The position numbers and the translations under genes are program-made. A model generated the notes under the pieces. It did not search any database and was not told the origin of the DNA. It saw only the letters and a list, made by a program, of their open reading frames with translations. This document shows positions 1 to 64,000 of a stretch of DNA of 64,000 bases, in pieces. Where the stretch lies: contig CACKZT010000002.1 of assembly GCA_902604695.1 (NCBI GenBank), positions 62,001 to 126,000 on the forward strand. The letters are read 5' to 3'. The stretch comes from an uncultured Pelagibacteraceae bacterium. GTDB lineage: Bacteria > Pseudomonadota > Alphaproteobacteria > Pelagibacterales > Pelagibacteraceae. Every line of letters starts with the position of its first letter. Position 1 is the stretch's first letter.

Positions 1-919
1 CTTCACCATCTACTACAATTTGTTTTGCAAGATTTAAACATAATTTTTTTAAAGCCGACTCAAACTTAAGTATCACAGGATCATTTGCAGTTCTGTTTTG
101 ACCAATTTTTACTTTTTTAGTTGAAAAAATCGTAACCATATCATTTGTTGATTGATCGCTATCGACGGTTATAGCATTGAAAGTATTTGAAACCGCTTTT
201 TTTAAAATCGATTTTAAAATATTTGAAGAAATTTCTGCGTCAGTAAAAATAAAAGATAACATGGTTGCTAAATTTGGCGCAATCATACCTGAGCCTTTTG
301 CTATCCCTGCAATTTTTATGATTTTATTCCCTATAGAAATTTCTTCGTAAGCTAATTTTGGCTTAGTATCAGTTGTCATAATTGCTGAGGCAGTTTTAAC
401 CCATATCAATTTATTTTGAACCACTCTAAGTTTTTCAACCAGTGTAGGGATTGTTTGGCTAATTTTATTTAATGGAAATTGTTCACCTATTACTCCGGTT
501 GAAGCAAAAATTAGATCTTTTATTTTTATTGTTTCATTAATTCCTTTTTCGGATTTAGACTCTCTTATAGTCAATGACCTAGCTAAATTATTAGCTATTT
601 CACCGATTGCCAGCAATCCTTCTTCGCCAGTAAAAGTATTAGCATTCTTTGTATTTACCATGAGAGCTTTAATAGATCTTTTGTTAGATTTTTTGTTCCA
701 GTTTAATGACTCTGATATAATGCTGTTTGTAGTTTCAACTGAAGCATAATTCGCTCCATCTTTAAAATAAAACAAAGTTAAATCATCTCTACCATTCTCA
801 TACAAATCAGCTGATACTGAGGAAACTTCTAAACCTTCAATTTCTTTTAATTCTTGAAACTCGCCCATTTTCGACATTTTTTTTTTGTCATTTAGGAAGT
901 TTTTCAAATTTATTGTCAT
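1..919 (-). CDS. argJ: Bifunctional glutamate N-acetyltransferase/amino-acid acetyltransferase ArgJ (3' end outside window)
   Basis: Reverse-strand reading from the ATG at 919 gives MTINLKNFLNDKKKMSKMGEFQELKEIEGLEVSSVSADLYENGRDDLTLFYF... with ASTGVIGEQFP and MTTDTKPK typical of ArgJ; truncated by the window start, so absent from the ORF track. Confidence 0.9.
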   Translation of the reverse strand, partial: MTINLKNFLNDKKKMSKMGEFQELKEIEGLEVSSVSADLYENGRDDLTLFYFKDGANYASVETTNSIISESLNWNKKSNKRSIKALMVNTKNANTFTGEEGLLAIGEIANNLARSLTIRESKSEKGINETIKIKDLIFASTGVIGEQFPLNKISQTIPTLVEKLRVVQNKLIWVKTASAIMTTDTKPKLAYEEISIGNKIIKIAGIAKGSGMIAPNLATMLSFIFTDAEISSNILKSILKKAVSNTFNAITVDSDQSTNDMVTIFSTKKVKIGQNRTANDPVILKFESALKKLCLNLAKQIVVDGE

Positions 920-963
920 AATTACTATTTAATTTAAGTTATAAATACATATATAGAGATAAC

Positions 964-3528
964 ATGAATCTAATAACAAAAGCTCTTAATAAAATATTTA
1001 AAAGCAGCAATCAACAAGAATTAGATAAAATTAAACCGTTAATTGCTGAAATTAACAATCAAGAGAGCAAAACTGCTTTATTAAAAGATGTTGAGTTTAA
1101 GGAGAAAACGCACATTCTTAAAAAAAGCGTAAAAGAAGGTAGAGATTTGGACTCTTTAATTCCGGAAGCATTTGCATTAGTTAGAGAGGCAGCAAAGAGA
1201 ACTTTGGGTGAGAGACATTTTGATGTTCAATTAGCAGGTGGAATTATTTTACATTCAGGACAAATTGCTGAGATGAAAACAGGAGAAGGTAAAACTCTTG
1301 TGTCAACTTTACCAGCTTATTTAAATTCTCTTACAGAAAAAGGTGTGCATATCGTTACTGTGAATGATTATCTTGCTGAAAGAGACTCGAAATGGATGGG
1401 TAAAGTTTTCGATTTTTTAGGTTTAAACACTGGATGCATAGTTAGTAAACTAGAGGATATTGAAAGAAAAAAAAATTATTTATGCGACATAACTTACGCA
1501 ACTAATAATGAACTTGGTTTCGATTATTTAAGAGATAACATGAAGTACGATATTGAAGAGCTTGTTCAAAGAACTCATAATTATTGTATAGTAGATGAAG
1601 TAGATAGCATTCTAATTGATGAGTCTAGAACACCCCTCGTGATTTCTGGTAAAGTAGAGGACAAAAGTAATTTTTATCTAACTTCAAATAATTTTATAAA
1701 CAGATTACAAAAAAATGATTATGAAATTGATGAAAAAAATAAAAATGCAATCTTAACTGATGGCGGAATAGATAAAATAGAAAAACTTGCAATACAAAAT
1801 GGAATTCTTAAGAATAAAAATTTTTATGATCCTGAAAATTTAAATTTAGTTCATCATATAAATCAAGCTTTGAAAGCAAATCTTCTTTTTAAGAAAGATA
1901 CTGATTATATTATTAGAGATTCTAAGGTTCAAATAATAGATGAATTTACTGGAAGGGTTTTAGATGGTAGAAGATTCTCTGATGGGCTGCACCAAGCAAT
2001 TGAAGCAAAAGAAAACGTAGATATACAAGAAGAAAATCAAACTTTAGCATCTATTACTTATCAAAACTATTTTAGATTATATAAAAAATTATCTGGTATG
2101 ACCGGAACAGCATTAACTGAAGCTGAAGAGTTTTACGATATTTATAAACTAAATGTAGTTCCAGTGCCTACGAATAAAATTATGGCAAGAAAAGATTTTA
2201 ATGATCAAATATTTAGAACAGAAAATGAAAAATATTTTGCTATTACAAATAAAATCCTTGAATGTAAAAAGAGAAGTCAACCAGTTTTAGTTGGTACTAC
2301 AAGTATTGAAAAATCTGAAAAAATTTCAAATTTTCTTAATGAAAAAAATATTGAACACAATGTATTAAACGCTAAACATCATGAAAAAGAGGCAAAAATT
2401 ATTGCAGAAGCAGGTAAGTTAAATGCTGTAACTATAGCAACAAATATGGCTGGAAGAGGTACTGACATTAAATTAGGTGGAAACCAAGCTTATCTAAAGG
2501 AGAATAATAAAAATGATGTGAAGGACACAGAAATTAATAAAAAAAAAGTAAAAGATTCTGGTGGTTTATTTATTATCGGAACAGAGAGACACGAGAGTAG
2601 AAGAATAGATAACCAGCTCCGAGGAAGATCAGGGAGACAAGGAGACCCAGGAAGTTCAATTTTTTTTATAAGTTTACAAGATGAGCTTATGAGAATTTTT
2701 GGTGGAGACTCAATTGACGGAATGCTTAAAAAATTAGGATTAAAAGAAAACGAGTCCATAGATCATCCCTGGATAAATAAGGCAATGGAGAGGGCTCAAG
2801 AAAAAGTTGAGGGTAGAAATTTTGATATAAGAAAGACTTTGATTAAATTTGATGATGTGATGAATGATCAAAGACAAGTAATCTTCAATCAAAGAATAAA
2901 CATTCTTAATAATTCTGATATTGGGGATATTTTAATAGCTTTTTTGAATGATGTGGGCGTTTATTTAGAAAATATCAAAAATGACTTTCAAAAATCTGGT
3001 GATAAAAAAACGTATTTAACTTCAGTAAAAAATATTACAGGTAATTCAATAACTGATGAAAAATTAATATCTTTTTCAAGTTTGAATAGAGATGAATTTT
3101 TTAAACAAATTAAAAGTTATTATGATCTTAAAAAAGAAGAGAGGGTTAAATTAATAGGTAAAAAAGAAAATAATGAGATTGAAAAAAAAATTTTCCTTCA
3201 AATTATAGATTTTTCATGGAGGTCACACCTACAATATTTAGAACAGCTCAGACAAGTAATTGGTTTAAGGAGTTACGGGCAAAAAGATCCTCTTTCAGAG
3301 TTTAAAAAAGAGGCTTTTACATTATTTGAGGGTTTACTCGAAAAAATAAAAACTGACGTTATTAAATTTCTACTAAATTTGAATATTGTAATTAAAGCTG
3401 AAAAAGAAAATGAGTCAGCAATTAAAGATATTGAGTCACAAAAAATCTCCAAACAAAAGATAAAAAGAAATGAAAAATGTCCTTGTAATTCAGGAAAAAA
3501 ATATAAACACTGTTGTGGACTAATTTAA
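964..3528 (+). CDS. secA: Preprotein translocase ATPase SecA
   Basis: GEGKTLVSTLPAYLN, DEVDSILIDESRTPL, NMAGRGTDIKLGG, C-terminal SEC-C zinc motif CPCNSGKKYKHCC. Confidence 0.98.
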   Translation: MNLITKALNKIFKSSNQQELDKIKPLIAEINNQESKTALLKDVEFKEKTHILKKSVKEGRDLDSLIPEAFALVREAAKRTLGERHFDVQLAGGIILHSGQIAEMKTGEGKTLVSTLPAYLNSLTEKGVHIVTVNDYLAERDSKWMGKVFDFLGLNTGCIVSKLEDIERKKNYLCDITYATNNELGFDYLRDNMKYDIEELVQRTHNYCIVDEVDSILIDESRTPLVISGKVEDKSNFYLTSNNFINRLQKNDYEIDEKNKNAILTDGGIDKIEKLAIQNGILKNKNFYDPENLNLVHHINQALKANLLFKKDTDYIIRDSKVQIIDEFTGRVLDGRRFSDGLHQAIEAKENVDIQEENQTLASITYQNYFRLYKKLSGMTGTALTEAEEFYDIYKLNVVPVPTNKIMARKDFNDQIFRTENEKYFAITNKILECKKRSQPVLVGTTSIEKSEKISNFLNEKNIEHNVLNAKHHEKEAKIIAEAGKLNAVTIATNMAGRGTDIKLGGNQAYLKENNKNDVKDTEINKKKVKDSGGLFIIGTERHESRRIDNQLRGRSGRQGDPGSSIFFISLQDELMRIFGGDSIDGMLKKLGLKENESIDHPWINKAMERAQEKVEGRNFDIRKTLIKFDDVMNDQRQVIFNQRINILNNSDIGDILIAFLNDVGVYLENIKNDFQKSGDKKTYLTSVKNITGNSITDEKLISFSSLNRDEFFKQIKSYYDLKKEERVKLIGKKENNEIEKKIFLQIIDFSWRSHLQYLEQLRQVIGLRSYGQKDPLSEFKKEAFTLFEGLLEKIKTDVIKFLLNLNIVIKAEKENESAIKDIESQKISKQKIKRNEKCPCNSGKKYKHCCGLI

Positions 3529-4943
3529 TTTTTTTTTATTTTTTGGAATGCGTCCAAAGCCGTTTCTCTTGCTTTTTGATGATCAACTATTGGAAATGGA
3601 TAATCTTTTCCTAACTCAAAATTATTAATTTTTTCTTTAAGCTCCCAGGGTTTATGAATAAAATTTTCTGGAATTGATGATATTTCTGGTATCCATTGTT
3701 TTACATAGGTGCCTTTGCTATCAAATTTCTCTCCTTGTAATATTGGATTAAAAATTCTGAAATAAGGAGCAGCATCCGCTCCACATCCAGCAACCCATTG
3801 CCACCCTGCTACATTGTTTGCCTCATTAAAGTCAAGTAAACAGTTTCTAAAATGTTTTTCTCCCTCTTTCCAATTAATGAGTAAATGTTTTACTAAAAAT
3901 GATGCCGTGATCATCCGTACTCTGTTATGCATCCATCCTGTTTTATATAGCTCTCTCATACCCGCATCAACAATAGGATAGCCGGTCATTCCCTTTTTCC
4001 AAGCTTCTAAATATTTCTTGTTAGTTTGCCATGGAAATTTATCAAATTCTTTTCTTAAATTTTCTTTTAACATCTCTGGAAAATAATTTATCAGACTATG
4101 GCTAAATTCTCTCCAACCTAATTCATTTATAAATTTTCTATATCCTTTTTTCTTTTCAGAAATTTTATTGCATGACTCCCAAATATCTTCAACATTTAAT
4201 TGACCGAATGATAAATAGGGTGATATTTTTGAAGTTCCGTTTATGTCAGGATTGTCTCTATTTTCTCCATAATCTTTAATTTTATTTTTTATAAAATCAT
4301 TTTTGATTTTTAACCCCTCTTCTTCCGAAGGAATCCAATAATCTTCAAATTTTTTATACCAATTTTTTTTTGGAAGTATCTTTTTATAATCAATTTCATC
4401 AGTTAAAAATTTTATTTTACTTTTTGTTTTTTTAACAAGATCTTTTTTAGGGAATTCTTTATCAATATAAATACTTTCAGCTGTTCGCCAAAAAGGTGTG
4501 AATACTTTAAATGGTGTTCCATCATTTTTTTTAACTTCATTTTCTTCGTTTAATATATTGCCTTTAAATATCTTAAAAAAAATATTTTTATCTTCTAATT
4601 TCTCTTTTAAATTTTTATCAAATCTTAAATAACTTGGTTCATATATTTTGTTCCAATAAATAGAAAAATTATTAATTTCTAAAATTTTTTTAAAAGCAGA
4701 TTCGTATGTATCAGCTATCATTAATTCTAAATTAATATTGTATTTTTTTAGCTTTTGATTAAAATTTGTAAGAGATTTATAAATCCACCATCTTTGAGCT
4801 TCTCTTTTATTTTCAAAATCGGTTTTTTTGAATATATAGATAGCACTTACTTTACTATGATTGTTAGAGACAAATGATAAAGCTTTATTTTTAGTGATTC
4901 TAAAATCATTTCTAACCCAAAATATACCTGTATTTTCATTCAT
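3525..4943 (-). CDS. Deoxyribodipyrimidine photolyase / cryptochrome family
   Basis: FWVRNDFRITKN N-terminus; ELGWREFSH, TGYPIVDAGMREL, NNVAGWQWVAGCGADAAPYFRIFNP FAD-binding motifs. ORF opens at 4973; start at MNENTGIFWV (4943) looks more likely. Confidence 0.92.
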   Translation of the reverse strand: MNENTGIFWVRNDFRITKNKALSFVSNNHSKVSAIYIFKKTDFENKREAQRWWIYKSLTNFNQKLKKYNINLELMIADTYESAFKKILEINNFSIYWNKIYEPSYLRFDKNLKEKLEDKNIFFKIFKGNILNEENEVKKNDGTPFKVFTPFWRTAESIYIDKEFPKKDLVKKTKSKIKFLTDEIDYKKILPKKNWYKKFEDYWIPSEEEGLKIKNDFIKNKIKDYGENRDNPDINGTSKISPYLSFGQLNVEDIWESCNKISEKKKGYRKFINELGWREFSHSLINYFPEMLKENLRKEFDKFPWQTNKKYLEAWKKGMTGYPIVDAGMRELYKTGWMHNRVRMITASFLVKHLLINWKEGEKHFRNCLLDFNEANNVAGWQWVAGCGADAAPYFRIFNPILQGEKFDSKGTYVKQWIPEISSIPENFIHKPWELKEKINNFELGKDYPFPIVDHQKARETALDAFQKIKKN

Positions 4944-5030
4944 CCAAAATATATATATCAAATTATTTTTCATAATTATAAAATAAAAATTGGATTAATT
5001 GACGCTTAGAAATGTTAATTGTAGAAAAAA

Positions 5031-6761
5031 ATGAATAAAAATAAAAACCTTTATACTCTTGGAATTTGTAATGATGAAACCGCGTCTGCTTGCTTGTTTC
5101 AAGGAGGCAAACTGGTAGGTGCTGCAAGTGAGGAAAGATTTTCCCGAATAAAGTATGACAATAATTTTCCTAATCAATCTATTAATTTTTTACTAAAAAA
5201 TTTTAATATTAAACTAAAAAACATTAATCATATTGCATATTCTTGGGTGAAAGGTTTCGATCCAAAGCTTAAATTAAAATATAAAAAAAGATTAGACGAG
5301 TGTAAGAAATCTGGAAAAAAATCACTTAAAATATTTAAAGAAAGAATAAATTCAGAATATAAACAGGATGAATTAAAAAAAAAAGAATTTAATAAATGGG
5401 CTAAAAATAATCTATCAAAAAATCAAATAAAATTACTTAAGAAATTTTACCATCATGAATCTCATGCTGCTAGCGCTGCTTACCTTAGCCCATTTAAAAA
5501 TGGTTTAGTATTAACTTCTGACGCAAGAGGAGATTACGAGTCACTTAGTATTTGGCAGTTTGACAGAAAAAAATCAAATGGTCTTAAAAAGATTTACTCA
5601 TCAACCTCAAGTGACTCTCTAGGTTTTTTTTATGGAAGAATAACTGGTCTTTTAGGTTTTAAACCCATGAAGCATGAGGGAAAAATTACTGGCTTGGCAG
5701 CCCATGGGAATCCTCTTAAAGCAATGAAAATAATGAAATCAATGATCACTGTTAAGAAAGGTGAAATTATAGCTTCACTAGGAGATTTTTATAGACCTTT
5801 TTTTACAAATTATAATAAAAAACTTGTGAAAAGAATTAAAAAATTTTCACGAGAAGATATAGCTGCTGCGGCCCAAAAACATTTAGAGTGGTGTTTGTGT
5901 GAAATATTAAAATTTCATGTAAAAAGATTAAAATTAAAACCGATGCCCTTAATGTTGGCCGGTGGAACTTTTGGAAATGTAAAAGCTACCCAAGCTTTAA
6001 AAAATTTAAAATGTATTACTAAGGTTTTTGTACAACCTCAAATGGGTGACGGTGGACTTTGCTTAGGAGCTGCAGCTCTATCATTGCATATAAGAAGGAA
6101 AAATATATTACCTTTAAAAAATGTTTATTTAGGTCCATCTGTTGCTATAAAAAATATTAAATTGTTTAAAAAAAAATACTCTAACCTATTTTTTAAAAAG
6201 ATAAGTAATATAAAAGATTATATTGTAAAAGATTTAGTTGACAATCAAGTGATAGGTTTTGTTAGAGATAAAATGGAATTTGGGCCAAGAGCTTTATGTA
6301 ATAGAAGTATAATTTATAAAACAAGTGATAAATCTATTAATGACTGGCTTAACAAGAGGATGCGTAGAACCGAATTTATGCCTTTTGCTCCAGTTGTAAG
6401 AAATAATACAGCAAAAAAAGCTTTCATAAAATATCAAAATAATGATCCAACTTTTAACTTTATGACTTCAACAATAGACTGTTCGAAAGAATTTGAAAAA
6501 AAATGTCCTGCAGTAACTCATGTTGATCTTACGGCTAGACCTCAAATTATATACAAAAAAGACGATCCTTTACTGTGGAATATTTTACGAGAATGGGAAA
6601 AAACCTCTGGAGAGATGGCATTAGTAAATACTTCTTTTAATGCTCACGAACAACCAATAATTTGTAATGAAACTCAATCTATCAATGCATTAAAATCTGG
6701 AATGATAGATGTTTTGTATATAAAAGATATTAGAATTGTAAAAAAAAGCTCAATTATCTAA
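5031..6761 (+). CDS. Carbamoyltransferase, NodU/CmcH/TobZ family
   Basis: GICNDETASACLFQGGKLVGAASEERFSRIK N-terminus, HHESHAASAAYLSPF, EFGPRALCNRSI, LVNTSFNAHEQPI C-terminal motifs. Confidence 0.93.
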   Translation: MNKNKNLYTLGICNDETASACLFQGGKLVGAASEERFSRIKYDNNFPNQSINFLLKNFNIKLKNINHIAYSWVKGFDPKLKLKYKKRLDECKKSGKKSLKIFKERINSEYKQDELKKKEFNKWAKNNLSKNQIKLLKKFYHHESHAASAAYLSPFKNGLVLTSDARGDYESLSIWQFDRKKSNGLKKIYSSTSSDSLGFFYGRITGLLGFKPMKHEGKITGLAAHGNPLKAMKIMKSMITVKKGEIIASLGDFYRPFFTNYNKKLVKRIKKFSREDIAAAAQKHLEWCLCEILKFHVKRLKLKPMPLMLAGGTFGNVKATQALKNLKCITKVFVQPQMGDGGLCLGAAALSLHIRRKNILPLKNVYLGPSVAIKNIKLFKKKYSNLFFKKISNIKDYIVKDLVDNQVIGFVRDKMEFGPRALCNRSIIYKTSDKSINDWLNKRMRRTEFMPFAPVVRNNTAKKAFIKYQNNDPTFNFMTSTIDCSKEFEKKCPAVTHVDLTARPQIIYKKDDPLLWNILREWEKTSGEMALVNTSFNAHEQPIICNETQSINALKSGMIDVLYIKDIRIVKKSSII

Positions 6762-8167
6762 GAAACCTCACGAGTGTTCGCATTGAAAGATTGAGTAAAT
6801 GGAATTTTCACAACTACTGCATCTACGGGTTTTACAGAGTATTTTTTAGGAAGATGTACCTTATATTTTTTACCTAAATTCCCAATTGGAAACCCGGTGG
6901 CACTCAAATGACCTTCGTAAGGAACGTAGCCCATAGCTATATTTGTTCCTTTTTCTGGATGATACCAAGGCGAAGTAATATACCCAATAGGTTTACCACC
7001 ACTACTATTTGATATTAGATAAAAATCGTTAGCATAATCTTCAATAGGTTTTCCTCCAAGCTCTAAACCAACTAATTGTAATTTATAAGGTTTTTCGCCG
7101 TTTTGTATTTGTTTTTTCATTTTTTCCAGAGCTTCTTTACCAATATAATCAGTTTTCTTTTCCCAAACTCCCTTGCCTGATAATGAAACTTGATATCCTA
7201 AATTACATTGAAATGGATTTGTTTCATGGTCCAAATCTTGACCCCATGATAAAATACCTGCTTGAATACGTCTGTGATGAGCAGGGGCTATTACCATTAA
7301 CTTGTGTTTTTTTCCTTCTTTAAGAACGGCATTCCACATGTCTTCAGCATATAAAGTTGCATTTCTCAAGTAAATTTCATATCCAGCTTCACCAGAAAAT
7401 CCTGACTGAGATATTACACAACTTCGACCCCCAACTTTTGCTTCTGCTAAACCATAAAATGGCATCTTGTCTAAATCTACTTGATCACCTATTAAATCGT
7501 TCATCAAAGCTTTTGATTTTGGACCTTGTATTTGAACAGGACAAGAATCTATTTCGTCTATTTCAACGTTGAATCTTTTATCAGCATTAACTCCTTGAAG
7601 GTAAAGACCGATATCAGAGTCCGATAAACTAAACCAAAACTCATCTTCAGCAACTCTCAATAAAACAGGATCATTAAGTACTCCTCCTTTATAATTGCAC
7701 AAAATTACATATCGACCTCTCATTGTTGAAATTTTCGTAGCGTCTCTTGTTATTACATAATCTACAAATTTTTCAGCATCTGGTCCTTTAACTCTAATTT
7801 GTCTTTCAACAGCAACATTCCACATAGTTACATGGTTTTTAATGGCGTGATATTCTACCATTGCCCCACCCTTTTCAGGTCTAACATAACCTCTAGGATG
7901 ATAAATTCTGTTATACACTGTTGCTCTCCAACATCCTGCTTTCATAGATAAATGCCAATAAGGAGATTTTCTCACTCTTGTTGATATGAGCATTTCAACT
8001 TTAGTAGGACCACTTTGTCTTAAATTATACGGAACTTGTCTATCTGATTGATCGACTGAAGTTTCATGACGAATTTTATCGTAATTAATTTTTTCTTTTT
8101 TTAGAGATATTAATTTAAATTTTTTTTTTGCTTTGTTTTTTTTTACTTTTTTAATTTTTTTTGGCAT
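6758..8167 (-). CDS. GcvT-family aminomethyltransferase / DmdA-like demethylase with Lys-rich N-terminal extension
   Basis: STRVRKSPYW..., VAVERQIRVKGPDAEKFVDYVITRDATK, GGVLNDPVLLRVAEDEFWFSLSDSDI, PVQIQGPKSKALM, SGFSGEAGYEIYLR: GcvT/DmdA family folate-binding motifs. Confidence 0.85.
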   Translation of the reverse strand: MPKKIKKVKKNKAKKKFKLISLKKEKINYDKIRHETSVDQSDRQVPYNLRQSGPTKVEMLISTRVRKSPYWHLSMKAGCWRATVYNRIYHPRGYVRPEKGGAMVEYHAIKNHVTMWNVAVERQIRVKGPDAEKFVDYVITRDATKISTMRGRYVILCNYKGGVLNDPVLLRVAEDEFWFSLSDSDIGLYLQGVNADKRFNVEIDEIDSCPVQIQGPKSKALMNDLIGDQVDLDKMPFYGLAEAKVGGRSCVISQSGFSGEAGYEIYLRNATLYAEDMWNAVLKEGKKHKLMVIAPAHHRRIQAGILSWGQDLDHETNPFQCNLGYQVSLSGKGVWEKKTDYIGKEALEKMKKQIQNGEKPYKLQLVGLELGGKPIEDYANDFYLISNSSGGKPIGYITSPWYHPEKGTNIAMGYVPYEGHLSATGFPIGNLGKKYKVHLPKKYSVKPVDAVVVKIPFTQSFNANTREVS

Positions 8168-8888
8168 AATTATTTTGGATTAACCATTTATTTGTTTCCT
8201 TAAGACCTCCAAAAGTATAAATATGAAAGTGCTTAGTAACTTTCTTTAAGCTATTTATCAAGTTGTTAGGATCTCTAGGCTTCAATAAATCTAAAGTCTT
8301 ATTCTTATTAGATTTAAGAAAATTTATAGAATTTTTCGCCCCAACTATACTGGCAAACTTTAATAAGCTGCCTATTTTTAAAGGACCAGTAATTCCAACA
8401 TGAACTGGAAGATTTTGTTTAGAAATAAAACTAGAAATTACTAATGGATCTAAAAGCCATTGTGTAACAATGTAGTCGGCAAGGGGAGTTTTTTCTTTCA
8501 TAGCTTTTTCTAATTCTGAATCGGATATATCAGGGGAACCCTCTGGGTGTCCAGCAATTCCTATCTTCATCCCCTTAAATAATCCTGTCTCTAAAAGTTG
8601 CAACGAGCAGTGGTATTTTCCTAAGGGCTCTCTTCCTCCTCCTATAACTAAAGCTTGTTTTACTCCAAAATCTTTGCACATCCCTACATAAGTCTTTAAA
8701 TCATCAAAATCTTTAATTGATCTAGCTGGAAAATGAGGAACTGGATTGTATCCGTATTTGACTAATTCCTTAGATTTATTTGCAACATCAACAAAACTAT
8801 CACCGGGTAACATAGTTATATAGATATCTCGAACCTTTGGTAGAACCGACAGTTCTGTCTTAATTGTTATTTCTAAAGAAAAATTCAT
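8151..8888 (-). CDS. Short methylenetetrahydrofolate reductase-like protein
   Basis: MNFSLEITIKTE..., YGYNPVPHFPARS, QALVIGGG, KIGIAGHPEGSPD, VHVGITGP; overlaps the downstream GcvT-like gene by 17 nt. Confidence 0.75.
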   Translation of the reverse strand: MNFSLEITIKTELSVLPKVRDIYITMLPGDSFVDVANKSKELVKYGYNPVPHFPARSIKDFDDLKTYVGMCKDFGVKQALVIGGGREPLGKYHCSLQLLETGLFKGMKIGIAGHPEGSPDISDSELEKAMKEKTPLADYIVTQWLLDPLVISSFISKQNLPVHVGITGPLKIGSLLKFASIVGAKNSINFLKSNKNKTLDLLKPRDPNNLINSLKKVTKHFHIYTFGGLKETNKWLIQNNYAKKN

Positions 8889-8942
8889 ACAATTCCGGAT
8901 ATATCAATCAATGCTATGAAGAGTCCAGAATAATTGTGATTG

Positions 8943-9017
8943 TGGTGGCCTTGGTAAGAATCGCACTTACGACACATACCTTTTCAGGGTACTGCTCTAC
9001 TACTGAGCTACAAGGCC
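8943..9017 (-). tRNA. tRNA-Phe(GAA), CCA encoded
   Basis: Reverse complement GGCCTTGTAGCTCAGTAGTAGAGCAGTACCCTGAAAAGGTATGTGTCGTAAGTGCGATTCTTACCAAGGCCACCA folds as a cloverleaf with anticodon loop CTGAAAA. Confidence 0.95.
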
Positions 9018-9232
9018 TAACCTCTAAAGGTGATTCTTCCTTTAGTCAAATCGTAAGGTGTCATTTCAACTGTTACGCTATCACCGGCTAAAACTCTTAT
9101 TCTATTTTTTCTTAGTTTTCCAGCGGTATGAGCTAATATTTCATGATTATTTTCTAACCTTACTCTAAACATGGCGTTAGGAAGTAGCTCTGTAACTTTT
9201 CCTTTGAATTCTAAAGTTTCTTGTTTACCCAA
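9017..9232 (-). CDS. infA: Translation initiation factor IF-1
   Basis: [63 protein letters not shown]. Confidence 0.98.
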
Positions 9233-9235
9233 TTT

Positions 9236-10531
9236 TTATTCCTTTTTTAGTCTTATTTTAATAGAATTTGCGTGGCCTTCAAGTTTTTCATATTTAGCTA
9301 AGTTTATAACTGATGGACCTAATCTTTCAATACCTGTTTTTGAAATTTTTATAATAGAATGTCTTTTAAAAAAATCAAAAACAGATAAACCTGATGAAAA
9401 TTTAGCTGATCCAGATGTAGGTAAAACGTGGTTTGGTCCAGCTAGATAGTCTCCCATAGCCTCTGCTGAATATTTACCAATAAAAATTGATCCTGCATTT
9501 ACTACTTTTTTTAATATTTTTTGAGGCTTTTTAATATTTAACTCTAAATGTTCTGGAGCTATTTCATTTATTATTTTTACAAATTTATTGGTATTTGCAT
9601 ATATAGCAAATCCAAATTTTTTTAAACTTTTAGAGGCAATACGTTTTTTTTCCAATTTAAGCAATTGTTTTACTAAGTTAAAATTTACTTTTTTAATAAG
9701 TTTTTTATCATTTGAAATTAAAATTGATTGAGATCTTTCGTCATGTTCTGCTTGGGCAATCAAATCAGCTGCTAACCATTCTGGGTTGGACGAGCCGTCT
9801 CCAACAACAGTTACTTCTGAAGGACCAGCAATCATATCAATTCCAACTTCTCCAAATACTTCTTTCTTTGCTAAAGCAACAAATTGATTTCCAGGACCAA
9901 CGATTTTATTAACTTTTTTAATTTTTTTTGTTCCATATGCCATAGCTGCTATTGCTTGAGCACCACCTACTTTATAAATTTTTTTAACTTTACATTTTTT
10001 TGCGGCATATATTACTGCAGGATTAAAATTTCCATTTATTGATGGGGTTGTCATAAATAATTCCTTTACTCCAGCAATATTTGCTGGAATACAATTCATA
10101 AGTACTGAGCTTGGATAGCTAGCTATTCCTCCTGGAACATAAACTCCTATTTTTTCAATAGGACTATAAGTATAAGATAAATGATTTTTATTTTTATCTG
10201 AAATATTAAAAGATTTAATTTTTTGATTTTTATGAAATTTAGCTATTCTATTATAAGCCAAATCAATTGACTTTTTAATTTTTGGATCAAGCTTATTTAT
10301 TATTTTATTTATTTCACTTTTGGAAAATATGATGTTTTTTGTTGAAATTTTTTTTAATTTCGAGAATTTTTTTTCATATTTTAAAACTGCTTTATCTTGA
10401 TTTTTTTTAACATCATTAATTATTTTTTTTACTAAAGTAATTTTATTTCCAATTAATACATTTCTTTCCTTTAATAAAAGGTTCAATTTTTTAAGAAAAT
10501 TATTTTGATTCCCGTTTAAATATCTAAGCAT
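9236..10531 (-). CDS. hisD: Histidinol dehydrogenase
   Basis: YVPGGIASYPSSVLMNCIPA, VGGAQAIAAMAYGT, GPGNQFVALAKKEVFG, AGPSEVTVV. Confidence 0.97.
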   Translation of the reverse strand: MLRYLNGNQNNFLKKLNLLLKERNVLIGNKITLVKKIINDVKKNQDKAVLKYEKKFSKLKKISTKNIIFSKSEINKIINKLDPKIKKSIDLAYNRIAKFHKNQKIKSFNISDKNKNHLSYTYSPIEKIGVYVPGGIASYPSSVLMNCIPANIAGVKELFMTTPSINGNFNPAVIYAAKKCKVKKIYKVGGAQAIAAMAYGTKKIKKVNKIVGPGNQFVALAKKEVFGEVGIDMIAGPSEVTVVGDGSSNPEWLAADLIAQAEHDERSQSILISNDKKLIKKVNFNLVKQLLKLEKKRIASKSLKKFGFAIYANTNKFVKIINEIAPEHLELNIKKPQKILKKVVNAGSIFIGKYSAEAMGDYLAGPNHVLPTSGSAKFSSGLSVFDFFKRHSIIKISKTGIERLGPSVINLAKYEKLEGHANSIKIRLKKE

Positions 10532-10973
10532 TAAAAAATTGGTGTTTTGGTTTATTTTTACTTTCCCAAGGTTTTCCTTGGTCGTCTAAAGTAACTTCTA
10601 TAACTTCCGCTTTCACTTTAATTATACTTTCTCCTGAGAATATTAAATTAATTTCATAACTTTTATCAGGCATTAAATTGCTTTCAATAGCTAAAAAATC
10701 CAAAAAAACTTCATTCTTTTGATGTTCAATTTTTTTTGAAAAAACATTAGTAATAGATTCAAATTTAAGAATTGTTCTAATTCTTTTATTTTTTCTAAAA
10801 ACACCTTTTTCTACATCTTCCCACATAAATCTATTTAACTGTATCAAAAGAATTTTATTTTTTTTTAAATAAGCTATTTCTTTGGCAGCGACTATTGAGT
10901 CTTGAAGATGTGCTGAGATTACTTTTAAATCTTCTTCAGTCTTTGCTAAAAGTTTCAAATTTTTAGTTTTCAT
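10524..10973 (-). CDS. DUF2948 family protein
   Basis: LLAKTEEDLKVISAHLQDSIVAAKEIAYL...; sits between murA and hisD as in other alphaproteobacteria. Confidence 0.8.
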   Translation of the reverse strand: MKTKNLKLLAKTEEDLKVISAHLQDSIVAAKEIAYLKKNKILLIQLNRFMWEDVEKGVFRKNKRIRTILKFESITNVFSKKIEHQKNEVFLDFLAIESNLMPDKSYEINLIFSGESIIKVKAEVIEVTLDDQGKPWESKNKPKHQFFNA

Positions 10974-12227
10974 TTAAATTCTCTTAATGTTGGATTTACA
11001 ATTTTTAAGTTTTTTTTCTAAATTTTCATAACCTCTATCTAAATGATAAATTCTATTTATTAGAGTCCTATTGTCAGCTATTAAACCAGCAATAACTAAA
11101 CTGACTGAAGCTCTAAGATCTGTAGCCATAACCTCAGCTCCAGATAAATTAGTAGGTCCTTGAATATAAGCAGTATTATTTTTAATTTCTATCTTTGCCC
11201 CCATTCTTTTTAATTCAGGAACGTGCATAAATCTATTTTCAAAAATATTTTCTTTAATAATTGAAACTCCCTCAGCTTTTGTCATTAATACCATTATCTG
11301 AGCTTGTAAATCAGTCGGAAAACCAGGGTATGGAGAAGTAGTAATCTTAATTTTTTTTATTTTTTTGGACTCCAAAATATTTATTTTATTTTTAAAAGTT
11401 TTTATTTTTACCCCCATCAGTTTTAAAATTTTTAATTCTGTCCTTATAATTTTGTGATCTATATTTAAAAGTGAAATATTACTACCAGCAATTGCAGAAG
11501 CTATAAGATAAGTTCCTGCCTCAATTCTATCAAACATAACTTTATAAGTAGCTTCTACTGGTTTAAATTTTCCAAAAATTTCAATTTTTCTACCTTTTGA
11601 AATAATCCTACATCCTATTTTTTTTAAGAAAGAAATTAAATCCTTTACCTCAGGTTCAATTGCACAATTTAATAAAATTGTTTTTCCTGAAGCTTGTGAA
11701 GCTGCTAATATCGCATTTTCAGTTGCTCCTACCGAGACCGAAGGAAATTTAATTTTACACCCTCTTAGCCCTTTTTTAGCTGAAGCGTGAATGTAACCAT
11801 TTTTAATTTTAATTTTAGCACCAAGTTTTTTTAATACAAATAAATGTAGATCAACAGGACGAGTGCCAATTGCACATCCACCTGGTAAAGATACCTTTGC
11901 TTTTTTATTTCTAGCTAAGAGTGGACCTAGAACCAAAACACCTGCTCTCATTGTTTTGACAAGTTTGTACGGAGCAATCGAATTAAGTACATTTTTCTTA
12001 TTTATAATTTGTAAAGAATTATTCTTTTTGTTTATTTTGATTCTAAGTCCTATAAAGTTTAAAAGTTCTATCATTGTAAAAACGTCTTTTACAAAAGGAA
12101 CATTTTCAATTTTTACTTTTTGACTAAAAATAGAGGCAGCTAGGATTGGTAAAGTTGCGTTTTTTGATCCTGAAATAGGTATTATGCCTGAAAGTTTTTT
12201 TTTCCCTTTAATAAGAAGCTTCTGCAT
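10974..12227 (-). CDS. murA: UDP-N-acetylglucosamine 1-carboxyvinyltransferase
   Basis: ISGSKNATLPILAASI, GGCAIGTRPVDLHL, TSPYPGFPTDLQAQ, DLRASVSLVIAGL. Confidence 0.97.
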   Translation of the reverse strand: MQKLLIKGKKKLSGIIPISGSKNATLPILAASIFSQKVKIENVPFVKDVFTMIELLNFIGLRIKINKKNNSLQIINKKNVLNSIAPYKLVKTMRAGVLVLGPLLARNKKAKVSLPGGCAIGTRPVDLHLFVLKKLGAKIKIKNGYIHASAKKGLRGCKIKFPSVSVGATENAILAASQASGKTILLNCAIEPEVKDLISFLKKIGCRIISKGRKIEIFGKFKPVEATYKVMFDRIEAGTYLIASAIAGSNISLLNIDHKIIRTELKILKLMGVKIKTFKNKINILESKKIKKIKITTSPYPGFPTDLQAQIMVLMTKAEGVSIIKENIFENRFMHVPELKRMGAKIEIKNNTAYIQGPTNLSGAEVMATDLRASVSLVIAGLIADNRTLINRIYHLDRGYENLEKKLKNCKSNIKRI

Positions 12228-12238
12228 GTAAAATGGAT

Positions 12239-12793
12239 TTAAACTTTTGGGAGTGTTACCCCTCTTTGTTTCATATACTTACCTTTTCTTTGAGCATATG
12301 TTACTTTAGGTTTTTCATTGCCTTTTATAAAAACAAATTGTGCGACGCCTTCATGAGCATAAATTTTAGCTGGTAGAGGCGTAGTGTTTGAAAATTCTAG
12401 AGTAACATGACCCTGCCAACCAGGCTCAAGAGGTGTTACATTTACAATTATTCCACATCTTGCATACGTAGACTTGCCTAGGCAAATTACTAACACGTCA
12501 TCAGGGATCTTGAAATACTCAACTGTTCTAGCTAAAGCAAAAGAGTTAGGTGGGATAATACATTCTTTGCCAATTTTAGTAATAAAACTCTCTTTTTTAA
12601 ATACTTTCGGATCTACTATTCCTGAGTTTACATTCGTAAAGATCTTAAATTCGTTTGATACTCTTGCATCATATCCGTAGGATGACAATCCAAATGATAT
12701 TTGACCTTTTCTATTTTGCCTTGGAACAAAAGGCTTAATCATACCCTTTGTCGTCGCAAGTTTTTTAATCCATTTATCCGAGAGTACTGTCAT
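12239..12793 (-). CDS. dcd: dCTP deaminase
   Basis: [59 protein letters not shown]. Confidence 0.96.
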
Positions 12794-12902
12794 AGTTATT
12801 TTTTTTAGTCTTTTCCTTAAATTTTTTTCTTTTTTTTAAATTTTTTTTTAAAGCTATTTCTCTTTTTACAAATTTAGAGTCTTTTTTGTAAAAAGATCTC
12901 AT
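12774..12902 (-). CDS. Small lysine-rich protein (42 aa), function unknown
   Basis: Reverse strand ATG at 12902: [42 protein letters not shown], stop 20 nt inside dcd. Not in the ORF track (below length cutoff). Confidence 0.5.
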
Positions 12903-12909
12903 CGGGAAT

Positions 12910-13104
12910 TTAATTTTTATCTGGATTAGTTAAATCTTCAAGAGTTATGGGTTTATCAATGTCATGCATTTTCTTTTCAGGCTCTTGGTTTTTTGAATTG
13001 GTTCCTCTTTTTGCTCTTCTTTCTTCAATTCGAGCTTTTCTTTTAGCCTCTTTTTTCAAAGCCTTTTCGCCTCTAGTTGATTTATAATCGTAATGAATAC
13101 CCAT
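12910..13104 (-). CDS. Small charged conserved-hypothetical-like protein
   Basis: MGIHYDYKSTRGEKALKKEAKRKARIEERRAKRG...; ATG at 13104 preferred over the upstream TTG at 13155. Confidence 0.6.
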   Translation of the reverse strand: MGIHYDYKSTRGEKALKKEAKRKARIEERRAKRGTNSKNQEPEKKMHDIDKPITLEDLTNPDKN

Positions 13105-13206
13105 TTTTGCTCCTGCATCTAATACTGTTTTACTTTGTTGCCTACAATTTTGCAAGCAACATTAATTCTATTAATACTAGAAGCTCAATGAGGCTATATT
13201 TCGACA

Positions 13207-13374
13207 CTATTTTTTTTGTTTTTTTAAAAAAATAAATATTAAAGATAAGCCTACTGCTACTAAAACATCTTCAAGGGGAGTTGCCTTGGGATAACCATAA
13301 TTCCAAATTATTACTAAGATTAACCATGCCAACCATTGTAAAATTTCTCTATTTTTATCTCTTGATTTTTTCAT
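13207..13374 (-). CDS. Small single-pass membrane protein (55 aa)
   Basis: MKKSRDKNREILQWLAWLILVIIWNYGYPKATPLEDVLVAVGLSLIFIFLKKQKK; ATG overlaps the TGA of the upstream ORF (ATGA), suggesting translational coupling. Confidence 0.6.
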   Translation of the reverse strand: MKKSRDKNREILQWLAWLILVIIWNYGYPKATPLEDVLVAVGLSLIFIFLKKQKK

Positions 13375-15089
13375 ATTTTACATCCGTCTATTCCACAACT
13401 TTTTCCCGAAGAAATCTCATTATGAAAATCAATAGATTTAAGACTACTTATCATAAAAGTTTTGTAAGTATTCAAATAGCTATTTAAACTGTTAGCTAGA
13501 TCTTGTGACTCTTTTTTAAATCCAAGCCTAGTAAAATTTATTAACATTAAAGAATTACCATTTGGAACAGTGTGATCACTAATATCTACTGGTTCGATAA
13601 AAATATCGTTATTTTTAATAATATTTTTTTGAAATATACTTCTGTGCTTTAAATAAAATAAATTTATTGTTTCTTTGCAGAATTTATTAGCTTGTATCCT
13701 GTATTTTGAATTTAGTGTTTGATCATTAAGGTCAATTAAACAATTTATTAAATAAGCATAATCTTCAAGAAATACAACTGATTTTGAACTACTATGAAAT
13801 AAACTTCCTTTACAAAATTTTTTTTCAATATTCGCAAATATCTCTTCTGCTAGAGATAAAAAATTCTGATCTGGAATCGCATTATGTGCATGAACTAAGC
13901 TGCTGATAAAAAAACAGTTTAAATCTAGTTGGGTTTTATTATCAAAAAAAGGTTTTTTTTTATTTTTTCTTATATTTAAAAGTTCATTAATAATTGAATT
14001 TGTAGGAGGCATTATTTCTGTAAGAATGATTTTACCTTCCCAGTTTCCAGAAGGTTTAATATCGAAGTATTTCTCAATATCTTTGATATTTTTTACCTCA
14101 TTGTAAGTAAATGTATAATACTTTCCTTCTTCTCCTTCACTATCTGCATCATAGGCAGATCCATAAAGATTGCTTGAGGATACTTTAAAATTATTTTTTA
14201 AAAACGAAACTGTCTGAATTATTTTGTTTTTGAAGTATTCATTAGGTTTAATTTTATAAAATTTTGATAAAAGTGATATAAACTGAACATTGTCATAAAG
14301 CATCTTTTCAAAATGGGGAATTAACCAGTCCTCATCGACTGTATATCTGGCAAGTCCGCCTTCTACGTGATCATAAATTCCCTGGGAACATAATTTTTTT
14401 AAAACAAGTTCTACAGGTTTCAAAAATTTTTCTTTTTTAGATTTATTATAGAAGTATAAAAAAGTATCAAAAACATTAAACATAGGAAATTTAGGTGCAC
14501 CTTTATATCCTCCTTTTTCTTGATCTAAATTTTCAATCATAAGTTCTAATATAGGTTCTAGATCTTGCTTTAAAACTGAGCTTTTTTTTAATTCTAAACT
14601 TTTTTGAATAAGTTGAGACTGATTTGTTATTTTATCTTTTTGAGAATTGTAAACAGAACTAACCTTATTCAAAACTTCTTTAAAAGATGGAAGTCCATGT
14701 TTTTCAAATTTTGGAAAATAAGTACCTCCCATAAATGGAACTGCATTTTCATCTAGAAACATTGTAAGTGGCCAACCACCGCTAGATTGATTAAATAATT
14801 GAAAAGAGCTTTGAAAAACAAAATCAATATCAGGTCTTTCTTCTCTATCTACTTTAATATTTATAAAATTTTGATTCATTAGATCTGCAGTTTCTTTATC
14901 TTCAAAACTTTCGTGCGCCATTACATGGCACCAATGGCAACTTGCATATCCAATGCTTAATAAAATTGGTTTGTTCTCTTTTTTTGCTTGCTCGAGGGTG
15001 CTTTTTGACCAAATTTGCCATTGAACAGGATTATTTTTATGTTGTTGCAAATATGGGCTCGGATCATTTGATAAATTATTTGTTCTCAT
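13371..15089 (-). CDS. Thioredoxin-domain protein, DUF255/YyaL (spermatogenesis-associated 20-like) family
   Basis: NDPSPYLQQHKNNPVQWQIW, SIGYASCHWCHVMAHESFED, KVDREERPDID, GGWPLTMFLDENAVPFMGGTYFP. Confidence 0.95.
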   Translation of the reverse strand: MRTNNLSNDPSPYLQQHKNNPVQWQIWSKSTLEQAKKENKPILLSIGYASCHWCHVMAHESFEDKETADLMNQNFINIKVDREERPDIDFVFQSSFQLFNQSSGGWPLTMFLDENAVPFMGGTYFPKFEKHGLPSFKEVLNKVSSVYNSQKDKITNQSQLIQKSLELKKSSVLKQDLEPILELMIENLDQEKGGYKGAPKFPMFNVFDTFLYFYNKSKKEKFLKPVELVLKKLCSQGIYDHVEGGLARYTVDEDWLIPHFEKMLYDNVQFISLLSKFYKIKPNEYFKNKIIQTVSFLKNNFKVSSSNLYGSAYDADSEGEEGKYYTFTYNEVKNIKDIEKYFDIKPSGNWEGKIILTEIMPPTNSIINELLNIRKNKKKPFFDNKTQLDLNCFFISSLVHAHNAIPDQNFLSLAEEIFANIEKKFCKGSLFHSSSKSVVFLEDYAYLINCLIDLNDQTLNSKYRIQANKFCKETINLFYLKHRSIFQKNIIKNNDIFIEPVDISDHTVPNGNSLMLINFTRLGFKKESQDLANSLNSYLNTYKTFMISSLKSIDFHNEISSGKSCGIDGCKI

Positions 15090-15100
15090 AAATCAAAATA

Positions 15101-15817
15101 CTATTTTTTAAATATTTTATTCTTTATAAAAAATGAAAAGCATAGAATTAATAAAAAACCTATTATTGGAAAATATATATCTGGATCCATCAAAATGTTT
15201 CTATAACTCAATTCATCATTCTTTCCAATTAATCCCTCTATTCCAGCTCCCAAAGAATTAACAATAAACACCGTTGGCATTAATCCGAAAAAAGTTGCAT
15301 AAATATAATTTTTTAGTTTCATATTAAATATTACAGGTAAAACATTTTGAAGAGGAAAAGGAATTCCAGCACCACCTGACAGTCTAAATGTAAAAAAATA
15401 TAAAAGTTCATTTTTGTTAAATAAATATTTAAACTTTTCAATTTTTTTGGAGAGGTATTTTATAATCAAATCAGAAAAATAATATTTTGATACTAAATAT
15501 AACAAGCTGCTCCCTACACTAAAAGAAAATACAGATATAATTGTTCCAGCCCACTGCCCAAATAAAAATCCAGACATTATTGCAATGGGAGAACCAAATC
15601 CTAGCAAAAATATCCATACTGATGAAAATATGATAAAAAAGACTATAAACAAAATTAAGTTTTCATTTTTATAATCTATAAGCATTCTGGTATTATCTTT
15701 TATATAAGAATAATTGGTGAGTTCTCTGAAATCCAAATAACTAAAAACAACAAAAAGTAGAATTCCAAGGCATAGTATATAAATGCAACCTAAAATAAGT
15801 TTTAATTTTTTATTCAT
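15101..15817 (-). CDS. TVP38/TMEM64 family (SNARE-associated/DedA-like) membrane protein
   Basis: Multi-TM; FGSPIAIMSGFLFGQWAGTIISV, FRLSGGAGIPFPLQNVLPVIFNMKLKNYIYATFFGLMP. Confidence 0.85.
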   Translation of the reverse strand: MNKKLKLILGCIYILCLGILLFVVFSYLDFRELTNYSYIKDNTRMLIDYKNENLILFIVFFIIFSSVWIFLLGFGSPIAIMSGFLFGQWAGTIISVFSFSVGSSLLYLVSKYYFSDLIIKYLSKKIEKFKYLFNKNELLYFFTFRLSGGAGIPFPLQNVLPVIFNMKLKNYIYATFFGLMPTVFIVNSLGAGIEGLIGKNDELSYRNILMDPDIYFPIIGFLLILCFSFFIKNKIFKK

Positions 15818-15873
15818 ACTTAAATATTAACTGTACATGAGCGATTTAATTAATTATATAACTTTAAATATTT

Positions 15874-16008
15874 ATGAAAAGAACTTATCAACCAAGTAGA
15901 TTAGTAAGAAAAAGAAGGCACGGATTCCGCTCTAGAATGGCAACTAAAGGTGGTAGAAAGCTTTTATCCAGAAGACGAGCCAAAGGTCGAAAAACAATAT
16001 CAACATAG
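15874..16008 (+). CDS. rpmH: 50S ribosomal protein L34
   Basis: [44 protein letters not shown]; not in the ORF track because of length. Confidence 0.98.
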
Positions 16009-16014
16009 TGCAGT

Positions 16015-16365
16015 ATGGTTAAGCTTGTTAGCCTCAAAAAGAGTAACCACTTTAAATCAGCTTTAAAAGAAAAAAGAAGACATACTGATTTTTTTTCGAT
16101 TTTTGCAGCAAAGAATTTTATTAAACCAAAAAATAAAAATATTCTTCAAATAAGCTTTGTTATGAAAAAAAAAATTGGCAACGCAGTAAAAAGAAACAAA
16201 ATTAGACGTAAATTAAAAGCTATTGTCACTAAATTATCAAAAATAAAGGGTGCAATTGATTCTGATTATACTTATATAGTTTTGGGAAAATCAAAAGCTT
16301 ACGAAGAAAAATATAACGTTCTTTATGATTCTATGACTGATTGTTTTAAAAAAATAAATAAATAA
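16015..16365 (+). CDS. rnpA: Ribonuclease P protein component
   Basis: FVMKKKIGNAVKRNKIRRKLKAIV motif and position directly after rpmH. Confidence 0.95.
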   Translation: MVKLVSLKKSNHFKSALKEKRRHTDFFSIFAAKNFIKPKNKNILQISFVMKKKIGNAVKRNKIRRKLKAIVTKLSKIKGAIDSDYTYIVLGKSKAYEEKYNVLYDSMTDCFKKINK

Positions 16366-16629
16366 ATGTCTAAAATATTAATTTATCTAACTATACAAAT
16401 AATAAAATTTTATAAATTTTTTATCTCCCCTCTTTTAGGAAATAGATGTAGATTTTTTCCTTCTTGTTCGGACTACTTTATTGACTCTATTAAGCTATAT
16501 GGTTTGATAAAAGGTTTTTATCTTGGGTTAAAAAGAATAATTAGGTGCCACCCAATAAAATTGTTAGGTGGCGGGTCTGGCTTAGATTTAGTTCCTAAAA
16601 AAAAGACATTACCTAAAGGAAAATACTAA
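16366..16629 (+). CDS. yidD: Membrane protein insertion efficiency factor YidD
   Basis: [48 protein letters not shown]. Confidence 0.96.
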
Positions 16630-18321
16630 ATGGAAAATAAAAACGTCTTTATTGCTATTGCTTTGTCAATGTCTGTGCTTCTTTTTTGGAGTGCTTTTTT
16701 TGAAACTCCTAATCCAATTGAAGATAAACCACTGTCAAATACAAGTAATCAAAAAAAAATTGAAACTTCCAATAGTATAACTCCAAATATAAATGAAACT
16801 ATTGAGACTCAAAAAATTTCAAGAGAAGACTCCATTAAGAAAGTTAAAAGAGTAAAAATTGAAAATGAAAGTATCGTGGGCTCAATATCATTAAAAGGAG
16901 GTTTAATAGATGATGTTTCTTTTAAAAAACACAAAAATGATCTTGAAAATAAAGAAAATGTAATTTTTCTTAACCCAAAAGATACTATTGATGGATATTT
17001 TATTGAAACTGGATGGACAAGTATAGGTGACAAAATTAATGTGCCCTCTATAAATTCAGATTGGAAAGTTGCTGGAAATAATGTTTTGAGTGAAAATCAA
17101 TCTGTTACTTTGAAGTGGGATAATGGGGAGGGAATAGTTTTTAAAAAAATAATTGAACTTGATAATAAATATCTATTTAAAATTTCGCAAGTAATAGAAA
17201 ATAACTCTAATAATTCAATAGATTTATACCCTTATGCTCAAATTACAAGAAACAAAATTCCGGACGATATACAAAACTTTTATATTTCACACGAAGGTTT
17301 TATTGGTGTTTTTGATGATGAGCTTAAAGAAGATGATTATGATGATGTAGAAGAAAAAAAAATTTCGAGAGAATCTAGCAATGGATGGTTAGGTATTACT
17401 GATAAGTATTGGATGACCGCTTTAGTTCCGGAACAAGGAAAAAATTTTAAATCTACTTTTTTGTATAATAATACTTTTAAAGCTAATTATATTATTAATA
17501 AACCTACAACTATTCAGCCCTCGTCCTCAAATTCAAATAACGTAAGGTTATTCGTGGCAGCAAAAGAAGTTGACACTGTTGACTCTTACGCCGAAAATCA
17601 AAATATTCAAAAACTAGATCTAGTAATAGATTGGGGTTGGTTTTATTTTTTTACCAAACCTTTGTTCTTTATAATTGATTACTTGTTTAAAATATCTGGA
17701 AATTTTGGGGTGGCAATTGTATTAATAACTATCGGTATTAGATTATTGTTTTTTCCTCTAGCAAATTACTCTTTTAGATCGATGGCTAAAATGAAAGCTT
17801 TGCAGCCTGAAATGGTAAGGCTAAAGGAGTTACACAAAGATGATAAAACAAAGCTTCAACAAGAAATGATGGCTTTGTATAAAAAAGAAAAAGTGAACCC
17901 CGCTTCAGGTTGCTTGCCAGTTCTTATACAAATACCCTTCTTCTTTGCTATTTATAAAATGTTATTCATTTCGTTAGAAATGAGACACCAGCCTTTTTTT
18001 GGATGGATTAATGATTTATCCGCTCAAGATCCCACATCTCTTTTTAACGCATTTGGTTTAATACCATGGGATCCGCCGGGCTTTCTTATAATTGGTATAT
18101 GGCCAATTCTAATGGGACTTTCAATGTGGGTTCAACAAAAATTAAATCCTGCACCTGCTGATCCTATTCAAGCAAAAATATTTGCTTTTTTTCCAATCTT
18201 CCTAACAATAATTTTAGCTTCTTTTCCTTCAGGCTTGGTAGTTTATTGGACGGTAAATAATATTCTGACTATTGCCCAACAATGGGTAATAATGAAAAAG
18301 ACCAAAATTAAAACAAATTAA
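16630..18321 (+). CDS. yidC: Membrane protein insertase YidC
   Basis: 60KD insertase: LFFPLANYSFRSMAKMKALQPEM, VNPASGCLPVLIQIPFFFAIYKML. Confidence 0.97.
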   Translation: MENKNVFIAIALSMSVLLFWSAFFETPNPIEDKPLSNTSNQKKIETSNSITPNINETIETQKISREDSIKKVKRVKIENESIVGSISLKGGLIDDVSFKKHKNDLENKENVIFLNPKDTIDGYFIETGWTSIGDKINVPSINSDWKVAGNNVLSENQSVTLKWDNGEGIVFKKIIELDNKYLFKISQVIENNSNNSIDLYPYAQITRNKIPDDIQNFYISHEGFIGVFDDELKEDDYDDVEEKKISRESSNGWLGITDKYWMTALVPEQGKNFKSTFLYNNTFKANYIINKPTTIQPSSSNSNNVRLFVAAKEVDTVDSYAENQNIQKLDLVIDWGWFYFFTKPLFFIIDYLFKISGNFGVAIVLITIGIRLLFFPLANYSFRSMAKMKALQPEMVRLKELHKDDKTKLQQEMMALYKKEKVNPASGCLPVLIQIPFFFAIYKMLFISLEMRHQPFFGWINDLSAQDPTSLFNAFGLIPWDPPGFLIIGIWPILMGLSMWVQQKLNPAPADPIQAKIFAFFPIFLTIILASFPSGLVVYWTVNNILTIAQQWVIMKKTKIKTN

Positions 18322-19191
18322 ATGTCTAAAGAAATTTCTCTAGAAGAGATTAAAAAATTTTGGCCTGATAGCGCTCCTAATATTAAAGATATTACAAAAT
18401 ATATTTCTAAATATAAGAAGGAAAAAATTGTGATTAAATATGGAGGAAATGTCTTAATTGATAGAAATATTTTTAATAATTTTATTCAAGATATAAATAT
18501 TTTGAATAAATTAGGTCTTTCAATAATAGTTGTTCATGGGGGAGGACCTAGAATAAAAAGAGAATTAGATAAGAAAAATATTGAAACTAAATTTATAAAT
18601 GGTTTAAGGGTAACTGATGAGAAAGTGATAAAAATAGTTGAAGAAGTGCTAATAGATTTTAATAATGATATAGTAAATTCATTAAAAAAAAAAGGCTCAG
18701 ATGCAGTTTCAATAAATACTAAAGTCAATAATATAATCAATGTAGTGCCGGAAAAAAAAGAACTTGGCTATGTTGGTATACCAAATAAAATTGATGTGGA
18801 TAAAATTGAAAATATAATAAGTAAAAACCAAGTTCCAGTAGTTGCGCCACTTGGACTAGATGAAAACGAACAAACTTATAATATAAATGGGGATAGTGCA
18901 GCTAATGCAATAGCAAAAAAACTTAAGTCAAGAAGGTTATTATTAATGACAAATGTTGAAGGTGTTTACGATGATAAAAAAAATCTAATATCTGAAATTA
19001 AACCTTTTGATCTTAAAAACCTTATAGAATGGAAAGTAGTTCAAGGCGGTATGATACCAAAAATAAAAAATTGTGTGGATGCAGTTGAAAACGGAGTAAG
19101 GGGTGTTGTTATTCTTGATGGAAGAAAACCTCATTCAATACTTCATGAAATTTTTTCAGACAAGGGTGCCGGAACACTGATTAGAAAATGA
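18322..19191 (+). CDS. argB: Acetylglutamate kinase
   Basis: IVIKYGGNVL, IIVVHGGGPRIKRELDK, TNVEGVYDDKKNL, VQGGMIPKIKNCVDAV. Confidence 0.96.
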   Translation: MSKEISLEEIKKFWPDSAPNIKDITKYISKYKKEKIVIKYGGNVLIDRNIFNNFIQDINILNKLGLSIIVVHGGGPRIKRELDKKNIETKFINGLRVTDEKVIKIVEEVLIDFNNDIVNSLKKKGSDAVSINTKVNNIINVVPEKKELGYVGIPNKIDVDKIENIISKNQVPVVAPLGLDENEQTYNINGDSAANAIAKKLKSRRLLLMTNVEGVYDDKKNLISEIKPFDLKNLIEWKVVQGGMIPKIKNCVDAVENGVRGVVILDGRKPHSILHEIFSDKGAGTLIRK

Positions 19192-19853
19192 AAGAATTAA
19201 AAAATATAAAATATTGGTTGTTTGACTTGGATAATACACTTTATAATGGGAAAACTAAAGTCTTTGAACAGGTCGATAAAAAAATGTCTCAGTTTATTTC
19301 TGATAAACTTAATGTCAGTATAGAAGAGGCAAAAAAAATCCAAAAAAATTATTTTCACGAATATAACACAACTTTAAATGGTATGATAAAAAATCATGAA
19401 ATCGATGCAGATGAGTTTTTAAAATTTGTTCATGATGTAAATTTAGATTTTCTTAAACCAGATAAACTACTGGAGCGTGAAATAGCCAATTTACTGGGAA
19501 AAAAATTTATTTTTACTAATGGTTCAAAAGCCCATGCCGCAAATGTCACCAAAAGAATTGGAATAGACAAGCTTTTTGACGGAGTCTTCGATATTGTTGA
19601 CTCGGAATTTATACCCAAGCCATCAATTGAACCTTATAAAAAAATAATAGAAAAATACAAAATTGAGCCACAATATTGTATATTTATTGAAGATATCGCA
19701 AGAAATTTAAAACCAGCGCATGAATTAGGAATGAAAACTGTTTGGATTGAAAATGATGAACCTTGGGCAGCTAAGTTCTCTGATTCTAAATTTATAAATT
19801 ATAAAACAAATGATCTTGCAAACTTTTTAAAGGAGATAAATGAAATTAGATGA
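19188..19853 (+). CDS. HAD superfamily hydrolase, pyrimidine 5'-nucleotidase type
   Basis: [68 protein letters not shown]. Confidence 0.9.
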
Positions 19854-20670
19854 ACTAGAAAAAATAATTAATGAGGCTTTTGATAATAAAGAAAAAATCT
19901 CTGAAAATTCTGATAAAAAAATTATAGATGCTATTAACCAAACTATTGATCTTACGGATAAAGGTAGTGTGAGAGTTGCTAATAAAAAAGATGGAGCTTG
20001 GTTTGTTAATCAATGGATTAAAAAAGCAATTTTACTCAGTTTCAAAATAAATAAAATGACTATGTCTAAAGGTCCATATACTACTTGGTACGATAAAGTG
20101 CCTGGTAAATCTGTATCTTGGAATGAGAACGACTGGAAAAAAGCTGGCTACAGACATGTGCCCAACGGAGTAGTCAGAAAAGGCTCTTTCATTGCAAAGA
20201 ATGCTGTCCTTATGCCTTGTTTTGTAAATCTTGGTGCCTATGTTGATGAAGGAACTATGATAGATACTTGGGCCTCAGTAGGGTCTTGTGCTCAGGTCGG
20301 AAAAAATTGTCATATATCTGGTGGTGCTGGTATTGGTGGAGTGCTTGAACCCTTACAAGCTGACCCGGTCATAATTGAAGACAATTGTTTTATCGGTGCA
20401 AGATCAGAAATAGCTGAAGGAGTTCTAGTAGAGACAGGTGCTGTAATTTCTATGGGGGTTTACATTGGGGCCTCAACAAAAATAGTCGATAGATCAACAG
20501 GAGAAATTTCTTATGGTAAAGTTCCTGCGTATTCAGTTGTTGTGCCTGGGAGTTTGCCTAATAAAAAAAATCCAAATGAAGGACCTTATTTATATTGTGC
20601 AGTAATTGTAAAAAAAGTAGATGAAAAAACTAGAAGTAAAACTTCTATAAATGATTTATTAAGAGATTAA
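19840..20670 (+). CDS. dapD: 2,3,4,5-tetrahydropyridine-2,6-dicarboxylate N-succinyltransferase
   Basis: Left-handed beta-helix: [59 protein letters not shown]. Confidence 0.97.
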
Positions 20671-21827
20671 TGTCTACTTTTGATGAAATAAAACTATCTA
20701 AAGATCTTATTCGTTTTCAAAGCATCACTCCTTTTGATGCAGGAGCAATTAAATTCTTAAGTAAAAAATTAAAATCTTTAGGATTTAAATGTAAAATCTT
20801 AGAATTTAAAGATAAGAAAAGTCCTCCAATCAAAAATCTATATGCTCGATTTGGAAATCAAGAACCAAATATATGTTATGCAGGACACACAGATGTTGTG
20901 CCACCCGGAAATTATAAAGATTGGACTGTAAATCCATTCAAACCAATTATTAAAAATAATAATTTAATAGGTCGTGGTGCTAACGATATGAAAAGTTCTA
21001 TAGCCTGTTTTATATCAGCGGTAAGTAAATATCTAAAAAAAAATTCTAAGATCAAAGGGTCTATTAGTTTTTTAATAACTGGAGACGAAGAAGGACTAGC
21101 AATAAATGGAACAAAGAAAGTTGTAGATTATCTAAAAAAAAAGAAAGAAAAAATTAATTTTTGTATTGTAGGAGAGCCTACAAATCCAAAAAAATTAGGG
21201 GAAATGATCAAGATTGGAAGAAGAGGCAGTCTTTCAGGGACAATTAAACTATTTGGCACTCAAGGTCACGTAGCCTACCCTCACCTATCTAAAAATCCAA
21301 TAAATCCATTAGTTTTAATTTGCAAAAAATTAAAAGATATAAAGTTAGATAACGGTAACAAAAATTTCCAGCCTTCAAATTTAGAGTTCACTGAAGTTTA
21401 TGTGGATAATAAAGCTCACAATGTTATCCCTTCAAGAGCTAGAGCTCAATTTAATGTTAGATATAATAATTTACATACATCTAATTCTTTAAAAAAAAAA
21501 ATTATCTCAATAATTAAAAATGTTAGTAAAAAATATAAATGTTCTTATAAAATTAATTTTGAGGCCAATGGTGATGCTTTTCTTACAAAACCAGGAAAAA
21601 CAATTTTTATGGCCAGAAAAATCATTAAGAAAATTACTAGAATAAACCCAAAATTTTCTACAACGGGTGGAACTTCTGATGCTAGATTTATTAGAAAGAT
21701 TTCACCTTGCTTGGAATTTGGTCTTGTAAATAAAACAATGCATAAAATTGATGAATGTGTTTCAGTTGCTGACTTGAGAAAATTAACAAAAATTTATTTT
21801 GAAATTTTAGATCAATATTTTAAATGA
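20670..21827 (+). CDS. dapE: Succinyl-diaminopimelate desuccinylase
   Basis: CYAGHTDVVPPGNYKDW, GRGANDMKSSIACFI, TGDEEGLAINGTKK, STTGGTSDARFI. Confidence 0.96.
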   Translation: MSTFDEIKLSKDLIRFQSITPFDAGAIKFLSKKLKSLGFKCKILEFKDKKSPPIKNLYARFGNQEPNICYAGHTDVVPPGNYKDWTVNPFKPIIKNNNLIGRGANDMKSSIACFISAVSKYLKKNSKIKGSISFLITGDEEGLAINGTKKVVDYLKKKKEKINFCIVGEPTNPKKLGEMIKIGRRGSLSGTIKLFGTQGHVAYPHLSKNPINPLVLICKKLKDIKLDNGNKNFQPSNLEFTEVYVDNKAHNVIPSRARAQFNVRYNNLHTSNSLKKKIISIIKNVSKKYKCSYKINFEANGDAFLTKPGKTIFMARKIIKKITRINPKFSTTGGTSDARFIRKISPCLEFGLVNKTMHKIDECVSVADLRKLTKIYFEILDQYFK

Positions 21828-22282
21828 AGCTTTATAAAGAGAAAAAATCAAATATTGATAAAAGAGGCTTATACGCTGCTAAAAATATCATAGCAGGAAC
21901 TAAAATTATTTATTACAAAGGAAAAATTATTACAAAAAAAGAAACTGAAAGAAATCCAAAATACGATAATGAAAAAGCTATTTACTTATTTAATTTAAAT
22001 AGCAGATATGACCTAGACGGAGATTTTTCATATAATACAGCAAGACTGATAAATCATTCGTGCAATCCCAATTGTGAAGTAGCTGGAAAAGGTTTGAAGC
22101 TATGGATTTTTGCATTAAGAGATATAAAAAAAGGTGAAGAATTATCTTACGACTATGGTTTTGGTTTTGATGAAAACTATAAAGATTATGTTTGCAAATG
22201 TCGTTCTAACAATTGTTGTGGGTATATAGTTAGAGAAGGATCTAGATGGAGAATTAAGAAAAATTCTCGCCTTAAAATTTGA
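21824..22282 (+). CDS. SET domain protein-lysine methyltransferase with post-SET-like Cys motif
   Basis: GLYAAKNIIAGTKIIYYKG, ARLINHSCNPNCEVAG, IKKGEELSYDYGF, CKCRSNNCCGYI. Confidence 0.92.
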   Translation: MKLYKEKKSNIDKRGLYAAKNIIAGTKIIYYKGKIITKKETERNPKYDNEKAIYLFNLNSRYDLDGDFSYNTARLINHSCNPNCEVAGKGLKLWIFALRDIKKGEELSYDYGFGFDENYKDYVCKCRSNNCCGYIVREGSRWRIKKNSRLKI

Positions 22283-23023
22283 TCAATATTTTATTTTCAT
22301 TAGGTATAAACCACATGGTGGAGCGGGTGGAGCACAATTAGATCTTTTTTTTGAGTTCATTGCGTTTTTGAATTTTTTTAGACTCCATTTTTCTTCTCCT
22401 AAATATTTCAAACATCCTACCATTGACCTAACTTGTTGTTGAAGAAATGATTTTGAGGTAAAAGTTATTTCAATTTTGTTTTTTGAATTCGAAATTTTTA
22501 CTCTCTCCAAAGTTTTAATTGGAGATTTTGCAGTACAGGAGGAAGATCTAAAAGTTGAAAAATTTTTGGTTCCTTGAAGTAATTTAGCTCCTCTTCTCAT
22601 CTTAATTAAATTCAATTTTTTTTTCAAATTCCATGCTCTATTTTTTTCAATTGAGAGAGGGGCTTGTCTATTGATTATTACATATTTATAAGTTCTCTTT
22701 TTGGCACTATGCCTAGCATGGAAATTTTTATTTTTTTTTTTTATATTTAAAACAGAAATTTTATAACGTGATAAAAAAAAATTTAAAGAGTTAATAAACT
22801 TTTTCTTATCAGTAATTTCTTTTTTTATTCTAAAATGAGCTGATTGCTCAACAGCATGAACTCCTGCATCAGTTCTTCCAGAGCCAAAAACTACTGTCTC
22901 AATTTTTAAAATTTTCTTAAGTTTTTTTTGGAGTATTTCTTGAATTGAAAGCCCATTTTTTTGTATCTGCCATCCAACAAATTTAGTACCTACATACTCG
23001 ATCAAAATATGGTAGGTAATCAT
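22283..23023 (-). CDS. truA: tRNA pseudouridine(38-40) synthase
   Basis: EYVGTKFVGWQIQKNGLSIQEILQ, GSGRTDAGVHAVEQSAHF, FLQQQVRSMVGCL. Confidence 0.96.
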   Translation of the reverse strand: MITYHILIEYVGTKFVGWQIQKNGLSIQEILQKKLKKILKIETVVFGSGRTDAGVHAVEQSAHFRIKKEITDKKKFINSLNFFLSRYKISVLNIKKKNKNFHARHSAKKRTYKYVIINRQAPLSIEKNRAWNLKKKLNLIKMRRGAKLLQGTKNFSTFRSSSCTAKSPIKTLERVKISNSKNKIEITFTSKSFLQQQVRSMVGCLKYLGEEKWSLKKFKNAMNSKKRSNCAPPAPPCGLYLMKIKY

Positions 23024-23940
23024 TCTAAAATATCACCTTTTTTGATCTCAAATCCAGTCAGAAACTTCTCTATCGATAATTTGTTTTTGCCCTCTTTTTG
23101 TATCTCTAGAATATTAATTGAACCATTTTCGCAGGCTACTATAAATTTTTCATCCAAAATTTCACCGGGTTTTCCTTTAAGTTTTGAGATTGAGGCTTTC
23201 CAAATTTTATATCTATATCCATCATATGTGAACCAAGCACCTGGTGATGGGTTTAAGCCATTAATTTTTGAAATAATATTTTGAGCAGTATCATGCCATT
23301 TAATTTTGGACTCAGATTTATCGATTTTTTTTGCATAAGTAGCATTAGAATGATCTTGCTCTATAAAATTAGCTTTATTATTCTCTATTAATTCTAAGCA
23401 TTCTATAATATTTTCTGCTCCTAATTTTGAAAGTGTGTCGCTTAAAGATTTTGAAGTAGTTTGTTGATCAATTTTTACTTTAAGCTGCTTAAAATAAGCA
23501 CCTTCATCTAATTGCTCTCTTATTTTCATCATAGAAATTCCAGATTCTTTTTCATTATTCATTATTGATCTTTGAATAGGCGCGGCTCCTCTCCATTTTG
23601 GAAGTAAAGAAGCATGTATATTTATAAAACCTTTTTCAGGAATATCTAAATAATTTTTTGGTATTATGTTTCCATAAGCTACAACTACCACTAAAAAAGG
23701 ATTTAATGATTTAAAAAAATTTACTTCATTTTCACTCTTTAAATTTTGGGGGGTCTTAACTTTTAAGTTCAACGACTCTGCAAGTTCGTGAATTGGTGAT
23801 TTTCTAACTCTTTGACCTCTTGAAGATTTTTTTGGAGGTTGTGTATAAACACAAACTACCTCGTATTTAGAACTGAATAAAGTTTTTAACGTTCTTGTAG
23901 AGAACTGTGGAGTTCCCATGAAAATAATTTTTTTTGACAT
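23020..23940 (-). CDS. fmt: Methionyl-tRNA formyltransferase
   Basis: IIFMGTPQFSTRTLKTL, YTQPPKKSSRGQ, FINIHASLLPKWRGAAPIQRSIM. Confidence 0.97.
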   Translation of the reverse strand: MSKKIIFMGTPQFSTRTLKTLFSSKYEVVCVYTQPPKKSSRGQRVRKSPIHELAESLNLKVKTPQNLKSENEVNFFKSLNPFLVVVVAYGNIIPKNYLDIPEKGFINIHASLLPKWRGAAPIQRSIMNNEKESGISMMKIREQLDEGAYFKQLKVKIDQQTTSKSLSDTLSKLGAENIIECLELIENNKANFIEQDHSNATYAKKIDKSESKIKWHDTAQNIISKINGLNPSPGAWFTYDGYRYKIWKASISKLKGKPGEILDEKFIVACENGSINILEIQKEGKNKLSIEKFLTGFEIKKGDILE

Positions 23941-23953
23941 TAAATTTCTAAAT

Positions 23954-24478
23954 TTAAACTACAATTCTCTCTATATCTTTCTTTTGTTTGGAGAGTTTTT
24001 TAATTATAAAATCTTTTTTAAGCTTTGAAAGGTAGTCTATAAATAGAATTCCATCTAGATGATCAATTTCGTGCTGAATGCATGTTGCTAACAACCCATT
24101 TGCTTTAAGTTCTTGAGGTTTACCGTCATAATCCAAGTACTCTAAATGACATTCGGATGGTCTTTGTATTTCAGCAAATTGACCCGGTAAAGATAAACAC
24201 CCTTCTTCATATGTTGCCAATGTTTGTGATTTAAATATAATTTTTGGATTGACTAAATACAGTGGATTTTTTTTTTCTCCATTTTTTGATAAGTCAATAA
24301 CAATTACACGTCTTAGAACTCCAACTTGAATAGCCGCGAGACCAATACCAGGAGCCTTGTACATTGTTTCGAGCATATCATCCATTAAAGTTTTTAATGT
24401 TTTATCAAATTTTTCTATTGGATTAGATATTTTTCTTAATAATACATCTGGTTCTGTAATAATTTTACGAATAGTCAT
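23954..24478 (-). CDS. def: Peptide deformylase
   Basis: GIGLAAIQVGV, EEGCLSLPG, QHEIDHLDGILFIDYLS. Confidence 0.98.
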   Translation of the reverse strand: MTIRKIITEPDVLLRKISNPIEKFDKTLKTLMDDMLETMYKAPGIGLAAIQVGVLRRVIVIDLSKNGEKKNPLYLVNPKIIFKSQTLATYEEGCLSLPGQFAEIQRPSECHLEYLDYDGKPQELKANGLLATCIQHEIDHLDGILFIDYLSKLKKDFIIKKLSKQKKDIERIVV

Positions 24479-24496
24479 TAAATGATTATATTATAA

Positions 24497-26242
24497 TTAA
24501 GTTCTTTGGGGTAGAGAAGATGTTAAAATTTTATTTCTAAATTTATTTAGCTTTAGTCTATTTAATAAATGAGTCATAAAATAAATGGTTTCTGGGTCAA
24601 GATCAGTAATTTGATCTTCACCGATGATCTCAACAAATTTGAGGATTAAAAAACCAATTTCACCGTTTTTGGCAAATTTTGACAGGTTGTCAGGGACGTT
24701 ATATTTTTTTGCGGTTTCATCAATATTTATTTCTTTAGGAATTTTAAAACCATCGTTTTTTAATGACTCAATTAAGACGAGATCTTTGGCTGAAAAAAAG
24801 TATTTGCTATTTTTCCTAATCTTTTTGTAAACGTTATCTAAATCTTTTTGGGACTTTTGTTTTGGTGTATTTTTTTCTGTGTAATATCTTATTACTTTCG
24901 ATTTATGTAAAATTTTATCATTATATTTTATTCTTCCTAATGCCTTATTTTCCTCAGATATAATATTCTTTTCAACAATTAACTTATAGGGCTCAGGTAT
25001 ATCATTTGGGTCAATTTTTTTTAATTCAACGCTCATTAATTTAGAGAAAACATTCGACAATTTTTCCTTTTTAAACAAATCCTTTAATAAAAATAAATTT
25101 TTAATCTTAGTTTCGGCATTATCAGATAACAAATATTTTTGATAAATTAGTGCTCTAGCTTCTATATTATCAAGAGATTGATATATGCTATTTGCATTTA
25201 TTAGACTGATAAGATCAAAAGGAAGTTTTTTGTAAATTTCAAAAATTTTTGCCTTGTCTAGGGTATTATTATTCGCTGCAACTTCTAATGTCTTAATCTT
25301 TTCTTTATCTGTTATGTCCTCAACTTTTACTAAGTTGGCAGAATTCAAATACTCCCATATATACTTATTAGTTTTATTTGATGGCTCATATGTAAAATTT
25401 TCAGTTGTTACAGATGCTAAATAAAAGTTTAATAAGTTATCATCTTTTATTTCTGTAGTAGTTTCATTGCTTAGGCCTAATAAATAATTTATCTTATCTT
25501 CAAAAAATTTATCTGATAGATTTTGCTCTCTCAAAATATCATACAATAATTGAGCTTCGTTTTTTCTATTGTTAAAAATTAAACAGTAAATCTTAAATTT
25601 TGCTAAATAAGTACTTTTATTATTTTTTCCGATAAAGTCTGATTTTTTACAACCTGTACCCAGATCAGCTTGCGCAATACTCTTATCAACCAAATACTGT
25701 ATGATCTTTTTTTTATTTTTGAAATCTTTATTTTGATTTAAAAATTCTTCAAGTAAGTTATCTTTTTCGTTTTTAATAAGCCAATTTATTTTTAATTCGA
25801 GAAATTCTTCTTCTGTCATGTTTTTTGAAGGGGTGTAAGATAACGTTAAAATTGTATCTATGAAAATATCTTCAGCCGATGTTGAAAGATTAATCTTGTT
25901 AATTCTTTTAAAACTACTTTTAATATCTTCTCCATCTGTTTGAGACCACATATTTAAATTTAAATTATTTTCTTCAGGATCATAAATTCCATAAATAGGT
26001 TTTATGTCATTAGAATTTTCAAAATTATTTGAAATATTTATTTGACTTTCTTGAATATTTGAATTTTCTATTGAAACGGTCGAGGTTGTTTCATCATTAC
26101 TTTCTGTTTCAGTTGTTTTTTGAATTTGTTTTTCTTCTTTTTTTTGATTCCAGATATCTATTGCATCTTCCGCTTTTAGAGGAAAAAACGTTAGCAAAAT
26201 AATAAAAAAATAAAAGTATTTATTTGAGCTTGATAGTCTCAT
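24497..26242 (-). CDS. Secreted/periplasmic helical-repeat-like protein of unknown function
   Basis: Long ORF; ATG at 26242 gives the signal-peptide-like MRLSSSNKYFYFFIILLTFFPLKAEDA, followed by low-complexity and helix-rich sequence. Confidence 0.7.
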   Translation of the reverse strand: MRLSSSNKYFYFFIILLTFFPLKAEDAIDIWNQKKEEKQIQKTTETESNDETTSTVSIENSNIQESQINISNNFENSNDIKPIYGIYDPEENNLNLNMWSQTDGEDIKSSFKRINKINLSTSAEDIFIDTILTLSYTPSKNMTEEEFLELKINWLIKNEKDNLLEEFLNQNKDFKNKKKIIQYLVDKSIAQADLGTGCKKSDFIGKNNKSTYLAKFKIYCLIFNNRKNEAQLLYDILREQNLSDKFFEDKINYLLGLSNETTTEIKDDNLLNFYLASVTTENFTYEPSNKTNKYIWEYLNSANLVKVEDITDKEKIKTLEVAANNNTLDKAKIFEIYKKLPFDLISLINANSIYQSLDNIEARALIYQKYLLSDNAETKIKNLFLLKDLFKKEKLSNVFSKLMSVELKKIDPNDIPEPYKLIVEKNIISEENKALGRIKYNDKILHKSKVIRYYTEKNTPKQKSQKDLDNVYKKIRKNSKYFFSAKDLVLIESLKNDGFKIPKEINIDETAKKYNVPDNLSKFAKNGEIGFLILKFVEIIGEDQITDLDPETIYFMTHLLNRLKLNKFRNKILTSSLPQRT

Positions 26243-26408
26243 TAGTAATATCTTTTTTGATATCTTGTTTTGGTGAAGGAAAATCAATTTTATCAATTAA
26301 AAAAATACCAGTGACCAAAATAATTATAACAAATAGAGCTTTAACTATTTTTCTTGATATGGATTGGCCCAGTCCTCTTGAGTTATTGAATTTAAGTTGC
26401 ATAGTCAT
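26220..26408 (-). CDS. Small membrane-anchored protein of unknown function
   Basis: MTMQLKFNNSRGLGQSISRKIVKALFVIIILVTGIFLIDKIDFPSPKQDIKK...: one TM segment; overlaps the next gene's start by 23 nt. Confidence 0.55.
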   Translation of the reverse strand: MTMQLKFNNSRGLGQSISRKIVKALFVIIILVTGIFLIDKIDFPSPKQDIKKDITNETIKLK

Positions 26409-26475
26409 AAAATATATTTAAACTAAATAAATAAGACAAATTTGTGATAAATCAAATTATTAATTAGGAATTTAA

Positions 26476-26991
26476 TTGAGAAAAAACCTTGTTTTAACTG
26501 GAATGATGGGAGTTGGTAAATCGACCATTGGTAAGACAATAGCTAAAAGGCTAAATATGACTTTTATTGATGTGGATAATCTTATTGTCCAAACTGAAAA
26601 TCAATCAATTAATAAAATATTTAAAGAAAAAGGTGAAAAATATTTTCGCGATAAAGAAAAATCGTTAACTTTAATCAATATCCAAAAAAAAAATTGTGTT
26701 ATTTCTTTGGGAGGAGGAGCTTTTATGGATACACAAATCAGAAGTGCTGTGCTGAAAAGTTGCTGTTGTTTTTGGTTAAAATTAGAGACAAAAGAATTAA
26801 TTAAAAGATTAAATAAAAACAATAAAAGACCATTGTTAAATCAAAATAATCTTGAAAAAACTTTAGACGAAATCCTTAATAAAAGAAAAGATTTTTATAA
26901 GTTGGCTCATTTTAAAATCAATTGTAAGAACTTAAATAAAGCTTTAGTAATAGACAAAATAATTAATATTTATGCAGATAAAAAAGATTAG
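26476..26991 (+). CDS. aroK: Shikimate kinase
   Basis: LTGMMGVGKSTIGKTIAKRL, FIDVDNLI, ISLGGGAFM, NKRPLL; TTG start. Confidence 0.95.
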   Translation: MRKNLVLTGMMGVGKSTIGKTIAKRLNMTFIDVDNLIVQTENQSINKIFKEKGEKYFRDKEKSLTLINIQKKNCVISLGGGAFMDTQIRSAVLKSCCCFWLKLETKELIKRLNKNNKRPLLNQNNLEKTLDEILNKRKDFYKLAHFKINCKNLNKALVIDKIINIYADKKD

Positions 26992-28081
26992 AATTAAAAA
27001 CCTTACTTCAGATTACTCAATCTTGATAGGAAATAATATATTAAACACAATCCCAAAAAAAATTAATAAATTATGTCCCCAAGCAAAAAAAATTGCAATT
27101 GTTTTGGACAAAAAAGTTCCGAGTAAGTTTAAAAAAAAATTAAAAAAAATACTTGAAAAATATGAAGTTTATACATTTGAATTCGTGACTAGCGAAAAAT
27201 TAAAATCTTTCACAAACGTTAATAGGTTAGCAGAAAAACTATTGTCAAAAAATTTTAATAGGTCAGATATTTTAATTGCGGTAGGTGGGGGCATACTTGG
27301 TGATTTTTCCGCATTTGTTGCTAGTATTGTAAAAAGAGGTATTAATTTTATTAATATTCCAACAACTTTACTTTCACAGGTGGACTCCTCAATAGGAGGA
27401 AAAACTGGGGTAAACTCCTCCTTTGGTAAAAATCTTATAGGAACTTTTTATGAACCAAAGCTAGTAATATCTGATGTATCTTTTTTAAAAAGCCTTCCTA
27501 AAAGAGAGATAGTTTGTGGTTATGCTGAGATTTTAAAACACTCATTAATTGTTAAAAATAATTTTTTTAGGTGGTTAAAAATAAACTCGAAAGAGATGTT
27601 GGAAAAAAGAAATCAAAATATCTTAACTTCTGCAATTTATAAAAGCTGTAAAGTAAAAGTTTTTTTTGTAAATAAAGACTTTAGAGAAAAAGGGTTGAGA
27701 ATGACTTTAAATTTTGGTCACACTTTTGCTCATGCTATTGAAGCAAAAAATAAATTTTCAAAAAAAATTAATCATGGTGAAGCAGTCTTAATAGGAATGA
27801 TGTTGGCTACAAAATTATCTTATATAAAAAGAATTTGTACTAAAAAAACCCTTGAAGACTTAAAGGACATATATATAAAAAATAATATTAATTACGATTG
27901 GAATAAATTTTTTACAAAAAGAGATAAAAATAAAATTGTAGATTTTATGAATAATGATAAAAAAAATAATGATAAAAAAATAAATTTAATTCTTTTAAAA
28001 AATATCGGAAAAACAACAAAACCTGGAGAGTATAAATTTACTAATCAACAACTTAAAAATACTTTGATTAAAATTAACTAA
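26972..28081 (+). CDS. aroB: 3-dehydroquinate synthase
   Basis: ILIAVGGGILGDFSAFVAS, IPTTLLSQVDSSIGGKTGVN, LNFGHTFAHAIEA, NHGEAVLIGM. Confidence 0.97.
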   Translation: MQIKKIRIKNLTSDYSILIGNNILNTIPKKINKLCPQAKKIAIVLDKKVPSKFKKKLKKILEKYEVYTFEFVTSEKLKSFTNVNRLAEKLLSKNFNRSDILIAVGGGILGDFSAFVASIVKRGINFINIPTTLLSQVDSSIGGKTGVNSSFGKNLIGTFYEPKLVISDVSFLKSLPKREIVCGYAEILKHSLIVKNNFFRWLKINSKEMLEKRNQNILTSAIYKSCKVKVFFVNKDFREKGLRMTLNFGHTFAHAIEAKNKFSKKINHGEAVLIGMMLATKLSYIKRICTKKTLEDLKDIYIKNNINYDWNKFFTKRDKNKIVDFMNNDKKNNDKKINLILLKNIGKTTKPGEYKFTNQQLKNTLIKIN

Positions 28082-28328
28082 TTTTTATTTCTAGGGCATG
28101 TATTTTTTCTCTCATTTCTTTTTCTAAAATTTTCATGATTGCTCTATGTGACTCAATTCTACCTAAGGTTTTGAGATGTTCTGACTCAATATCAATTTGT
28201 AGATGATATTTTTTTGAGTCAAAAAATTTATGTTTTCGATGCTTGTGGGAATTATCTATTACAATTACTTTATTTACTTTTAAATTTTCTTTAATTTTAT
28301 TTTCAATAAATTCGATAAATTCCTTCAT
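28074..28328 (-). CDS. BolA family protein
   Basis: VIDNSHKHRKHKFFDSKKYHLQIDIESEHLKTLGRIESHRAIMKIL...IHALEIKI; start MKEFIEF at 28328 preferred. Confidence 0.9.
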   Translation of the reverse strand: MKEFIEFIENKIKENLKVNKVIVIDNSHKHRKHKFFDSKKYHLQIDIESEHLKTLGRIESHRAIMKILEKEMREKIHALEIKIS

Positions 28329-28363
28329 AAAATTTAATTTTAATATATACATTTATAAATAAT

Positions 28364-28879
28364 ATGAAAATTATTTGTGACTGGGATAATTGTAATAAAG
28401 TTGGTAGCTATAAGGCTCCAATCGAGAAAGATAATAGCAGAAAATTTAGATTGCTGTGTTTGGAACATATTAAAATCTTCAACAAAAAATGGAATTATTT
28501 TGCTGATATGGATAACCAGCAGATAGAATATTTTATAAAATCGGATTTAACTTGGCATAAAACAACTAAAGGATTTAGCTCATCGGAGAATTTTTTTAAT
28601 ATTCTTTGGAATAATGCGTTAGAAGATAAGCTTAATATTTTTAAGTCTTCCAACTTTAAAGATTTTAAGAAAACCAATTTAACTACTACTGACCGTGACG
28701 CTTTGGATATAATGGACTTAAAATATGATGCAAAATGGGAGGAAATACAGAAAAAATTTAAAACCCTTGTAAAGAAATATCATCCTGATAAAAACCTCGG
28801 TAGTAAAAAATTTGAAGATAAACTAAAAAAAATTACTTTAGCTTATAGTCAATTAAAATTAACAATAGGAAAAAAATAA
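28364..28879 (+). CDS. J-domain (DnaJ-like) protein
   Basis: ALDIMDLKYDAKWEEIQKKFKTLVKKYHPDKNLGSKKFEDKLKKITLAYSQLK with HPD motif. Confidence 0.92.
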   Translation: MKIICDWDNCNKVGSYKAPIEKDNSRKFRLLCLEHIKIFNKKWNYFADMDNQQIEYFIKSDLTWHKTTKGFSSSENFFNILWNNALEDKLNIFKSSNFKDFKKTNLTTTDRDALDIMDLKYDAKWEEIQKKFKTLVKKYHPDKNLGSKKFEDKLKKITLAYSQLKLTIGKK

Positions 28880-29859
28880 TGCCCGCTAATCTTGGTATGC
28901 AAAAACCTGATATTAAAATTTCAGTAAAACAAAGTTTTGGCATAGATACAGAAATGCAAATTGATGGGTTTGCAAAGAAAAATGAGTATGTGCCAACAAT
29001 AGATCAAGATTATAAATTTGATCGAGACACAACTCTAGCAATTTTATCTGGATTTGCTTTTAACAAAAGAGTTTTAATTCAGGGATATCATGGTACTGGA
29101 AAATCAACTCACATAGAACAAGTTGCGGCTAGACTTAACTGGCCGTGTATTAGAGTAAATTTAGATAGTCATATAAGCAGAATAGATTTAATTGGAAAAG
29201 ATGCAATAATTTTAAAAGACGGAAAACAAATAACAGAATTTCAAGAAGGTATTTTACCTTGGTCAATTCAAAATCCTGTAGCTTTAGTTTTTGATGAATA
29301 TGATGCAGGAAGACCTGACGTTATGTTTGTTATTCAGCGAGTATTAGAAAGTGAAGGAAATTTTACACTTCTAGATAAAAAGAAAGTCATTGAGCAGAAT
29401 GATTACTTTAGAATGTTTGCTACGACTAATACTGTGGGATTGGGAGATACCACTGGACTTTACCATGGAACACAACAAATAAACCAAGGTCAAATGGATA
29501 GATGGAATATAGTAACTACTTTAAATTACCTATCTTTTGATAAAGAATTAGAAATTATTTTAGCAAAAAATAAAAATTTCGATAATAAAGATGGCAAAGA
29601 AACAATTTCAAATATGATTAAAGTGGCAGATCTGACTAGAAAGGGATTTATTAATGGTGATATTTCGACTGTAATGAGTCCAAGGACTGTTTTACATTGG
29701 GCTGATAATACAAATATATTTAAAGATCATGGGTATGCATTTAGAGTAACATTTTTAAATAAGTGTGATGATTTGGAAAAAAAAATAATTTCTGAATATT
29801 ATCAACGTTGCTTTGGTGAAGATTTACCTGAGTCTTCTGTAAATGTTACCATTACTTAG
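28879..29859 (+). CDS. cobS: CobS-like AAA+ ATPase (cobaltochelatase subunit CobS family)
   Basis: [70 protein letters not shown]. Confidence 0.93.
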
Positions 29860-31666
29860 AATGGAAAAAAAAGAAAACTATTTACAAGATTTTAAAACAG
29901 CAATCATTTCAACAGTAAAATCTTTATCTAATTCCGATGAAGTTGAAGTTACCTTTGGGGGCAAAAGTTCAGATAAAGAAAAAATTACTGTTAGGCTTCC
30001 TGAATTAGAAGCAAGTAATGATAAAATAAATTTTACAAAAGTAAGAGCAGTCGCTGATTCAGAGGCGCTTAAAATAAGATACAGCAATGAGGAAATTTTT
30101 AAAAAATTTGAACCTGCTGGAAATATCTCTAAAAAACTTTATTCAATAGCTGAGCAAATAAGATATGAAAAAATAGGCTCTTCAAAATTTAAAGGAATTA
30201 AAGAAAATATTCACTCTTACTACAACAAAAGGCTGGATAGCTTAGATTTAACTAAAACTGAAAATAAAATTATTGAAGCTTTTGAAAATTATTTGCGTGT
30301 AAATATACTTGGTTTAAAAAATAAAAAAAATATAGAAAAAGAGTTTAAATCTTTTAAAAAAAATTTTGATAGTGCTTTTAAATCTAAATTATTAAAAGTT
30401 GGCGAAAATTTGGGAGAACAACATAAATTTAACTCTTTAATTTCTTCAATAATAGAAGATATGGATATTGATGAAACAAATGATCAAGACCCAAAAAATC
30501 ACGAAAATGAGGAAAAATTAGACAATAAAAATAGTAGTGATAAAAATGAACAAAAAACTAAAGACAAGGATGATGAAAATCAAGAAATGTCGATTGATAC
30601 AAGCGCACCAGATGTAGAAAATTATGCAAAAGAAACGGATGATGAAGGAAAAGATGTAGAAATAGAAGATACCTCAAACCCTATCGATGGCCAGCGAAAA
30701 ATTAATTCTAATTTTGGTGATAAAAAATATAAAGCATACACTGAAGAATTCGATGAAGTTATAAAGGCAGAAGAACTTGAAAATGAGGAGGAATTAAATA
30801 GATTAAGAAAAATCTTAGACCAACAACTTCTTCAACTAAAAAGCTTCATATCAAAACTAGCTAATAAATTACAAAGAAAACTTTTGGCAAAACAAAATAG
30901 ATCTTGGAATTTTGATTTAGAAGAAGGATTGCTAGATACTTCTAAACTAACAAGAATCATAATAGACCCTTTCAATTCACTCTCTTTTAAAAAAGAGAAA
31001 GACATGGAATTCAAAGATACTTTAGTTACTATTTTAATAGATAATTCTGGATCGATGAGAGGAAAACCGATTTCTGTAGCAGCTACTTGTGCTGATATTT
31101 TATCGAGAACTTTAGAAAGATGTTCAGTAAAAGTAGAAATTTTAGGATTTACTACTAAACATTGGAAAGGCGGATCCAGTAGAGAAAAATGGTTAAAAAA
31201 TGAAAAACCTTCATTTCCAGGAAGACTAAATGATTTGAGGCACATAATTTATAAATCAGCTGATACTCCTTGGAGGCAAGCAAAAAACAACATGGGCTTA
31301 ATGTTAAAAGAAGGTTTGCTTAAAGAGAATATAGATGGTGAAGCTTTAAAATGGGCATGTACAAAAATGACGAAAAGAAAAGAAGAAAGAAAAATATTAA
31401 TGGTCATATCAGATGGAGCACCAGTAGACGATTCTTCACTTTCGACAAACTCTAGTGATTATTTAGAAACTAATTTAAAGAAAGTAGTTAAATGGATTGA
31501 AGGCAACACTGCAATTGAGTTACTGGCTATTGGTATAGGTCACGATGTTACGAGATACTATAAAAGAGCAATTAAAATTGCAGATGTTCAAGATCTTGGC
31601 GACACAATGATTAATGAGCTTACAGATTTATTTTCTGAAAGTAAAAAAAGAAATACTATTCATTAA
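29843..31666 (+). CDS. cobT: CobT-like VWA-domain protein (cobaltochelatase subunit CobT family)
   Basis: Acidic central region plus [44 protein letters not shown] and [18 protein letters not shown]-type VWA domain. Confidence 0.92.
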
Positions 31667-32253
31667 ATAGAAAAAACTTTTTTTCTATGAGAAGCATCCT
31701 TCACAGTTTTTAATAATAACCTAAAAGGAACAAGCATTGTCAAAGCTATTAGTATTTTTACCATCAGATCACCTAGAGCTAGTGAAAACCATGGAATATC
31801 TGTTTGGTAAAAAGAAATTGAGAAAAACAAAAAAGTATCTACAACTGAACCTATTAAAGATGAAATTAAAGGTGGGACAAACCAATTTTTATTTTTTCTC
31901 AATTTATCAAAAATTTGAACATCTAAACTTTGAGCCACTAAAAAGGCTGTTCCCGAACCAATAGCAATTCTAACAGAAATGATATCAGAGTAATTAGTTG
32001 AAACTAAAAAAGTTAGTAAAACTCCAATAATAAAACCTATATAGATTATTTTTTTTGCAACATTTTTCCCAAAAGCTCTATTAGCTAAATCAGTAATTAA
32101 AAATGTAATAGGATAACTAAATGCTCCATAAGTTAAGATATCTTGAAGCCCGTAATATTTTATAGGAAATTGGACTAAATAATTTGAAGCAATTACGATT
32201 ATACCCATCATAAAAGCTAAGGTTATAAATAATTTATTATTCAAGCTCTTCAT
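31663..32253 (-). CDS. Queuosine precursor transporter (YhhQ/VUT family)
   Basis: [68 protein letters not shown]-type motif. Confidence 0.9.
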
Positions 32254-32260
32254 TTAATAA

Positions 32261-32539
32261 TTAAGCTTTAATTGATAAAGAAATTTTTAATTTTTGTGCT
32301 TTTTTTGAAAGGTTTTTATTTTTTGCATTTTTTAAAAATTTATCTAGACCACCTTTGAAATCAACAGTTCTAAGTGCTGCGTTCGAAACACTTAATTTAA
32401 TACTTTTTTTTAAAATATCACTCTTGAATGTTACTTTTTTTAGATTTGGCAAAAACCTTCTCTTGGTCTTATTGTTAGAGTGACTAACATTGTGACCTTT
32501 TAATGGAGAAACACCTGTAAGCTCGCATCTTTTAGACAT
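32261..32539 (-). CDS. rpmB: 50S ribosomal protein L28
   Basis: [38 protein letters not shown]. Confidence 0.98.
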
Positions 32540-32583
32540 AAATTAATTTTCTGATAGTTGTATAAGACCTGATTTATAAATGG

Positions 32584-33630
32584 TCAAGTATTAATTCCTA
32601 CTGCTTCATTAATACTTGAAATTTTTTCCTTTTTTAAAATTGAAATCAAGTCTTTTTTAATTTCTTTCACAATTGCAGGTCCTTTATAAATCATTCCAGT
32701 ATAAAGTTGAATAGCACTCGCGCCTGACGATATTTTTTCAAAAGCACTTTCTCCAGAATCAACGCCGCCGACCCCAATAATAGGAATTTTTTTCTTCGTA
32801 TGTCTATAAAATTTTTTAATCATTATGGTCGATAATTTTTTTAAGGGAAGACCAGATAACCCACCCTCCTCATTTTTTTTTAAATCATTTAAATTTTCTC
32901 TATTACTATTTGATGTATTTGAAACAATAATTCCATCAACTTTAAACTTTAAAATTAACTCCATAATATTCTCTATATCTTTATCACTTATATCTGGAGA
33001 AATTTTTATTAATAATGGTTTATTAATTTTATTATCTTTTTTAAATTTGTTAATTTTTGTTAACAATGAAAACATTGTATCTTTTTGGTGGAAATCTCTC
33101 AAACCTTCAGTATTAGGAGATGAGATATTAATTGTTATGTAACTCGCTAAATTATGAATCTTTTCTAAACAAGTAGTAAAATCATTTATTTTATCTTTTG
33201 TATCTTTATTAGGACCTATATTTATTCCTAAAATTCCTTTAGGAGGACTTCGAAGAATTCTTTTTATTATAACTTCTAAACCATGATTGTTAAATCCTAA
33301 TCTATTTATTAACCCTTTATCTTTTTCTAAACGAAAAATTCTTGGTTTTTGATTACCAAGCTGTCTTCGTGGAGTCACTGTTCCTACTTCAATGAAACCA
33401 AAGCCAAATTTAAATAATGAGTTATATACTTCTGCACTTTTATCGAATCCTGCGGCTAAACCTATTGGATTTTTAATATTTATGCCGAATAATCTTGTTT
33501 CTAGAATTTCTTCTCCATCTACTTTAAAAAAGGCTTCAGGTATCAAATTAAATTTTAAAGACTTAATAGCTAAATCATGTGCAACTTCTGGATCTAAATT
33601 AAAAATATATGGTCTTAAAACTGAAAACAT
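32584..33630 (-). CDS. pyrD: Quinone-dependent dihydroorotate dehydrogenase
   Basis: NPIGLAAGFDKSAEVYNSLFKFGFGFIEVGTVTPR, GLINRLGFNNHG, NISSPNTEGLRD, GVGGVDSGESAFEKI. Confidence 0.97.
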   Translation of the reverse strand: MFSVLRPYIFNLDPEVAHDLAIKSLKFNLIPEAFFKVDGEEILETRLFGINIKNPIGLAAGFDKSAEVYNSLFKFGFGFIEVGTVTPRRQLGNQKPRIFRLEKDKGLINRLGFNNHGLEVIIKRILRSPPKGILGINIGPNKDTKDKINDFTTCLEKIHNLASYITINISSPNTEGLRDFHQKDTMFSLLTKINKFKKDNKINKPLLIKISPDISDKDIENIMELILKFKVDGIIVSNTSNSNRENLNDLKKNEEGGLSGLPLKKLSTIMIKKFYRHTKKKIPIIGVGGVDSGESAFEKISSGASAIQLYTGMIYKGPAIVKEIKKDLISILKKEKISSINEAVGINT

Positions 33631-33634
33631 TTTG

Positions 33635-35197
33635 CTACCTTATTTTTTCCTCAATTAAATTTATTGTTTCTTTAACACCGAAGAAGCTTATAAAAAAACC
33701 CATTCTTGGTCCATCAGCTTCTCCAAATAAAACTTCGTAGATTAATATAAACCAATCTCTTAGATTTTTTTCATACCCATTTTCCTTTCCTACAGAATAA
33801 ACAACAGTTTGAATTTCTTCGGGTTTGGTATTTTGTGAAATTAAACTAAGTTTTTTAATTAAATTTTTAAACGCTTTTTTTTCACTTTCATTTGGACGCT
33901 TATACTTTTTATTTGGTTCAACTTTATCTTTAAAATAATTTAACGCAAATTCAGTTAAACAATCTAAAATTGGATAGTTTTCAGGCTTTATATCTTTATG
34001 AAATTTATTTATAAATTTCCATAAAATTTTTTTATCTCTTGCGTTGCTTGATCCTACTAAGTTTAAAAGCATAGAAAACGGCATCACGATTTTTTCTTTA
34101 GGTGGTTTTCCATTATGCACATGCCAGACTGGATTTAAAATTTTTTCAGAGTTTTTTTGAGTATGAAATTTTTCTATATTTGTAAGATATTCATCTACTG
34201 TTTTTGGAACTACCTCTGCATAAAGTTTTTTAGCTCTTTTGGGATTAGGATACATATATAAAGAAAGACTCTCAGGCGAAGCGTATCTTAGCCACTGATC
34301 TATAGAAATTCCATTTCCTTTAGACTTAGAAATTTTTTCTCCTTTCTCATCCAAAAATAATTCGTAAGCAAAGCCATCAGGAGGTCTTTTGCCCAAAACT
34401 TTACAGATTTTATTTGATAGGATTGCACTTTCCGTCAAATCTTTTCCGTACATTTCAAAATCAACATCAAATGTAAACCACCTCATTGCCCAGTCTACCT
34501 TCCATTGTAACTTACACAATCCATTGATGATCTCAGTTTCTATTTTTTTTCCATTGTTATCGAAAACAATTTTTCCTTTTTTTTGATTCATTTCGATCAT
34601 AGGTATCTCTAAAACTTTTCCTGTATCAGGACATAAAGGTAAAAAAGGACAGTAAGTTTTACGTCTTTCATTTCCTAAAGTTGGTAAGATAATATTCATT
34701 ATATCGTCATATTTTTCTAAAACTCTGTGTAATGATTCGTTAAAAATACCTTTCTTGTAATTTTCTGTTGAGCTTTTAAAAATAAAATCGAACTTAAATT
34801 TTGTTAAAAATTTTTTTAACATTTCATTATTATGTTCTCCAAAGCTATTAAATTTTTCAAAGGGGTCAGGAATGCTTGTTAGTGGTTTACCTAAATTGTC
34901 ATTAAGAATTTTTTCATTTGGTATATTGTCTGGAACTTTTCTTAGACCATCCATATCGTCTGAAAAAGTTATTAGTTCACAATCAAATTTTTCTATGTGT
35001 TTTAAAGCATTTATCATCATTGAAGTTCTAGCTACCTCTCCAAATGTGCCTATATGAGGTAATCCACTAGGCCCATAACCTGTTTGAAAGATTATTTTTT
35101 TTTTCTCTTTAATTAAATCTTTTCTATTTTTTAAAAGCTTTCTTATTTCAACAAAAGGCCACGAAGAAGTTGATTGAATTAAGTCTTTATCAAGCAT
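33635..35197 (-). CDS. lysS: Lysyl-tRNA synthetase, class I
   Basis: FQTGYGPSGLPHIGTFGEVAR (HIGH-type), EKISKSKGNG (KMSKS-type). Confidence 0.96.
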   Translation of the reverse strand: MLDKDLIQSTSSWPFVEIRKLLKNRKDLIKEKKKIIFQTGYGPSGLPHIGTFGEVARTSMMINALKHIEKFDCELITFSDDMDGLRKVPDNIPNEKILNDNLGKPLTSIPDPFEKFNSFGEHNNEMLKKFLTKFKFDFIFKSSTENYKKGIFNESLHRVLEKYDDIMNIILPTLGNERRKTYCPFLPLCPDTGKVLEIPMIEMNQKKGKIVFDNNGKKIETEIINGLCKLQWKVDWAMRWFTFDVDFEMYGKDLTESAILSNKICKVLGKRPPDGFAYELFLDEKGEKISKSKGNGISIDQWLRYASPESLSLYMYPNPKRAKKLYAEVVPKTVDEYLTNIEKFHTQKNSEKILNPVWHVHNGKPPKEKIVMPFSMLLNLVGSSNARDKKILWKFINKFHKDIKPENYPILDCLTEFALNYFKDKVEPNKKYKRPNESEKKAFKNLIKKLSLISQNTKPEEIQTVVYSVGKENGYEKNLRDWFILIYEVLFGEADGPRMGFFISFFGVKETINLIEEKIR

Positions 35198-35290
35198 AAG
35201 TATGGTTTATAAAATTTTATATATAAAATACAGTTATAAATACAACATATTCAGTTGAATTTTATAACTATTTAAATAGTCTCACTTTTA

Positions 35291-36739
35291 ATGGCAACAA
35301 ACAAAACAGTTTTTTTTATAATAGGTATCCTCTTAGTGATTTTGGGGGCATTTATGCTTTTGCCTTACGTTGCGCAATTAATTTATTTGGAGAACAGTCA
35401 CAGCTTTTTATCTTCCGCTTTTATTACAATGTTTATTGGCGTTTTATTTATTTTAACCAATCTTGATCACGAATTTTATTTAAATCTACAACAAACATTT
35501 CTTTTCTCAGTACTAGCATGGGTTGCTGTTGCGATATTTGGAAGTATACCATTCATTTTTTCAACTCTAAATTTGTCAATTAGTGATGCTTTTTTTGAAA
35601 GTATGTCAGGGATAACAACAACGGGATCAACTGTGATAAGTGACTTAGATAATAGCCCAAAAAGTATTTTGTTATGGCGAGCAATAATGCAGTGGTTAGG
35701 CGGTATTGGTATTATAGTTATGGCAATTACTGTTTTGCCTCTACTAAAAGTAGGAGGTATGCAATTATTTAAAATGGAAGGCTCAGACAACACAGAAAAA
35801 ATTTTACCGAGAACAGCTGAGGTTGCGTCAATTATAATTTTAACTTATTTAACTCTTACATTTTTATGTAGTTATTTTTATTGGATATTTGGTATGAACT
35901 TATTTGATAGTGTAGCACATGCGATGACAACTATTGCTACTGGAGGTTTCTCAACACATGACGACTCGATAGGTTTTTTTCAGAACTCAAACATTGAAAT
36001 AGTTTCTACTATTTTTATCATTTCTGGGAGTATACCTTTTATAGCTTATCTAAAATTTTTAAAAGGAAATAAGAAAATTTTTTTCCAAGATGTTCAAATT
36101 AAGGGTCTTATTTACTTGTTGGTCTTTTCTGTAATAATCATGTTTTTATATTTGCTATTTAATAGCCATGAAAGCTCATTCTTAGATAAAGTTAGAATTT
36201 CATCATTCAACGTAGTTTCTATTTTATCAGGCACTGGTTACGTTACGACTGACTTTAGTTTATGGGGAAAATTTTCAATTATATTTTTTTTATTTTTAAT
36301 GTTTATTGGTGGTTGTGCAGGCTCAACAACATGCGGTATAAAAATTTTCAGAATGCAAATGTTGTTTATTTTTCTGGGGAATCAAATTAAAAAAGTAATT
36401 TATCCCAATAGTGTATTTATAGTTAAATACAATAATCAAAAAATATCTGATGATTTTATAACTTCTGTTATAGTTTTTATATTCTCATACTTATTATTAT
36501 TTATGCTTTTGGCAATGCTTCTATCTTTAACTGGTCTTGATTTTTTATCAGCGGTTTCAGGTGCAGCTACTTCTATATCAAACGTTGGTCCAGGACTTGG
36601 GGAGATGATTGGACCTAATGGAAATTTTAAAGATATTTCAGAAATTTCTAAATGGTTTTTAACTTTTGGAATGCTTCTTGGAAGACTTGAACTATTTGCA
36701 GTATTAGTTCTATTCTTTCCATCATTTTGGAGAAATTAA
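35291..36739 (+). CDS. trkH: Trk potassium uptake protein TrkH
   Basis: FFESMSGITTTGSTVI, RAIMQWLGGIGIIVMAITVLPLL, ATGGFSTHDDSIGFF, GGCAGSTTCGIKIFR. Confidence 0.95.
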   Translation: MATNKTVFFIIGILLVILGAFMLLPYVAQLIYLENSHSFLSSAFITMFIGVLFILTNLDHEFYLNLQQTFLFSVLAWVAVAIFGSIPFIFSTLNLSISDAFFESMSGITTTGSTVISDLDNSPKSILLWRAIMQWLGGIGIIVMAITVLPLLKVGGMQLFKMEGSDNTEKILPRTAEVASIIILTYLTLTFLCSYFYWIFGMNLFDSVAHAMTTIATGGFSTHDDSIGFFQNSNIEIVSTIFIISGSIPFIAYLKFLKGNKKIFFQDVQIKGLIYLLVFSVIIMFLYLLFNSHESSFLDKVRISSFNVVSILSGTGYVTTDFSLWGKFSIIFFLFLMFIGGCAGSTTCGIKIFRMQMLFIFLGNQIKKVIYPNSVFIVKYNNQKISDDFITSVIVFIFSYLLLFMLLAMLLSLTGLDFLSAVSGAATSISNVGPGLGEMIGPNGNFKDISEISKWFLTFGMLLGRLELFAVLVLFFPSFWRN

Positions 36740-38095
36740 TTGCAAAAATTTGAAAACATAAAACTGTATCTAGACAAGCGGATGAAAAGAATTTTTTTAT
36801 TTGGCTTCATAAGTGGTTTTCCGTGGGTTTTGATTGGAAGCGCTTTAAGTCTTTGGTTAAAAGAGAATGATCTTAGTCGAAGCACAATAGGATGGGCAGG
36901 ATTAATTTTTGGCGTTTATGCAATTAATTTTTTATGGGCTCCTTTAATAGATAGAATTAAAATTCCTTACCTAACTAATAAAATCGGACATAGAAAATCT
37001 TGGATTATTTCAATGCAAAGCTTGATTTTTCTATCTCTCTTATCTTGGAGTTTTTTAAATCCAAATGAAAATCTCTTTCTAATAATAGCTGTTGGACTCG
37101 GCATAGCAATTTCCTCTGCTACACAAGATATTACTATTGATGCATTGAGAATTGAGCAGATTGGTGAAGATGAGGGAAAAACAATGGCAGCAGCAGCTGC
37201 AATACAAGTTGTTGGTTGGTGGACCGGATACAAAATTGGAGGAGTAATATCATTAATGTCAGCTGAACTCTTTCAGCAAAAAGGAATTGAAAATTATTGG
37301 CAAATGTCATTTGTTCTTTTGGCTTTAATTGTTGTTATTTCAAGTATTGCTTTGCTATTTGTACCTGAAAAAAACTCTACACTTAGAGTATCTTTACAAC
37401 AACAAAATGATCAGAGGATACTTGATAAATTTAAAATTAAAAACAAACTATCTCAAATTTTAACTTGGATATATGGCACAATATTTAATCCACTTGTAAG
37501 TTTTTTTAAAAAAAATTCTTTTAGTGTGGCTGTAGGACTTTTAAGTTTTATCTTTTTATTTAAAATTGGAGAAGCTTTTCTTGGTAGAATGTCAATAATT
37601 TTTTATAAAGAAATTGGATTTTCAAAAACTGATATTGCTCTTTATTCTAAAGGTATCGGTTGGATCACGACAATTACTTTTACATTACTTGGGGGTCTTT
37701 TTGCAATTAGAATGGGATTGTTAAAAGCAATGTTTGTTTCAGGAATAGTAATGGCTTTAACGAATTTAATGTTTTCTGTATTGGCTTGGGTTGGTAATTC
37801 TGAAATCTTATTTGCATTTACTGTCTTACTTGATGACTTGGCAGCGGCTTTTGCTACAGTAGCATTTGTTGCGTTTATTTCTGCACTGGTAGATAGAACT
37901 TATACTGCCACACAATTTGCATTATTGGCATCGATCGGCACAGCAGGCAGAACACTATTTGCATCTTCCTCGGGTAGTTTGGTGGATTGGCTGAATGGAG
38001 ATTGGGGAATATTTTTTATAATCACTGCAGTAATGGTGATACCATCATTATTGTGTTTGTGGGCAATAAGAAACAAATTAAAGATAAATGAGTAA
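36740..38095 (+). CDS. MFS/PAT-family transporter, AmpG-like
   Basis: GFISGFPWVLIGSALSLWLKENDLSRSTIGWAGLIFGVYAINFLWAPLIDR, SATQDITIDALRIE, FVAFISALVDRTYTATQFALLASI; TTG start. Confidence 0.9.
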   Translation: MQKFENIKLYLDKRMKRIFLFGFISGFPWVLIGSALSLWLKENDLSRSTIGWAGLIFGVYAINFLWAPLIDRIKIPYLTNKIGHRKSWIISMQSLIFLSLLSWSFLNPNENLFLIIAVGLGIAISSATQDITIDALRIEQIGEDEGKTMAAAAAIQVVGWWTGYKIGGVISLMSAELFQQKGIENYWQMSFVLLALIVVISSIALLFVPEKNSTLRVSLQQQNDQRILDKFKIKNKLSQILTWIYGTIFNPLVSFFKKNSFSVAVGLLSFIFLFKIGEAFLGRMSIIFYKEIGFSKTDIALYSKGIGWITTITFTLLGGLFAIRMGLLKAMFVSGIVMALTNLMFSVLAWVGNSEILFAFTVLLDDLAAAFATVAFVAFISALVDRTYTATQFALLASIGTAGRTLFASSSGSLVDWLNGDWGIFFIITAVMVIPSLLCLWAIRNKLKINE

Positions 38096-38828
38096 AATTT
38101 TTACAAATATATATTCACTTATTAATATTCATAAAAAACCTTCTTTAAAATCTGAGATTGTCACTCAAATGATTTATGGAGATAGTTTTGAGATAATGAA
38201 TAAACAGAAGAAATGGACAAAAATTAAAATTAAAGAGGATAACTATAAAGGTTACATTAAAAATAGAAAATTTAAACCTTTCATTAAACCATCCCATAAA
38301 ATAGATCAACTAAATGCAAAAGTCTATAAATTGCCTAACAAAAAGAAAAAAATAGCAGAACTTACATTTGGTTCAAAAATAAAAATATTAGATAAAAAAT
38401 CTAATTTTTTTAGATTTGAGAAAGGTTGGATAAATCGAAAAGAATTAAAGCCAATTAAATATAGGGCAAAAGATACGTTTAAAAAAATTAAAATTTTTAA
38501 AAAGATAAAATACAAGTGGGGAGGAAAATCTTTTTTGGGATTAGATTGCTCTGCGTTAGTTCAAATTTTTTTAAATTTTAATGGCAGGTATTGTCCAAGA
38601 GATGCAAAAGACCAAGTAAAATATTTTAAGAAAAATATAAAACTAAAAAATATTAAGAAAAATGATATAATTTTTTGGAAAGGTCATGTAGCAGTTGCTT
38701 TATCAAAAAAAAAACTAATTCATGCATACGGTCCTATGAAAAAAACAGTAATAATGGGTATCGATCAAACGATAAAAAGAATACAGAAAACTGCAAATCT
38801 TAAAGTGATTGGGATTAAAAGAATATAA
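38088..38828 (+). CDS. SH3-like plus NlpC/P60 cell-wall hydrolase
   Basis: KWGGKSFLGLDCSALVQIFLNFNG, PRDAKDQ, GHVAVALSKKKLIHAYG; N-terminal SH3-like repeats. Confidence 0.9.
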   Translation: MSKIFTNIYSLINIHKKPSLKSEIVTQMIYGDSFEIMNKQKKWTKIKIKEDNYKGYIKNRKFKPFIKPSHKIDQLNAKVYKLPNKKKKIAELTFGSKIKILDKKSNFFRFEKGWINRKELKPIKYRAKDTFKKIKIFKKIKYKWGGKSFLGLDCSALVQIFLNFNGRYCPRDAKDQVKYFKKNIKLKNIKKNDIIFWKGHVAVALSKKKLIHAYGPMKKTVIMGIDQTIKRIQKTANLKVIGIKRI

Positions 38829-38926
38829 GGCGGAGGTGGTTTTAGTCTCCCTCCACCACCTCAAGTTCAATTTAATAGATTCGCAAATTTTATTTAAGAC
38901 TCTTTTTGGTTGTGTGGATATTAAAA

Positions 38927-39016
38927 TGGCGGAGAGAGAGGGATTCGAACCCTCGAAACGGTTTCCCGTTTACACGCTTTCCAAGCGTGCGCCTTCAACC
39001 ACTCGGCCACCTCTCC
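38927..39016 (-). tRNA. tRNA-Ser(GGA), CCA encoded
   Basis: Reverse complement GGAGAGGTGGCCGAGTGGTTGAAGGCGCACGCTTGGAAAGCGTGTAAACGGGAAACCGTTTCGAGGGTTCGAATCCCTCTCTCTCCGCCA; class II with long variable arm, anticodon loop TTGGAAA. Confidence 0.97.
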
Positions 39017-39127
39017 TAATCAAAGAAGGAAATATAATTTTCCATTTCATCAATAAAATCTTTCTTTGTAGGAAGTTTGTTCTGCTTCATTTCTTCTTGA
39101 ATATTGTGATAATTATTGGAAATATGT

Positions 39128-40042
39128 TTAATGGTTTCCATTAGATTTTTTGAATTTCTTTTTTGAAACAAAAATTCCTTTTTTATCTCCAATCACATGT
39201 TGAATTTCTTCAAAAATTAATACCGGCCTTAATCTCGCTAAAGCTTCCAATAAAACCATTGGATGGCCTTCTGTAAACGAAGGTAAAACGAATATTTTAT
39301 GATTATCATAAAAATTAATAAGCTTATCTTTATTATTTTCTGTCTGATATATGCTCACATTTTTTTGAATTATATTTTTTAAAGAATTTTTCTCAGCTCC
39401 TACTATGGTTAGAAATATATCATCACTATCTTTTATTAACTCTAATAAAGAAAAAATTCCTTTTTCAACTCTTAATCTACCGACATACAGTAATTTTAAA
39501 TCTTTTGAATTAATTTCTTTTTTTGTATTAATAAACCAGTCCTTATCTAGTTGAGATGGAGAAACTACTTTTCCTTTTTCGTTCCTTAAAATGTATTCAC
39601 GACAACTAATTAAATTTGAAAATCTTGAAACAATTTTAAACATGAAGTTGTAAATTATCGGACCGATAAAGCCGAGAACGGCCTTGTACTCTTTATACCC
39701 ATCGCTTCTCAAATATACGATTGGGGTTTTTTTGAAAATCTTTAGAAAAATACATGCTAAAAAGGTATAAGGTGAAATTGATATAAATAAATATTTAGCA
39801 TTATTATTTTTTGTAGAAATTATTACTGCAGATAAAAATGAAAAAATAGACGCAAAAATTTTAATATTATTAATATTAATTTCATGAGCCCTTTCTTTTC
39901 TAGATTTTCTAGCAATGAGATTTACTTCAAATTTTTTATTTAATTCTTCTGGGGTAGACTTTCCATCTAAATTATCACAAAAGTACTTATTTCCATTTTT
40001 GTAAATACTTTCATTAGAAATAATAAATAGTTTTTTCATCAA
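39128..40042 (-). CDS. Glycosyltransferase family 1/4 (probable frameshift near the 3' end)
   Basis: [65 protein letters not shown]; see finding for the C-terminal continuation to 39016 in another frame. Confidence 0.88.
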
Positions 40043-41847
40043 GTTTCTTTATTTATCTTAAGGACACCAATAAATGCTTCTTGGGGTATCTCAACTTTTC
40101 CGAATTGCTTAGATCTAGCTTTTCCTTTTTTTTGTTTCTCAAGAAGTTTTCTTTTTCTATCTGTAGCACCACCACCATGAATTTTAGTTAAAACATCTTT
40201 TTTGAAACCTTTAATAGACTCTCTGGCAACAATTTTACCACCTATAGCTGCTTGCACAGGTATCATAAAATTGTGCCTTGGAATTAAATCTTTTAATTTT
40301 TCGCAAACTTGTCGTCCAGTTTTTTGAGCAAAATCTTTATGAATAATCATAGCTAGCGCATCAACTGGTTCAGCATTTACTAAAATGCCAAGTTTTACTA
40401 AATCGCCCTCTCTATAGCCTGAGATTTCATAATCAAAACTTGCATATCCACTAGACACAGATTTAAGTCTATCGTTAAAATCAAAAACTACCTCATTAAG
40501 AGGTAAGTCATAAGTTAACACTGCTCTTTGTCCTGAGTAACTTAAGTTGGTTTGAATTCCTCTTTTATCCTGACAAATTTTAATTATTGATCCAAGATAT
40601 TCGTCTGGTGTAATAATTGTTGATTTTATCCAAGGTTCCTCGATTTTTGTAATTTGTGTTGGATCTGGCATATTAGTTGGGTTTTGCAAATTAATAATCT
40701 CGCCTTTTATTTTATGAACTTTGTAAATTACTCCAGGTGTTGTTGTTATTAAATTAACGTCAAATTCTCTTTCTAATCTTTCAGTGATAATTTCAAGATG
40801 TAATAAACCTAAAAAACCACATCTAAAACCTAAGCCTAAGGCGCTTGAAGTTTCTGCTTCGTATGAAAAACTTGCATCATTGAGTTTTAATTTAGCTAAA
40901 CCATCTTTGAGTTTTTGATATTCAGAGCTATCTACTGGAAATAAGCCGCAAAAAACTACTGGTTTGCTTGGTTTAAATCCAGGTAGTGGATCTTTGATAG
41001 GATCAGAGGCATCACATATTGTGTCTCCCACCTTAGTTTCCGATAAAGATTTTATTCCAGTAATTATGAAACCTATCTCTCCAGTATTCAATTCATCTAT
41101 ATCTGCTGGTTTAGGCGTGAATACACCGACTTTTTCTATTAAATACTCTTGATTGTTAGACATAAGTTTTACTTTCATATTTTTCTTAATCTTTCCGTTA
41201 ATTATTCGCACTAAAATCACCACTCCTAAGTAACTATCATACCAACTGTCAACTAATAGCGATTTAAGTTTTTCCTCTTTATTGCCCTTTGGAGCTGGTA
41301 ACTTATTTATTATTGCCTCTAATATTTCATCAATACCCTCTCCTGTCTTGCCTGAACAAGAGATTGAATTAGAAGTGTCTATTCCAATGACTTCTTCAAT
41401 TTCTTTTTTTGTTTTTTCAATATCTGAAGCCGGAAGGTCGATTTTATTTAAAATAGGTATAACCTCATGATCTATTTCTAAAGCCTGATAGACATTTGCT
41501 AAAGTCTGTGCTTCTACACCTTGAGTGCTATCCACAATTAATAAAGATCCTTCACAGGCAGATAGTGATCTGCTTACTTCATATCCAAAGTCTACATGTC
41601 CAGGTGTGTCTATTATATTTAAAATGTAATCATGACCATCTTTTGCTTTATATTTAAGTTTAACAGTTTGGGCCTTAATAGTAATACCCCTCTCTCTTTC
41701 AATATCCATGGAGTCTAAAACCTGTTGTTTCATTTCACGATCAGTAAGACCACCACATTTATGAATGATTCTATCTGCTATTGTTGATTTCCCATGATCA
41801 ATATGCGCAATTATAGAAAAGTTACGAATTCTTTTAGTATCTGACAT
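40039..41847 (-). CDS. lepA: Elongation factor 4
   Basis: [66 protein letters not shown]. Confidence 0.98.
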
Positions 41848-44249
41848 TAGGACCTAATTATAGCGCCGGTTTTTTCTTTTACTACTTCAATAATTTTTTT
41901 ACTGATTAGATCTAAATCTTTTTCATTTAAAGTTTTTTCTACTGATTGAAGAGTTACATTAATAGCAACTGATTTTTTATCCTTAGGGATATTTTCACCT
42001 TCATATACATCAAATGTAGTAACATTTTGTATTATAGAGCTATCAATTTCTTTGATTATTTTTTCAAGAAAACCAATCTTAAAACTTTTGTCAATTACAA
42101 AAGCAAAATCTCTTTCAGATTTCTGGAAGTCTGATGCTTGAAAGCTTTTTTTAGTTTGTCTAATTTTTTTGTTAGGTTCAGGAATATTTTTTAAAAAAAT
42201 TTCTAAACCATAAATATTTGGCTCCTTAAAATCTAATTTTTTTATAATTGCAGGATGTATTTCCCCAAAATAAGCGAGATGTGGCCCATTTTCTGACTTT
42301 AAAGTAATAGAGCCTGATCTTCCAGGGTGATAACAATGTTTTGTATTGTCACTTACAAAAAGATTTTGTTCAGATATCCCTAGTTCAATCAAACTTTTCA
42401 CTGCATCACTCTTAATATCAAATACATCAACGTTTCTTTCTTTTTCAATCCAGCTCTTCCTACCTACTTTTCCCGATTTCAAAGCACCGACTACAATTTG
42501 TTGTTCTCCAGGATTTTTGCCAAAAAAAGTCGGGCCTATTTCAAATAAAGAGAGATCTTCGTACCCTCTGTCTTGATTCTTTTTTAGATGAATTGCTAAA
42601 TTTGAGAATATTGACCTTCTAAGAACATCAAGGTCAGATGAAATAGGATTTAAAATCGAAATTTCTTTTTCTCCTTTTGAAAATTGTTTATCAATTTTTG
42701 AGTCCGTAAAAGACCAGGTAACTGTTTCCATATAGCCTTTAGATGCTAAAGATCTTTGCGACAAATGAAATAATTTTTGTTTAAAATTTAAAGTTTCTTG
42801 ATCTCTTCTTCTTTCTGGCTCAATGAGTTTTATATTATTAAAACCTTTAATTCTTATAAGTTCTTCTATTATGTCAACATCCTGGTTTATATCTGGTCTC
42901 CAAGAAGGGACTTCAATCTTAAGATCTTTTTTATTTTTTTTGCTCTTAAATCCTAAAGATAATAGTATTTTTTGTGCTTCATTAATATTAATTGGTATAC
43001 CTATTAAGTTTTTAAATTTATCAATTTCAAATTTAATTGTATTATTTTTTTTAGTACTTTTCCCTGATACAAAAAATTTACTAGCTTGACCTCCACATAT
43101 TCTTAAAATTAATTCAGTAGCTATTTCCAATCCCTCAATTACAAAATTTGGATCTATGCCTCTTTCAAATCTATATTTCGCATCAGTATCGATAGCTAAT
43201 TCACGAGCTGTTTTTCTAATTGATCCTGGCAAAAAGTAAGCTGACTCAAGAAGTAAATTTTTTGTCTCAAATTCAGTAGATGTTTTTGTTCCTCCAATTA
43301 TACCTCCTAAGCCTAGAACACTTGATCTATCCGCAATAACACACATACCTTTTTTTAGTTTATATTTGTTGTTATCCAAACCTTCGAACTCTTCACCCTC
43401 TTTTGAGTCTCTTACAATAATTTCTTTATCAATTTTATCTGCATCATATGCGTGTAAAGGACGATTTAAATCGAACATTACATAATTCGTGATATCGACT
43501 ACAGCTGAAATAGGTTTTAGCCCAAGTGCTAAGAGTTTATTTTTTAACCACTCTGGACTCTCTTTATTAGTTATATCTTTTATATAGCAACTTCCAAAAG
43601 TCAAACAACCTTGATTGGGGTCTTTAGTGATCGAGGTTTTAATTAAATGTTTTGTATTTTGATTAAATTTTTTCTTTTTAAGGGGCATTAGTTTGCCAAT
43701 GCCTGATGATGACAAATCTCTAGCTATCCCTCTAATTCCTAAACAGTCGGGTCTATTTGGGGTTATGGAAATATCTATTACCTTTTCTGATTTTCTCTTA
43801 AAGTAGCTTTTTCCAATATCTTTTTCTTTATTTTTAAGCTCAATGATCCCTGCGCTCTCATTTGACAAATTTAGTTCACTTTCGGAACAAAGCATGCCTC
43901 TAGACTCAACACCTCTAATTTTAACAACTTTCAATTGGAACTTTGTTTTTGGAATAACAGCGCCTGGAGGAGCATAAATTGTTACAAGACCGTCTCTAGC
44001 ATTTGGTGCACCACAAACCACCTTTAAAATTTTCTTTCCGCCAATGTTAACATCACAAACTTTTAATTTATCTGCATTAGGGTGTTTTTCAGCTTTTATA
44101 ATTTTAGCTATTTTAAACTCTCCGAGCTCACCTGAGTTCTCTTTGATTCCTTCAACTTCTAAACCAATATTTGTAAGCCTATCAATAATTTCATTTTCAT
44201 TTGCTTTTGTTTTTAGATGTTCTTTAAGCCATGGAAGAGTAATTATCAT
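41847..44249 (-). CDS. pheT: Phenylalanyl-tRNA synthetase beta subunit
   Basis: [14 protein letters not shown]..., [35 protein letters not shown]5 and C-terminal anticodon-binding domains. Confidence 0.97.
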
Positions 44250-45313
44250 TTGCTTAAACCTCTATAATTAGTAGGTACATCCAATGGATCAAATCCAAAA
44301 TGGCTTAACCAACGATAATCTGCTTCAAAAAAAGATCTTAAATCATTTATTCCATATTTAAGCATTGCAAGACGATCGATACCCATACCAAAGGCAAATC
44401 CTTGATATTTTTTTGGATCTACTTTTACATTTTTAAGAACATTTGGATGGACCATTCCACAGCCTAATATTTCTAACCATTTATCACCATCTCCAATTAC
44501 AATCTTCTCATTTTCAATTTTATAACCAATATCAACTTCTGCAGATGGCTCTGTAAAAGGGAAATGACTTGGTCTAAATCTCATTTTAACATTTTTAACT
44601 TCAAAAAATTCTTTTATAAAATAATCCAAACAACCTTTAAGATGACCCATGGTAACATTTTTATCTATATGTAAACCTTCTAATTGATGAAACATTGGTG
44701 CATGCGTTTGATCACTATCACAACGATAAGTTCTTCCGGGTACAATGATTTTAAATGGTGGCTTTCCATTAAGCATAGTTCTAATTTGAACAGGAGAAGT
44801 ATGAGTTCTTAAAAGTAATTTTTTATTTTTTTCTAAATAAAAAGTATCATGCATATCTCTTGCTGGATGCTCTTCTGGAGTATTTAAAGCTGTAAAATTA
44901 TTATACTCTGACTCTACATCCGGGCCTTCTGCAACTGAAAAACCTATTTCTGAAAATATTGAAGAAATTTCATCAATAACTTGTGAAACCGGATGAATTT
45001 TACCATGATGATATGGTCTTACTGGTAAAGTAACATCAATCTTTTCATGTTGTAATTTTTTATTAATTTCTTGATTTTCAATCGCAAAGTTTTTTTGTTC
45101 GATTTGATAGGAGAGGCTCTCTTTAATCTTATTTAGTTTTGAGGCAAAATCTTTTTTTTCTTCGGGTTTTAAAGATCCCAGTTTTTTAAATTGAAGGGTA
45201 ATTTGCCCATTTTTTCCAAAAAACTCAGTTTTGATACTTTGTAATTCTTCTTTAGTTTTCACAGAATTGATTTTATCTTTAAAGATAGAATTTATTTTTT
45301 CCAAATCACTCAT
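44246..45313 (-). CDS. pheS: Phenylalanyl-tRNA synthetase alpha subunit
   Basis: [76 protein letters not shown]. Confidence 0.98.
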
Positions 45314-45361
45314 TAGGTTATTGATTTTTTATATTATGTTGGAGTTGAATCAAAGACCCTT

Positions 45362-45718
45362 TTAATTAAGGGAGGATTGAACCTTTTTTACTATAGATTT
45401 AAAGACTTCTGGATTGCTATAAGCCAATTCTGCAAGCACTTTTCTATCTAACTTTATATTTGATTTAACCAAACCATTGATAAATTTTGCGTAAGTTAAA
45501 CCTTCAGACCTTACACCAGCATTTATTCTCTGTATCCACAAAGATCTAAATTCTCTTTTTTTTGCTTTCCTATCTCTATAAGCATATTGCATGGCTTTTT
45601 CCATTGCCTGGCGGGCAATACGAATTGTATTTTTTCTTCTACCATATTGTCCTTTGACAGCTTTAAGAACTTTTTTATGTTTTGCCCTGCTAATTACGCC
45701 TCTTTTAGTTCTTGCCAT
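45362..45718 (-). CDS. rplT: 50S ribosomal protein L20
   Basis: [67 protein letters not shown]. Confidence 0.98.
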
Positions 45719-45719
45719 T

Positions 45720-45926
45720 TTAACCTCTTAAATTATATGGCATGTACGACTTTACAATTTTAGTATCCTGTTTTGACATAATCGTAGTGCCTCTTTGTTT
45801 TCTTATTTGTGAATTAGTTCTCTTAATCATACCATGTCTTTTTCCAGCTTGAGGCATTTTGATTTTTCCTGAAGCAGTAAATCTAAATCTTTTTTTTGCT
45901 GAACTTTTAGTTTTTAATTTAGGCAT
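45720..45926 (-). CDS. rpmI: 50S ribosomal protein L35
   Basis: [33 protein letters not shown]. Confidence 0.97.
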
Positions 45927-45982
45927 AAATATTCCGGTTTATATAGTTATTAAATATTCTTTACAAGTCGATAATATCTTTA

Positions 45983-46528
45983 TTAATTAGGCTGAATTAT
46001 CATTATCATCTGTTTACCCTCAAATTTTGGGTGGGTCTCGATCTTTCCCACTTCTTTTACGTCTTCAATTATTCTTTTCATTAAATCTTTACCTAATTGA
46101 ATATGTTGCATCTCTCTACCTTTAAACCTCACAGTAAATTTTACTTTATCTTTTTTTGTCAAAAATTTTTTGGCATTTTTTATTTTAAAATTATAATCAT
46201 GGACGTCAGTCCCAGGTCTTAATTTAATTTCTTTTAAAGAAACAATTTTTTGTTTTTTTTTAGCTACATTAGCTTTTTTTTGTAAATCGTATTTATATTT
46301 ACCCATATCCATAATCTTACAAACAGGAGGGTTGGCATTAGGAGATATTTCTATAAGATCGAGTCCTTCTTCTTTCGCTAGTTCGATGGCTTTCACTAAA
46401 GGAAGTATTCCTACATTAGATCCATTACTTCCAATAACTTGAACATCCAAAGCTCGTATTCTTTCATTAGCCTTTGGGCCTTGAGGTTTGCTTCTTCTTT
46501 GAAAATAATTAGGTTTGAAATTTGACAC
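45983..46528 (-). CDS. infC: Translation initiation factor IF-3
   Basis: NERIRALDVQVIGSNGSNVGILPLVKAIELAKEEGLDLIEISPNANPPVCKIMDMGKYKY. Confidence 0.98.
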   Translation of the reverse strand: MSNFKPNYFQRRSKPQGPKANERIRALDVQVIGSNGSNVGILPLVKAIELAKEEGLDLIEISPNANPPVCKIMDMGKYKYDLQKKANVAKKKQKIVSLKEIKLRPGTDVHDYNFKIKNAKKFLTKKDKVKFTVRFKGREMQHIQLGKDLMKRIIEDVKEVGKIETHPKFEGKQMIMIIQPN

Positions 46529-48448
46529 TTAATTTAATGGAAGTTTATTTAACATAAGAATATTTTTAATAAATTCATCTCTTTTATAAGTCTCTTGTTT
46601 ATCTGAGCCTAATCGTCTTACTGTTATTGTTTTATCAGCTACTTCTTTTTTTCCGCAAACTAGAATCATTGGAACTTTTGCTAAAGAATGTTCTCTTATT
46701 TTATAATTTATTTTTTGGTTTCTTAAATCCACTTCGCATTTTATACCTTCTTTAAATAAATCTTCAAATAAATTATTTACATAATCATGATTTTCTTCTG
46801 CTATGGGACATACAACAGCTTGTGTTGGTGACAGCCAAAAAGGGAGTTTACCGGCGTAATTTTCAATTAAAATTCCTATAAACCTTTCTAGCGATCCAAA
46901 TAAAGCTCTATGTAACATTACAGGTACTTTTTTTGTTCCATCTTTGTCGACATAAGATGCTCCTAGTCTTCCGGGAAGATTTAGATCTACCTGTAAAGTT
47001 CCGCATTGCCAGTCTCTACCTATAGCATCTCTGAGAACAAATTCTATCTTAGGTCCATAAAATGCTCCTTCTCCTTTATTAATTGAATATTCAAGCTTAG
47101 ACTGTTTTATTGCTGAAAGAAGTGCAGCCTCTGACTTGTCCCAGGTACTATCATCTCCGACTCTTTTTTCAGGTCTATCAGAATACTTAAGAATTATTTT
47201 TTTGAATCCTAAGTTCTTATAAATATTTAAAATTAAATTTGTTACAGCTAATGATTCTTGAGTAATTTGCTCTTCAGTACAAAAAATATGCGCATCGTCT
47301 TGAGTAAAGGCTCTTACTCTTAATAATCCATGAAGGGCACCTGATGGTTCATATCGATGCACTTTACCAAACTCAGATAGTTTTAAAGGTAAATCTCTAT
47401 AACTTTTTAAGCCTTGATTAAATATTTGAACACATCCTGGGCAGTTCATGGGCTTAATTGCAAATGTTTTTTCATCCGGTGTGTCTGAGGTAAACATATG
47501 TTCACCAAATTTTTCCCAGTGGCCTGATTTTTCCCACAATGATTTATCTAATAACTCAGGAGTATTTATCTCTTTGTAGCCTGCTAACCTTTGTTTCATT
47601 CTCATGTATTCAATTAGTCTTTGAAATAAAATCCATCCTTTTTCGTGCCAGAATACAGAACCAGGACTTTCTTCTCTAAAATGAAAAAGATCCATCTCTT
47701 TTCCAAGTTTTCTGTGGTCTCTCTTTTCTGCTTCCTCTAATCTATTTAAATAATCATCTAAATCTTTTTTATTACTCCAACAAGTTCCATATATTCTCTG
47801 TAACATTTCATTTTTTGAATCTCCTCTCCAATATGCTCCAGAAACTTTGGTCAACTTAAAAGCTTTTCCTATTTTTCCCGAAGACGCTAAATGAGGTCCT
47901 CTACATAAATCGTGCCAACTATTTCCATGATGGTAAATTGAGAGTTCTTCTTCATCCGGAATACTCTCGATAATTTCAGCCTTATATTTTTCACCCATTT
48001 TTTTAAAATGAGCTATTGCACTTTTCCTTTCCCAAACTTCACGTTTTGTCTTAACGTCACGATCAACTATTTCACACATTTTTTTTTCAATTTTTTTTAA
48101 ATCCTCTTTTGTAAATGGATCCTTTCTAGCAAAATCATAGAAAAAACCATTCTCAATAACAGGCCCGATGGTTACTTGGGTTTTTGGATAAAGTTCTTGG
48201 ACAGCCATTGCCATTATATGAGCTGCGTCATGCCTTATGACTTCTAATCCCTCTTTATCTTTTGCTGTTATTATTTTAACTCTACAATCTTTTTTAATTT
48301 TAAAGCTTAAATCTTTAAGCTCACCATCTACCTCCATAACTAAAGCAATTTTTTCGAGAGATTTACTAATTTTTTTGGTTAATTCAAAACCATTAATATG
48401 ATTTTCAAAAGGAATTTTTTTTCCATCTAAAAGTTGAACTTGAGGCAT
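46529..48448 (-). CDS. thrS: Threonyl-tRNA synthetase
   Basis: HDAAHIMAMAVQELYP, GPVIENGFFYDF, MNCPGCVQIFNQGLKSYRDLPLKLSEFGKVHRYEPSGALHGLLRVRAFTQDDAHIFC. Confidence 0.98.
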   Translation of the reverse strand: MPQVQLLDGKKIPFENHINGFELTKKISKSLEKIALVMEVDGELKDLSFKIKKDCRVKIITAKDKEGLEVIRHDAAHIMAMAVQELYPKTQVTIGPVIENGFFYDFARKDPFTKEDLKKIEKKMCEIVDRDVKTKREVWERKSAIAHFKKMGEKYKAEIIESIPDEEELSIYHHGNSWHDLCRGPHLASSGKIGKAFKLTKVSGAYWRGDSKNEMLQRIYGTCWSNKKDLDDYLNRLEEAEKRDHRKLGKEMDLFHFREESPGSVFWHEKGWILFQRLIEYMRMKQRLAGYKEINTPELLDKSLWEKSGHWEKFGEHMFTSDTPDEKTFAIKPMNCPGCVQIFNQGLKSYRDLPLKLSEFGKVHRYEPSGALHGLLRVRAFTQDDAHIFCTEEQITQESLAVTNLILNIYKNLGFKKIILKYSDRPEKRVGDDSTWDKSEAALLSAIKQSKLEYSINKGEGAFYGPKIEFVLRDAIGRDWQCGTLQVDLNLPGRLGASYVDKDGTKKVPVMLHRALFGSLERFIGILIENYAGKLPFWLSPTQAVVCPIAEENHDYVNNLFEDLFKEGIKCEVDLRNQKINYKIREHSLAKVPMILVCGKKEVADKTITVRRLGSDKQETYKRDEFIKNILMLNKLPLN

Positions 48449-48449
48449 T

Positions 48450-49607
48450 TTAAATTTTTAACAATTTTTTATATTCTGTAAAGGTTGATTGGCACATTTT
48501 TTCAACATCAAATTTTTTACTTACGTTTTTTCTACCCTCGTTTCCAATTGAATACAACGCTTCTTTATCAATTTCCATAACGTTATTTAAAACTTTAGCT
48601 AATTCTCTAGGTTCACCTGCTTTAAACAGAAAGCCTGTTTTACCATTAACTATGGTCTCTTTTGAACCTCCAATCTCACTAGCAACTATTGGTTTTTCCA
48701 TAGCCTGGGCTTCTACCGAAACTCTTCCAAAAGCTTCCGGCTCTATTGAGCTAGATACGATAATATCTGATATCGCATAAGCGGTTGGCATATCTTTGCA
48801 ATGTTTGAAAAATTTTATCCTTCTATTTAATTGATATCTCTCGACTAGTCCAAATAATTTTTTAGAATAAACATTCCTACCTTGGTCAGAACCAAGAATT
48901 ATAGCTTCAAAATTTGTTTTATTGAAATCTTCCAAAAGAATGTTGATTGCCTCGATAAACATTTCTTGGCCTTTCCATTTTGTAATCCTTCCAGGTAATA
49001 AGATGGTAACTTTATTTGAGTCAAGCTTCCATTCTGATATTAATTTAGCTTTTTTATTTTCTGAAATATTTTTTTTATTATAATAGTCTAAATTAATACC
49101 TCTAAAAATTACCATTAATTTTTTTTTAGGATTCAAATAACTTGAATAATTTTCGCTAATATGATTAAAAATAAAATTTGATCCTGCTATTATTAGTTCA
49201 GACTTAAGCATTATGCTGTTGTAAAATTTTTTTAGAGTATTTGTAAAATTATAGGTACCATGGAAAGTAGTTACAAATTTTCTTCTAGTTATAAGACATG
49301 ATAAAAAACAAGACCAGGCAGGAGCTCTACTTCTTACGTGAACGACATCGATATTATAAAAAAAAACAATTATAGATATTATAAAAGTATTGAAAAAAAT
49401 TATAATTGGGTTTTTTGAATGAACTGGTAAACGAATAATTTTTACCTTATCTTTTCTTACAAATTTTATTAATTCTCCACCACTTGTTATAATAAATGAC
49501 TTCCAACCTTGTTCAGGCAAAAAATGAGCTAAGTCATAGCATCCTGTTTCTGCTCCGCCATATCCTAGATTTGGAATAACTTGTAAAACTTTTTTTTTAG
49601 ATGACAT
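48450..49607 (-). CDS. Glycosyltransferase family 4-like
   Basis: VLQVIPNLGYGGAETGCYDLAHFL, TILLPGRITKWKGQEMFIEAI, AFGRVSVEAQAMEKPIVASEIGGSKETIVNGKTGFLF. Confidence 0.93.
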   Translation of the reverse strand: MSSKKKVLQVIPNLGYGGAETGCYDLAHFLPEQGWKSFIITSGGELIKFVRKDKVKIIRLPVHSKNPIIIFFNTFIISIIVFFYNIDVVHVRSRAPAWSCFLSCLITRRKFVTTFHGTYNFTNTLKKFYNSIMLKSELIIAGSNFIFNHISENYSSYLNPKKKLMVIFRGINLDYYNKKNISENKKAKLISEWKLDSNKVTILLPGRITKWKGQEMFIEAINILLEDFNKTNFEAIILGSDQGRNVYSKKLFGLVERYQLNRRIKFFKHCKDMPTAYAISDIIVSSSIEPEAFGRVSVEAQAMEKPIVASEIGGSKETIVNGKTGFLFKAGEPRELAKVLNNVMEIDKEALYSIGNEGRKNVSKKFDVEKMCQSTFTEYKKLLKI

Positions 49608-49635
49608 ATGTTAACATTATATATTATCAGTTTAT

Positions 49636-50406
49636 TTGAATAAACTTTATATGAAAAAATTAAAATATTTGAATATATCAAAAACCAAAAAACTTCGATT
49701 TTTGGACAATTATTACAAAAAAAAACTGTATATAGTTTTTTTGCACGGATTTATGTCTGATGTTGAAGGCAAAAAGCCTAAGATTTTTAGAAAATATGCT
49801 ATTAGAAAAAAATTAGGTTATTTAGCAATTGAATATTCTGGTCATGGAAAATCCTCAGGACAATTTATTAAAGGTAATTTAACCAAATGGAGTAATGATG
49901 CTAAATCTGCAATAAAAAAGATTGTCAGAAAAAATGATTTTATATTAGTTGGTTCAAGCATGGGATCTTGGATATCTTTAATTTTATTAAAAAATTTTCC
50001 TAAACAAATTAAAGGTATTGTTGGTATTGGGTCTGCACCAGAATTTACAACAAGACTAATGTGGAAAAAGTTTAACAAAAAAATAAAAAAAGAAATTATT
50101 GGCAAAGGAGTTTGTAAGATTAAACATGGAGATTACGAATACCCAATTACGCATCAATTAATCAAAAATGGTAGAAAAAATAAAGTACTATCAAAGAAGA
50201 GTAAGCTTAAAATAAGTGTTACTATGATACATGGAAGTAATGATGAAGTAGTTCCAGTTCATTTTTCAAAAAAAATATTATCAATTTTTATAAATGCTAA
50301 AAAAAAGCTTTTAATAATTAAAAATGGAGATCACAGTTTATCAAATAAAAAACAATTAAAAAGAATAGTTGGTGAGCTAGATAAAATTGTCTCTGATGTA
50401 GTTTAA
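49636..50406 (+). CDS. Alpha/beta hydrolase (small serine hydrolase)
   Basis: IVFLHGFMSDVEGKKPKIF, FILVGSSMGSWISLILL, MIHGSNDEVVPVHFSKKIL, NGDHSLS. Confidence 0.9.
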   Translation: MNKLYMKKLKYLNISKTKKLRFLDNYYKKKLYIVFLHGFMSDVEGKKPKIFRKYAIRKKLGYLAIEYSGHGKSSGQFIKGNLTKWSNDAKSAIKKIVRKNDFILVGSSMGSWISLILLKNFPKQIKGIVGIGSAPEFTTRLMWKKFNKKIKKEIIGKGVCKIKHGDYEYPITHQLIKNGRKNKVLSKKSKLKISVTMIHGSNDEVVPVHFSKKILSIFINAKKKLLIIKNGDHSLSNKKQLKRIVGELDKIVSDVV

Positions 50407-51252
50407 CCCTTCTATATAAGTGGGGAACTTCAAATCGTAATTGAACACCTTTTTCATTTTTTTATTACTAACTTTTTTCGAGTCTTTATAAAAATTTTTA
50501 AGCATTTCATTTTTAATTAAAGATAAATCTATAGTTTTAGGCTTATCCATCTTTAGTAGTTTAGCACCATATAAAGTAACTTCGGAGGAAGAAGCAGGCT
50601 TATCATCAGAAATATTATAAATTTCTTTTGGCTTAAAATTTTCCAGAGATTTAAATAAAATATTAGATATATCATCAACATGGATTCTAGAAAAAAATTG
50701 ATTTTTTTTGTTTATTATTTTTGCCTCTCCTGACTTGAGTCTAGCCAAAATATTTCTTTTATTGGAATATATGCCCGATAGTCTAAATATTTGTAAAGGT
50801 AAATTTTTTTTTGATGCTAAATCCATCCAAGATTTTTCTGCTTTAAGTCTTTCTACTCCATTTTCTGAAGTGGGTTCAGTATTGCTTTTTTCATCAACCC
50901 ACTCACCTTTATGATCTCCATATACACTCGTAGCTGATAAATAAGTTATCCATCTGAATTGATTTTCTTCAATTATACTTTTAAAATTTTTAATTACTAT
51001 ATCTGTACCATTAATAGGAGCAATTGAAACTAAAATATAATCTGATTTTTTTAATTTTTCTATTAACTTTTTATCAAAAAAACTTTCATTAAATTTAAAA
51101 CTTTCGTATCTGATTTCCTCAAATTTCTTTATTTGAGAATCTTCTCTAGATGTTATCGATAAATTTATTTTAATTTTTTTTGATCTGATTTTGCTAATAA
51201 AATTTTTTGCAACTTGCCCAAAACCAAAGCAAAAAATACTTATCTCTTTCAT
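50377..51252 (-). CDS. NAD(P)-dependent epimerase/SDR-like protein (YeeZ-like)
   Basis: ISIFCFGFGQVAKNFISKI, WITYLSATSVYGDHKGEWVDEKS, RLSGIYSNKRNILARLKSG, RIHVDDISNIL. Confidence 0.88.
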   Translation of the reverse strand: MKEISIFCFGFGQVAKNFISKIRSKKIKINLSITSREDSQIKKFEEIRYESFKFNESFFDKKLIEKLKKSDYILVSIAPINGTDIVIKNFKSIIEENQFRWITYLSATSVYGDHKGEWVDEKSNTEPTSENGVERLKAEKSWMDLASKKNLPLQIFRLSGIYSNKRNILARLKSGEAKIINKKNQFFSRIHVDDISNILFKSLENFKPKEIYNISDDKPASSSEVTLYGAKLLKMDKPKTIDLSLIKNEMLKNFYKDSKKVSNKKMKKVFNYDLKFPTYIEGLNYIRDNFI

Positions 51253-54200
51253 TTAGCTAACCTTTTGGATATTTGATTTAAGACTTATTGGATTTTCTAA
51301 TTTGTCTAACATTTCTACAGGACATACTTGTAAAAAATTTAAAATTTCTTTATCAAAATTTTGAAGTATTTTTTTTGCAATTATTGAGTTTGTTTCATTT
51401 AAGAAATCTTTTAAATTATCTTTTAGATAATTTTTCCAATAATTAGTCTCAATTGGTTGCCAAATAATTGATGAAGGGTTGGCAAAATTTTCAAAATTTT
51501 TCTTTGGATCGTATACAAACGCCATTCCTCCTGTCATGCCAGCTCCAAAATTATCTCCTACTTCACCTAATATTATGGCAGATCCACCAGTCATATATTC
51601 ACATCCGTGGGCTCCACATCCCTCAACTATAGCGAGACACCCAGAGTTTCTTACTGCAAAACGCTCTCCTGCTTGCCCAGAAGCATAGAGTTTGCCTGAA
51701 GTACCGCCATACATAACGGTGTTACCTATGATAACATTTTCGTTAGAAACTAAATTACTTTTTGAAGAAGGATAAACAATAATTTTGCCACCTGAAAGAC
51801 CTTTACCAACATAGTCATTTGTATCACCTTCAACAATTAATTTTATACCTTTTGATAAGAATGCGCCTAAGGATTGACCAGCAGATCCAATAAATTTCAA
51901 AGTTATGTTATCTTCTTCTAAATTATTATTTCCAAATTTTTTATATACATAGTGGGAAAGTCTAGTTCCTACGGATCTACAAGTATTTTCTATTTTATAG
52001 CTATAGGAAGTTTTATTACCTTTTGAGATATTGTTTTTTATATCTGACCAGATTTTTTCATCTAGTGTATCAGGAACAGAGTTAATTATTTTTGTTTTAC
52101 AAAATCTTGGATTTTCTCCAGGATCGGCTTGAACTAAAAGAGGATTAAGATCTAAGTCATCTAAATTTGATGACCCTTTATTAATTTGAGTAAGTAAATC
52201 TGTTCTTCCAATAATATCATTTATAGATTTAAAACCTATACTAGCTAAAATTTCTCTTACCTCAGTTGCAACAAATTTAAAAAAATTAACTACTTTTTCT
52301 GGTGTGCCACTAAATTTTTCTCTTAAAGCTTTATCTTGACTGCAAACACCTACTGGACATGTATTGGAGTGACATTGGCGTACCATAATACATCCCATAG
52401 CGATTAAAGAAGAAGTTCCCATTCCATACTCTTCGGCTCCCATCATTGCTGCAATTACAATATCTCTTCCGGTCTTTAATCCGCCGTCAGTTCTTAGAGT
52501 AACTCTATGTCTTAAATTATTTAATGTTAAAATTTGATTAACCTCTGTAAGACCCATTTCCCATGGAATGCCGGCATATTTAATACTTGTCTGTGGACTT
52601 GCACCTGTTCCACCAGAATGGCCAGAAATTAAAATTATATCTGCTTTAGCTTTTGCTACACCAGCTGCAATTGTTCCTATACCAGTTGAAGCCACTAATT
52701 TTACTCCAACACGTGCTTTGGGGTTAATTTGTTTCAAATCATAAATAAGCTGAGCTAAATCTTCAATTGAATAAATATCGTGATGTGGCGGAGGTGAGAT
52801 CAATGTTACTCCTGGTGTTGAGTGTCTCAATCTCGCTATTTCTTTTGTTACCTTAAAACCAGGCAGCTGTCCCCCCTCTCCGGGTTTTGCGCCCTGTGCC
52901 ATTTTTATTTCAATTTCATTTCCATTATTTAAATAGTCAATTGTCACACCAAATCTAGCTGAAGCAATTTGCTTAACTCGAGAATTTGAGCTGTCGCCAT
53001 TTGATAATCTCGTAAATCGTTTAGCATCTTCTCCTCCCTCTCCACTGCAAGATGCTCCCTTAATTCTATTCATTCCTACTGCCAATGTTTCGTGTGCTTC
53101 CGCTGAAAGAGCCCCATGTGACATACTTCCACTTCCAAATCTTTTTAAAATTTCTTCAATTGGCTCAACGTCATCAACACTAATTGAGTTATTTTTATCC
53201 TTAAATTCTAATAAATCTCTTAGATTAATTGGAGATAAATCATGAATACCTGATGAATATTTTTTGTAGTGTTGATATGAATCATTGGCTACAGCGTGTT
53301 GTAAGACATGAATTAAATTTCCTTGAAATTGATGATTTTCACCGGATTTTCTGTAACGATAAAGACCACCAATTGGTAATGTAAATATATTTTTTTCTGA
53401 AAATTTTTTATGAAGTTCTTTAATTTTTTTTTCAATACCTATAATTCCTATTCCTGAAATTCTAGACACCATACCAGGAAAGTAATCTGAAACTATAGCT
53501 CTGCTTAATCCTACAGCTTCGAAATTGCATCCTCCTCTGTAAGAACTTATTACAGATATTCCCATTTTAGACATAATTTTTAAAAGCCCTGAGTCAATTG
53601 AAGACTTAAATTTTTTTACGCAAGTTTCAAAATCTGATTTGCCAAACAATTTCTTCTCAAATCTTTGAAATATACTATCAATGGCTAAATATGGATTTAT
53701 GGTTGTGGCTCCAACTCCAATCAAAATAGCAAAAGAGTGGGTATCAAGCGTATCACCGCTTTCTACGTTAATTGAACAGTATCCTCTTAACCCTAATTTT
53801 ACTAAATGAGAATGAACCGCACCTACTATTAAAATCGTTGGTATACTTGCTCTTAAATTAGAATTTTTTTTATCAGATAAAATTAAACAACTACTTCCTT
53901 CTCTGACAGCTATCTCACATTCCTCTCTTATCTCTTCAATTCTATTTTTTAGTGAGCTTTCAATGTCAAAAGTGCAGTCTATGATTTTATTTTTTTTTGA
54001 AAAAAAATTTTTGAATTTCTTAAACTGAGAATTGGTTAAAATCGGGCTATCTAAAACATATATATCCTCTTCCGTTAAATTATCAAAATCAAGTATATTT
54101 CCAAGATTTCCAAACCTAGTTTTAAGACTCATGACTTTATTTTCTCTTAAAGAATCAATTGGTGGGTTTGTAACTTGACTAAAATTCTGTCTAAAGTAAT

Positions 54201-55749
54201 GAGAGACTGGTCTAAAATGACTTGAGAGTACAGCGGCTGGAGTATCGTCGCCCATAGAGCCAGAAGCTTCTTTTCCCTCTTCCGCCATAGGATGTAAAAT
54301 TAATTCAAGGTCCTCTATGCTTAAACCAGAAAGATACTGTCTCCTCCTTAATTCATCTCCAGTAAATTCTGCTTTTTCTTTTTCTGTAGAAATTTTTTTA
54401 TCCAGGTCAACAATCTGCTTATTGTATCTTTTATAATCTTTAGCAATATAATCTTTAATTTCTTTGTCTTGAAATAACTTTCCTTCTTTAAGGTCAATCG
54501 CAATAATCTGTCCCGGTCCTAATTTTCCCTTTGAAATAATTTTTTCTTCAGGTATTTTGATCATGCCTGCTTCGGAACCTGCAAAAAAAAGATTGTCTGA
54601 AGTTTTTGCATATCTCAAAGGTCTTAGTCCATTCCTATCAGTTGCAGCTAAAACCCACTTTGCGTCAGTTGCACATATCGCTGCAGGACCATCCCAAGGT
54701 TCGATTGCACTATTAAGAAAATTAAATAAATTTTGGTGATTTTTTGGAACTGCTTTACTTCTTTTTGACCAAGCATCTGGTATCATCATTAATTTAATAA
54801 GAGGTGCTAATTTTCCAGAATAAGTTAATAGCTCAAATACATTATCTAATGCACCCGAATCAGATGAACTACGGATTACAGGTTTTAAATCCTCGAGATT
54901 TTTAAATAATGGACTAGACATGTCTCTCTCATGAATTTTCATCCAGTTAATATTTCCTTTAATAGTATTGATTTCACCATTATGTGCTAAAGTTCGAAAA
55001 GGTTGTGCAAGATCCCAGCTCGGAAAAGTATTGGTAGAGTACCTTTGGTGAAAAATTACAAATCTTGAACTGAAATTTTTATCTTTTAGATCTGGGTAAA
55101 AGTCAGATAAAGACTCGGCTAAAAACATGCCTTTATAAACAATCGACCTAGAACTTAGGGAGCATATATAAAATTCTTTAATTCGCGACTCATAAGCTAA
55201 TTTTTCGATTTTTTTTCTCATTACAAATAACTCACGCTCTAAATCATTAGTTTTGAGATCTTCATTTTTTCTAAATAAAACTTGAACTATTTCTGGCCTG
55301 TTTTGATCCGCTATCTTTCCCAAAACTTTAGGATTTATTGGTACCTGCCTCCAACCATAAATATAAAAGTTTTCTTCAAGCAAAGCAGCCTCTATTATTT
55401 CTCTGCATTTTTCTTGGTTGGAATAATTTGTCCTTGGTAAAAAAACCATACCTACACAAATCCGTTTAGTATCATCATGGGTGTGGCCTGTTGAGTGAAT
55501 TTTTTCCTTAAAAAAATCAGGGGCTATTTCTAGTTGAATACCTGCTCCATCTCCAGATTTACCGTCCGCATCAACTGCTCCACGGTGCCAAATAGCTTTC
55601 AGAGCCTCTATACCGTATTCAACAACTTTTCTATATTTTTTTCCATCAGTAGAAGCTACCATACCCACTCCACAAGCATCATGTTCCATAGATGGATGAT
55701 AAATTTGATTATCCTGTAAAAGTTTTTTATTTTTTTTATACTTATTCAT
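51253..55749 (-). CDS. gltB: Glutamate synthase (NADPH) large subunit
   Basis: HDACGVGMVAS (class II GATase), GSGSMSHGALSAEAHETLAVGMNRI, HHDIYSIEDLAQLIYDLK, GGTGASPQTSIKYAG; start MNKYKKNKK at 55749 avoids the long overlap with gltD. Confidence 0.97.
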   Translation of the reverse strand: MNKYKKNKKLLQDNQIYHPSMEHDACGVGMVASTDGKKYRKVVEYGIEALKAIWHRGAVDADGKSGDGAGIQLEIAPDFFKEKIHSTGHTHDDTKRICVGMVFLPRTNYSNQEKCREIIEAALLEENFYIYGWRQVPINPKVLGKIADQNRPEIVQVLFRKNEDLKTNDLERELFVMRKKIEKLAYESRIKEFYICSLSSRSIVYKGMFLAESLSDFYPDLKDKNFSSRFVIFHQRYSTNTFPSWDLAQPFRTLAHNGEINTIKGNINWMKIHERDMSSPLFKNLEDLKPVIRSSSDSGALDNVFELLTYSGKLAPLIKLMMIPDAWSKRSKAVPKNHQNLFNFLNSAIEPWDGPAAICATDAKWVLAATDRNGLRPLRYAKTSDNLFFAGSEAGMIKIPEEKIISKGKLGPGQIIAIDLKEGKLFQDKEIKDYIAKDYKRYNKQIVDLDKKISTEKEKAEFTGDELRRRQYLSGLSIEDLELILHPMAEEGKEASGSMGDDTPAAVLSSHFRPVSHYFRQNFSQVTNPPIDSLRENKVMSLKTRFGNLGNILDFDNLTEEDIYVLDSPILTNSQFKKFKNFFSKKNKIIDCTFDIESSLKNRIEEIREECEIAVREGSSCLILSDKKNSNLRASIPTILIVGAVHSHLVKLGLRGYCSINVESGDTLDTHSFAILIGVGATTINPYLAIDSIFQRFEKKLFGKSDFETCVKKFKSSIDSGLLKIMSKMGISVISSYRGGCNFEAVGLSRAIVSDYFPGMVSRISGIGIIGIEKKIKELHKKFSEKNIFTLPIGGLYRYRKSGENHQFQGNLIHVLQHAVANDSYQHYKKYSSGIHDLSPINLRDLLEFKDKNNSISVDDVEPIEEILKRFGSGSMSHGALSAEAHETLAVGMNRIKGASCSGEGGEDAKRFTRLSNGDSSNSRVKQIASARFGVTIDYLNNGNEIEIKMAQGAKPGEGGQLPGFKVTKEIARLRHSTPGVTLISPPPHHDIYSIEDLAQLIYDLKQINPKARVGVKLVASTGIGTIAAGVAKAKADIILISGHSGGTGASPQTSIKYAGIPWEMGLTEVNQILTLNNLRHRVTLRTDGGLKTGRDIVIAAMMGAEEYGMGTSSLIAMGCIMVRQCHSNTCPVGVCSQDKALREKFSGTPEKVVNFFKFVATEVREILASIGFKSINDIIGRTDLLTQINKGSSNLDDLDLNPLLVQADPGENPRFCKTKIINSVPDTLDEKIWSDIKNNISKGNKTSYSYKIENTCRSVGTRLSHYVYKKFGNNNLEEDNITLKFIGSAGQSLGAFLSKGIKLIVEGDTNDYVGKGLSGGKIIVYPSSKSNLVSNENVIIGNTVMYGGTSGKLYASGQAGERFAVRNSGCLAIVEGCGAHGCEYMTGGSAIILGEVGDNFGAGMTGGMAFVYDPKKNFENFANPSSIIWQPIETNYWKNYLKDNLKDFLNETNSIIAKKILQNFDKEILNFLQVCPVEMLDKLENPISLKSNIQKVS

Positions 55750-55750
55750 T

Positions 55751-57196
55751 TTAAGCTGCTTTTTCTTCTTTGTTTTTCTTAATCTTATTCTGAAGAAATT
55801 TTTTAATTTGATTTGAAGCATCTCTACCATCTCTTATAGCCCACACTACAAGAGAAGCTCCTCTCACTATGTCTCCCGCAGCAAATACACCATCAATATT
55901 AGTTTGCATTGTTTCTAGATCAATTTTGATAGTTCCCCACCTAGAAACTACGAGCTCCTCTGCGTTAAAAAGCTTTGGAATATTTTCTGGGTCAAACCCT
56001 AAGGATTTGATAACAAGATCGGCGTTTATCATATATTCTGAATTTTCTTTTATTTGTGGTTTTTTTCTACCTGAGGCATCCGGTTCACCAAGTTCCATCT
56101 TATTAATTTCAACTCCTGAAATATGATCATCACCCAGAAATTTTTTTGGACTTGTTAGCCATACAAATTCTACTCCTTCTTCCTCTGCATTAGCCACTTC
56201 TCTCACTGAACCAGGCATGTTATCTCTATCTCTTCTGTATAAGCATTTTACAGATTTTGCTTTTTGCCTTACTGCTGTTCTTACACAATCCATTGCTGTA
56301 TCTCCTCCACCTATAACGACAACATCTTTTCCCTCAGCATTTAAAGTTCCATTATCAAAAAGTTCTACTTTGTCTCCTAAGCCTTTTCGATTTGAAGCTG
56401 TTAAAAATTGCATTGCGGGAAATATGTTTTTAAGTTTATTGCCAGGAATTTCGATTTCTCTTGCTTTATACACTCCTGTTGCAATTAAAATAGCATCATG
56501 TTTTTCTTTTAATTCGTTTAAGCTTTTATTTTTTCCAACTTCAAAATTTTGGATAAATTTTATTCCACTATCTTTAAGTAATTTTGTTCTTCGCTCAACC
56601 ACAAATTTTTCTAGTTTAAAATTTGGAATTCCATAAATTAAAAGTCCACCTGGCCTGTCATATCGATCATAAATTGTAACTTGATATCCAGATTTTCTTA
56701 ATTCTTCAGCGCAAGCCATACCTGCGGGGCCTGCTCCGATTATTCCTATAGATTGTTTAAGTTCCTTTTTAACTTTAAATGGTTTTACCCAACCTTTTTC
56801 CCATGCGGTATCAGTAATATACTTTTCAATAGCTCCAATGGTAACAGTGCCATGACCTGATTGTTCGATTACACAATTACCTTCACAAAGTCTGTCTTGT
56901 GGACAAATTCTTCCACAAACTTCAGGCATGTTGTTTGTACTTTGAGAGATTTGATAAGCTTCCTGAATCCTGCCTTCAGCTGTTAATTTCAACCAGTCTG
57001 GAATATTATTGTGTAAGGGACAATGTACTTGGCAAAATGGAACCCCGCATTGAGAACATCTGCTTGATTGTTCTTTAGCTTTTTGATTTATAAACTCGTC
57101 ATAAATTTCAAGAAAATCTCCCTTTCTTTTGTCAGTTTTTCTCTTAGGAGGATTCTGTTTATTTAAATCAATAAATTTTAACATTTTTTCTTTCAT
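55751..57196 (-). CDS. gltD: Glutamate synthase small subunit
   Basis: CSQCGVPFCQVHCPLHNNIPDWL, CGRICPQDRLCEGNCV, GIIGAGPAGMACAEELRKSGYQVTIYDRYDRPGGLLIYGIPNFKL. Confidence 0.97.
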   Translation of the reverse strand: MKEKMLKFIDLNKQNPPKRKTDKRKGDFLEIYDEFINQKAKEQSSRCSQCGVPFCQVHCPLHNNIPDWLKLTAEGRIQEAYQISQSTNNMPEVCGRICPQDRLCEGNCVIEQSGHGTVTIGAIEKYITDTAWEKGWVKPFKVKKELKQSIGIIGAGPAGMACAEELRKSGYQVTIYDRYDRPGGLLIYGIPNFKLEKFVVERRTKLLKDSGIKFIQNFEVGKNKSLNELKEKHDAILIATGVYKAREIEIPGNKLKNIFPAMQFLTASNRKGLGDKVELFDNGTLNAEGKDVVVIGGGDTAMDCVRTAVRQKAKSVKCLYRRDRDNMPGSVREVANAEEEGVEFVWLTSPKKFLGDDHISGVEINKMELGEPDASGRKKPQIKENSEYMINADLVIKSLGFDPENIPKLFNAEELVVSRWGTIKIDLETMQTNIDGVFAAGDIVRGASLVVWAIRDGRDASNQIKKFLQNKIKKNKEEKAA

Positions 57197-57285
57197 GTGT
57201 TTAATTTATAGGAAGTAAGAGTAAGAAAAAAGAAAAAATAGGTAATAGTTATTGACCATTAATTTCAAAAAACCTCATTTTTAGT

Positions 57286-57338
57286 GATTGTTTTGTGCAT
57301 AGCTGATATGCATTTGGAAAGTCATGAAAAAAACAATC
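57286..57338. repeat. Nested inverted repeat in the uppP 5' region
   Basis: Outer arms GATTGTTTT (57286-57294) / AAAACAATC (57330-57338); inner arms TGCATA (57296-57301) / TATGCA (57307-57312) with loop GCTGA. Confidence 0.6.
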
Positions 57339-57358
57339 TTAAGTTTTAGAAGTAAAAA

Positions 57359-58117
57359 ATGATTGAAATTTTTATTTTATCTATAATTCAAGGAATAACC
57401 GAGTTTATTCCTATTAGTTCCTCATCTCATTTAATCTTAATTTCTAATTTTTTAGAATTTAATAATCAAAGTTTGTCAGTAGATATTAGTTTGCATATTG
57501 GTTCTTTTCTAGCTGTAATATTTTTTTTTAAAAATGATATTTTCAATTTTGTAAAAAATAAAGAATTATTTTTAAAAATTCTTATTTCATCTTTACCTGT
57601 AATGGTAATTGGGTTTTTTTTAGTAAATTTTAATTTAATTGATCAGTTAAGAAGTATAAAAATTATAGGATTAACAACATTAATATTTGGAATTTTACTA
57701 TATTTTAGCGATAAGTTTGAGAGAAAAAATATAATAGAAAAAGATTTTAATTATAAATCAGCAATGATTATTGGTATATTGCAAGTGTTGTCATTAATCC
57801 CAGGGGTTAGTCGATCTGGTATTTCTATAACAGCTGCTAGATTTTTAAAATTTGATAGAGTAGACTCTGCTAAAATATCTTTTTTATTATCAATTCCAAC
57901 TTTAGCAGCGGTAAGTTTATTTGGTATTATAGACTTAGTGTCAAATAATAATTTAAATTTATCTTTGTATAATATTTTATCAATAATTTTATCTTTTATT
58001 TTTTCTTTAATCACTATAAAATTTTTCTTAAATTTTTTGAAAAAATTTAGTCTAAAAGTATTTGTAATTTATAGAGTTTTTGTTGGGTTGATGATAATTT
58101 TAATTTCTTATTTATAA
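57359..58117 (+). CDS. uppP: Undecaprenyl-diphosphatase
   Basis: IIQGITEFIPISSSSHLILISNFL, VLSLIPGVSRSGISITAARFL. Confidence 0.97.
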   Translation: MIEIFILSIIQGITEFIPISSSSHLILISNFLEFNNQSLSVDISLHIGSFLAVIFFFKNDIFNFVKNKELFLKILISSLPVMVIGFFLVNFNLIDQLRSIKIIGLTTLIFGILLYFSDKFERKNIIEKDFNYKSAMIIGILQVLSLIPGVSRSGISITAARFLKFDRVDSAKISFLLSIPTLAAVSLFGIIDLVSNNNLNLSLYNILSIILSFIFSLITIKFFLNFLKKFSLKVFVIYRVFVGLMIILISYL

Positions 58118-58207
58118 AAAAAAAGTAAGAGCTAAAAGTATAAAAAATATAGCTAATAAGAAAAAAATTACTGCTTTTTGAAGTGGTAAATGAGTTAGAA
58201 ATTTCAT
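58112..58207 (-). CDS. Putative small membrane peptide (31 aa)
   Basis: MKFLTHLPLQKAVIFFLLAIFFILLALTFFL; one TM helix, convergent overlap with the uppP 3' end; below ORF-track cutoff. Confidence 0.45.
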   Translation of the reverse strand: MKFLTHLPLQKAVIFFLLAIFFILLALTFFL

Positions 58208-58253
58208 AATAAAAAGTTATAATTTAAAATTTTAATAATAACAATTATAATTT

Positions 58254-58330
58254 TGGTGCGCCTGCTAGGATTTGAACCCAGAACCTCCTGGTCCGTAGCC
58301 AAGCGCTCTATCCAGTTGAGCTACAGGCGC
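58254..58330 (-). tRNA. tRNA-Arg(ACG), CCA encoded
   Basis: Reverse complement GCGCCTGTAGCTCAACTGGATAGAGCGCTTGGCTACGGACCAGGAGGTTCTGGGTTCAAATCCTAGCAGGCGCACCA; anticodon loop CTACGGA. Confidence 0.97.
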
Positions 58331-58418
58331 ATAAAATACAATTATCAAAAAAAACTTAGTAAATAAAGACGTATAATCAAGCTTGTTATTTTATGTTTAA
58401 AACTCTAAATTGCAGCTT

Positions 58419-59600
58419 ATGATAGATAAAAATTCAGTAGTAATCACCGCAGCGGTTAGAACTGCAGTGGGATCTTTGGGTAAGTCTTTAAAAAATGTGC
58501 CTGGAGATGAACTTGGATCGGCGGTTATAACAGAAACGATCAAAAGATCAAATGTCACAAAAAATGATGTTGATGAAATTATTATGGGACAAGTTCTTAC
58601 TGGGGGTACTGGTCAAAATCCTGCAAGACAAGCTGCAATAAAATCCGGAATTCCCATAGAAAAACCAGCTTATGTAGTAAATCAGGTTTGTGGATCAGGT
58701 ATTAGATCTGTGGTTTCTGGATTCCAAAGCATTAAATCAGGTGATACGAAAATAGTAATTGCTGGTGGACAAGAGAATATGTCCTTAGCCCCTCATGCCG
58801 TGCATTTAAGAGATGGGAAAAAATTAGGTGATGATGAATTGATTGATACAATGATAAAAGACGGTTTGTGGGACGCATTTCATGGTTATCATATGGGAAA
58901 GACTGCTGAAAATATTGCAACAAAGTTTCAAATTACTAGAGATGATCAAGATAAATTTGCTCTTAAATCTCAACAAAAAGCTCTTTCAGCTCAAAAAAAA
59001 GATAAATTTAAAGAAGAAATTATAAATTTTAAAATAAAATCAAAAAAATCTGAAATAAATTTTAAAAAAGATGAGCATCCTAGAAATGGTATTACACTAG
59101 AGGCTCTTGGCAAACTTAAGCCAGTTTTTCAAAAAGATGGGACTGTTACTGCTGGAAATGCCTCAGGCATTAATGATGGTGCAGCTGCACTCACGATAAT
59201 GTCAGGAGAAGAGGTAAAAAATAGAAAAATAGATAGTTTAGCAACCATAAAATCTTGGGCGAGTTGTGGGGTTGAACCTGCTTTAATGGGAACTGGTCCT
59301 ATACCGTCTTCGAAAAAAGCCCTTAAATTAGCAGGATGGTCTGTAAAAGATGTTGATCTATTCGAAATTAACGAAGCATTTGCAGCTCAAAGTATTGCAG
59401 TTATTAACGCTCTTTCAATTCCAGAGGAAAAAATCAATGTAAATGGAGGTGCAATAGCTCTTGGACACCCGATTGGAGCATCTGGGACAAGAATACTTGT
59501 GACTTTAATACACGAAATGATAAGAAGGGATTTAAAAAAAGGCCTCGCAACACTATGTATTGGTGGTGGTATGGGCATAACAATGTGTATTGAAAGATAA
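58419..59600 (+). CDS. Acetyl-CoA C-acetyltransferase (thiolase)
   Basis: VNQVCGSGIRSVVSGFQSI, GGQENMSLAPH, NEAFAAQSIAV, NGGAIALGHPIGASGTRI, CIGGGMGITMCIE; start at MIDKNSVV (58419) preferred over the TTG at 58410. Confidence 0.96.
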   Translation: MIDKNSVVITAAVRTAVGSLGKSLKNVPGDELGSAVITETIKRSNVTKNDVDEIIMGQVLTGGTGQNPARQAAIKSGIPIEKPAYVVNQVCGSGIRSVVSGFQSIKSGDTKIVIAGGQENMSLAPHAVHLRDGKKLGDDELIDTMIKDGLWDAFHGYHMGKTAENIATKFQITRDDQDKFALKSQQKALSAQKKDKFKEEIINFKIKSKKSEINFKKDEHPRNGITLEALGKLKPVFQKDGTVTAGNASGINDGAAALTIMSGEEVKNRKIDSLATIKSWASCGVEPALMGTGPIPSSKKALKLAGWSVKDVDLFEINEAFAAQSIAVINALSIPEEKINVNGGAIALGHPIGASGTRILVTLIHEMIRRDLKKGLATLCIGGGMGITMCIER

Positions 59601-59749
59601 TGGAAATATCAAAACCTCTTAAGGGTAAAAAAAAACGTAAAATAAATAGAATGCCTGTTAGGCCTAGCGTGAAAGGATACTTGTTTTATTATTCCTTTTT
59701 CTGGATACTAATTTTATCTCTCTACGTCGCACATTTATTAAATAATTAA
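59600..59749 (+). CDS. Small basic membrane protein (49 aa)
   Basis: MEISKPLKGKKKRKINRMPVRPSVKGYLFYYSFFWILILSLYVAHLLNN; ATG shares one base with the thiolase stop (TAATG). Confidence 0.6.
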   Translation: MEISKPLKGKKKRKINRMPVRPSVKGYLFYYSFFWILILSLYVAHLLNN

Positions 59750-61680
59750 ACTTTAAGCTCTGGCAAGTTTTTAAAAAATTCTAAACTTTCTAGATTGGCT
59801 ATTGCTTCCTCATTATTAAGGACTTCTCCACTAATTATTTTTTTTACAGCTAATTCAACTATTTTTCCACTCTTTGTCCTTGGGATTTCAGGAACTTTGA
59901 TTATTATTGCTGGCACATGTTTTGGAGAACAATTTTTTCTAATTTTTTTTTTAATAAAATCTATTTTTTTATTATCTAAAGTCTCATTTTTTTTTGTGGT
60001 TACAAAGAGTATTATCCTAACATCATCTTTATAGTCTTGACCAACTACTAATCCCTCTGTTATAAAATCGATATCTTCTACCTGCTGATAGATTTCAGCT
60101 GTTCCAATTCTTACTCCTCCAGGATTCAGTGTTGTATCCGACCTTCCTCTCATTATAAAACCATTATTTGAGGTTCTTTCAATAAAGTCTCCGTGATACC
60201 AGATATTTTTAAATTTTTTAAAATATGCCTTATGATATTTTTCACCATTTTTGTCTCCCCAAAATTTTATTGGCATTGATGGAAAAGGTTGCTTAACAAC
60301 GAGTTCACCTTTTTCTCCATCCTCTGTGCTTTTTCCATTATTATTAAACACATCAACATCAATACCTAAGCTTTGTCCTTGAATTTCTCCTTTATAAACA
60401 CTTGAATATAAATTGCCTAAAACTAAGCAGCCAACCATGTCAGTTCCTCCCGCTATAGAAGCTAAATGCACATCCTTTTTTATATTTTCATAAACATAAT
60501 TAAAACTTTCTTCTGATAAAGGAGAGCCCGTAGAAGTTATTATTTTTATAGAATTCAAATTTAAATTTTTACTTGAGTAATTTTCATTTTTAAGGTGGTC
60601 AATATATTTTGCACTTACTCCAAAAAGATTAATATTATTATTTTGACAATATTCTAAAAGAATATCTAGTTTGGGATAAGTGGGAGATCCGTCAAATAAA
60701 TAAATTGATGAGCCTGTTGCCATTCCACCAATAAGCCAATTCCACATCATCCAGCCAGTTGTGGTATAGTAAAATATTTTCTCACCATCTCTCATATCGC
60801 AATGCAACATAAATTCTTTATTATGTTCTATCAAAACATTACCGGCACCGTGCGTAATACATTTTGGTTTGCCAGTCGTTCCACTAGAATAAAGTATATA
60901 AATTGGGTGGTTAAAATCAAATCTTTCAAAAAATTCATCTTTTTTTGAAATATTTATTGCTTTATAAAAATCAAGATAATTCGATAATTGATTTTTTTCT
61001 TTAGGATTATAAGAAAAAATAATTGTATGTTTTATTGAAGGAATCTTTTTCAATATATCTTTTACATTGTTAATTATATCAATTTTTTTTCCTCCGTAAA
61101 AATAATAGTTACAAGTAATCAATAGTTTTGGTTCAATTTGATTAAATCTATCTACAACACCTTGAGTTCCAAAATCAGGAGAACAAGAGGACCATATTAT
61201 TCCGTTTTTTGCACAAGCTAGAAAGCTAATAACTGACTCTATCTTATTTGGAACATAGGCAACTACTCTATCTCCTTTTTTTATATTTAATGTTTTTAAA
61301 TAATGTGAAAACTTACATACTTTTTCATAAAGAAGACTCCAGGAAATGCTTTCCTCATTCCCATTTTCAGACATAAAATTTATAGCAATATTATTTGATT
61401 TCTTTTTAAGAATATTTTCTGAGTAGTTAAGTTTCGAGTCTGGAAAAAATTTACTTTTATTAAAAATTTCATTTTTCTTAATAATTGTTTGACCTTTATC
61501 TCCAATAATTTTTGAATAGTCCCAAAACTTATCCCAGAAAATTTCTGGATTTGAAACACTCCATTTCCACAGCTTCTTAAAATTTTTGGAAGATTTAAAT
61601 TTAATAAAATTTGAAAAATCTTCTAATATTGAGTCTTGTGTTCTTTTCTGGGAAGGCTGCCAAAGCTTTTTATTCATCAA
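59746..61680 (-). CDS. Acetoacetyl-CoA synthetase (acetoacetate--CoA ligase)
   Basis: ILYSSGTTGKPKCITHGAGNVLIEHNKEFMLHCDMRDGEKIFYYTTTGWMMWNWLIGGMATGSSIYLFDGSP, GRSDTTLNPGGVRIGTAEIYQ. Confidence 0.95.
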   Translation of the reverse strand: MMNKKLWQPSQKRTQDSILEDFSNFIKFKSSKNFKKLWKWSVSNPEIFWDKFWDYSKIIGDKGQTIIKKNEIFNKSKFFPDSKLNYSENILKKKSNNIAINFMSENGNEESISWSLLYEKVCKFSHYLKTLNIKKGDRVVAYVPNKIESVISFLACAKNGIIWSSCSPDFGTQGVVDRFNQIEPKLLITCNYYFYGGKKIDIINNVKDILKKIPSIKHTIIFSYNPKEKNQLSNYLDFYKAINISKKDEFFERFDFNHPIYILYSSGTTGKPKCITHGAGNVLIEHNKEFMLHCDMRDGEKIFYYTTTGWMMWNWLIGGMATGSSIYLFDGSPTYPKLDILLEYCQNNNINLFGVSAKYIDHLKNENYSSKNLNLNSIKIITSTGSPLSEESFNYVYENIKKDVHLASIAGGTDMVGCLVLGNLYSSVYKGEIQGQSLGIDVDVFNNNGKSTEDGEKGELVVKQPFPSMPIKFWGDKNGEKYHKAYFKKFKNIWYHGDFIERTSNNGFIMRGRSDTTLNPGGVRIGTAEIYQQVEDIDFITEGLVVGQDYKDDVRIILFVTTKKNETLDNKKIDFIKKKIRKNCSPKHVPAIIIKVPEIPRTKSGKIVELAVKKIISGEVLNNEEAIANLESLEFFKNLPELKV

Positions 61681-61682
61681 AG

Positions 61683-61811
61683 TTAGATTAGCTTTAATGA
61701 ATTTATCTTAACAGATATTTTTTTAATAAAATCTTCTGTACAATTACTGCTTTGCTTAACTTTATTTCTTTTTTTTTTATAAATAGGTCTAATATCCATT
61801 GCATGGCTCAT
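61683..61811 (-). CDS. Putative small basic ORF (42 aa) upstream of acetoacetyl-CoA synthetase
   Basis: MSHAMDIRPIYKKKRNKVKQSSNCTEDFIKKISVKINSLKLI; ATGA overlap with the preceding small ORF; short and unsupported by homology. Confidence 0.3.
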   Translation of the reverse strand: MSHAMDIRPIYKKKRNKVKQSSNCTEDFIKKISVKINSLKLI

Positions 61812-61927
61812 TTGTGTATATTAAATAGTCTAAAAAAGGAGATAAATATGGCAAAAATTAAGCTTAGTATGACATTTTTCCCCATTCTTTGAAGTTTATT
61901 ATTCATTGAATTTTTAATATGTTCCAT
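61808..61927 (-). CDS. Putative small membrane ORF (39 aa)
   Basis: MEHIKNSMNNKLQRMGKNVILSLIFAIFISFFRLFNIHK; one hydrophobic stretch. Confidence 0.3.
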   Translation of the reverse strand: MEHIKNSMNNKLQRMGKNVILSLIFAIFISFFRLFNIHK

Positions 61928-61948
61928 TCCAGTTTATAATAAGTATTT

Positions 61949-64000
61949 ATGGCTCAAAACATTTCAGTCCCAGATATAGGAGACTTTCAAGACGTAGAGG
62001 TAATTGAAATTTTAGTAAAACCTGGTGATCAAGTTAATAAGAATGATCCTATCGTCACAATTGAAAGTGATAAATCAAGTGTAGAAATTCCTTCTCCTGC
62101 TGCTGGAGAAATTAAAGATTTAAAAGTAAAAATTGGAGATAAAGTTTCAGAGGGCAGTATTTTGGCCACAATTGAAAATGGTCAAGCAATGCCAGCAAAA
62201 AAAAATGAAGAAAAAGTAAAACAAAAAAAAGAAATTCCAATTCAAGAAAAACCAAAAACTAATGGTGAATTAAATCCTGTAAAACAAGTAAAAAAAGTTT
62301 TTGCTGAACCTGCGTCTAAAGATGATATTGATCCAATAGAAACAAATGAATGGATTGACTCATTAAATTCAGTAATTGAAAACGATGGCTCATCTAGAGC
62401 AAGCTACTTATTAAATAAAGTTATTGCTCAAGCTTACAAGTCAGGTTTGGTTTTACCCGATACAAGAACAACTCCTTATATAAATACTATTCCGCCAGAA
62501 GCTGAGGCAAAGTCAACTGGTGATCAAAATATTGAAAAAAAGATTAGAGCATACATAAGATGGAATGCTGCCGCAATGGTTGTTAAAGCTAATAAAAAAA
62601 GTCCAGAATTAGGCGGTCATATCGGAACGTTTGCATCTGCTGCCACACTTTATGATGTGGGGATGAACCATTTTTGGAGAGCAAAAAATAATAAGTTCGG
62701 AGGTGATTTAATTTATTTTCAAGGTCACTCAGCTCCAGGCATGTACGCTAGAGCATTCTTAGAAGGAAGATTAACTGCGTCTCAGTTAGATGGATTTCGA
62801 CAAGAGGTAAATAAAGGAGGTCTATCCTCATATCCTCATCCATGGCTAATGCCAAACTTCTGGCAGTTTCCAACTGTCTCCATGGGTCTTGGCCCAATCA
62901 TGGGTATATATCAAGCAAGATTTTTAAAATATTTAATTAATCGAGGGTTAATTAAAGATGAGGGAAGAAAAATCTGGGTCTTCTTAGGAGACGGAGAAAT
63001 GGATGAGCCGGAGTCGCTTGGAGCTATTGGATTAGCCGCAAGAGAAAAATTAGATAATTTAATTTTTGTTATCAATTGTAATTTACAAAGATTGGATGGG
63101 CCAGTTCGAGGAAATGGAAAAATTATTCAAGAACTTGAGGGTAGTTTTAGAGGTTCAGGCTGGAATGTAATTAAAGTTATTTGGGGAACTTACTGGGATC
63201 AGCTACTTGCAAAAGATAAATCAGGCTTGCTAATTAAACGCATGAATGAATGCGTAGACGGGGAATACCAAGCTTTTAAAGCTAAAGGCGGTTCTTATGT
63301 TAGAGAGAAATTTTTTGGAAGGTATCCTGAATTAAAGGAACTTGTTTCTTCAATGACAGATAAAGATATTTGGAGATTAAATAGAGGTGGTCATGATCCA
63401 CACAAAGTTTATGCCGCATACGACGCTGCAATGAAAAATAAAGGTTCTCCGACAGTAATTTTAGCTAAAACAATTAAGGGTTATGGAATGGGTAAAACAG
63501 GTGAAAGTGTTAATACTACTCATCAACAAAAGAAATTAGATGAGCAAGATTTGCTTTATTACAGAGATAGATTCAAAGTTCCTCTTACTGACAAGCAAGT
63601 AAAAAACATTGAATATTTCAAGCCTGATGAAAACTCAGAAGAAATGAAATATTTAAAAGATAAAAGATTAAAACTTGGTGGATTTATTCCAGAAAGATCG
63701 TCTTTTGCTAAACAAATTAAAGCACCACCAAAAGATATTTTTGATACTTTCATGAAATCAACAGGTGAGAAAGAAATGTCAACTACAATGGCACTTGTTA
63801 GAATGATGACAGCTTTGCTTAGAGATAAAAATGTTTCTCCAAGATTAGTTCCTATTATTCCAGATGAAGCAAGAACTTTTGGTATGGAGGGTTTTTTTCA
63901 AAAAATTGGTATTTATGCCCACGAAGGCCAAAAGTATGAGCCTGTTGATTCAGAACAATTAAGTTCTTACCGAGAAGATAAAAGCGGTCAAGTATTGGAA
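61949..64000 (+). CDS. aceE: Pyruvate dehydrogenase E1 component, homodimeric AceE type, with N-terminal lipoyl domain (3' end outside window)
   Basis: MAQNISVPDIGDFQDVEVIEILVKPGDQVNKNDPIVTIESDKSSVEIPSPAAGEIKDLKVKIGDKVSEGSILATIENG (lipoyl domain), then ETNEWIDSLNSVIENDGSSRASYLLNKVI...GGHIGTFASAATLYDVGMNHFW, WVFLGDGEMDEPESLGAI (ThDP-binding). Confidence 0.93.
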   Translation, partial: MAQNISVPDIGDFQDVEVIEILVKPGDQVNKNDPIVTIESDKSSVEIPSPAAGEIKDLKVKIGDKVSEGSILATIENGQAMPAKKNEEKVKQKKEIPIQEKPKTNGELNPVKQVKKVFAEPASKDDIDPIETNEWIDSLNSVIENDGSSRASYLLNKVIAQAYKSGLVLPDTRTTPYINTIPPEAEAKSTGDQNIEKKIRAYIRWNAAAMVVKANKKSPELGGHIGTFASAATLYDVGMNHFWRAKNNKFGGDLIYFQGHSAPGMYARAFLEGRLTASQLDGFRQEVNKGGLSSYPHPWLMPNFWQFPTVSMGLGPIMGIYQARFLKYLINRGLIKDEGRKIWVFLGDGEMDEPESLGAIGLAAREKLDNLIFVINCNLQRLDGPVRGNGKIIQELEGSFRGSGWNVIKVIWGTYWDQLLAKDKSGLLIKRMNECVDGEYQAFKAKGGSYVREKFFGRYPELKELVSSMTDKDIWRLNRGGHDPHKVYAAYDAAMKNKGSPTVILAKTIKGYGMGKTGESVNTTHQQKKLDEQDLLYYRDRFKVPLTDKQVKNIEYFKPDENSEEMKYLKDKRLKLGGFIPERSSFAKQIKAPPKDIFDTFMKSTGEKEMSTTMALVRMMTALLRDKNVSPRLVPIIPDEARTFGMEGFFQKIGIYAHEGQKYEPVDSEQLSSYREDKSGQVLE

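Follow-up and report, generated by a model that had tools for sequence, protein, structure and literature searches.

A predicted cobalamin-independent demethylation-and-oxidation unit in SAR11, most probably acting on glycine betaine

Introduction

Glycine betaine (GBT) is an osmolyte that abounds in the sea. How aerobic marine bacteria remove its first methyl group was resolved only in 2025, when the B12-dependent MtgBCD system was described in Ruegeria (PMC12478193). In Ruegeria pomeroyi, MetF2 was the most changed protein on glycine betaine, choline and carnitine; metF2 lies beside mtgD, MetF2 is induced on GBT, and the protein was proposed to oxidise the methyl-tetrahydrofolate (CH3-THF) made by MtgBCD (PMC12478193). 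A methylenetetrahydrofolate reductase (MTHFR) of Sphingobium SYK-6 is the described oxidative partner of the demethylase LigM (PMC13001107). For SAR11, the GBT step has been credited to BHMT alone and tied to methionine demand (PMC12478193). SAR11_1265 of Ca. Pelagibacter ubique HTCC1062, listed with SAR11_1264, was described as a DmdA-related aminomethyltransferase of unknown substrate, encoded beside metF and belonging to the core genome of SAR11 Ia (Sun et al. 2011, PMC3160333). Our search of the open-licence PMC literature found no function assigned to this pair. We analyzed such a gene pair in a 64,000-nucleotide stretch of a Pelagibacteraceae (SAR11) draft genome that is 79% complete (the window; contig CACKZT010000002.1, positions 62,001 to 126,000), and combined protein classification, phylogeny and comparative gene context to predict its function.

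Results

The pair comprises a methyltransferase gene (AMT) and a short MTHFR gene (METF), with the following features (positions are those of the window, all on the minus strand).

6758..8167, minus: AMT, a DmdA-related methyltransferase of 469 aa with the GcvT fold, predicted to act as a glycine betaine:THF methyltransferase; from the open reading frame, Pfam and its own tree clade
8151..8888, minus: METF, a MetF2-type short MTHFR of 245 aa, predicted to oxidise CH3-THF, upstream of AMT; from the open reading frame and a match to SYK-6 MTHFR
8151..8167, minus: 17-nt overlap of the METF end and the AMT start, suggesting translational coupling; from open reading frame coordinates
7196..7891, minus: GCV_T folate-binding domain, AMT residues 93-324 (Pfam PF01571, E=2.4e-41)
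6851..7078, minus: GCV_T_C barrel domain, AMT residues 364-439 (Pfam PF08669, E=9.7e-08)
8096..8167, minus: variable Lys-rich N-terminal tail of AMT, about residues 1-24 (length 0 to ~40 aa among SAR11 orthologues)
7994..8095, minus: conserved N-terminal segment of the AMT family, residues 25-58, including NLRQSG (alignments)
7670..7675, minus: N165-D166 of AMT, an 'ND' shared with DmdA, against 'DD' in GcvT (alignments)
8871..8873, minus: METF Glu6, in the alignment the counterpart of the E. coli MetF catalytic residue Glu28 (no variation among 39 aligned relatives)

AMT qualifies broadly as a GcvT-fold, THF-dependent methyltransferase, with a GCV_T score of 142 bits (cut-off 25.6) and an invariant folate-site aspartate, D166, that aligns with the Asp conserved in DmdA and GcvT. 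The preliminary description had called the protein GcvT/DmdA-like on the motifs STRxRKSP and VAVERQ...GPDA...RD; both are found in AMT, the first as STRVRKSP. Against the NCBIfam models, DmdA (NF009133) was the best match, yet its 241 bits fall short of the equivalog cut-off of 410, which a DmdA-grade SAR11 protein passes with 530.8 bits. Cut-offs were likewise not reached for the GcvT models (141 against 235.85 and 163 against 300 bits), the LigM and DesA models (34 against 580 and 44.8 against 800 bits) or the TDM model. The best solved relative is PDB 3tfh, the DmdA of Pelagibacter. Maximum-likelihood analysis of 66 sequences placed the AMT family in one clade (99/99 support), sister to a DmdA-like clade that includes DmdA proper and far from GcvT, DMGDH and SoxA. 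The source genome has a separate GcvT with gcvH/gcvP adjoining. AMT is thus outside both canonical GcvT and DmdA proper, the two placements that the preliminary description had named as refuting its proposal.

Genome searches delimited the family by an identity gap. Members share 61-83% identity over about residues 30-468 (one outlier, 51-54%), and the next-closest paralogues reach 43% or less, covering about residues 55-420. Within the Alphaproteobacteria the family spans at least ten taxonomic families; it also occurs in other Proteobacteria, and was not found by these searches in two complete genomes of another genus of the same family. At the N-terminus, a long Lys-rich extension had been proposed to set the protein apart from DmdA relatives. 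An extension is present, but only its first ~24 residues are Lys-rich and variable; given the range of lengths within SAR11, this tail was ruled out as a functional trait, does not distinguish the protein, and is probably unimportant. The remainder is a strongly conserved segment (HETSVDQSDRxVPYNLRQSGPTKVEML in SAR11 orthologues). Its NLRQSG core (residues 48-53) does not vary in 27 AMT clade members, and almost all of the DmdA, GcvT and TDM sequences compared lack it; the segment is a mark of the family as a whole. AMT and DmdA have the THF-site residues and the 'ND' motif in common, and Trp171 of the DMSP site of DmdA corresponds to Phe257 in AMT; this position does not discriminate, as Tyr or Phe also occurs in the DmdA-grade sequences compared and Trp in other paralogues. 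The AlphaFold model of AMT (mean pLDDT 46.5, from a shallow SAR11-only alignment) was too poor for inspecting the substrate pocket.

METF was classified through its relatives. The preliminary description of the partner as MTHFR-like holds through the SYK-6 relatives and not through a direct Pfam match: METF scored only 11.6 bits against Pfam MTHFR (PF02219; gathering cut-off 24), whereas its nearest solved relative is SYK-6 MTHFR (7xg9, E=4.5e-34), also the top fold match of the METF structure model. METF retains the catalytic Glu as the invariant Glu6; the equivalent of E. coli D120 is Gly/Ser in the alignment, which we count against the reading favoured below. From sequence and model together, METF is a short MTHFR of the MetF2 or SYK-6 type, its oxidation of CH3-THF itself being a prediction. 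The source draft yielded no canonical MTHFR. Where short METF genes occur without AMT, they lie beside MtgD/RACE/MtgC in most of the loci read.

The two genes travel together. Their 17-nt overlap, noted earlier, agrees with the coordinates and recurs in a close relative, most other SAR11 having 8 nt; the overlap suggests that METF and AMT are translationally coupled. The best 80 AMT relatives in named genomes (81-95% identity) all come from SAR11-type genomes, and METF lies immediately upstream of AMT in 78 of 80 SAR11 loci, the other two being cut off at a contig end. The pair turns up at several different sites in these genomes: between IF-1 and SecA, next to Fe-type ABC genes, or next to PurE/PurK. 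It therefore either moves or is maintained as one unit. The pairing is not a matter of chance, and it is old.

Outside SAR11, the gene context pointed to GBT catabolism. Using tblastn, we compared 19 non-SAR11 AMT loci with 20 control loci of DmdA-like paralogues. DMGDH lay within about 10 kb in 12/19 AMT loci and in 1/20 controls. None of the 20 controls had any of the other genes, which were found near AMT as follows: METF 7/19, Fhs 5/19, SoxB 5/19, GbdR 4/19, SdaA 3/19, BetA 2/19 and ChoX 2/19. By function, the genes beside AMT orthologues across many proteobacterial families encode GbdR, dimethylglycine dehydrogenase (DMGDH), sarcosine oxidase, formate-THF ligase, choline dehydrogenase and choline/betaine transporters. 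Clusters comprised DMGDH, L-serine ammonia-lyase, GbdR, Fhs, METF and AMT (three loci); DMGDH, AMT, SoxBA, BetA and ChoX (one locus); and sarcosine oxidase genes, DMGDH, METF and AMT (one locus). Curated HMM cut-offs were passed by the neighbours GbdR, L-serine ammonia-lyase, Fhs, SoxA, SoxB, BetA and ChoX, and DMGDH-type proteins were named by their FAD + GCV_T build, length and tree position without a curated model. The tested GBT genes were absent near AMT in 5 of the 19 loci, which we count against the GBT reading.

Within SAR11, one locus carries ProX (334.8 bits, cut-off 215) and a ProW-like permease directly upstream of the pair on the same strand, and in another the upstream genes encode a permease and an OpuAC-type binding protein, while DMGDH and a BHMT-like gene are divergently oriented. 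In many SAR11 loci the pair has Fhs and NAD-dependent formate dehydrogenase as neighbours. Distant Rieske oxygenase genes beside METF in some SAR11 were counted against the favoured reading. M24-type genes occur near AMT in some loci.

The association extended to whole genomes. Calling the AMT family at 54% identity or more, we identified it in 20 of 386 Alphaproteobacteria; 19 of these 20 encode DMGDH (139/386 overall; hypergeometric p=2e-8) and 17 a short METF (76/386 overall; p=1e-10), both uncorrected for relatedness. Stand-alone MtgC was absent from 22 of 23 AMT genomes (the exception is G277), other MtgC-query matches lying in MetH-sized frames or being trivial, and a full-length BHMT-like gene was absent from 13/23. 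Of the AMT genomes searched for GbcA (G504 left out), G277 and G697 alone had strong GbcA-like genes, and G374 had a weaker one. The G697 GbcA is curated-grade and G277 combines its GbcA-like gene with MtgC; some AMT genomes thus have more than one route, and strict mutual exclusion with other GBT routes is ruled out. Three genomes (G071, G334 and G263) have AMT loci with DMGDH and sarcosine oxidase, G334 and G263 also with BetA and ChoX, and all three known GBT routes were absent from them at the thresholds used. The step from GBT to dimethylglycine would therefore be missing there unless AMT performs it. The failure to find DmdA, DMGDH or SoxA in the window's own draft is not interpretable because that genome is only 79% complete.

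Discussion

Tree, gene context and MetF type together support well that AMT and METF form a C1-demethylation unit, in which a methyl donor yields CH3-THF that is then oxidised. This was also the preliminary description's proposal, and it remains the best reading of those three lines, the reaction itself being inferred. That description held the methyl donor to be unreadable from sequence; this is true for the sequence alone, but comparative gene context points to GBT. We hypothesize that AMT and METF together demethylate a quaternary-ammonium osmolyte without cobalamin and oxidise the methyl group, GBT being the most probable substrate; we give this reading a probability of roughly 0.62. The substrate is inferred from gene context, and the reaction too is an inference. 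AMT would bind THF in its GcvT/DmdA fold and convert GBT and THF to dimethylglycine and CH3-THF in a redox-neutral reaction, as DmdA does with DMSP. The MetF2-type METF, running in the oxidative direction, would produce CH2-THF, which may feed folate-linked C1 oxidation by FolD, Fhs and formate dehydrogenase, and dimethylglycine would pass to DMGDH and sarcosine oxidase. On what we consider the simplest reading, AMT would fill the slot of MtgBCD as a single GcvT-fold, B12-free protein.

The same chemistry with another donor (proline betaine, beta-alanine betaine, carnitine/gamma-butyrobetaine, homarine or a DMSP analogue), METF again oxidising CH3-THF, remains a real if distinctly less likely possibility. 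ProXW/OpuAC-type transporters are not GBT-specific, DMGDH or Sox is missing from several AMT loci, a second GBT route is present in some AMT genomes, and M24-type and Rieske genes lie near some loci. However, DMGDH, SoxBA, BetA, ChoX and GbdR all belong to the choline-GBT-dimethylglycine-sarcosine route, and the high conservation of AMT across families (61-83% identity) suggests one common substrate.

The frequent adjacency of AMT to DMGDH/Sox could also mean that AMT merely assists N-methylglycine oxidation, taking up formaldehyde or CH2-THF released by DMGDH/sarcosine oxidase, without a methyl donor of its own. We consider this improbable: DMGDH and SoxA have their own GCV_T domain, and a CH3-THF oxidase would be an odd constant partner for an enzyme whose product is CH2-THF. 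No more credible is the proposal that SAR11_1265 removes the second methyl in DMSP degradation, from MMPA to mercaptopropionate (Sun et al. 2011, PMC3160333). AMT is close to DmdA in the tree, but MMPA is a neutral thioether and a poorer methyl donor than an onium compound, the neighbours outside SAR11 are GBT genes, and METF accompanied none of the 20 DmdA-like paralogue loci. An anabolic pair, with METF making CH3-THF and AMT methylating an acceptor such as homocysteine, would suit the missing canonical MTHFR in the draft and the lack of MetE and MetH in SAR11 (PMC12478193), but is very unlikely, as orthologues lie in catabolic clusters and in genomes whose MtgC-query matches fall in MetH-sized frames, and SAR11_1264/1265 mRNA falls at sulfur limitation or stationary phase, unlike the rising SAM-riboswitch methionine genes (PMC5069961).

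In Pelagibacter/SAR11, 14C-methyl-GBT is oxidised to CO2 and hardly any label is incorporated (PMC3160333). BHMT coupled to methionine is by itself a less easy explanation for this, although the CO2 could also stem from the second and third methyls. A B12-free, THF-linked demethylase, if confirmed, would explain how SAR11 burns the GBT methyl for energy, provide a marker gene for GBT methyl flux in metagenomes, and assign a role to a pair of core SAR11 genes that has lacked one since 2011. Because BHMT is the only enzyme currently credited with this step in SAR11, the prediction lends itself to a direct test. The wider claim is that a widespread cobalamin-independent, folate-dependent GBT demethylase replaces MtgBCD, GbcAB or BHMT across SAR11, HIMB59-like and further Proteobacteria, and that it provides a main energy-yielding route for oxidising GBT methyl groups in the ocean's most abundant heterotrophs; in our view this is evenly poised.

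Comparison with known systems

AMT is ordinary in fold, and the pair has been known as an orphan since 2011; what is new is a specific predicted function backed by comparative genomics. AMT and METF are almost certainly SAR11_1265 and SAR11_1264, an orthology inferred without the HTCC1062 sequences. The 2011 speculation for that pair concerned the second DMSP methyl, whereas the context of AMT across Proteobacteria leads to GBT. DmdA (PDB 3TFH; NF009133) resembles AMT in its GcvT fold, 'ND' motif and sister-clade position, and its THF-dependent, redox-neutral demethylation is the chemistry proposed here; AMT differs in its sub-cut-off score, about 30% identity, additional conserved N-terminal segment, METF partner and neighbouring genes. 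LigM/DesA with MTHFR in Sphingobium SYK-6 (PDB 7XG9, 7XLF) likewise combine a GcvT-family O-demethylase with an oxidative MTHFR, but their donors are aromatic methyl ethers, and AMT scores far under both the LigM and DesA cut-offs. MtgBCD with MetF2 in Ruegeria pomeroyi (PMC12478193) has the same predicted overall reaction, transferring a GBT methyl to THF, and a MetF2-type downstream oxidase. It is cobalamin-dependent, with subunits unrelated to AMT, and its MtgC is lacking in SAR11, where one B12-free GcvT-fold protein is predicted to take its place.

At the IF-1/SecA site, the gene for METF (the predicted CH3-THF oxidase) is directly preceded upstream by genes for formate-THF ligase and NAD-dependent formate dehydrogenase at many loci (L015-L056). 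The window carries METF at the same site, but without either of these two genes there. Further neighbours were observed as follows.

Genes observed beside METF, and possible Cob-type genes elsewhere in the window
L030, L041, L044, L049, L054, L055, L058, L079: Rieske, M24 and possible 2OG-oxygenase genes, upstream of METF
L069, L076, L080, L166: EgtB/EgtD-type genes, upstream of METF
L036, L046: EgtD-like gene, no EgtB-type partner
Window 28364-31666: J-domain protein, then CobS-type AAA and CobT-type VWA look-alikes (judged by eye only, no models)

The first cluster, adjoining METF in one SAR11 group, includes a distant Rieske oxygenase and a DddP-like M24 protein, both under their model cut-offs (GbcA model, 123 < 670 bits; 358 < 600 bits, respectively). 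In several SAR11 genomes, the Egt-type genes adjoin the pair formed by METF and AMT, the predicted glycine betaine:THF methyltransferase; the EgtB neighbour exceeded its cut-off (553 > 360 bits) and the EgtD-like neighbour fell under it (282 < 291 bits). A link of the pair to hercynine or ergothioneine remains unexplored. The lineage that carries the CobS/CobT-type look-alikes reportedly has neither MetH nor MtgC.

An additional GcvT-fold paralogue of 407 aa adjoins the DmdA gene (L114 / L169:10714-11937); it shares 33–35% identity with AMT and DmdA, lies under every cut-off and forms a long branch.

In two single-cell genomes (L059 and L071, about 5168-5897), METF seems to be broken into two ORFs, through either pseudogene decay or an assembly error. 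In the alignment, the position of E. coli MetF Asp120 is Gly/Ser in METF (window 8151-8888) and most of its relatives, whereas SYK-6 MTHFR, the nearest solved relative, has Asp; judging from sequence, METF may differ in flavin handling.
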